DNA from: Ignavibacteriota bacterium
GTDB lineage: Bacteria > Bacteroidota > Ignavibacteria > Ignavibacteriales > Melioribacteraceae
DNA: 33,023 nt
Direction: 5' to 3'
Assembly (NCBI GenBank): GCA_013112585.1
Contig: JABFGH010000016.1
Span: forward strand, 69,330 to 102,352
Below the pieces are notes generated by a model, which searched no databases, was not told the DNA's origin, and worked only from the letters and a program-made list of their open reading frames with translations. This document shows, in pieces, positions 1-33,023 of the stretch (position 1 is its first letter; every line of letters starts with the position of its first letter). Position numbers and translations under genes: made by a program.

Positions 1-693
1 TCGGAAGCCGGAAACCTGAAAGACGGCGAACCTTACAGCATTGATAATGAAGACGGCAATCATGAATATCTATCAACAAAAGGAAGGTTTGTCTGGGAGA
101 AAAATGTTAAGCCCGATTATGTATGGTTCAACGGTAAAGCCGATCATTATGTTCTCGGCGATTCTATAAAATCAATACCCGTTGAAATGAATACCCTTTA
201 CGGTTCTCATGATGATCCCGATTCGAAAATTGTTCCGGTAAAAATACATGTCGGCGATCAAATTTATGATAAGAAAAACAACATACTTATCCAGCCGAAG
301 TTATTTGCCGAGGAAGCCGGCGACAGCGCATACTGGAAAGATTTTGATTGGGGATTAGCTGCAGAAGCCGGAATGGAAAGAGTAGGACTGCCTTACAGCG
401 GCGAGTATGGCTTTGTTAAAACAAAAATGTATTGGCCCGTTAACCACATGGTTGCCACTAAAGAAAATTCCGTTCAATGTGCCGAGTGCCATACGCAAAG
501 CGAAGATGGAAGACTTGCATCGCTCGAAGGTTTCTATCTGCCCGGCAGAGATCACAGCAGCGTGCTTGATTTTATCGGCAGGCTTGATGTTCTGCTCGCT
601 CTACTAGGCGTGTTTATTCATGGTTCAATTAGAGTCTTTTTAGTTTTACGTAAAAGAAAATATTCCGTTCAAACAATAAATGAAAAAGTTTAA
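1..693 (+). CDS. Octaheme tetrathionate-reductase-family cytochrome c, C-terminal part (5' truncated by window edge)
   Basis: The frame is open from base 1, so the N-terminal part and most heme sites lie outside the window; about 230 residues are visible. They contain one c-type heme site, CAECH, after a stretch with MYWPVNHMV, and an upstream segment with FVWEKNVKPDYVWFNG. These fit the C-terminal region of the octaheme tetrathionate reductase (OTR) family, periplasmic multiheme enzymes that can reduce tetrathionate, nitrite or hydroxylamine in vitro. A hydrophobic segment (DVLLALLGVFIHGSIRVFLV) followed by Arg/Lys suggests a C-terminal membrane anchor. The next gene starts 3 bases after the stop and encodes a membrane cytochrome b, a plausible electron partner. 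The physiological substrate cannot be decided here. An ATG at 187 is internal and is not the start. Confidence 0.8.
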   Translation, partial: SEAGNLKDGEPYSIDNEDGNHEYLSTKGRFVWEKNVKPDYVWFNGKADHYVLGDSIKSIPVEMNTLYGSHDDPDSKIVPVKIHVGDQIYDKKNNILIQPKLFAEEAGDSAYWKDFDWGLAAEAGMERVGLPYSGEYGFVKTKMYWPVNHMVATKENSVQCAECHTQSEDGRLASLEGFYLPGRDHSSVLDFIGRLDVLLALLGVFIHGSIRVFLVLRKRKYSVQTINEKV

Positions 694-696
694 CAA

Positions 697-1338
697 ATGA
701 AAAAAGTATTTATCTATCCAAAGTTTGAAAGATTTTGGCATTGGACACAAGCCACATTAATTATGTTTTTAGCATTAACCGGCTTTGAAGTGCACGGAAG
801 CATTAGTGTATTTGGTTTTGAGCAGGCTGTCCGCTTTCACAGAATAAGCTCGTATGCATTATTACTATTAATTGCATTTGCAATTTTTTGGCATATTACT
901 ACCGGTGAGTGGCGCAACTATATTCCTACTACCAAAAAAATAAAAGACCAAATTAAATACTACACCACCGGAATATTTAAAGGCGAAAAACACCCTACGG
1001 ATAAAAATGAATTAAGTAAATTAAACCCGCTTCAAAAAATTGTGTACTTCGGGTTTAAGGTTGTTTTGATTCCGCTTGTTGTTGTAACCGGAATTTTATA
1101 CATGAACTACAAATCAATTGATGAAAATAATATAATAGTGATAAGCGAAATTCCTTTGGATATTTTAGCAATCCTCCATACATTCGGTGCATTTTTGCTG
1201 ATCAGCTTTCTGATCGTACACGTTTATATGACAACCACCGGTGAAACACCAACCTCAAACATCAAGGCAATGATTACCGGCTATGAAGAAATTGAAGAAG
1301 AAATAGACAAACAAAATAAAAGTGAAAATGAAAAGTAA
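697..1338 (+). CDS. Membrane cytochrome b (b561 / thiosulfate-reductase cytochrome b-like)
   Basis: A 213-aa integral membrane protein with about four hydrophobic segments (roughly residues 18-38, 50-68, 108-133 and 152-178). Histidines in or near them (His15, His48, His66, His161, His175) are candidate heme b ligands, as in di-heme cytochrome b subunits of formate dehydrogenase, hydrogenase and thiosulfate reductase. The start FIYPKFERFWHW is typical of the family. The gene follows the octaheme cytochrome c by 3 bases and overlaps the next gene, so it is probably co-transcribed. The inferred role is electron exchange between the quinone pool and the periplasmic multiheme cytochrome. The C-terminus is a charged Glu/Lys-rich tail without recognised motifs. 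Confidence 0.82.
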   Translation: MKKVFIYPKFERFWHWTQATLIMFLALTGFEVHGSISVFGFEQAVRFHRISSYALLLLIAFAIFWHITTGEWRNYIPTTKKIKDQIKYYTTGIFKGEKHPTDKNELSKLNPLQKIVYFGFKVVLIPLVVVTGILYMNYKSIDENNIIVISEIPLDILAILHTFGAFLLISFLIVHVYMTTTGETPTSNIKAMITGYEEIEEEIDKQNKSENEK

Positions 1339-1852
1339 ACCTTACATGAATCCATACGCAGCCGGTTTTTTATTGGGACTCGTGCTGCTGGCAACAATTT
1401 ATATTACAGGGCGCGGACTTGGTGCAAGCGGTGCATTTAAAAGTGTTACTGTTGAAACCGTTAAAACCGTCGCGCCAAATCATCATGCTTCATCAGAGTT
1501 TTATTCAAGCTATGAAGAATCAAATCCGGGCGGTCCGTTAAAGTCGTGGCTGTTTTGGGAAGTGCTCGGCGTGTTTGTAGGCGCTTTTATCTCTGCCCTT
1601 CTTTCAAACAGAATTAATTTACGAATGGAACGCGGACCAAATGTTACACACCGTGTAAGAGTTGCAGCAGCTGTACTCGGCGGAGCACTATTCGGCTTCG
1701 GTTCTCAGTTCGGCAGGGGCTGTACAAGCGGTTCGGCTTTAAGCGGAATGGCGGTAATGTCATTCGGCGGTATAATTACAATGTTGGCTATTTTCGGTTC
1801 TGCTTATATGCTTGCATACTTTTTTAGAAACTTATGGATAAACAGAGGTTAG
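1328..1852 (+). CDS. YeeE/YedE-type sulfur-compound transporter half (DUF395)
   Basis: About 174 aa with a membrane segment near the N-terminus and two or three in the C-terminal half. It carries the YeeE/YedE signature GRGCTSGSALSGMA around residue 130, where the Cys is the conserved thiosulfate-handling residue in this family. YeeE (TsuA) imports thiosulfate; many relatives occur as two half-size proteins, as here. I place the start at the ATG at 1328, giving an 11-base overlap with the cytochrome b gene; a GTG at 1322 is possible. The next gene, a second YeeE/YedE protein, begins one base after this stop. Co-transcription with a multiheme cytochrome suggests transport of a sulfur compound linked to its oxidation or reduction. 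Confidence 0.85.
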   Translation: MKSKPYMNPYAAGFLLGLVLLATIYITGRGLGASGAFKSVTVETVKTVAPNHHASSEFYSSYEESNPGGPLKSWLFWEVLGVFVGAFISALLSNRINLRMERGPNVTHRVRVAAAVLGGALFGFGSQFGRGCTSGSALSGMAVMSFGGIITMLAIFGSAYMLAYFFRNLWINRG

Positions 1853-1853
1853 T

Positions 1854-3044
1854 ATGGGACCATTAGTACCTGAAGTTATAAGCAATGAATTTAACCTTAT
1901 GATCGCTTTCATAATCGGAATTGGATTCGGTTACGTTTTAGAGCAGGGCGGATTTTCATCTACAAGAAAATTAGCCGGGCTGTTTTACGGTTATGACTTT
2001 ACCGTACTTAGAGTATTTTTTACCGCAGGCGTAACTGCTATGGTTGGTGTGCTTCTGCTTAGTCATTTTAATTTACTTAACATAGAATTGATTTATGTTA
2101 ATCCAACGTTTTTATGGTCGGCATTAATTGGCGGCGGAATAATGGGTGCGGGATTTATTATAGGCGGCTTCTGTCCTGGAACCAGTGTTTGCGCAGCGGC
2201 TGCAGGCAGACTTGATGCAATGTTTTTTCTCGGCGGATCCTTTTTAGGAATTTTTGCTTTTACAGAATTGTACCCATACTTAAAAGATATTTACTTCGCC
2301 GAAAGCTGGGGCGCTGTTAAAATAAATGTATTCCTTGGATTGTCCAAAGAAGTGTTTGCCGTAATTTTAACTCTTGTTGCAATTGGTGCGTTTGTTGGTG
2401 TTAGATTTATTGAGGACCGAGTAAACGGAAAAGAAACAAAGTTTGATTCGGAAAAATTCAAATCACGTTTTGCAATGGCAGCCGTACCGGTTATTGTAAT
2501 TTTATTTACATCAATTGCACCAAGCGCTGATGAAATTATTGGAAATCAAGTAAACGCTAAACTCTCGAACAATAATTATAATTACAACAAAATTACTGTC
2601 GATAATTTAATTTCGGAACTGCTGAATAAAAATAATCAATACAACCTAATTGACTTACGAAGCAAAGAGGAATACAAAAAATCACATATTCCGCTGGCAA
2701 TTAATATTCCGTTCGATCAAATAAAAAATTACGAGTGGGAAAATTATTTTACACAAAAATTTAAAACAAATATTTTTTATTCAGATAACGTTGAAGAAGC
2801 AAAAAGGGCTTACTTGTTTGCTGAATATCTCGGCGATGCAAAAAGGGCTCTGCTAACGGAACCGATATCAACTTATTTTGCTGAGGTTAATCCGCAAAAA
2901 AGCAATGCCGCATTGAATAATGACGCAGTCATTAATTGGCGGGTTGAGTCTCATCAAGAGTTAATTGAAAAAGAGAAATTCCTTAGTAAGTTTTCGGCAC
3001 CTGTTAAAAAGAAAGTTTTAAAAATAAAAGGCGGGTGTAGTTAA
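1854..3044 (+). CDS. YeeE/YedE transporter fused to a Cys-less rhodanese-like domain with C-terminal GGCS
   Basis: 396 aa. Residues 1-225 hold about six membrane segments and the YeeE/YedE signature FCPGTSVCAAAAGRLD (Cys107, Cys113). Residues about 247-345 resemble a rhodanese domain, with LIDLRSKEEYKKSHIPLA at 264-281, but the catalytic Cys position in FYSDN (308-312) is Ser310. Positive charges lie in the loops after TM1 and TM5, which predicts an N-out topology and a periplasmic C-terminal domain. The last residues are KIKGGCS; Cys395 is the only cysteine outside the membrane part. GGC near a C-terminus recalls the GGCGG sulfur-binding arm of SoxY. A role as a periplasmic sulfur acceptor feeding the transporter is inference. 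It is the last gene of the operon. Confidence 0.85.
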   Translation: MGPLVPEVISNEFNLMIAFIIGIGFGYVLEQGGFSSTRKLAGLFYGYDFTVLRVFFTAGVTAMVGVLLLSHFNLLNIELIYVNPTFLWSALIGGGIMGAGFIIGGFCPGTSVCAAAAGRLDAMFFLGGSFLGIFAFTELYPYLKDIYFAESWGAVKINVFLGLSKEVFAVILTLVAIGAFVGVRFIEDRVNGKETKFDSEKFKSRFAMAAVPVIVILFTSIAPSADEIIGNQVNAKLSNNNYNYNKITVDNLISELLNKNNQYNLIDLRSKEEYKKSHIPLAINIPFDQIKNYEWENYFTQKFKTNIFYSDNVEEAKRAYLFAEYLGDAKRALLTEPISTYFAEVNPQKSNAALNNDAVINWRVESHQELIEKEKFLSKFSAPVKKKVLKIKGGCS

Positions 3045-3080
3045 TCATTATTTGTAAAGGGCTTTGAACCCTTCCTCATT

Positions 3081-3515
3081 TTAAAATGAAGTAATTTTAA
3101 TTTCATTGTTAATATTCAAACGTTTAAAATCTTTAGCATTCAACGTTACAATCTCTTTTGCTTTAGCTTTTCTTGCACACTCATATATCAAAGCGTCATA
3201 AACAATTCCACCCTTCAAATTTAAATTAGAAACCTTATCGATTAGTCTGAAATACTCATTTCCGTTTATTGAATGTACACTAGCAATTTTTTTAATATTT
3301 GCATCAACTAATTTTCGTGCAGTCGAAGGTGAAATTTTGGGCTTAAATGGGGCTGCGGTTAAAACACTGTAAACTTCTAAAAGTGAATGAGAGGATATAA
3401 CAAGTTTAAATTTTTTCGTTTTGGCTTTTAACAACCACTCTATCGCCATCTCGTGTTTGGGGTGTGCTTCAATAATGGCTGCAATTATTACTGAGCCATC
3501 AAACAATACTCTCAA
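3081..3515 (-). CDS. PIN-domain ribonuclease toxin (VapC-like)
   Basis: 144 aa, a normal length for VapC. The PIN fold's acidic metal-binding residues are in the expected places: Asp6 (LFDGS), Glu47 (SLLEVYS), Asp107 (VYDALI) and Asp129 (NAKDF). VapC toxins are Mg/Mn-dependent endoribonucleases that usually cut tRNA or rRNA and are neutralised by the partner antitoxin. The ATG overlaps the end of the upstream antitoxin gene by 4 bases (ATGA type), so the two are translationally coupled. It faces the sulfur operon tail to tail with only 36 bases between. The target RNA cannot be told from sequence. Confidence 0.9.
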   Translation of the reverse strand: MRVLFDGSVIIAAIIEAHPKHEMAIEWLLKAKTKKFKLVISSHSLLEVYSVLTAAPFKPKISPSTARKLVDANIKKIASVHSINGNEYFRLIDKVSNLNLKGGIVYDALIYECARKAKAKEIVTLNAKDFKRLNINNEIKITSF

Positions 3516-3778
3516 AGTTCATTCTCTCGATTAAGCAAACTTTTTGCTCGCCGCAATCTATCCGCCTGAAGTTCTGTTTCTAAATTGCCCTGTAGTTTGC
3601 CTGTAAATATCAATAAACCATTTTTGTTTATAATTGGGTCTTCATCTTCAATTGCTTCAATAATAATGCGCTTGCCATCTTTAACTATATTGATTGAAGT
3701 ATCAGGTTTGATTCCCAAATGATCACGTAGTTTTTTAGGAATTAATACTCTTCCGAATTTGTCTAACGTTGCAAGCAT
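3512..3778 (-). CDS. AbrB/MazE-type antitoxin (VapB-like)
   Basis: 88 aa. The N-terminal half (MLATLDKFGRVLIPKKLRDH, then LGIKPDTSINI) is a SpoVT/AbrB swapped-hairpin DNA-binding domain. The C-terminal half is charged (LQADRLRRAKSLLNRENEL), as expected for the toxin-binding tail of an antitoxin. It lies directly upstream of the PIN toxin gene and overlaps it by 4 bases, the standard antitoxin-first order. Such antitoxins repress their own operon; a paired direct repeat sits just upstream of the ATG and is a candidate operator. Confidence 0.88.
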   Translation of the reverse strand: MLATLDKFGRVLIPKKLRDHLGIKPDTSINIVKDGKRIIIEAIEDEDPIINKNGLLIFTGKLQGNLETELQADRLRRAKSLLNRENEL

Positions 3779-3787
3779 AATATTCTC

Positions 3788-3818
3788 TTTTTTGGCAATA
3801 TATTTTTTTTTTTGGCAA
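3788..3818 (-). promoter_or_regulatory. Candidate autoregulatory operator of the toxin-antitoxin operon
   Basis: The 11-mer TTTTTTGGCAA (plus strand) occurs at 3788-3798 and again at 3808-3818, exactly 20 bases apart, about two helical turns, just upstream of the antitoxin ATG. Two in-phase copies fit binding by two AbrB-type dimers. The repeats are partly T-tracts, so chance similarity cannot be excluded. Confidence 0.4.
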
Positions 3819-3917
3819 AAGCAAATTCTTTAAAAACATGGTTTTAAAAGATAAAAGATTATGGGGTTATGACATAGGTTGATTTTTATTTTATAGTACG
3901 TTCAATCTTTCATAAAT

Positions 3918-4334
3918 TTAATACGACTTAACTTCCATACCCCAAGTTACCCCACAATACGGACAAGTATCTCCTGCCTTTGATGAATTTGGGACACCAT
4001 TGCTGCAAGAGCCGCATGATTTTTGTACAAGATTATTTGCTTCAGGTGAGTATGTAAACTTTTCCCCTTTGTGATTAATTATATCCTCAGCATTTAAGTA
4101 TCCCTCTTTAACAACTTGATCTAACGATTTTGGCGTTTTGCCTTTTTCTAATTCATAAATCTGCACCGCTGAATTTATCATTCTAAGTTTAACTTTATCC
4201 CCGGCTTCCGCCGCTTCTTTTTGAATACTGCTAATAAGCGAGGGCTTGCTTTTTTCCGTACATGATAAAACAACAAAAGAAATAAAAAGTATGGTTATTA
4301 AACTTTTTAAGAAGTATCCAATTTCTGTTTTCAT
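3918..4334 (-). CDS. Lipoprotein with C-terminal four-cysteine (zinc-ribbon-like) motif
   Basis: 138 aa. The N-terminus has a hydrophobic segment ending in VVLSC, a lipobox with Cys25 as the lipidated residue. The middle (RMINSAVQIYELEKGKTPKS, then LDQVVKEGYL) resembles the globular part of type II secretion/pseudopilin GspG-like proteins. The end carries CGSC (107-110) and CPYC (124-127), a spacing that could form a zinc ribbon or disulfides. A four-Cys zinc-type motif on an envelope-anchored protein is uncommon. The gene is downstream of the subtilisin gene on the same strand but separated from it by a palindrome. No specific function is recognised. Confidence 0.7.
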   Translation of the reverse strand: MKTEIGYFLKSLITILFISFVVLSCTEKSKPSLISSIQKEAAEAGDKVKLRMINSAVQIYELEKGKTPKSLDQVVKEGYLNAEDIINHKGEKFTYSPEANNLVQKSCGSCSNGVPNSSKAGDTCPYCGVTWGMEVKSY

Positions 4335-4357
4335 GTGTTAACCTAAATTATCTGATA

Positions 4358-4385
4358 GTAGAGACGTTCGGCAGAACGTCTCTAC
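4358..4385. repeat. Palindromic REP-like element (12-bp perfect arms)
   Basis: GTAGAGACGTTC at 4358-4369 is the exact reverse complement of 4374-4385, with a 4-base loop (GGCA). It sits 8 bases downstream of the subtilisin stop codon. Similar GTAGAGACGTT palindromes are dispersed intergenic repeats in several bacteria. There is no flanking T-run, so it is not a classical intrinsic terminator, though it may stabilise the 3' end of the mRNA. Confidence 0.75.
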
Positions 4386-4393
4386 GCTGGAGA

Positions 4394-7219
4394 TTATTTC
4401 AAAAGCATCATCTTGCGGGTTTGTGAATAACTGCCTGCTTCAATTTTATAAAAATACATTCCGCTGCTTAGTCCGGCGCCATTAAAATTATAATCATAAG
4501 TGCCTGGCTGCATCTCTGTGTCAATTAATTCGGCGACTTCTCTTCCAAGCAAATCATATATCTTTAAGCTAACCAATCCGCTTTCGGGAATTGAAAAATT
4601 TATTTTCGTTGATGGGTTAAACGGGTTTGGATAATTCTGAGCCAGGTTAAATTCAATCGGCAAAGTTGTTTCGCTTTCCACATCTGTAAGTGTATTGTAC
4701 TTTGCACGACCTGCTTGTATAGCTGTTCTTAAATCTTCTAAATTATTTCCGGCAGCTATAGCAAACGCGGCAACGGCACTGCCTCCGGCATCAATATCTA
4801 AGGGTGCCGCAGATACAACATAAGAAATATCCCCGGCAGGCAAACTTGTATTCTGTATTCCGCTGGAAAGAGCTGTCCACTTTTCAGCATCGGAAAAATT
4901 ATCATAAATATTTATTCCGCCTGAAGATCCGTCATTTCTTATTCCTCTAAAGCCGCCGCCTGATGAAGATAGAACTGCCGCCCCAACATAGGTGTCTGGG
5001 TTTCCGCCTTGATGATATGCATAACCGAATTCATCTGAGACATCATAGCCGACAAGATCATTATCCCCAGTGCTTTCTAAAAGGTCCCAATCAAAAAATA
5101 ACCCTGCTCTTACGCCATTAATTGCCGATGTTGTTTTGTTTGTTAATTTGTATTTAAGAATAATATAGTTTTCATCTGCGGTTGCGGCATAGGAATAAGA
5201 AATTAATTCGGTTTCTATTCCAAGCTTTCCGCCGCCCGCGCCGTCATCATTAAATATTGTCAACCCCTGCTGATCGGCAACATCGCCGGGAACACTAATT
5301 ACAAGAGGCTGAACGGTTGAAAAATCTGTGCTTTGCGTACTTGAAATTCTTGCTGCATCCATCACACTTGCAGGTGAAGTTCCATACAAAAACGCTCCTT
5401 CAAACATTAAATTTGGACCATCAATAAACTTAAATCCTTCTCCTCTTGTGTTTGATGAGTAATCATCAAAACCCAAAGCCCCTTTGCTTGTAAGAGTAAG
5501 TGTAATATTATTACCCGATTGCGTGCTGTATGTTGGGTTTGCTCTAATCGAAATCCATTGAAAATCTTCATAAGCGCCATCGGTATAGTTTATTTTAAAA
5601 TTTATATCCGTGTTAAACGGTACAGAAGGAGAAAGTGTAAAAGAAAATTTATTTGAACTGTTATTAAACTCTTCAAGCATAGCAACGGCACCAGCCGAAA
5701 AGGATGAATTGTTAATTGTCACATTTCCATTTGTTGTTTCTATTGAGATTGTTAATCCTGAAGTTGCATTTAGGTAATTAACAAAATCCATTTCGATAGA
5801 AACATTTTCTCCCGGTTCAAAAATTCCGTCACCATCTCCTTCATCAATAAAAATATGATTGACCATACGGACAGATTTTGAATTTGCGTTTGATAAGGCT
5901 TTGAAAGCATTTATTCTTCCGCTGCCCAGCAGCCCGCTAAAACCGGAGTTTTGAGCATCAATATTATCGGCATTAACTCTTATTTGTTCTGCAACTTGAA
6001 GCGGTGTGTATGATGGAAACTGACTAAAAACCAGCCCGGCTAAACCCGCTGCCAACGGTGATGCCATTGATGTTCCCGACAGTGTAGCATAAGTATCATT
6101 CTGCCACGTGTTATAAATTGAAGAACCCGGAGCTAAAACATCAAGGAACATTCCATAATTTGAAAATGATGATCGAGTATCGGAAGAGGTTGTTGAGCCT
6201 ACTGAAAGCACACCCGGATAGGCAGCTGGATAAATAACTGTTGAAATACCGTTATTACCCGCAGCACCAACAACCAATGTACCTTGTGATATTGCATAAT
6301 CAATTGCAGCTTTTGCGGCAATGGAATAATTGAACCCGCCCCAACTGCAATTTATAACATGCGCTCCGTTATCAGCGGCATAAACTATTCCTTCATAACC
6401 ATAAGCAATTAAAGCCTGCCCGAAATCATTTCTTATATTATCCTGCGATGTCTTAACAGGCATTATCGTACAGTTGAAACCGATTGAAGAAACCCCAACA
6501 CCATTATCAGTTACCGCACTTGATATTCCGGCAACATGGGTTCCATGATCAGGTCTATCTTCTTTCGGATCGTTGTCCGGGGTTCCGGTTAATCCGCCAA
6601 AATCCCATCCGTTAATATCATCAATGTATCCGTTGCCGTCACTGTCGATTCCATTAACGGGGTCATCATTTACCCAAATGTTCGCTGCTAAATCAGGGTG
6701 GTCCCAGTCAACGCCGGTGTCATCAATTGCAATAATAATTGAGGAATCGCCTTTGTTAATATCCCAAGCGGCTTCCGACTGAATTTTAGAAATGGCATAC
6801 TGCGAAGCATGGTTGGGATCGTTTGGAGTATAAGCAAGCTGATATAAATAATGGGGTTCAGCCCATTCAACTAAATCACTTTTAGAAAGCTTGGCTGAAA
6901 TTAATTCCGGATCGATTGATGCGCTGATAAACATTGTAACAATTTTGTTAAGCTCCGCCGCTTCTTTGTTTTCAGCCTTCTTGATTTTATATTTTTGCTC
7001 AACCCTTGTAACACCAAATTTTTCTACTATACTTTTAACGCTTTCCGTTAATTCCACTTTGCCTTCAAGGGAAATAAACCCTGTTTGTTTAAGTTTTACA
7101 ACCACTCTATCTGCAAAATAATAAGTGTCATCTTTTTTAATTACGTTACTTTGCGCAATTAAACTAATGCTTAAAATTGTTAAGAGTAAAAAGGTTAATA
7201 CTGTTTTTGTTAATTTCAT
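4394..7219 (-). CDS. Secreted subtilisin-like S8 serine protease with type IX secretion sorting domain
   Basis: 941 aa. A signal peptide occupies about residues 1-22 (LLLTILSISLIAQS), followed by a prodomain-like region to about 130. The S8 catalytic triad is intact: Asp167 (IDDTG), His225 (PDHGTHVAG) and Ser384 (SGTSMASP), with oxyanion Asn322 in AAGNNG. A long beta-rich region (about 450-840) follows without clear family assignment. The last 80 residues are a type IX (Por) sorting domain with NYPNPFNPSTKI and a terminal KMMLLK. The enzyme should be exported by Sec, moved across the outer membrane by the type IX system, and act on extracellular proteins or peptides. A GAGGA ribosome-binding site precedes the ATG. 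The gene is apparently monocistronic. Confidence 0.93.
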   Translation of the reverse strand: MKLTKTVLTFLLLTILSISLIAQSNVIKKDDTYYFADRVVVKLKQTGFISLEGKVELTESVKSIVEKFGVTRVEQKYKIKKAENKEAAELNKIVTMFISASIDPELISAKLSKSDLVEWAEPHYLYQLAYTPNDPNHASQYAISKIQSEAAWDINKGDSSIIIAIDDTGVDWDHPDLAANIWVNDDPVNGIDSDGNGYIDDINGWDFGGLTGTPDNDPKEDRPDHGTHVAGISSAVTDNGVGVSSIGFNCTIMPVKTSQDNIRNDFGQALIAYGYEGIVYAADNGAHVINCSWGGFNYSIAAKAAIDYAISQGTLVVGAAGNNGISTVIYPAAYPGVLSVGSTTSSDTRSSFSNYGMFLDVLAPGSSIYNTWQNDTYATLSGTSMASPLAAGLAGLVFSQFPSYTPLQVAEQIRVNADNIDAQNSGFSGLLGSGRINAFKALSNANSKSVRMVNHIFIDEGDGDGIFEPGENVSIEMDFVNYLNATSGLTISIETTNGNVTINNSSFSAGAVAMLEEFNNSSNKFSFTLSPSVPFNTDINFKINYTDGAYEDFQWISIRANPTYSTQSGNNITLTLTSKGALGFDDYSSNTRGEGFKFIDGPNLMFEGAFLYGTSPASVMDAARISSTQSTDFSTVQPLVISVPGDVADQQGLTIFNDDGAGGGKLGIETELISYSYAATADENYIILKYKLTNKTTSAINGVRAGLFFDWDLLESTGDNDLVGYDVSDEFGYAYHQGGNPDTYVGAAVLSSSGGGFRGIRNDGSSGGINIYDNFSDAEKWTALSSGIQNTSLPAGDISYVVSAAPLDIDAGGSAVAAFAIAAGNNLEDLRTAIQAGRAKYNTLTDVESETTLPIEFNLAQNYPNPFNPSTKINFSIPESGLVSLKIYDLLGREVAELIDTEMQPGTYDYNFNGAGLSSGMYFYKIEAGSYSQTRKMMLLK

Positions 7220-7571
7220 CTGTTCCTCAAGTACAATTATTTTTAATTATTAAAGTATATGTGTAATTATTAACGGACAAGATATATAATTTTACCTAAA
7301 CCAAAAAATTAGTTTTAGCCGTTCATTTAGCTTATAGTTAAAATATTACAACGTAAAATTATTATTCTCTCTCATTACATCCTGTAAACGTTTATTTCCT
7401 AATTCAACTAATTTAATTTTATGCTGAGCGAATAAAGCATTTGCCGTTAATCCAATAAAAAATTAGTAACCGTTTTTTTGAAGAATGCTGTGCATTTTAA
7501 GTCTCGATTGCTTTAAACAAAAAAACCCCTATCAATAAAATTAATAGGGGCTATAAATTTAAAAATAAAAA
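7220..7571. other. Intergenic region between protease and trans-sulfuration genes
   Basis: 352 bases, very AT-rich. It should contain the protease promoter (minus strand, near 7230-7330) and contains the intrinsic terminator of the upstream trans-sulfuration gene at its other end. I see no convincing small gene or RNA in it. Confidence 0.5.
7519..7550 (-). terminator. Intrinsic terminator of the trans-sulfuration gene
   Basis: CCCCTAT (7526-7532) pairs with ATAGGGG (7544-7550) around an 11-base AT loop. On the minus strand the hairpin is followed by seven T residues (7525-7519). It lies 21 bases past the stop of the gene at 7572-8780. Confidence 0.88.
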
Positions 7572-8780
7572 TTACACTTCCTGCATCATTGTTTCTTCTA
7601 CGGCTTTCAGAGCTTGTTCAAGATCGCTAATTAAATCGTTTACATTTTCAATTCCAACAGAAACTCTAACCAGTCCGTCTGTTATGCCGGCAGTTTCACG
7701 GCTTTCTTTTCCCATTGTTAAATGAGTCATGCTTGCCGGGTGCTGAACTAAGGTTTCTACTCCGCCTAAACTAACAGCCAACTGACATAGTTTAACCGAG
7801 TTCATTAAAACCTCTCCGGCTCTAATTCCGCCTTTCAGTTCAAAAGCAATAATTCCGCTATGGTTTTTATGCTGCTTTAAACCTATTTCATATTGAGGAT
7901 GACTTTTTAGTCCGGGAAATTTAACCCATTCAACCAGCGGATGTTTTTCTAAATACTCGGCTACTATCATTGCGTTTGCGCTGTGTTTCTCCATTCTTAA
8001 ACTCAATGTTTTTAATCCGCGATGAACTAAAAAAGCATTAAATGGTTCAAGCACTCCGCCAAGCTGATTCAGGGTTTTTCTAACGCTTAGATATGTTTCT
8101 TCATCTTTAACTACAATGCATCCGGCTACAACGTCGGCATGACCGTTTAAAAACTTTGTCATACTATGCACAACTACATCAACGCCAAAATCAAAAGGCT
8201 GCTGCAATGCCGGGCTCATAAAGGTATTATCCACAACAACCTTTGCATCATTTTCATGTGCTAATTTTGAAATTGCTTCAAGGTCGGAAATTTCCAAGGT
8301 AGGATTGCCTGGAGTTTCAACATAAATTACTTTTGTTTCCGGCTTAACAACATCTTTAACTTTTTGAATATCTGATGTGTTAACAAAACTAACGGCAACA
8401 TTAAATTTTGAGAATACTGTAGCTAATAAAGTTGAGGTTGGACCATAAACCGCTTTAGAGCAAATTACATGATCTCCCGATTTTACTAAAGCAGTAATTG
8501 CTGTATTAATTGCCGCCATTCCGCTTCCGCAAGCTAAGGCTTTGTGCCCGCCTTCTAATTCTGCAAGGGCATCTTCAAGAGCTTTTACTGTTGGGTTCAG
8601 CATTCGCGAATAAATGTACCCCTCCGCTTCTCCTTTAAATAGTGATCCTCCGTGAGAGGCAGATTCAAATTTAAAAGTCGATGTTTGATAAATTGGAGGA
8701 ACTACCGGTCCGTATTGGTATTCGTCAATCCCTGCATGTACGCATTTTGATTCAAAGTCAGTATTTTTATCACAAGACAT
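7572..8780 (-). CDS. PLP-dependent trans-sulfuration enzyme (cystathionine gamma-synthase/lyase or methionine gamma-lyase family)
   Basis: 402 aa, typical for the Cys/Met metabolism PLP enzyme family. The PLP Schiff-base lysine is Lys209 in HSMTKFLNGHADVVAG. Asp184 (VVVDNTF) should contact the pyridine nitrogen, and YSRMLNPT with CGSGMAAI form the phosphate/cofactor pocket. The family includes cystathionine gamma-synthase (metB), cystathionine gamma- and beta-lyases, O-acetyl/succinylhomoserine sulfhydrylase and methionine gamma-lyase. The position of the active-site Cys of classical methionine gamma-lyase (LYGCT) is Pro here (VYGPT), which argues against that activity but does not settle it. 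It is monocistronic with its own terminator. I give no gene symbol because substrate choice is unclear. Confidence 0.88.
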   Translation of the reverse strand: MSCDKNTDFESKCVHAGIDEYQYGPVVPPIYQTSTFKFESASHGGSLFKGEAEGYIYSRMLNPTVKALEDALAELEGGHKALACGSGMAAINTAITALVKSGDHVICSKAVYGPTSTLLATVFSKFNVAVSFVNTSDIQKVKDVVKPETKVIYVETPGNPTLEISDLEAISKLAHENDAKVVVDNTFMSPALQQPFDFGVDVVVHSMTKFLNGHADVVAGCIVVKDEETYLSVRKTLNQLGGVLEPFNAFLVHRGLKTLSLRMEKHSANAMIVAEYLEKHPLVEWVKFPGLKSHPQYEIGLKQHKNHSGIIAFELKGGIRAGEVLMNSVKLCQLAVSLGGVETLVQHPASMTHLTMGKESRETAGITDGLVRVSVGIENVNDLISDLEQALKAVEETMMQEV

Positions 8781-8843
8781 ATTTACACCTAAATTAATTT
8801 TAATAAATATCTATATATAAAAAGTATCGAATATTTATAATGC

Positions 8844-11339
8844 TTAGTTTAACAATTCGGGATCGTTTTCTTTATCATCATTATTTTCACTGCTGTTACC
8901 GTTTAGTGCACTATCATCTTCCGGCACTACCTTAGCAATATCAGCTATAGCATCGCCTTCTTTCATTCTAATTACTCTAACGCCTTGAGTGTTTCTACCC
9001 ATTACACGTATATCTTTTAAGCTTTGTCTAATTACCATTCCCTTTTCAGAAATAATAACTAACTCATCATTATCATTAACTTCCATCAGTGCAATCAGTT
9101 TACCGTTTTTCTCACCTGTCTTAACAGTAATAACTCCTTTACCGCCGCGCCTGGTAATTCGGTAATCGGCAATATCACTTCTCTTGCCGTATCCTTTATC
9201 GGTAACAACCAATAGGCTGGAAGAAACACGAATAACAATTCCGCCGATTACGGTATCGCCGGGGTTTAAGCGAATGCCCCTAACGCCGGTTGCCGTTCTT
9301 CCCATTTCGCGCACGTCTTTTTCATTAAACCTAATAGCCATACCATTCCTCGTTCCAATCACAATATCATTGCTTCCATCAGAAAGCTTAACTTCAATCA
9401 GTCTATCTCCCTCGTTAAGGTTAATAGCATTTATGCCGCCTTTTCTCACATTGGAGTACGCCGACAAAGTTGTTTTTTTGATTGTACCATTCTCGGTAAA
9501 CATAACAAGGTTTTTATCATCAGAGAATTCTTTTACAGTAACAAATGCCGTTATCTTTTCATCTTTTTCTTTTTGAAGAAGATTTAATATTGATCTTCCT
9601 CGTGTTGCTCTGCCGCCTTCGGGCAGTTCGTGTACTTTAAGCCAGTAGCATTTTCCTTTATCGGTAAAGAACATAATGTACTGATGAGTTGAGGCAATAA
9701 ACATGTGTTCGATAAAATCCTCATCCTTTGTGCCGGCGCCTGTTACACCTTTGCCGCCTCTGTTCTGCCTTCTATATCCGCTTACAGGAAACCGCTTAAT
9801 AAATCCCCTGTGGGAAATTGTAACAACAACTTCTTCTTCGGCAATAATATCTTCGAGTGAAAATTCTTCGTAATTGTAAATAATCTCAGTTCGTCTTTCG
9901 TCACCGTAACGCTCTTTAACCGCTAATAACTCTTCCTTAATTATTAAATTTCTCTTTTGTTCGCTATCCAAAATTCCGCGAAGTCTTTCAATTAATTGCA
10001 GAACTTCTTTATACTCATCTTCTATTTTCTTTCTTTCAAGTCCGGTTAAACGCTGTAGGCGCATATCTAAAATAGCTTTTGCCTGAATTTCCGACAGCTT
10101 GAATTTTTTAATCAAGTTATTTTTTGCTGTCTCAACATCGCGCGATTTTTTAATCGTTTCTATTACTTCGTCAATGTTGTCAAGTGCAATTATGTAGCCT
10201 TCTAAAATATGAGCTCTTCTTTCGGCGGCTTCCAATTCAAATTTAGTTCGTCGAATTAAAATTTCCATTCGATGTGCTAAAAAATGCTCCATGCATTCTT
10301 TTAAGGTTAACACTTTTGGTGTGCCGTTTACCAATGCAAGCATTATTACACCAAAAGTAACCTGCATTTGAGAATGCTTATAAAGCTGGTTTAATACAAC
10401 AGCAGGCTGTGCATCCCTTTTCAATTCAATTACAACTCTTAAGCCGTCTCTATCAGATTCATCGCGCACATTTGATATTTCAGTAATTTTACCCGAGCGA
10501 ACCAAGTCGGCAATTTTTTCTATTAAGTTTGCTTTGTTCACCTGGAATGGAATTTCTGTTATAACAATATTTTCTCTATCATTTTTTAGTGTTTCAACAT
10601 TTGCCTTTGCTCTCAGAACAACCCTTCCCCGCCCGGTTAACAAGGCATCACGTACACCTTCGTAACCGTAAATTATTCCGCCAGTCGGAAAATCGGGAGC
10701 TTTAACAATTTTAATCAGCTCAAGCGGATCTGTATTCGGGTTATCAATTAATTCACAAAGTCCGTCAACTACTTCTCCTAAATTGTGGGGAGGAATATTA
10801 GTTGCCATACCAACAGCTATTCCGCTTGCTCCATTAACAAGCAGGTTAGGTAAGTATGATGGAAGCACGGTTGGTTCTTGTAAGGACTCATCAAAGTTAT
10901 TTACAAACTCTACTGTATTTTTATCAAGGTCGCGAAGCATTTCTTCCGAAATTCTCATCATTCTTGCTTCGGTATATCTCATAGCCGCAGGCGAGTCGCC
11001 GTCAACCGAACCGAAGTTTCCTTGCCCGTCAACCAGGGGGTACCTCAGGGAAAACTCCTGCACCATTCTAACCATGCTTAAGTAAACCGCACTATCACCG
11101 TGGGGGTGATACTTACCTAAGACCTCACCAACAATTCTTGCTGATTTTTTATATGCTTTGTTATAGTGAACTCCAAGTTCATGCATACCATAAAGCACTC
11201 TTCTATGAACCGGTTTTAGTCCGTCGCGCACATCGGGCAAAGCCCTGGCAACTATTACGGACATTGCGTAATCGATATATGAAGACTTCATTTCGTCTTC
11301 TAAAGAAACAGGTAATACTTTTTCAAAAAATGTTGCCAT
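8844..11339 (-). CDS. gyrA: DNA gyrase subunit A
   Basis: 831 aa. GyrA cleaves and rejoins DNA; with GyrB it introduces negative supercoils in the cytoplasm. The catalytic Tyr122 lies in AMRYTEARM, at the same number as in E. coli. The C-terminal beta-pinwheel carries a GyrA box, QNRGGKG (about residues 521-527), which separates GyrA from ParC. The quinolone-resistance region reads [15 protein letters not shown]: Ser83 is kept but the position equivalent to E. coli Asp87 is Leu. The protein ends in an acidic Asn/Asp/Glu tail. It lies 42 bases downstream of gyrB on the same strand, probably in one transcript with dnaN, recF, dciA and gyrB. Confidence 0.97.
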
Positions 11340-11381
11340 AAATAAATCTCTATCTTATCAATAATTTCGTTTTATAGTTAA

Positions 11382-13349
<1,968 letters not shown>

Positions 13350-13640
13350 TTATTTTGAAACGAACCGAACAGATTTTATTATCTGCTCGTTAAAATATTT
13401 ATTTATTTTTTCTATAATTATTTTCTGTTTAAAGTTTAATTCACTGCGCCAAACCGAGTTTTCAACTTTTAAGAATAGTGTTTTTTTTTCAACCTTTACC
13501 GGCTGTGCTACTTTTCCTAAGTCGGGAAAAATTAAATTAAACTCTTCAACAACATTATAATCCTTAGAAATTTTTCTTACCTGTTCAAAAGCTTCATCGT
13601 TTTTAATAATATCCGTTATGCTCTTAAACCCCTTAGTCAT
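13350..13640 (-). CDS. dciA: DciA-like protein (DUF721), putative replicative helicase operator
   Basis: 96 aa from the ATG at 13640, which overlaps the recF stop by 8 bases; a TTG at 13664 would add 8 residues. The C-terminal half (VEKKTLFLKVENSVWRSEL, then NFKQKIIIEKIN) matches the DUF721/DciA core, a small KH-like domain. DciA interacts with and helps load the DnaB helicase in the many bacteria without DnaC or DnaI. Its place between recF and gyrB, in a replication operon, is the commonest context for this family and supports the call. The N-terminal 50 residues are poorly conserved in the family and give little information. Confidence 0.8.
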   Translation of the reverse strand: MTKGFKSITDIIKNDEAFEQVRKISKDYNVVEEFNLIFPDLGKVAQPVKVEKKTLFLKVENSVWRSELNFKQKIIIEKINKYFNEQIIKSVRFVSK

Positions 13641-14745
13641 ATTTAACGCTTCCGTTCTCAACAATCAATTTATAATCATCTTCGCTGCGGTGCAGGTAAT
13701 CTAAATTTGAAAAATCTGTTATTGTTATAAATGCTTGTCCAATCTCTTTTAAGTACCGGCTGATTTTAGAAGCACGATAAACATCAAGTTCTCCGAATAC
13801 GTCATCCATTAAAAAAATCGGCGTTTTGTTCAGTACTTCCTTTAGAAAGAAAAACTCTCCGAAACGAAGCGCAATTTGAAATGTTTTATGCTGACCCTGC
13901 GAACCGAATTTTTTCAACTCATTATCATTAATTCTAAAAATAAAATCATCACGGTGCGGACCAACCAAATTTGTTGCTCTTCTTAATTCCTGTTCTCTCA
14001 TTTCGGCAATAGCCTGCTTGTAAACATCACCAATTTTATCCGGATCATCTTCATCCAAAAAGCTGTATTCAATATGCGGCACTTCTTTGTTTTCCATTAC
14101 CTTAAAATATGACTCGCGAATAAATTCATTAAACTTTTCTATAAATACCTTTCTTCTTTTAACTAACTCTGTTCCGGCTTCTACCAACGCATCTGTCCAC
14201 GCATCCAACTGAGTAAGCAAACTTCTGTTTCCTGATTCTTTAATCTGTGAGAGCAGGGAAGACCTTTGTCGAAGTGTTTTGTTATAATCGATTAGAGTTT
14301 TAAGATATACCTCGCTCGATTGCGCAATTACAGAATCAATAAATTTTCTGCGCTCCGCTGGAGAACCAAGTGTTATAGCGTGATCGGACTGGGTAAGCGT
14401 TACAACGGGAAATTTACCTATTACCGAAGATGCTCTGTAAAACTGTTTGTTGTCTAAATACAAATACTTTTTATTTGCTTCTAAACTAAAATTAATTTTT
14501 AGTTTATTTTGCGTTAGGTCTTTAAATACTCCATTAATTTCAAAATAATTTTCGCCAAACATTACTACATCAGAATCGGAGGCTTGATTTATATTTCTTG
14601 TTGTGCACAAATAATAAATACCTTCGAGTATTGTAGTTTTTCCTTGTCCGTTTCCTCCAACTATGTAATTCAGGTTTTCAGAAAAATTTAAGTTCGTGTG
14701 TTTGTGTAAACGAAAATTTATCAGTTCAATTTTGTCAAGAAACAT
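13633..14745 (-). CDS. recF: DNA replication and repair protein RecF
   Basis: 370 aa, normal length. RecF is an SMC-like ABC ATPase that with RecO and RecR loads RecA at single-strand gaps. Walker A is GGNGQGKT (30-37), the ABC signature region is GSQGQHKT (281-288) and Walker B is IFLMDDVFGELD (310-321). The first residues, FLDKIELINFRLHKH, are typical of the family. The ATG is directly after the dnaN stop (one base between), and the 3' end overlaps dciA, so the genes are tightly coupled. Confidence 0.97.
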   Translation of the reverse strand: MFLDKIELINFRLHKHTNLNFSENLNYIVGGNGQGKTTILEGIYYLCTTRNINQASDSDVVMFGENYFEINGVFKDLTQNKLKINFSLEANKKYLYLDNKQFYRASSVIGKFPVVTLTQSDHAITLGSPAERRKFIDSVIAQSSEVYLKTLIDYNKTLRQRSSLLSQIKESGNRSLLTQLDAWTDALVEAGTELVKRRKVFIEKFNEFIRESYFKVMENKEVPHIEYSFLDEDDPDKIGDVYKQAIAEMREQELRRATNLVGPHRDDFIFRINDNELKKFGSQGQHKTFQIALRFGEFFFLKEVLNKTPIFLMDDVFGELDVYRASKISRYLKEIGQAFITITDFSNLDYLHRSEDDYKLIVENGSVKYD

Positions 14746-14746
14746 A

Positions 14747-15880
14747 TTAGTTATTCAGTCGTACCGGCATCAAAAGCATCATAAGCTCTTGATTGTCTTT
14801 CTGTTTTTCCGGTTCAATAATAACCGCTTTAGTAGGTGAATGAAGTTTAAATATTAAATCTTCTTCTGAACCGCAATGGGTTAAAACATCGTTAACATAT
14901 TGTGAGTTAAAGCCTATATCAATTGCATCGCCGCTGTATTCAACTTCTAAAACCTCTTTACCCGAAGTTCCTAAATCTAAATCTTCGGCTGATACTTCTA
15001 ATTTATTTTCACTTATCGAAAATTTAACTCTGCGTGTATTTGAGGTCGAGAACAACATCATCCTTTTAATGATTGAATGAAGTTCTTTGGTTTTCACCTT
15101 CATTTTAAATTCGTTTTCTAACGGAATAACACTTGAGTAATCAGGATACTTTTGCCCAATCAATCTTGTTATTAACTCAATATCATTAAGCATAAATGAA
15201 ATATGTGTTTTGCTTAAATACAGCTTAACATCCTTTTCATCAAAAAGTTTTAATGAAACAGAAACAGCCCTTTCGGGAACAATGAATTGAGCCGGAGCGT
15301 CCAGCTTAACTTTTTCTTTTAATAGATTAACAAGCCTGTGTCCATCGGTAGCAACAAACCTTAAGCCTTCTTCGCCAAATTCAAAAAGCATTCCCATCAT
15401 TGCGGGGCGCATTTCTTCTTTGCTCATTGCAAATGCAGCGCGTTCAAAAGCATAACGCAGTTCAGTGCCGCTTATTGTTAATTCGTTAATGTCTTCCTTT
15501 TCGGTATCGCTGCCGGGGAACGATGGAATATCAGGATACTCATCAGCATCAAGATAGCTAAGCGTATATTCACCGCTATCTGTTTTAAGGTTTAACTTAC
15601 CATTATCCGTTATTTCAAAATGTATTGTTGTTTCGCTTAATGAACGAACTACCTCATATAAAAGTTTAGCAGGTACAACAATATTTTTGTTTTCCTCAGC
15701 AACAATATTCAATGAGGATTTTAGAGAAATCTCTAAATCAGTTGCATAAATTGTTAGTGCGCCGTCTTTAATTTCAAAAAGAAAATTCTCTAAAATCGGC
15801 ATCGGGGTTCTGCTTGGTACAGCAGGAATAATTTTGGTAAGTAGTTTTTCTAACTCTTTGCTGTTAACCTTAAATTCCAT
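14747..15880 (-). CDS. dnaN: DNA polymerase III sliding clamp (beta subunit)
   Basis: 377 aa from the ATG at 15880; an upstream in-frame ATG at 15916 is rejected because AGGAG lies 8 bases before the 15880 start and the protein MEFKVNSKELEKLL then matches the family N-terminus. The clamp is a ring-shaped dimer with three similar domains per subunit that tethers the polymerase. Recognisable parts include PSRTPMPILENFLFE, FVATDGHRLV and the C-terminal MPVRLNN (family consensus MP-[MV]-R). It is the first gene of the dnaN-recF-dciA-gyrB-gyrA series. The usual upstream neighbour dnaA is not present; peptidase T lies there instead. Confidence 0.97.
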   Translation of the reverse strand: MEFKVNSKELEKLLTKIIPAVPSRTPMPILENFLFEIKDGALTIYATDLEISLKSSLNIVAEENKNIVVPAKLLYEVVRSLSETTIHFEITDNGKLNLKTDSGEYTLSYLDADEYPDIPSFPGSDTEKEDINELTISGTELRYAFERAAFAMSKEEMRPAMMGMLFEFGEEGLRFVATDGHRLVNLLKEKVKLDAPAQFIVPERAVSVSLKLFDEKDVKLYLSKTHISFMLNDIELITRLIGQKYPDYSSVIPLENEFKMKVKTKELHSIIKRMMLFSTSNTRRVKFSISENKLEVSAEDLDLGTSGKEVLEVEYSGDAIDIGFNSQYVNDVLTHCGSEEDLIFKLHSPTKAVIIEPEKQKDNQELMMLLMPVRLNN

Positions 15881-15888
15881 TAATAACG

Positions 15889-15893
15889 CTCCT
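15889..15893 (-). promoter_or_regulatory. Shine-Dalgarno site that fixes the dnaN start
   Basis: AGGAG on the minus strand, 8 bases before the ATG at 15880. Strong Shine-Dalgarno sites are scarce in this window, so this one helps to choose the start. Confidence 0.75.
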
Positions 15894-16122
15894 AATTTAA
15901 AATTGAAATATATCAAATTTTGGTGATTTTATCAATAAATTTTGAAAGTAAAAAAGCCTGGTTTTGCTTTGTTTTTCGGCTGTTTTTCAATCTTCTTCAA
16001 AAAAAATTTACTCCCTTTTTAATAGCGGCTTTCAGCAGAAAAATTTAACTGTTACAGCTGAAAAATTATCAGTCAATTTTTATAATTTCTCTAATTTTAG
16101 ATTTGAGTAAATATTTAAAAAT

Positions 16123-16158
16123 AAAAAGGTCGAATACATTAATTTTGCATTCGACCTT
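16123..16158 (-). terminator. Intrinsic terminator of pepT
   Basis: AAGGTCGAAT (16126-16135) pairs perfectly with ATTCGACCTT (16149-16158) around a 13-base loop. On the minus strand the hairpin is followed by a short T-run. It is 29 bases beyond the pepT stop. Confidence 0.85.
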
Positions 16159-16186
16159 AAATTAAATAATTAAACACCGGTTACCT

Positions 16187-17437
16187 TTAAGCTCTTTCTT
16201 CCCAAACACGGCAAATTTCTACAATCATTTTTGCAGCCATTTCCATATCCTGTATTGCTACATATTCTGTAATAGCATGAAAATTATGACCGCCTGCAAA
16301 TAAATTCGGCGTTGGAAGCCCCATAAAGCTTAATCTCGAACCATCTGTGCCGCCTCTAATGGCAGACTGAATGGGTTTAATATCTAAGCGTTTAAGAGCC
16401 TCGAGTGCGTTTTCTTCAACTTGCGGATGTTCATTCAATATGTTCTTCATATTTCTGTACTGCTCAATAACTTCAAAGTCCGCCGTAGAACCCGGGTATG
16501 CTTCAACTGCTTTATCAACAAGTTCTTTAAGAAAGTCTTCAAACTCTTTAAGCTTCGCATCAACAAAATCGCGAATAATAAATTTTAATGTCGTTTGCTC
16601 TTCATTTCCGTTAATTGAAACACAATGAACATACCCTTCGCGCCCTTCGGTTGTTTCGGGCGAAAGCCTGTCTTTAGGAAGGGACTCCATAAATGTTGAA
16701 GCGATTTTTATTGAGTTAACCATTTTCCCTTTTGCGTAACCGGGATGCACGTTTATTCCGTTAAATTTAATAACAACGGCATCTGCACTGAATGTTTCTG
16801 TTTCAACTTCACCTCTTGACGAGCCGTCAATTGTGTAGGCATATTTTGCTCCGAATTTTTCTACGTTAAATTTTTCAGCGCCTCGCCCAACTTCTTCATC
16901 GGGAGTAAAACAAATCTTTATTGTTCCATGTTTTATTTCAGGGTGCGTAACCAAATAATTCATTGCGTCCATTATTTCGGCAATACCTGCCTTATCATCG
17001 GCGCCGAGCAGCGTTGTACCGTCGGTGGTTATAATATCAAAGCCTATCATGTCTGCCAACTCGGGATTACTCTCGGCTTTAATAACCTTACTGGTATCAT
17101 TAGACAAAACAATATCGCCGCCTTGATAATTTTTATGAATGATGGGATTAACATTTTTGCCGGTTACCGCAGGCGATGTATCAACATGTGCAATAAAACC
17201 TATTGTAGTAACGTCTTTTTCGGTGTTTGAAGGCAGCGTTGCAATAACGTATCCGTTTTCGTCCATGTGGGCATCGGTTAAACCAATTTCTTTTAATTCT
17301 TCAACAAGCAGTTTCGATAATTCAAGCTGCTTAGGGTCGCTTGGGAAGGTGGTTGATTCTTCATCTGACTGTGTGTCAATTTTAACATATCTTAAAAATC
17401 TTTCAACGCATGTAAATTGATAATTGGGATCGAACAT
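16187..17437 (-). CDS. pepT: Peptidase T (tripeptide aminopeptidase, M20B)
   Basis: 416 aa, normal for PepT. This cytoplasmic di-zinc enzyme removes the N-terminal residue from tripeptides. Zinc ligands and catalytic residues are visible: His84 and Asp86 (AHVDTSPA), bridging Asp147 (LLGADDKAG), Glu181/Glu182 (TPDEEVGRG), Asp in YTIDGSSRGE and the C-terminal His387 (GGHNFHAITEY). The N-terminus VERFLRYVKIDTQSDE is the usual PepT opening. It is transcribed alone, divergently from the nucleoside phosphorylase, and ends at a strong hairpin terminator. Confidence 0.96.
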   Translation of the reverse strand: MFDPNYQFTCVERFLRYVKIDTQSDEESTTFPSDPKQLELSKLLVEELKEIGLTDAHMDENGYVIATLPSNTEKDVTTIGFIAHVDTSPAVTGKNVNPIIHKNYQGGDIVLSNDTSKVIKAESNPELADMIGFDIITTDGTTLLGADDKAGIAEIMDAMNYLVTHPEIKHGTIKICFTPDEEVGRGAEKFNVEKFGAKYAYTIDGSSRGEVETETFSADAVVIKFNGINVHPGYAKGKMVNSIKIASTFMESLPKDRLSPETTEGREGYVHCVSINGNEEQTTLKFIIRDFVDAKLKEFEDFLKELVDKAVEAYPGSTADFEVIEQYRNMKNILNEHPQVEENALEALKRLDIKPIQSAIRGGTDGSRLSFMGLPTPNLFAGGHNFHAITEYVAIQDMEMAAKMIVEICRVWEERA

Positions 17438-17578
17438 ATATGCCTCTTATTTTTAAATTAGTATAATTTTTCGTTTTTTAAGTTATCGAAATTGCTTTTT
17501 AATTTCAATATAAACGAGTCTTATTTTGCCGAGATTAACTATATTTACACATTACTTTCAAAAAAAATTTTTAAAATT

Positions 17579-18883
17579 ATGAACACAGTAGAGTTAATAG
17601 CTAAAAAGCGAGACGGTGTTCCGCTTACCGAAAATGAAATAATATATTTAGTAGATCGGTTTACTAAAGGAAAAATTCCCGGTTACCAGTTTTCATCATT
17701 GCTGATGGCAATTTACTTAAAAGGAATGAGAACCGAAGAAACCGCCGCGCTAACATTAGCAATGCTTAATAGCGGCATTGTGGTTGATCTTTCATCAATA
17801 AAAGGGGCTAAGGTAGATAAACATTCAACCGGGGGAGTTGGGGATAAAACCTCGCTTATACTTGCGCCTATTGTCGCGGCTGCCGGGATTAATGTTCCGA
17901 TGATTTCGGGAAGAGGATTAGGGCATACCGGCGGAACGCTTGATAAACTTGAATCTATACCCGGATTTAAAACAAACTTAAATCTTCAGCAATATAAATC
18001 TATTATTAAAAAATGCGGTGCTGTTCTAATCGGACAAACTTCAAAAATTGCCCCTGCTGATAAATTAATTTATTCTCTTAGAGACGTTACCGCCACTATT
18101 GAATCAATACCGCTGATAACCGGCAGCATTATGAGTAAAAAATTAGCCGAAGGAATTGACGGATTAGTGCTTGATGTTAAAACCGGAAGCGGTGCTTTTA
18201 TGCGCGAGCTAAAAGATGCAAGAGCCCTTGCCCAATCTTTAATAAACACCGCTAAAGCTTTTGATAAAAAAGTTCTCGCAATTATAACCGATATGAATCA
18301 GCCCCTGGGTAATTATATCGGCAACTGGCTTGAAGTTTATGAATCAGTTAAAGTTTTACAAGGCGAAATAGTTGATGACCTGGTTACTATTTCGTTAAAT
18401 TTATCAGGAGCCATGATTTATTTAGGCGGTAAGGCAAAATCGATTGAAGAGGGAATTGCTATTTCAAAGAAAATGATTTCGAGCGGAAAAGCTTTTGATA
18501 AATTTTTAGAAATTTCTAAACTGCAGGGCGGCGATATTTCATACCTTACAAACTTAGATAAGTATCCGAAGAGTAAATATTCAGAGAAGATAACCGCGCA
18601 AAAACCCGGATACTTAAAACAAATTAACAATTATAAGATTGGAATGGCATCGCTTGAATTAGGCGCGGGCAGAAAAACTATGGAAGATGTAATTGACCCC
18701 AAAGCAGGTATTATTTTTCATCCTAAAATAGGAACCAAAATAAACAAGGGCGATGTTATAGCAGAGCTTTACACGGATAAAAAAAATAGTTTGAAGTTAT
18801 CTAAAAAAATGATTTTAGATTCTTTAACATTCTCCGACTCAAAAGTTAGAAAAGCAAAATTGATCAAAGAAATAATTTCATAA
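17579..18883 (+). CDS. deoA: Thymidine/pyrimidine-nucleoside phosphorylase
   Basis: 434 aa from the ATG at 17579. An in-frame ATG at 17492 would add 29 residues not found in the family (typical length about 430-440), so I reject it. The enzyme splits thymidine (or uridine) with phosphate to give the base and (deoxy)ribose-1-phosphate in nucleoside salvage. KHSTGGVGDK (81-90) binds phosphate, and SGRGLGHTGGTLDKLE (110-125) is the family signature. The C-terminal domain includes AGRKTMEDVIDPKAGI. Thymidine-specific (DeoA) and broader (Pdp) enzymes cannot be separated by eye, so the symbol is provisional. It diverges from pepT with a 141-base shared upstream region. Confidence 0.93.
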   Translation: MNTVELIAKKRDGVPLTENEIIYLVDRFTKGKIPGYQFSSLLMAIYLKGMRTEETAALTLAMLNSGIVVDLSSIKGAKVDKHSTGGVGDKTSLILAPIVAAAGINVPMISGRGLGHTGGTLDKLESIPGFKTNLNLQQYKSIIKKCGAVLIGQTSKIAPADKLIYSLRDVTATIESIPLITGSIMSKKLAEGIDGLVLDVKTGSGAFMRELKDARALAQSLINTAKAFDKKVLAIITDMNQPLGNYIGNWLEVYESVKVLQGEIVDDLVTISLNLSGAMIYLGGKAKSIEEGIAISKKMISSGKAFDKFLEISKLQGGDISYLTNLDKYPKSKYSEKITAQKPGYLKQINNYKIGMASLELGAGRKTMEDVIDPKAGIIFHPKIGTKINKGDVIAELYTDKKNSLKLSKKMILDSLTFSDSKVRKAKLIKEIIS

Positions 18884-18925
18884 AAGTTTAACTAAATATA
18901 TCAGTAAAAAGTAAGTGAGGTAAAT

Positions 18926-19795
18926 ATGTTTTTTATAGTTGCGATAATTGCAGCAGTCGTTGCATTTTTTATTTTTACGGCGTCAAAAAAGAGCGGAAGG
19001 AAACAAGAGGCTACATTTTCAATTATCGGGATGATGGCTGCATTGGTTATCGCCGTAGTTCAGCTAGTTACCGTTGTTCCGGCAGGCACCGTAGGTGTTG
19101 TTGACTTTTTTGGTAATGTTAGCGATAACACACTAAAATCTGGTGTGAATATGGTAAACCCATTAGCCAAGGTTGTTAAATTCAGCATCAAAAAACAAGA
19201 GTTAAGAGAGGTTATGAATGTTCCTTCAAAAGAGGGACTAAATGTTCAGCTTGAAATTAGTCTTTTGTACAGGCTTGATCCCGACAATGCAAACATTATT
19301 TATAAAACCATTGGTCCAAATTATGTTGATATTATTTTAATCCCGCAGTTTCGTTCGGTGGTTAGAAGCGTGACTGCAAAATATGAAGCAAAGGCACTGT
19401 ACACAGCATCAAGGGAGCAATTAGCCGGACAAATTAAAACTGAACTATCTGACTTAGTTGGACCGGATGGAGTAGAGGTTGAGTCTGCCCCGCTGCGGCA
19501 AATTGAGCTGCCTTCAAGACTAACACAATCAATTGAAGAAAAACTTCAGGCAGAACAGGAAAGTCAAAGAATGGCGTTTGTGCTGAATAAAGAAAAACAA
19601 GAAGCTGATAGAAAAAGAATTGAAGCTGAAGGTATTCGAGATTTCCAAACTATTGTTTCAAAAGGTATTAACCAGGATTTACTACGCTGGAAAGGAATTG
19701 AAGCAACGGAAAAATTAGCTAACTCAACAAACTCCAAAATAGTTGTTATTGGATCCGGAAAAGATGGACTTCCATTAATACTTGGCGGCAGCTAA
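18926..19795 (+). CDS. Prohibitin-family SPFH/Band 7 membrane protein
   Basis: 289 aa. Two hydrophobic segments (about 2-19 and 33-54) anchor it. An SPFH/Band 7 domain follows (VVPAGTVGVVDFFG to about residue 190, with LEISLLYRLDPDNA), then a charged helical coiled-coil region (about 205-245, KLQAEQESQRMAFVLNKEKQ). The C-terminus ends in a Gly-rich GLPLILGGS. SPFH proteins form large oligomeric cages or microdomains in membranes and often regulate the FtsH protease. A GTGAGG sequence 5 bases before the ATG is a likely ribosome-binding site. It follows the nucleoside phosphorylase by 42 bases. Confidence 0.9.
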   Translation: MFFIVAIIAAVVAFFIFTASKKSGRKQEATFSIIGMMAALVIAVVQLVTVVPAGTVGVVDFFGNVSDNTLKSGVNMVNPLAKVVKFSIKKQELREVMNVPSKEGLNVQLEISLLYRLDPDNANIIYKTIGPNYVDIILIPQFRSVVRSVTAKYEAKALYTASREQLAGQIKTELSDLVGPDGVEVESAPLRQIELPSRLTQSIEEKLQAEQESQRMAFVLNKEKQEADRKRIEAEGIRDFQTIVSKGINQDLLRWKGIEATEKLANSTNSKIVVIGSGKDGLPLILGGS

Positions 19796-19859
19796 TTTTT
19801 AATTATGCCTGCTTATTGCAGACTTTTCTTTTTACTTTTTAATTTTTAATTGAGATAAA

Positions 19860-20222
19860 ATGGCTTCACCGAAAAAAATAAAACTGAACAAACAGGAATC
19901 ACTAACGATAGAATGGAATAACGGAATTACTCATACCATTCCTCTTTCCTACCTGCGTGATGAATCGCCCGATGCCGGCAATAAGGGCGAAACTATTCTC
20001 TGGACACATTACCAGCCGATGGAACAAGGACCTGATAAGCCGGGCAAATATGAAGTAGAAAAAATTGAACTCGTTGGTAATTATGCCTTGAACATTAAAT
20101 GGAAAGACGGCTATGATTACGGGATTTACTCTTTTGATTTGCTGGAAAAGTGGGGGAGGGAATTTGAGGTAAAGAACTCTCTTCCAAACTCTTTTGACCA
20201 CAATCACGGCGATAAGGACTAG
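19860..20222 (+). CDS. DUF971 (gamma-butyrobetaine hydroxylase-like N-terminal domain) protein
   Basis: 120 aa. The sequence LTIEWNNGITHTIPLSYLRD, then ESPDAGN, and later NYALNIKWKDGYDYGIYSFD and LLEKWG match the DUF971/GBBH-like N-terminal domain, a small beta-rich fold. In bacteria such stand-alone domains are often encoded near Mrp/ApbC-type iron-sulfur carriers, but none is visible here. The specific function is unknown. It lies 64 bases after the SPFH gene and ends at a bidirectional terminator. Confidence 0.88.
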   Translation: MASPKKIKLNKQESLTIEWNNGITHTIPLSYLRDESPDAGNKGETILWTHYQPMEQGPDKPGKYEVEKIELVGNYALNIKWKDGYDYGIYSFDLLEKWGREFEVKNSLPNSFDHNHGDKD

Positions 20223-20238
20223 TCTGGTTTGACAATAA

Positions 20239-20271
20239 AAAAGCCCAACTTTTTAAAAAAGTTGGGCTTTT
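20239..20271. terminator. Bidirectional intrinsic terminator between convergent genes
   Basis: AAAAGCCCAACTT pairs with AAGTTGGGCTTTT around an A/T-rich loop. The stem is flanked by A's on one side and T's on the other, so it can end transcripts of both the DUF971 gene (plus) and the tlpA-like gene (minus). Confidence 0.92.
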
Positions 20272-20286
20272 GGAATGTCAATTTTA

Positions 20287-20910
20287 TTATAACAATTTTT
20301 TTATCTCAGCAATGTAAGTGCTTTTTGGAACAAGCTGATCATAGCGCGCAACAAGATTTCCATTTTGATCAACAATAAATGAAGTAGGAATACTTCTGAT
20401 ACCGCCGTAATTGCTAACCAGTTTCAAATCACCAAGTGCAATTGGATAATTGATGTTGAACTCTTTCATAAACGGCTTAATGTCTTTAACCGTGCTTCCG
20501 TCTCTCGTTATGCCGTCAACCGAAATACCAATCACCTCAACCTTATCTCCAAATTCATTTTTAAGTTCAATCAGTTCGGGAATGCCTCTTCGGCATGGAC
20601 CACACCAAGTTGCCCAAAAATCTAAAATTACAATTTTGCCTTTATAATCAGCTAAACTTATTTGTCCCCCATCAACAGAGGGCAGTATAAATGCCGGTGC
20701 CGCCTGCCGTGCATCGGGTGATTCAGGAATATAATTCGGCGGGTATGGTCCTTGTTCAGCGCCTCCGTTAGTGTTGTTCACCATAAAAACAATTAAAACA
20801 ACGGTTAAAAACAATCCTGTGTAAATCCAATTTTTTTGTCTTTTGGTAAGCGCATTAAAAGAAAAACCGGTGTTCTCTTTTTGGTCTTTCTCACTTTTAT
20901 GTTGGGTCAT
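20287..20910 (-). CDS. TlpA/ResA-like membrane-anchored thioredoxin
   Basis: 207 aa. A single membrane segment (about residues 28-44) follows a polar, Lys-rich N-terminus, so the thioredoxin fold should face the periplasm. The active site is WCGPC (Cys103, Cys106) in FWATWCGPCRRGIPEL. The cis-Pro region reads IRSIPTSFIVDQNG. TlpA/ResA-type proteins reduce disulfides of apocytochromes c or other envelope proteins. It is the last gene of a three-gene minus-strand set with a CxxC protein and a small membrane protein, 60 bases after the former. A role in cytochrome maturation would fit the multiheme cytochrome upstream but is inference. Confidence 0.93.
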   Translation of the reverse strand: MTQHKSEKDQKENTGFSFNALTKRQKNWIYTGLFLTVVLIVFMVNNTNGGAEQGPYPPNYIPESPDARQAAPAFILPSVDGGQISLADYKGKIVILDFWATWCGPCRRGIPELIELKNEFGDKVEVIGISVDGITRDGSTVKDIKPFMKEFNINYPIALGDLKLVSNYGGIRSIPTSFIVDQNGNLVARYDQLVPKSTYIAEIKKLL

Positions 20911-20970
20911 TATTAATTTTCCGAATTTTTATTTACAAAATACAAATTATAGTAATCTAAAAAATGGAAT

Positions 20971-21189
20971 TTATTTTCTATTAAGCTGATTGAGGTCTAA
21001 TATAAACTTTTGAATGTCTTCATCGCTGAAACCCTTTTCCAATGCGGCATCTTTTAAGCTTCCCCAAATCGGTTCCCCGCAGCGCAAACATCTAATCCCC
21101 TTTTTTCTTAGGTAGGTAACTGACTCCGGAAGTATATTTACTAAATCTTCACTTTCAATTTCAGGTGTAAAATTAATTTTCTTCTTCAT
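20971..21189 (-). CDS. Small DUF1858-like CxxC redox protein
   Basis: 72 aa from the ATG at 21189; a TTG at 21195 is also open. ESEDLVNILPESVTYLRKKG, then IRCLRCGEPIWGSLKDAA resembles the DUF1858 domain, a small helical domain with a CxxC redox motif often linked to hybrid-cluster or other redox proteins. The cysteines are in CLRC. It has no signal peptide and is therefore predicted cytoplasmic. It starts 6 bases after the upstream small membrane protein's stop and precedes the TlpA-like gene, suggesting a redox operon. Family assignment is by resemblance only. Confidence 0.72.
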   Translation of the reverse strand: MKKKINFTPEIESEDLVNILPESVTYLRKKGIRCLRCGEPIWGSLKDAALEKGFSDEDIQKFILDLNQLNRK

Positions 21190-21195
21190 TTTCAA

Positions 21196-21393
21196 TTACA
21201 TTTTTTTCTTTGAAGGAAAAACAAATACGAGTCCGATTAATCCTCCGTAAAGTGTAGAAACCACCGGGCTGCTAGTAATTGCGCAGGACCCGCTATTACA
21301 TCCGATGAAGTAATAATAGCCGTAACCGATAACCGCCCCTAAGCCAACGCCTAAAAGAAGTTTATAAATATTTATTGATTTCAAGTATTTCAT
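21196..21393 (-). CDS. Small membrane protein, DUF6132-like
   Basis: 65 aa. It contains two hydrophobic segments (about 12-30 and 44-60) and, between them, FIGCNSGSCAITSSPVVSTL. The pattern GC-x-SG-x-C-xI-TS is characteristic of the small DUF6132-type membrane proteins of Bacteroidota. The paired cysteines in the loop suggest redox or metal chemistry. It is the first gene of the minus-strand set that ends with the TlpA-like thioredoxin. The function is unknown. Confidence 0.75.
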   Translation of the reverse strand: MKYLKSINIYKLLLGVGLGAVIGYGYYYFIGCNSGSCAITSSPVVSTLYGGLIGLVFVFPSKKKM

Positions 21394-21808
21394 TTATCTC
21401 TTCTCAAAATTTTTATTTTAATTATATAATTGTTCGTGCTCAAAAAACATCTTAAAGTTTAATGGCTAGTAATTAAGTTAACCCACAGATTTGGAGGCTG
21501 TGTAAAAATCGCTAAAACCGTACTCCCCGGCGCATATATTGAAACGGTAATATAAATTATTTGCTTTTTACTCCTATTCCCGCGATTGAAATCGTGGGTT
21601 AATACGCTTTTCAATATTTAACACAGACCTTAAAGGTCGTAACAATTACGTTGTCACGGCAATTAGAAAATCGCGGCAAAAAACTTCCTGCATAAAACAA
21701 TTTGTAAAAAGTAAGATGAAAGATAAATCTAAAAGATTCAATTGTTGCTCTTAAGTAATTCATTTAATAATTTTGTGGTCTTACTAAATGGAAAATCGGA
21801 GACTTTAT
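21394..21808. other. Intergenic region with several short palindromes
   Basis: About 400 bases between the divergent small membrane protein and the orphan gene. It should contain both promoters. It also holds hairpin CCCGCGAT/ATCGTGGG (21579-21598, one G-T pair), GACCT-TAA-AGGTC (21626-21638) and a CCACAG/CTGTG pair (about 21481-21503). I see no protein gene. The cluster of short palindromes looks like degenerate repeat debris. Confidence 0.5.
21579..21598. repeat. Short palindromic hairpin (REP-like)
   Basis: CCCGCGAT and ATCGTGGG form an 8-bp stem (one G-T pair) with a 4-base loop. There is no adjacent T-run and no gene ends here, so it is not an obvious terminator. Confidence 0.5.
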
Positions 21809-22600
21809 ATGCCAGAATTTGAAAAACATTTATACATGATTGTGTTCCCAATAAACGCTTTAGTTGCATCGCAGTTGGAGCCTGAAAAATTTGGCGAGCA
21901 TTATACAATGGGAAGCGCAAAACACTTTAGCGGTAAAGTTATTTTTGCCGAACTGGATATTAATTTTAGAAATGATTTTTTTGATATTGATAAATATTTA
22001 GAAGCTACAGTTCCTCACCCCGATGGATCACCTAAAAAGACAAAGTTTATTAGCTCCTACAACGTGCTGGAACATATAGACCTTGCCGCAATAAAAAAAT
22101 TATTTTTATGTACTAGAAACGGTAAAGTGCTTCCGATTGAACCTGCAGAATACACAGCTTACAACGAACCGGGCTTGATAAGAATCTTTCAGGAAATTGC
22201 CCCGCTTGAAACTTTGGTGGCTACAAATAAAGACCAAAGGGATTTCGGGAGATTTATTACAACCGAAACAAAATCTAAAGGTGCGCCTAAAATTTGCTTT
22301 ACTCAAGTTGATTTTAATATCGATCAATTTTTTGAAAGTAATAGGAATAGAGAAATTTTTAATATCGATTTACCGGGCGTTAATCCATATAGATTTTACG
22401 ATTGTATTGTTGAGCTTAAAGATAAGCCTGAAAAAACAACTAAAACTATTAGTCTGGGCAGCCTGCTTAAAGATATTTCATACAAATTTTTACGTCATGG
22501 ATTTTGGTTTGCCGCAGGTGATGAACTGAAGTTTTTCCCAATGCCTTCGGAAACAGAACTTGAGAACAAATACTATTACTGGTGGAAATTTGTTAGATAA
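21809..22600 (+). CDS. Conserved-looking hypothetical protein
   Basis: 263 aa from the ATG at 21809, chosen because GGAG lies 7 bases upstream; an in-frame ATG at 21788 would give 270 aa. I do not recognise a family. The protein has no signal peptide or membrane segment, is of mixed charge, and ends in an aromatic-rich stretch (ENKYYYWWKFVR). Features include MIVFPINALVASQLEPEKFG, HYTMGSAKHFSGKVIFAELD and repeated short beta-like segments. A strong terminator follows, and codon use looks like that of the neighbours, so it is likely a real, single gene. It stands between two repeat-rich intergenic regions. Confidence 0.75.
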   Translation: MPEFEKHLYMIVFPINALVASQLEPEKFGEHYTMGSAKHFSGKVIFAELDINFRNDFFDIDKYLEATVPHPDGSPKKTKFISSYNVLEHIDLAAIKKLFLCTRNGKVLPIEPAEYTAYNEPGLIRIFQEIAPLETLVATNKDQRDFGRFITTETKSKGAPKICFTQVDFNIDQFFESNRNREIFNIDLPGVNPYRFYDCIVELKDKPEKTTKTISLGSLLKDISYKFLRHGFWFAAGDELKFFPMPSETELENKYYYWWKFVR

Positions 22601-22609
22601 AAATTTTTG

Positions 22610-22673
22610 TCAGTCTGAGCTCGCTTACCGAAAGGAAACGTTCTCGAACCTGCCTGCTGAAAACAGGGACTGA
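22610..22673. repeat. REP-like inverted element after the orphan gene
   Basis: TCAGTC (22610-22615) is the inverse of GACTGA (22668-22673). The left part reads GTCAGTCTGAGCTCG, similar to dispersed palindromic repeats of the CTGAGC...TCGAA kind found in many Bacteroidota. The inner part is imperfect. Confidence 0.45.
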
Positions 22674-22694
22674 TAATAAAAGTTATTAACACTT

Positions 22695-22724
22695 AAAGGC
22701 GGATCAATAGATTCGCCTTTTTTT
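22695..22724 (+). terminator. Intrinsic terminator of the orphan gene
   Basis: AAAGGCGGAT (22695-22704) pairs with ATTCGCCTTT (22711-22720, one G-T pair) around a 6-base loop and is followed by TTTT on the plus strand. Confidence 0.85.
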
Positions 22725-22730
22725 ATGGAA

Positions 22731-22856
22731 GAAAAAGAAAAGCAGAATGTAGAAGTGTAGGAGTGTAGGAGTATAAGGTGGAGACTTCGCTAAAGCGCAC
22801 AATAAAGGTGGGTGAGTATGCCGCCTAACTGCGGCGGCATGTATCGAAACAACCGT
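22731..22856. repeat. Imperfect direct repeat, copy A
   Basis: This copy matches 23011-23137. Shared blocks are CAGAATG, GTAGAAGTGTAGGAGT, GGAGACTTCG, CAAAGGTGG/TAAAGGTGG and GAGTATGCCGCC, then GGCGGCATGTATCGAAA. It includes a hairpin ATGCCGCC/GGCGGCAT (22818-22840) with loop TAACTGC. It has no coding signal. Confidence 0.75.
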
Positions 22857-23010
22857 CCCAATTACTGGTTTCTTGATACTGGATTCCTGTTTTTCTCTTT
22901 GCGGCTTTGTGTTAATGGCTTTTTCAATGCTGCACCGGCTTCGGTACTAAAAAACAACTCAGCCTCCTTGGTGGTGAAAGGTGAAAAGGCAGAAGGAAAA
23001 GGCAAAAGTG

Positions 23011-23137
23011 AAAAAAGAAAAACAGAATGAAGGAGTGTAGAAGTGTAGGAGTATAGAATGGAGACTTCGGTAAAAACGAGCAGCAAAGGTGGTTGAGTAT
23101 GCCGCCGTAGTTTGGCGGCATGTATCGAAATCACCGT
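23011..23137. repeat. Imperfect direct repeat, copy B
   Basis: The second copy of the element at 22731-22856, about 280 bases downstream. Its hairpin stem (23099-23121) is identical to that of copy A, but the 7-base loop is GTAGTTT instead of TAACTGC. Downstream lie repeated GGATTCTTG/GATACTGG-like words (about 23171-23250), which also occur after copy A near 22870-22890. Confidence 0.75.
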
Positions 23138-23254
23138 CATGGTCACCCGCCAACAATAACAGTGGGCAGGCTTGATTCTGGATTCTTGGTTCACGCCAAA
23201 AATACCGGCGGGCAAGCTGAATTCTTGATACTTGATGCTGGATTCTTGCTCTTT

Positions 23255-23334
23255 TCTTTGCGGCTTGGCGGCTTGTGGTAAAAAGCTTTTTACCACAAGG
23301 GCACGAAGATAAAAATGTACAAAGACCGCAAAGA
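23255..23334. repeat. Inverted-repeat element with 28-bp perfect palindrome
   Basis: CTTGTGGTAAAAAG (23272-23285) is followed directly by its exact reverse complement (23286-23299). Outer arms TCTTTGCGG (23255-23263) and CCGCAAAGA (23326-23334) are also exact inverse copies. A related CTCTTTGCGGCTTTGTG lies near 22895-22915. It lies about 50 bases past the carboxypeptidase stop and has no T-run on that strand, so it is not a normal terminator. Confidence 0.75.
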
Positions 23335-23386
23335 GAAGATTCTAAAGCTTTTCGATTAAGTAAGTCATTCATTGTTTCGCCTTATT

Positions 23387-25234
23387 TTATTTAAGCAAAA
23401 CCATTCCCTTTGAAACAGAGAACTCTCCTGAAATAAGCTGGTAATAATAAACCCCGCTTGATATTTGTCCGCCGAGAGCAGAGACATCAAAAACAACCTC
23501 ATGCTGCCCTGAACCAAGGCGGTTATCTACTAAAACCTTAACAAGTTCGCCAAGTGCATTAAACACCCTTAGCTGCACCTTTGCCGGCTTGGTAAGTGAA
23601 AACCGAATTGTTGTTGACGGGTTAAACGGATTAGGATAATTTTGATAAAGGACAAATTCCGAAGGCACTATTTCTTCATCAATACCAGTTGCCGGACCTC
23701 TGTAAATGATTCTAAATGCATCTGCGGTAACAAGTCCGGAAGCGCTATCACTAATTGTTATGGAGATTTGACCCGATTGGCTAAGCGCTGCCTCGGTTAA
23801 AAAATTCCACTGCCCGCCGTTGGTTGTTTGTGTTTTTATTACGTTAAAATTTTCTCCGCCTGCATTTATTTTATAATTAACATCAAATGCACTGCTGCTT
23901 GATGATGTCCACCAGCCGTAAATATCGTATAAGCCGGATTCTAATGTGCCGGTATTGTAAGTAATAGTATTGTTCCCCGAACCTGCATTCGTCCAGAGAA
24001 AATCCTCACCGAAAAATTCTAATCCGGTAGATTGTGTATTCCAAAGCCCGCTTGCGAGTGCATCATCATTATCTAAAATTAAATGTTTCGGATGTGATAA
24101 TTTTAAGTATTCCCCTATTGAATAAACAAGCCTGTAACCGAGTTCATATAAGTTTTCGTTAGTAACCCAAATATCGCTGGAATATTGATCATAAGGTGTT
24201 TCATAGGTTAGTGCCATAACCTCTTCGCCATGATTGCTCCATAGCCACCCTTCGGGAAAGTAAGGCTGCAGATCAGATTCTCTAAAATCGGGTTGAAAGA
24301 AATATGGATTATCGGAGGCATTTAAATTTGCAAACTGATATTGTCTTGAGTAAAAATAATCAGACGTTGAACCGGGAGTATGAATGAAAAAGGTGCAGTA
24401 GGAAGATGCCTGGGAGTGAAGGTTTTGAAAAACCGAAACAACTTTTTCATTATTAATTTCTGTTAATCTATTTTTTAATGCTAATACCGCCGCCGGTGTC
24501 TGGTTATCCGGCTTGTTCCATTGGCGTTCTAAATCTATACCGTCAAAATTTGTTCTAGACCGCCCAAAATAAACTCCATCGGGATTAACAAACGGAATGC
24601 AATGAAAAATAATATTCTCCCTGTAATATTGAATTACTTCATCATTGCTCAAAAGTTTTTGAATAACTCCGTCGAAATGAAATGAACTTGGTGTTTCGCC
24701 CGGGTGCGTTCTTGCATGTATCCAAACTCTAAATTTATTTTCGTCCGGCACTGTGGTATCGGTAATTATTATCTCCTGCATTGGGAAGTTCTGTCCGGAG
24801 TAACCGACAGTATCTACCTCAGCAAATTGATTTTCTTTCCATTCACTAATTCTTGTCTGCAAATAACTATAAGTGTAAGGAGTATAGTAGGCAACGTAAA
24901 CAGTGTCCTGCAAAAATGTTTTTTGAAAAACATTAATTTGCGGACTTTCGAAAGGTGAAAATCTTTGAAAATTAATATTGTCGTAAGAGTACATTGGTCT
25001 GTTAACATCGGTAGTAGAAACCTTTACACTTATATATTTATTTTTAACCCCGGCGATGCCGAAGTAAAACCATCTGCCGCCAACATCACTTTTTGTTGTA
25101 ACGGTGTAGTTAATAGAATCCGTGGTTGAAACAGTATTAATATTTCCGCTTTCAAAATCAGCAAAAAAAGTTACTTGCGAGAAAACACTTGTTGAAATAA
25201 ACAGGGCGAGCAATAAATGGAATAAGAATTTCAT
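23387..25234 (-). CDS. Secreted M14 zinc carboxypeptidase with golvesin-like domain and type IX sorting domain
   Basis: 615 aa. A signal peptide ends near residue 20 (FISTSVFSQ). After an N-terminal beta domain, an M14 domain (about 125-375) has zinc ligands His177 and Glu180 (ARTHPGETPS), His273 (QNLHSQ), NPDG (217-220) and candidate catalytic Glu345 (TYETPYD), resembling the cytosolic-carboxypeptidase-like M14 branch. The motif usually read as DLNR is DLER (234-237). Residues about 385-510 resemble a golvesin C-terminal/xanthan-lyase-like beta domain (YDIYGWWTSSSSSA, VTADAFRIIY). The last 80 residues form a type IX sorting domain (NYPNPFNPSTTI). It should act outside the cell; substrate unknown. 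Gene order suggests it stands alone downstream of prfA, 35 bases away. Confidence 0.9.
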   Translation of the reverse strand: MKFLFHLLLALFISTSVFSQVTFFADFESGNINTVSTTDSINYTVTTKSDVGGRWFYFGIAGVKNKYISVKVSTTDVNRPMYSYDNINFQRFSPFESPQINVFQKTFLQDTVYVAYYTPYTYSYLQTRISEWKENQFAEVDTVGYSGQNFPMQEIIITDTTVPDENKFRVWIHARTHPGETPSSFHFDGVIQKLLSNDEVIQYYRENIIFHCIPFVNPDGVYFGRSRTNFDGIDLERQWNKPDNQTPAAVLALKNRLTEINNEKVVSVFQNLHSQASSYCTFFIHTPGSTSDYFYSRQYQFANLNASDNPYFFQPDFRESDLQPYFPEGWLWSNHGEEVMALTYETPYDQYSSDIWVTNENLYELGYRLVYSIGEYLKLSHPKHLILDNDDALASGLWNTQSTGLEFFGEDFLWTNAGSGNNTITYNTGTLESGLYDIYGWWTSSSSSAFDVNYKINAGGENFNVIKTQTTNGGQWNFLTEAALSQSGQISITISDSASGLVTADAFRIIYRGPATGIDEEIVPSEFVLYQNYPNPFNPSTTIRFSLTKPAKVQLRVFNALGELVKVLVDNRLGSGQHEVVFDVSALGGQISSGVYYYQLISGEFSVSKGMVLLK

Positions 25235-25269
25235 AGCATTATTTTTTTGTTTCGAGATTTTGCGTTTTA

Positions 25270-26340
25270 TCAGTTGGCTTTAAGTTTTTCAGTTGTATCG
25301 GCTATTTTAATTTTTTCAATCAGCTCGTATAAATCTCCTTCCATAATATTCGAAAGGTTATAAAGCGTTAAGCCAATTCTGTGATCGGTTACTCTGTTTT
25401 GCGGAAAATTATAGGTTCTGATTTTATCACTTCTATCGCCGCTTTTAACAACCGATTTTCTTTGAGCAGCAATTTCGTCAGTCTGCTCTTGCTGTTTAGC
25501 GTCATACAGTCTGGTTTTAAGTACCTTCATTGCCTTCTGGCGATTTTTAAGCTGAGATCTTTCATCCTGGCATTGAACGACTATTCCGGTTGGAATATGA
25601 GTAATGCGAATAGCCGTTTCAACTTTATTAACATTTTGCCCGCCTGCACCGCCTGCTCTATAAACATCAATCCGTAAATCATTAGGGTCAACATCAACTT
25701 GAACATCTTCGGCTTCGGGCATAACCACAACCGATGCTGCGGATGTATGCACTCTCCCGCTTCCTTCGGTAGCCGGAACCCGCTGCACCCGATGAACGCC
25801 GCTTTCAAACTTTAGATCGCCGTAAACTCCTTTGCCGGTTAAGCTAAACACAGCTTCTTTAATTCCGCCCATACCGGAATCGTTGATATCAATAATTTCT
25901 TCTTTCCACCCTTTTAGCTCCGCAAACCTGCTGTACATTCTAAACAAATCGCCGGCAAATAAACCTGCTTCGTCCCCGCCGGTACCGGCTCTTACTTCAA
26001 CAATAACATCTTTATTATCATCGGGGTCTTTTGGAATAAGCATCATTTTAATTTTTTCTTCAAACTGCGCTTTTTCTTCTTTGAGCGATTCCAGTTCCTC
26101 CTCTGCCATTTCAACTAATTCGTCATCTTCGCCTGCATCAATTACTTCCTGATTGCCTTCAATATTGTTCACGATACTCATATATTTTTGGTAGGCACTT
26201 ACAATTTCGCTAAGGTCGCTTCTCTCTTTAGAAAGTTTAATCAACTTGCTTTGATTAGACATCACTTCGGGATCGGATAATTCTTCGTTTATCTTATCAA
26301 ATTTTTCTTTTACTTCTTTTAATTTTCCAATAAAATCCAT
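25270..26340 (-). CDS. prfA: Peptide chain release factor 1
   Basis: 356 aa, normal for RF1. It releases the finished polypeptide at UAA and UAG. The catalytic GGQ motif is at 233-235 ([16 protein letters not shown]). The codon-recognition tripeptide is PAT (189-191, RVPATEGSG), which marks RF1; RF2 has SPF. The first 100 residues are the helical domain 1. No frameshift site is present, as expected for RF1. It lies 77 bases downstream of the glycosyltransferase gene on the same strand. Confidence 0.97.
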
Positions 26341-26417
26341 TCTTTCCTCAAAATTTAGAGCGGTAAATATAGTAAAGTTAGTAATGAAAAACTAAGCAGA
26401 TTGCTTTCACGCTCCGC

Positions 26418-27758
26418 TCAAGTAAGTGATTTTAAATGCTTTAAGTAGTCCTGCTGTATGTTAAGCGGCGGAATTAATTCCTGCCCGGAATTAAATTTTT
26501 TGGGTGCATTATTTAGTTCAAAAATCTTATCAAGCTGAGAAAACATCGGCTCATTTTTAAAGCATGTATCGCGCAAATAGTGAATGAGTTTCAGTGTGCG
26601 GAATCCATCGAACCAAATTATTTTCTGTTTGTTAATCTGTTTTTCATTTTGCGAATTTGCTAAAATTTTATTCCAGCTTTTTTCAAAATTATTTTTGATC
26701 AAAAATTGATGAAGTTCTTTTTTAATTTTTTTTGCTTCATTTAAATATTCATCCGCTTTTAATACTTCTCCATTCATAAAAATTTTAAGCCAATCCTTTA
26801 AAACTAAAAAGGATTTAATTGAGTAGAGCGTATATTCTTCATGAGTTCCCTCTAAAAATCTATTAACACGCTGACCAGTACCAAACGGAACCCGCCATGA
26901 TCCTCTTCCGGAAGGATAAACCCAAGCATTTTCAATCACTTCAATTTTGGTAATCTTTGCCAGCTTTTCCATAAAATAAAAATCTTCCGCCGCCTTTCTT
27001 TTATTCATACCCCCAATTTTAACGTAAGATTCTACATCACAAAACATTGTGGAGCCGATTGTAAAAAAAGCGTAAGGTGAGTCTGCCGTTTTCAATCCCA
27101 GTAAATAATATCTTAGAAAAATTTCATAACAGATTATTGCGGCTTTCTCTTTATCATGTCCTCTAACAGGGTGAGTAAAATTTACGTGTGCAGCAGATAA
27201 GTTGTTGGTATTAAAATTTTTAAAAATTTCTGATATGTAATTATTCGAGACCCGGCAATCTGCATCAAGACAACCGATAATATTTTTACCAGGCGATTTA
27301 TAATCAAATAAATTTAGTGCTGCATCCATTCCCATTTTACGTGCAAGCCCAACTCCCCCATCTTTTTCCGGCAGCTCATTTCCTTTAGATGAGGCATCAA
27401 TTAGTGCTATGTTTAATTCTTTTTCGGGACTGTTTAATTTTTCAGATTTAATTTTTTGTTTGTTAATAATATTTGATAGCAAGGAAAGAGACTTTGCGTT
27501 ATTCTCTTTAACCGATTCATCCGAAGAGGCTAAATTATTAATCACAAATAAAAATAAGGTTTTTGAAAAGTCGTTTGAATCATTATCAATTAATGATTTA
27601 AGTAATGGTTCCAAATTTTCATATTCGTTTATTGCCGGTATTACTATTATCAGCTTGAATAAACCGGTGGTTGGTAATTCAATCTTCCATTTAGATGAGG
27701 TGTTTTTATTTAAGTATTTTATAGCTGCCGCAGGTGTTTGTGATAAGTTGTCGTTCAT
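26418..27758 (-). CDS. Family 2 glycosyltransferase
   Basis: 446 aa without a signal peptide or membrane segments. The GT-A fold is shown by KLIIVIPAINEYENLEPLLK (35-54), GVGLARKMGMDAAL, a DxD-type motif CLDADC (163-168) that binds the metal-nucleotide sugar, and AAEDFYFMEK (Glu258/Asp259) near the expected catalytic position. The C-terminal 150 residues are a helical extension with no recognised domain. It would add a sugar to an unknown acceptor. The gene begins 6 bases after miaA on the same strand; the functional link is unclear. Confidence 0.85.
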   Translation of the reverse strand: MNDNLSQTPAAAIKYLNKNTSSKWKIELPTTGLFKLIIVIPAINEYENLEPLLKSLIDNDSNDFSKTLFLFVINNLASSDESVKENNAKSLSLLSNIINKQKIKSEKLNSPEKELNIALIDASSKGNELPEKDGGVGLARKMGMDAALNLFDYKSPGKNIIGCLDADCRVSNNYISEIFKNFNTNNLSAAHVNFTHPVRGHDKEKAAIICYEIFLRYYLLGLKTADSPYAFFTIGSTMFCDVESYVKIGGMNKRKAAEDFYFMEKLAKITKIEVIENAWVYPSGRGSWRVPFGTGQRVNRFLEGTHEEYTLYSIKSFLVLKDWLKIFMNGEVLKADEYLNEAKKIKKELHQFLIKNNFEKSWNKILANSQNEKQINKQKIIWFDGFRTLKLIHYLRDTCFKNEPMFSQLDKIFELNNAPKKFNSGQELIPPLNIQQDYLKHLKSLT

Positions 27759-27764
27759 ATATTT

Positions 27765-28685
27765 TTATGCGTGCTTGTTAAAATATTCTAAATCAATAAT
27801 CTCTGCCGCTGCTTTTTCATCCGGTCCGTTAATCCAATGAATCCTAATCCCTTCCCTCTCCATCTTTCTAAACCATGTCATCTGCCGTTTTGCAAAACTA
27901 TGTATTGCACTATTTAATTTTTGAAACATATCATTATAATTTATTTCATTATATATGTACCTGCTTATAAATTTATATTCCAATCCAAAAAATTCCAACT
28001 TCTCTTTTGGCACACCGGATTCAATTAAATTTTTAACTTCATCAATCATACCTTCATCAAGTCGGGTTTTTAATCTAGAGGTAATCGATTTTTTTATTTC
28101 ATCTCTGCTTCTTGAAACGCCAATAACCAAAGAATTTATTGCTTCCGATTTTTTTATTTTACTTTTATCCTTCTCAGCCTCTGCTATAATAATTGCTTTC
28201 ACTATTCTTTCTTTAATCTTTAAGTCGGTTGTGTTGTGCTGTTCAGGATTAATCTTCAGCAGTGTTTCAGCCAGGGTTTCCTGACTTAAATTCATTAATT
28301 GATTAAAACGTTCACTGTTAAAATCTGCATCAACTAAATTATATCCTTTTAATATTGCGCTTAAGTATAACCCTGTTCCTCCTACTAAAAAGGGGGTTTT
28401 ATTTTTTTTTTTGATTTTTTCAAAAGCCGTATCAAATTCTTTTTTAAAACTAAATAGATTGAACTCCTCATTGGGGGGCAGAATATCTATTAAGTGATAA
28501 GGAATTGTTTTTTGGTTTACTGTATAATCGGCAATATCTTTTCCTGTACCGATATCCATACCTCTGTAAACCTGTCTGGAATCGGCAGAAATTATTTGTC
28601 CGTTAAACCTGTGTGCTAATTTTGCGGCGAGACGTGTTTTACCAACGGCTGTAGGACCAAGAATGGTGATAAGTTCATATTTCAT
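27765..28685 (-). CDS. miaA: tRNA dimethylallyltransferase
   Basis: 306 aa, normal length. MiaA transfers a dimethylallyl group to N6 of A37 in tRNAs that read UNN codons. The P-loop is GPTAVGKT (10-17), followed by the MiaA signature ISADSRQVYRGMDIGTGK. The prenyl-binding region has PFLVGGTGLYLSAILKG, and the tRNA-binding end has FAKRQMTWFRKME. It lies between the sensor-like protein upstream and the glycosyltransferase downstream, with gaps of 20 and 6 bases, so co-transcription is likely. Confidence 0.97.
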   Translation of the reverse strand: MKYELITILGPTAVGKTRLAAKLAHRFNGQIISADSRQVYRGMDIGTGKDIADYTVNQKTIPYHLIDILPPNEEFNLFSFKKEFDTAFEKIKKKNKTPFLVGGTGLYLSAILKGYNLVDADFNSERFNQLMNLSQETLAETLLKINPEQHNTTDLKIKERIVKAIIIAEAEKDKSKIKKSEAINSLVIGVSRSRDEIKKSITSRLKTRLDEGMIDEVKNLIESGVPKEKLEFFGLEYKFISRYIYNEINYNDMFQKLNSAIHSFAKRQMTWFRKMEREGIRIHWINGPDEKAAAEIIDLEYFNKHA

Positions 28686-28705
28686 TTTGCACGGTTATTT
28701 AAGTG

Positions 28706-30571
28706 CTAAAATGCCGAAGCAACAGGAAGTTCAATAGTAACCGAAGTACCTTTACCGACTGTACTTTCTAAACTAACCTTACCGTCATGCGCTTCTGTAA
28801 TCTTTTTTGTTATTGCTAATCCTAATCCGGCGCTATTAACTTTTCCGAATGAAGTAAAGGGTTCAAAAACATCTTCGGCTATCGAATTCTTAATACCATG
28901 ACCGCTATCGGTAAAGGTAATATTAATTTTACCATCATCAATTTTTGTAGTGATTACAACATCACCGCCGTTGGGCATTGCTTCGCAGCCGTTTTTAACA
29001 ATATTATTAAAGCACTGATAAAACTCTTTTGAATCAATTTTAACTTTAGCATCATCACCAAAATCATGTTTTATTGAGCACTTCACTTCAGATAAATAAT
29101 CTTTCATCCTTTCCGTGTAATCAACTAATAAATCATTTATGCTGACATTTATTGCTCTTAAAATAGTTTTTCCTTCGGAGTAGCCCGATGTAGCCTGAAC
29201 CAGACCGACAACTTGATTAAGCTGTTCTAAAAGCATATCAACTATTTGTACGGCATTCTCAGGCAGCTCTTTTGATTTTAAGTGTTCTGCATACCGCTTG
29301 CTTACTAGCAGCGGCTTTTTAATATCTTGAATTAAAAAGTTTGCAACTTTTCCAATAGAGGAAACTCGTTCGGTCTGCAAAAGTTTTTCGTGCATTGTAG
29401 CTTTATCTAAAGCAAGTGCGGCGTGTATGGAAAGCGCCCTTAAAGATTCCTCATCCAGTTTTGTAAACTGTCCTTCCTTGCTGTTAAGAAGCTGAAGTAC
29501 TCCTCTCACTTCACCTTTTCTATTCTTTATCGGAATACAGATCATACTTTTTGTTTCGTAATTTGCAAGGTCGTCATAGGTATTGCTAAAATTTTCATGA
29601 TTGCTAACATCATCAATATTTACAACCTCGCCTGTTTCTGCAACTGATCCGGCAATTCCTTCTCCAATTTTTAATCTTACTTCTTTTACATCGCCGTCCA
29701 CTTCTGTTTTTGCCCAAATATCTTCGCTATCTTTTTCAGTTAAAAACAGCAAACCTCTATCAGCGTTTGCTAAATCGGCTGCAACTTTAACTATCTTTTC
29801 TAGAACGAGTTCAATTTTTAATTCGGAATTAACATAAACTGCTGCATTATTTATTTTTTCAATTTGCTCGGCGGTTTTATCAGAAAAATCAATATTCTCA
29901 AATTCTATTTCATCTTCTTCTTTTATGCCTGGTTCAAACTCAGGCTCTGCTCTGCTTTCAACCGGTTCTGTATCTGCTCTTTCATCTTTTTCAAAACTTT
30001 CATCCGATGAAGTTTCATAAATATGAGCGGTATCATCCATGCTATCATCTAAAAAACTATTTGATAGTAAATCCTGATCTTCTGTTTCCAGGTTAAAACT
30101 TGTATCATCCTGGTCTTCTTCATCATCAAAAAAAGGTGATTTGATTTCTTCATCGGCAGTAAAATCATCTGTAGAAATTGTTTCTTGATCCTCACTAATC
30201 GTTTCGCTATCAGATTCAGGTTTTCTTAATTCTTCAATTTCGTAATTAGAAATTGCTAAAAGGTATGTTCCTATTGCGGCAACTGCTTTTGAGTTTCTGC
30301 TAACTGTTTCATCCGCTGCTTCAACACCGAAATATGTATCGCTTAAAAAAGTTTCTATCTTTTCAATTCCAAAATCATCTTTAGATATATATTTTATTTC
30401 GCCGTCAACCACTAAGTAAGCCGTATCTGCGGGGTCTCCAACATTAAATAAAATTTCTCCTTCGTTAAGGGTAACTAATTTAGCATTAACGTTGTTTAAC
30501 TTTTCTGTAGATATACTAAAATCTTTTGTAAGTTGATTGCTTTTTAATACTTCTGATAATCTGTTTTCCAT
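28706..30571 (-). CDS. CRP-like / GAF / histidine-kinase-like sensor lacking the phosphoacceptor His
   Basis: 621 aa from the ATG at 30571; an in-frame ATG at 30634 would add 21 unlikely residues. Residues about 15-110 form a cyclic-nucleotide-binding-like domain (LNEGEILFNVGDPADTAYLV, VDGEIKYI). An acidic, low-complexity linker spans 117-225. A GAF domain covers about 235-395 (DRGLLFLTE, IGEGIAGSVAETGEVVNIDD). The kinase part has a dimerisation helix with FLIQDIKKPL (412-421), where Gln415 replaces the H-box His; the ATPase part has N-box Asn527 (NNIVKNGCEAM), DSGHGI (555-560) and SAGLGLAITK. It probably binds ATP but cannot autophosphorylate at the usual site. It diverges from the ECF sigma gene. 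Confidence 0.85.
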   Translation of the reverse strand: MENRLSEVLKSNQLTKDFSISTEKLNNVNAKLVTLNEGEILFNVGDPADTAYLVVDGEIKYISKDDFGIEKIETFLSDTYFGVEAADETVSRNSKAVAAIGTYLLAISNYEIEELRKPESDSETISEDQETISTDDFTADEEIKSPFFDDEEDQDDTSFNLETEDQDLLSNSFLDDSMDDTAHIYETSSDESFEKDERADTEPVESRAEPEFEPGIKEEDEIEFENIDFSDKTAEQIEKINNAAVYVNSELKIELVLEKIVKVAADLANADRGLLFLTEKDSEDIWAKTEVDGDVKEVRLKIGEGIAGSVAETGEVVNIDDVSNHENFSNTYDDLANYETKSMICIPIKNRKGEVRGVLQLLNSKEGQFTKLDEESLRALSIHAALALDKATMHEKLLQTERVSSIGKVANFLIQDIKKPLLVSKRYAEHLKSKELPENAVQIVDMLLEQLNQVVGLVQATSGYSEGKTILRAINVSINDLLVDYTERMKDYLSEVKCSIKHDFGDDAKVKIDSKEFYQCFNNIVKNGCEAMPNGGDVVITTKIDDGKINITFTDSGHGIKNSIAEDVFEPFTSFGKVNSAGLGLAITKKITEAHDGKVSLESTVGKGTSVTIELPVASAF

Positions 30572-30759
30572 AGCTTTATTTTTTTTAATTATAGGACAGT
30601 TAAAAATAAAAAAATAGCATGAGCAATAAAACAATTATCTCATTCTATTTTTAATTATAATTTATCAATTAACTTTTCAACTTAGCATAATTTGTTTCAT
30701 AATGTTATGTTGAATACTGAAATTTTTGAATCTTTTAAATACTAAAAACATCATATTAA

Positions 30760-31323
30760 ATGACTGAAGAAGAACTAATAAAAAAAGCCCAAGATGGCGA
30801 TAGAAAATCTTTAGCCGAAATTGTAAAAAAATATGAACAAACTATTTACAATTTTGCTTTTAAGATTTGCAGAGATAAAGAGAGAGCTGAACATACAATG
30901 CAGGAAACGTTTTTGAGTCTTGTTAAAAATATTTCGCAGTTCAGCGGTAACTCTAAGCTTTCTACATGGCTTTACACTGTTGTTTCTAATCACTGTTTAA
31001 TGCTGGCTCGTTCAAATAAAAAACGAACACATGCATCAATAGATGATGATGAAAATTCGATAGGCGAAAAAAATATTGCGGTTTGGGATGTTACACCTGA
31101 TAAGATAACCGAGAACGAAGAGTTAAAAGATATACTCGATGAAGTAATAACAAAACTGCCGCAGGATTATAAAATTGTTTTTCTATTAAGAGATGTTGAA
31201 GGTTTATCAACAGAAGAAACAGGAAAAATTTTGAATTTATCAATACCCGCTGTTAAATCGCGATTACACCGTGCGCGGGCTTTTTTAAGAGATCAATTAA
31301 ACACAAAGTTGAGCCATGAGTAA
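30760..31323 (+). CDS. ECF-type RNA polymerase sigma factor
   Basis: 187 aa, typical for ECF sigma factors. Region 2 (about 10-78) has YEQTIYNFAFKICRDKERAE and STWLYTVVSNHCLMLARS, which bind the -10 element and core polymerase. Region 4 (about 125-180) has LPQDYKIVFLLRDVEGLSTE, then ETGKILNLSIPAVKSRLHRA, the helix-turn-helix for the -35 element. The gene overlaps the downstream anti-sigma gene by 8 bases. Its regulon and inducing signal are unknown. The divergent neighbour is the CRP/GAF/kinase-like protein, with 188 bases between. Confidence 0.95.
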   Translation: MTEEELIKKAQDGDRKSLAEIVKKYEQTIYNFAFKICRDKERAEHTMQETFLSLVKNISQFSGNSKLSTWLYTVVSNHCLMLARSNKKRTHASIDDDENSIGEKNIAVWDVTPDKITENEELKDILDEVITKLPQDYKIVFLLRDVEGLSTEETGKILNLSIPAVKSRLHRARAFLRDQLNTKLSHE

Positions 31324-31552
31324 TAAAATTAATTGTAAAGAGGTAATGAATCACATTTGTGAAAACCTTGGTGAGGAAATTGATTCGCCGAGATGCGCTT
31401 CAATAAAAGCTCATTTAGATAAATGCGAAGGATGCCAGAAATATTTTAATTCTGTTGATACAACTATACAATTCTACAAAAACTATAATGTTAAAATTAG
31501 TTCTGATGCACATAACAGGTTAATGGATTTTTTAGATTTGAATGATGCTTAG
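31316..31552 (+). CDS. Small zinc-binding anti-sigma factor
   Basis: 78 aa with the ZAS/zf-HC2 signature His33-x3-Cys37-x2-Cys40 (AHLDKCEGC) and an earlier Cys (NCKEVMNHICE). Such proteins bind and inhibit their ECF sigma factor, sometimes releasing it on oxidation or zinc loss. The ATG overlaps the sigma gene's end by 8 bases. There is no membrane segment, so the signal is likely cytoplasmic, for example a thiol or redox change; this is inference. Confidence 0.85.
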   Translation: MSNKINCKEVMNHICENLGEEIDSPRCASIKAHLDKCEGCQKYFNSVDTTIQFYKNYNVKISSDAHNRLMDFLDLNDA

Positions 31553-31555
31553 CAA

Positions 31556-32155
31556 TTAAAATTTAACTTCAGCAGAATATGCCTCTCTCTGTAATTTTTG
31601 ATATTCCTCGAATGTAATTTCCTTAGCCCCGAACATTTTTAAGTGATCAGTTATAAACTGTACATCCAACAAGGTAAACTTTTTGTTTTGTAAGTGAGTA
31701 AGTAATTTAATAAGCGCTGCTTTTGATGCTTGACTTTTTATTGAAAACATCGATTCTCCGAAAAAGGCTCCTCTGAAAACAACTCCGTATAAACCGCCTA
31801 TCAACTTATTTTTTTCAAACACTTCAACAGAGTGAACGTGCCCTAATTTATACAAGCCAAAATAAGCATCTATAAGTTCATCGGAAATCCATGTATCTTT
31901 TCTCGCGGCGCAGTGTTCAATTATATTCATCACATTATCATCAATGCGATAAGTAAATTCTTTTTTTTCTAAATACTTACGCAGGCTTTTTGGAAAATTA
32001 AAATTTTGTATTGGAATAATGGTTCTGATTTCGGGTATGTACCAATCGATATCACCCTTTTCATCAGCCATGGGAAAGGCGCCTCTTGCGTAAAGCAGAA
32101 GCATGTTTTCGGGTTTTAGTAATTCTTGCTTATCAAAAATTCCTTCTTCATTCAT
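31556..32155 (-). CDS. aat: Leucyl/phenylalanyl-tRNA-protein transferase
   Basis: 199 aa, on the short side for the family. Aat adds Leu or Phe to N-terminal Arg or Lys of proteins, making them substrates of the N-end rule (ClpS/ClpAP) pathway. LLYARGAFPMADEKGDIDWY (residues about 20-39), then GHVHSVEVFEKNKLIGGLYG and FFGESMF are family hallmarks. It is convergent with the anti-sigma gene, only 3 bases apart, and is 8 bases downstream of the TPR lipoprotein gene. Confidence 0.95.
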   Translation of the reverse strand: MNEEGIFDKQELLKPENMLLLYARGAFPMADEKGDIDWYIPEIRTIIPIQNFNFPKSLRKYLEKKEFTYRIDDNVMNIIEHCAARKDTWISDELIDAYFGLYKLGHVHSVEVFEKNKLIGGLYGVVFRGAFFGESMFSIKSQASKAALIKLLTHLQNKKFTLLDVQFITDHLKMFGAKEITFEEYQKLQREAYSAEVKF

Positions 32156-32163
32156 TTAACTTA

Positions 32164-32892
32164 TTAGTAATTATCAATACATTTTTCATTAAGCAGTTTA
32201 ACAGCTTCGGCTGAACCGAGCTGCTCGGCTTTTTTCCAATCAGCACATGCCTTATAAAACTTCTGCATTAAAAAATATACATTACCTCTTTCAATGTAGT
32301 TAAAGTAATTAGAATCATTTGCTTCTATAACTTTCGTAAAATCTTCAATTGCATCAGTGTATTCACCCAGTTTACTTTTTGCCATTGCCCTATTAAATCT
32401 ATAGCCTAATACTTCCGGAGTAAGTGTTACGGCTTTGTTATAATCATCAAGCGCTTTTTTATAATCACCGGCTAAGTAATAAGTATATCCCCGGTTATTA
32501 AAAACTTCCGAATCAAAAGAGTTTAATATTAAAGCCATATCATAATCTAAAATAGCTTCGTTGTACATCCCTAGTTGTGTTTTAGAAATACCCCGGCTGT
32601 TAAATGCTAAGCTGTTGTTCGAGTCAATTTCAATTACAGATGTATAATCTTCCATTGCTCCAAAAAAATCTTTTATTGAATATTTTGATGAAGCCCTGTA
32701 AAAATATGCCGTCTGAAAATCAGGATTATCTTCAATTACTTTACTGTAAAGTTCAATAGCTTCATTAAAATACCCTGCGTCATATTTTTGATTTGCTAAT
32801 TGAAAATAATCAACTTTGTTTTCATTATTAAAACATCCGCTAAAAATTAGCAGTAGTGTAAAATAAATTAAATATCTACTTTGTTTATTCAT
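32164..32892 (-). CDS. TPR-repeat lipoprotein
   Basis: 242 aa. The signal peptide ends in a lipobox (LLIFSGC, Cys20). About five to six tetratricopeptide repeats fill the rest, for example YDAGYFNEAIELYSKVIEDN and YNEAILDYDMALILNS. TPR repeats mediate protein-protein contact, so it is likely an envelope scaffold. It precedes aat by 8 bases in an apparent two-gene unit; I know of no functional link. Confidence 0.92.
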   Translation of the reverse strand: MNKQSRYLIYFTLLLIFSGCFNNENKVDYFQLANQKYDAGYFNEAIELYSKVIEDNPDFQTAYFYRASSKYSIKDFFGAMEDYTSVIEIDSNNSLAFNSRGISKTQLGMYNEAILDYDMALILNSFDSEVFNNRGYTYYLAGDYKKALDDYNKAVTLTPEVLGYRFNRAMAKSKLGEYTDAIEDFTKVIEANDSNYFNYIERGNVYFLMQKFYKACADWKKAEQLGSAEAVKLLNEKCIDNY

Positions 32893-32914
32893 AGTAACTT
32901 GCTCGGCATTATTC

Positions 32915-32922
32915 CAAAAATA
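32915..32922 (-). promoter_or_regulatory. Possible Bacteroidota-type -7 promoter element
   Basis: TATTTTTG on the minus strand fits the TAnnTTTG consensus of the Bacteroidota housekeeping sigma factor and lies 23 bases upstream of the TPR lipoprotein ATG. No clear TTG -33 element is at the expected distance, so this is tentative. Confidence 0.35.
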
Positions 32923-33023
32923 GAACTTTGAATATATATAAAATTTAAAATTATAATTCGATTTAAATCATAATTCGGTTATCAACAAATGAACTTACTA
33001 TTTATTAATTAATAGTAGTATAT

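Follow-up and report, generated by a model that had tools for sequence, protein, structure and literature searches.

What is a rhodanese domain for when it lacks its catalytic cysteine, and why would the same protein carry a cysteine at its very end? The question is raised by a gene near the start of the window, by which is meant the whole stretch of 33,023 nucleotides that was analysed. The product of this gene joins half a YeeE transporter to a rhodanese domain and ends in KIKGGCS. The answer that we find probable is that the protein is a membrane-anchored periplasmic sulfur carrier, which works by means of a swinging arm. It would serve one of two reductases, either OTR, an octaheme cytochrome c of the tetrathionate reductase family, or Psr, and would be analogous to SoxY without being homologous to it. 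Anchored proteins with such a body and tail occur in many anaerobic bacteria.

The gene is an open reading frame of 396 codons for amino acids, at 1854-3044 on the + strand (Table 1). Pfam finds Sulf_transp at residues 32-215 and Rhodanese at 255-327, each above its cut-off. For the latter (PF00581) the score is 39.6 bits with a cut-off of 22.2, so that the rhodanese fold can be assigned. An AF2 model of the protein has a mean pLDDT of 79.6, with a confident rhodanese domain, a long helix at 357-380 and a disordered end, where pLDDT drops below 50 at residues 392-396. The rhodanese domain superimposes on 3O3W with Z 13.9 and an rmsd of 1.9 over 102 residues. What sets it apart from an active rhodanese is the catalytic loop, where Ser310 (codon TCA) stands in place of the Cys. 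The first-pass annotation had reported this replacement, the sequence of the end, and Cys395 as the sole Cys outside the membrane part. All three hold: the translation of the reading frame gives that end, and the only other cysteines are Cys107 and Cys113, both in the membrane part.

Table 1 Features of the operon at the start of the window. Positions are those of the window.
Feature	Position	Strand	Details
Octaheme c-type cytochrome (OTR), 3' part	1..693	+	Whole gene L002:6431-8023, 530 aa
Cytochrome b561-type membrane subunit, 213 aa	697..1338	+	PF01292 E 3.6e-26
YeeE half A, GTG start, 176 aa	1322..1852	+	PF04143 profile positions 176-308, E 5.7e-21
Cys134 of YeeE half A, counterpart of StYeeE C293	1721..1723	+	Cys in 97/97; 6LEO alignment
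YeeE half B, Cys-less rhodanese domain and GGC-tailed arm, 396 aa	1854..3044	+	
Ser35, at the place of StYeeE C22 (cytoplasmic-side Cys)	1956..1958	+	Ser in 90/92
Cys107, counterpart of StYeeE C91	2172..2174	+	Cys in 92/92
Sixth membrane helix, residues 199-221	2448..2516	+	Helix in model; hydrophobic in 92/92
Rhodanese-fold domain, residues 240-345	2571..2888	+	AF2 pLDDT 86-97 per ten-residue block
Ser310, at the catalytic loop Cys position of active rhodaneses	2781..2783	+	Codon TCA; Cys in 1/92 homologues
Flexible Lys-rich tail, residues 381-396, end GGCS	2994..3041	+	pLDDT block means 60, 43
GGC codons	3030..3038	+	Cys395 = codon TGT, 3036-3038

Is the tail a trait of the family, or of this one protein? 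In the class, 131 of 294 genomes have a match at E <=1e-10, some of them only over the YeeE part, and 33 related loci were taken from named genomes. The fetched loci yield 92 distinct full-length fused proteins. This number leaves out fused reading frames under 330 aa, those incomplete at the 3' end, and duplicates, meaning proteins with identical last 380 residues. With one exception, all 92 end in GGC plus at most one residue: 78 in GGC, 6 in GGCS, 4 in GGCG, 2 in GGCA and 1 in GGCT. In the exception, L146, an N-gap precedes the end, which is therefore unreadable. The loop position holds Ala in 49 proteins, Gly in 29, Ser in 10, Asp in 3 and Cys in a single one (L016). It had been proposed to score the terminal GGC against the loop Cys over the fused homologues, and the comparison comes out at 91 against 1 of the 92; none of the readable ends lacks the C-terminal Cys. 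In alignment A1, which has 81 rows, G393, G394 and C395 are among the 27 invariant columns.

A GGC end could also arise by chance, and this was rejected. Among other stop-to-stop reading frames of at least 150 aa at the loci gathered by then, 6 of 998 end in GGC(x). All six match rhodanese profiles and adjoin the fused gene. With these neighbours set aside, the count is 0 of 992. The terminal GGC is a genuine feature of the whole family.

The gene is the last of a four-gene operon, in which OTR, cytochrome b561 and the two half-YeeE genes abut on the + strand. The window begins inside this operon, which was read with the DNA upstream of the window. The OTR gene (G000:C16:68568-69866) scores 577.9 bits on TIGR04315, where the cut-off is 375, and matches 1SP3 at E 4.8e-126. 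Its sequence has eight CXXCH, as counted by eye, and hence eight haem motifs. OTR and cytochrome b lie upstream on the same strand in 89 of the 92 fused loci; in the remaining three (L014, L033, L064) the sequence stops short of these genes, at an edge of the contig or of the fetched stretch. The association is not mutual. YeeE and rhodanese are absent at 11 of 14 OTR loci, which were hand-picked from 34 matches, most of them for having no full-length match, and one of the 11 (L102) is cut 0.8 kb behind OTR. This means that the carrier is not required by OTR everywhere, and rules out that OTR always needs it.

Some further observations concern these surroundings. At L243 (G118:C17:113500-122500), positions 4071-5810 (-) hold a single reading frame in which an N-terminal portion of OTR runs into YeeE half B with its GGC rhodanese. 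This is either an in-frame deletion or a misassembly. In the window, the operon is immediately followed by two convergent genes, for a PIN-domain protein (3081-3515, -) and a MazE/AbrB-like antitoxin (3512-3778, -), which are likely a type II toxin-antitoxin pair. At 3918-4334 (-) lies the gene of a 138-aa putative lipoprotein with a C-terminal CGSC...CPYC pattern that resembles a zinc ribbon; a Pfam search with this protein gave no match at E 1e-4.

In several lineages, the rhodanese is an anchored protein of its own, encoded behind the YeeE pair. The genes upstream of this split form are those of a molybdopterin oxidoreductase, a 4Fe-4S subunit and NrfD, which is the Psr/Phs type. For example, in the phylum of L031 there is a match in 34 of 149 genomes at E <=1e-20. 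The 20 loci fetched from it comprise 18 with Psr subunits, one that is cut and one of the OTR form, and all 21 matched rhodaneses end in GGC(x). In the order of L035, matches at E <=1e-30 occur in 79 of 198 genomes. From these, 40 loci were picked by hand, with tandem-match genomes taken first: 38 have Psr subunits, one is of the OTR type (L229) and one has neither (L235). The same module of YeeE pair and GGC rhodanese stands behind either of two unrelated reductases.

At L235 (G777:C7:25500-38500), positions 3927-5330, the GGC rhodanese is intact and YeeE consists of two overlapping reading frames in different frames. No psr genes adjoin the rhodanese, and there is no NrfD in the genome. The locus is apparently a decayed one; that it keeps its GGC rhodanese with no Psr subunit beside it does count against a tie between carrier and reductase. 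Elsewhere the two reductases come together: L220, L222, L224 and L227 have an OTR gene near a Psr-type carrier cluster, and at three of these loci cytochrome b can be seen as well. At L227 an additional long GGC rhodanese adjoins OTR.

The separate proteins also bear on the loss of the loop Cys. The first-pass annotation suggested that the fusion may have swapped the loop Cys for the tail thiol, and this did not survive. At all 66 loci counted, the separate rhodanese that lies closest to the YeeE pair ends in the GGC tail, and at none of them does it have the loop Cys. Because these nearest unfused relatives also lack the loop Cys, the fusion is rejected as the cause of its loss. The 66 are the two fetched sets plus earlier split loci; for four that have a fused copy as well (L029, L033, L034, L229), the count took the nearest separate one. 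Further separate copies with a single domain have the tail in 27 of 30 cases and the loop Cys in 7 of 30. Among long copies, those above 300 aa, which have two domains wherever this was scanned, 19 of 24 bear the tail and 18 of 24 the loop-Cys motif. All these counts leave out reading frames that are incomplete at the 3' end, as well as short ones truncated at the 5' end. Most of the secondary and long copies that bear the loop Cys carry the tail too. Since the tail is common to most copies while others keep the loop Cys, it is the loss of the latter that marks the copy tied to the YeeE pair.

The tail is not universal among the additional copies, being absent in 3 of the 30 secondary separate and 5 of the 24 long ones. 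Two secondary rhodaneses, L218 4026-4655 (-) and L220 8522-9244, have tails reading ...CPDLN, next to neighbours in EVEGGCG or EVGGGCG. Nine atypical loci, hand-picked from a longer list of matches, widen the pattern: five divergent ones of the Psr type end in EGC or DGC, two of the OTR type in GGLCS, and two in GGC. The Cys is always the last or second last residue, and the GG is not absolute.

Where one locus encodes several of these proteins, their tails resemble each other. This was scored on 32 loci with at least two GGC rhodaneses (78 proteins), over the six residues before GGC and the one after. Left out were proteins that do not end in GGC(x), the loci L226 and L209, which nearly duplicate L223 and L210 respectively, and the L034 fusion, which was under the annotation threshold. 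Tail identity is 4.76 of 7 within a locus (62 pairs) versus 1.99 between loci (2941 pairs), and 0 of 5000 label permutations come up to the within-locus figure. The residue after the Cys, with 'none' counted as a state, agrees in 61 of 62 pairs within loci versus 1447 of 2941 between them. Even against the most similar other locus, where the mean score is 2.76, tails agree better within their own locus in 27 of 32 cases. The match is not found everywhere: in L033, L034 and L229 the tails agree little beyond GGC, and in a smaller test the L034 fusion agreed with the tails of its two neighbours at only 3 of 10 positions, GGC included.

The bodies behave in reverse. They score 31 bits across classes within a locus (49 pairs) versus 97 bits within a class between loci (1059 pairs), where the classes come from a simple loop-motif search and a few proteins may be misplaced. 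Recent gene conversion of the tails is disfavoured by their codons. Where two tails share a residue, GGC included, the codon is also shared in 233 of 428 cases (54%), versus 46% predicted from codon usage in the bodies. The match is thus kept mainly at the protein level, and the difference leaves room for a small contribution from conversion. Like tails are as expected if all arms must fit one partner. The matched tails show a shared constraint, and not which partner imposes it.

On which side of the membrane does the tail work? It had been placed in the periplasm from the start, and by prediction it stays there. Over the 92 proteins, the predicted cytoplasmic loops (about 10, 7 and 17 residues) have a mean K+R of 1.97, 1.03 and 4.35; for the opposite-side segments before helix 6 (about 9, 15 and 19 residues) the means are 0, 0.04 and 1.17. 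The mean net charge of the flanks of helix 6 in these homologues is +3.3 before and -0.3 after, with a mean K+R of 3.4 in the segment that follows. This helix would bring the rhodanese domain to the periplasmic side. The membrane half, modelled alone with a mean pLDDT of 70.9, superimposes on StYeeE 6LEP with Z 7.4 and an rmsd of 4.0 over 159 residues, a Z that is not decisive alone for a helical protein. Foldseek with this half alone gave no useful match, and phmmer with it found no YeeE structure. Among the separate relatives, an N-terminal hydrophobic stretch is present in 96 of 96 single-domain proteins (lipobox-like in 8) and in 18 of 18 long relatives tested (lipobox-like in 12). Taken together, the loop charges, the 6LEP match and the N-termini of the separate relatives predict that tail and rhodanese domain are periplasmic.

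The YeeE halves are permuted: the upstream gene matches the C-terminal half of Sulf_transp and the fused gene the N-terminal half. PF04143 is found on both genes, so both halves are present. Half A aligns with 6LEO 237-320 and 8K1R 237-329. In StYeeE, according to the available text of PMC11073785, C293, C91 and C22 form a relay, with the Cys of YeeD as a fourth on the cytoplasmic side. Here the first two have counterparts and the third is a Ser. This Ser35 was placed by eye, LEQGGF-S against LQRGRI-C, in agreement with the 6LEP alignment of 13..183 to 1..181.

This matters for the best of the other explanations, namely that the YeeE pair takes over sulfane sulfur or thiosulfate from the arm and imports it into the cytoplasm, and that the reductase draws on these compounds independently. 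The fusion to a YeeE half in 92 distinct homologues speaks for import, as do the two conserved relay cysteines. In addition, SoxT, a relative of YeeE, has been proposed to receive sulfur begun on SoxYZ (available text of PMC11582611). We nevertheless regard import as unlikely. The cytoplasmic-side relay Cys is the one that is replaced, in nearly all homologues, and there is no room for YeeD/TusA between the abutting operon genes, nor is either named among the scanned neighbours. Ordinary import is therefore not the obvious reading. The constant neighbour, moreover, is a respiratory-type reductase, OTR or PsrABC. From the sequences we infer that a role of the YeeE pair in receiving or anchoring the arm would fit better than delivery of sulfur to an acceptor in the cytoplasm. 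A hand-over of sulfur from the tail to the YeeE channel is possible.

Known systems offer several partial parallels. YeeE/TsuA with YeeD/TsuB (6LEO, 8K1R) has the same half-YeeE fold, the first and second relay cysteines, and a thiol protein attached to the transporter. Here, however, the gene is split and permuted and the third Cys is replaced by Ser. The partner differs as well, being rhodanese-like and predicted to be periplasmic, whereas YeeD is cytoplasmic and TusA-like. Sud of Wolinella (1QXN) shares the rhodanese fold, with a profile E of 0.003. Sud is a periplasmic sulfur donor to Psr, and it works with its loop Cys. The family described here, by contrast, lacks the loop Cys, has its thiol on a tail and is attached to the membrane.

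SoxY bears its intermediates on the Cys of a swinging arm, and the end of the Paracoccus protein, ...VGGCG, can be deduced from a mutagenic primer that encodes VGGEG-stop (both from the available part of PMC5336275). The first-pass annotation had likened the present tail to this arm. As a functional likeness this appears sound: both would place a carrier Cys on an arm in the periplasm, here by prediction, a GGC(x) arm closes 91 of the 92 fused homologues, and four of these tails end in GGCG. It does not extend to the proteins themselves. The SoxY Pfam family has no match on the 396-aa reading frame at E up to 1, the fold here is that of a rhodanese, and the protein is membrane-fused or anchored. 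Its associates are reductases and not oxidative Sox enzymes, and the operon has no room for SoxZ.

The form of the tail also bears on a second alternative, in which the terminal Cys is a redox thiol that carries no sulfur. It would be joined by a disulfide, either to a partner subunit or to its counterpart in a dimer, and so regulate or anchor a complex. The window's protein does have a single Cys outside the membrane, and matched tails within a locus would also fit tail-tail pairing. A flexible GGC or GGCG end is, however, typical of the SoxY arm and not of structural disulfides, and the neighbours are reductases of sulfur-compound families. All in all this is improbable. Least credible is that the GGC end is a signal for sorting, lipidation or covalent attachment: it is short, extremely C-terminal and species-matched among paralogues, but the proteins already bear a membrane helix or a lipobox-like N-terminus, and the hydrophobic stretch that follows GG in GlyGly-CTERM signals is missing.

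Parts of the arrangement have been seen before. A rhodanese and DUF395 pair lies downstream of psrABC in Ca. Thermonerobacter, and similar psrABC genes are named for Melioribacter roseus and Ignavibacterium album; the gene set is that of the Psr form described here (PMC6338057). The available portion of this account does not mention the tail Cys, the missing loop Cys or an OTR form. The Psr operon of Desulfurivibrio dismutans encodes a lipoprotein with three rhodanese domains, and a YeeE gene located with periplasmic sulfurtransferases led to the proposal of import from them via YeeE; in the text available, no terminal Cys tail is mentioned (PMC12142623). From similarly partial texts, a SoxY-S3 gene stands beside otr in lucinid symbionts (PMC11237559), and rhodanese genes lie with SirA/Otr-like cytochromes in Dethiobacter (PMC10376724). 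A candidate for an earlier account of the C-terminal cysteine, PMC9516567, was set aside, as its available text concerns a cysteine desulfurase domain. Within the accessible parts of the open literature, subscription papers being outside this scope, the GGC tail on these rhodaneses was not found described.

How would such a carrier operate? In the reading that we prefer, that of a periplasmic swinging-arm carrier, the loop of the rhodanese domain would no longer catalyse sulfur transfer, and the domain would be a docking body for a flexible tail of some 16 residues. The Cys near the end would carry a sulfur species. Our guess is that this is a persulfide, or a thiosulfonate that derives from thiosulfate, tetrathionate or polysulfide; the direction in which it travels is likewise guessed. 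The arm would then offer this cargo to a quinol-linked periplasmic reductase, which is OTR with cytochrome b here, and PsrABC in other lineages. Where further rhodaneses with the GGC tail retain the loop Cys, they probably load the cargo or pass it on. As for the permuted two-gene YeeE pair, we guess that it holds the carrier at the membrane, and it may also take sulfur from the tail via Cys134 and Cys107.

A wider view can be offered tentatively, and here doubt slightly outweighs confidence. The whole might be the reductive counterpart to Sox, a way of respiring inorganic sulfur compounds with the substrate held on rhodanese-fold carriers that can replace one another. Their arms would share a docking code specific to the species. 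Within an operon the carriers would keep one tail, OTR and Psr would both accept it, and the loop of the main carrier would have been discarded once the thiol had moved to the arm.

To our knowledge, the natural substrate of octaheme OTR enzymes is not settled, and neither is how Psr-type enzymes receive sulfur that is insoluble or reactive. The family would be a case of a rhodanese fold turned from enzyme to carrier, and its YeeE pair one that has a thiol partner in the periplasm, as predicted, and not in the cytoplasm. It is also an unusually clear case of matched C-terminal tails on diverged proteins. One member, L006, is found in the type strain Draconibacterium orientale FH5T, which has a complete genome, so that experiments in a cultured bacterium look possible. 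With a universal carrier thiol encoded alongside both OTR and Psr, one could test directly whether these enzymes act on sulfur that is bound to a protein.
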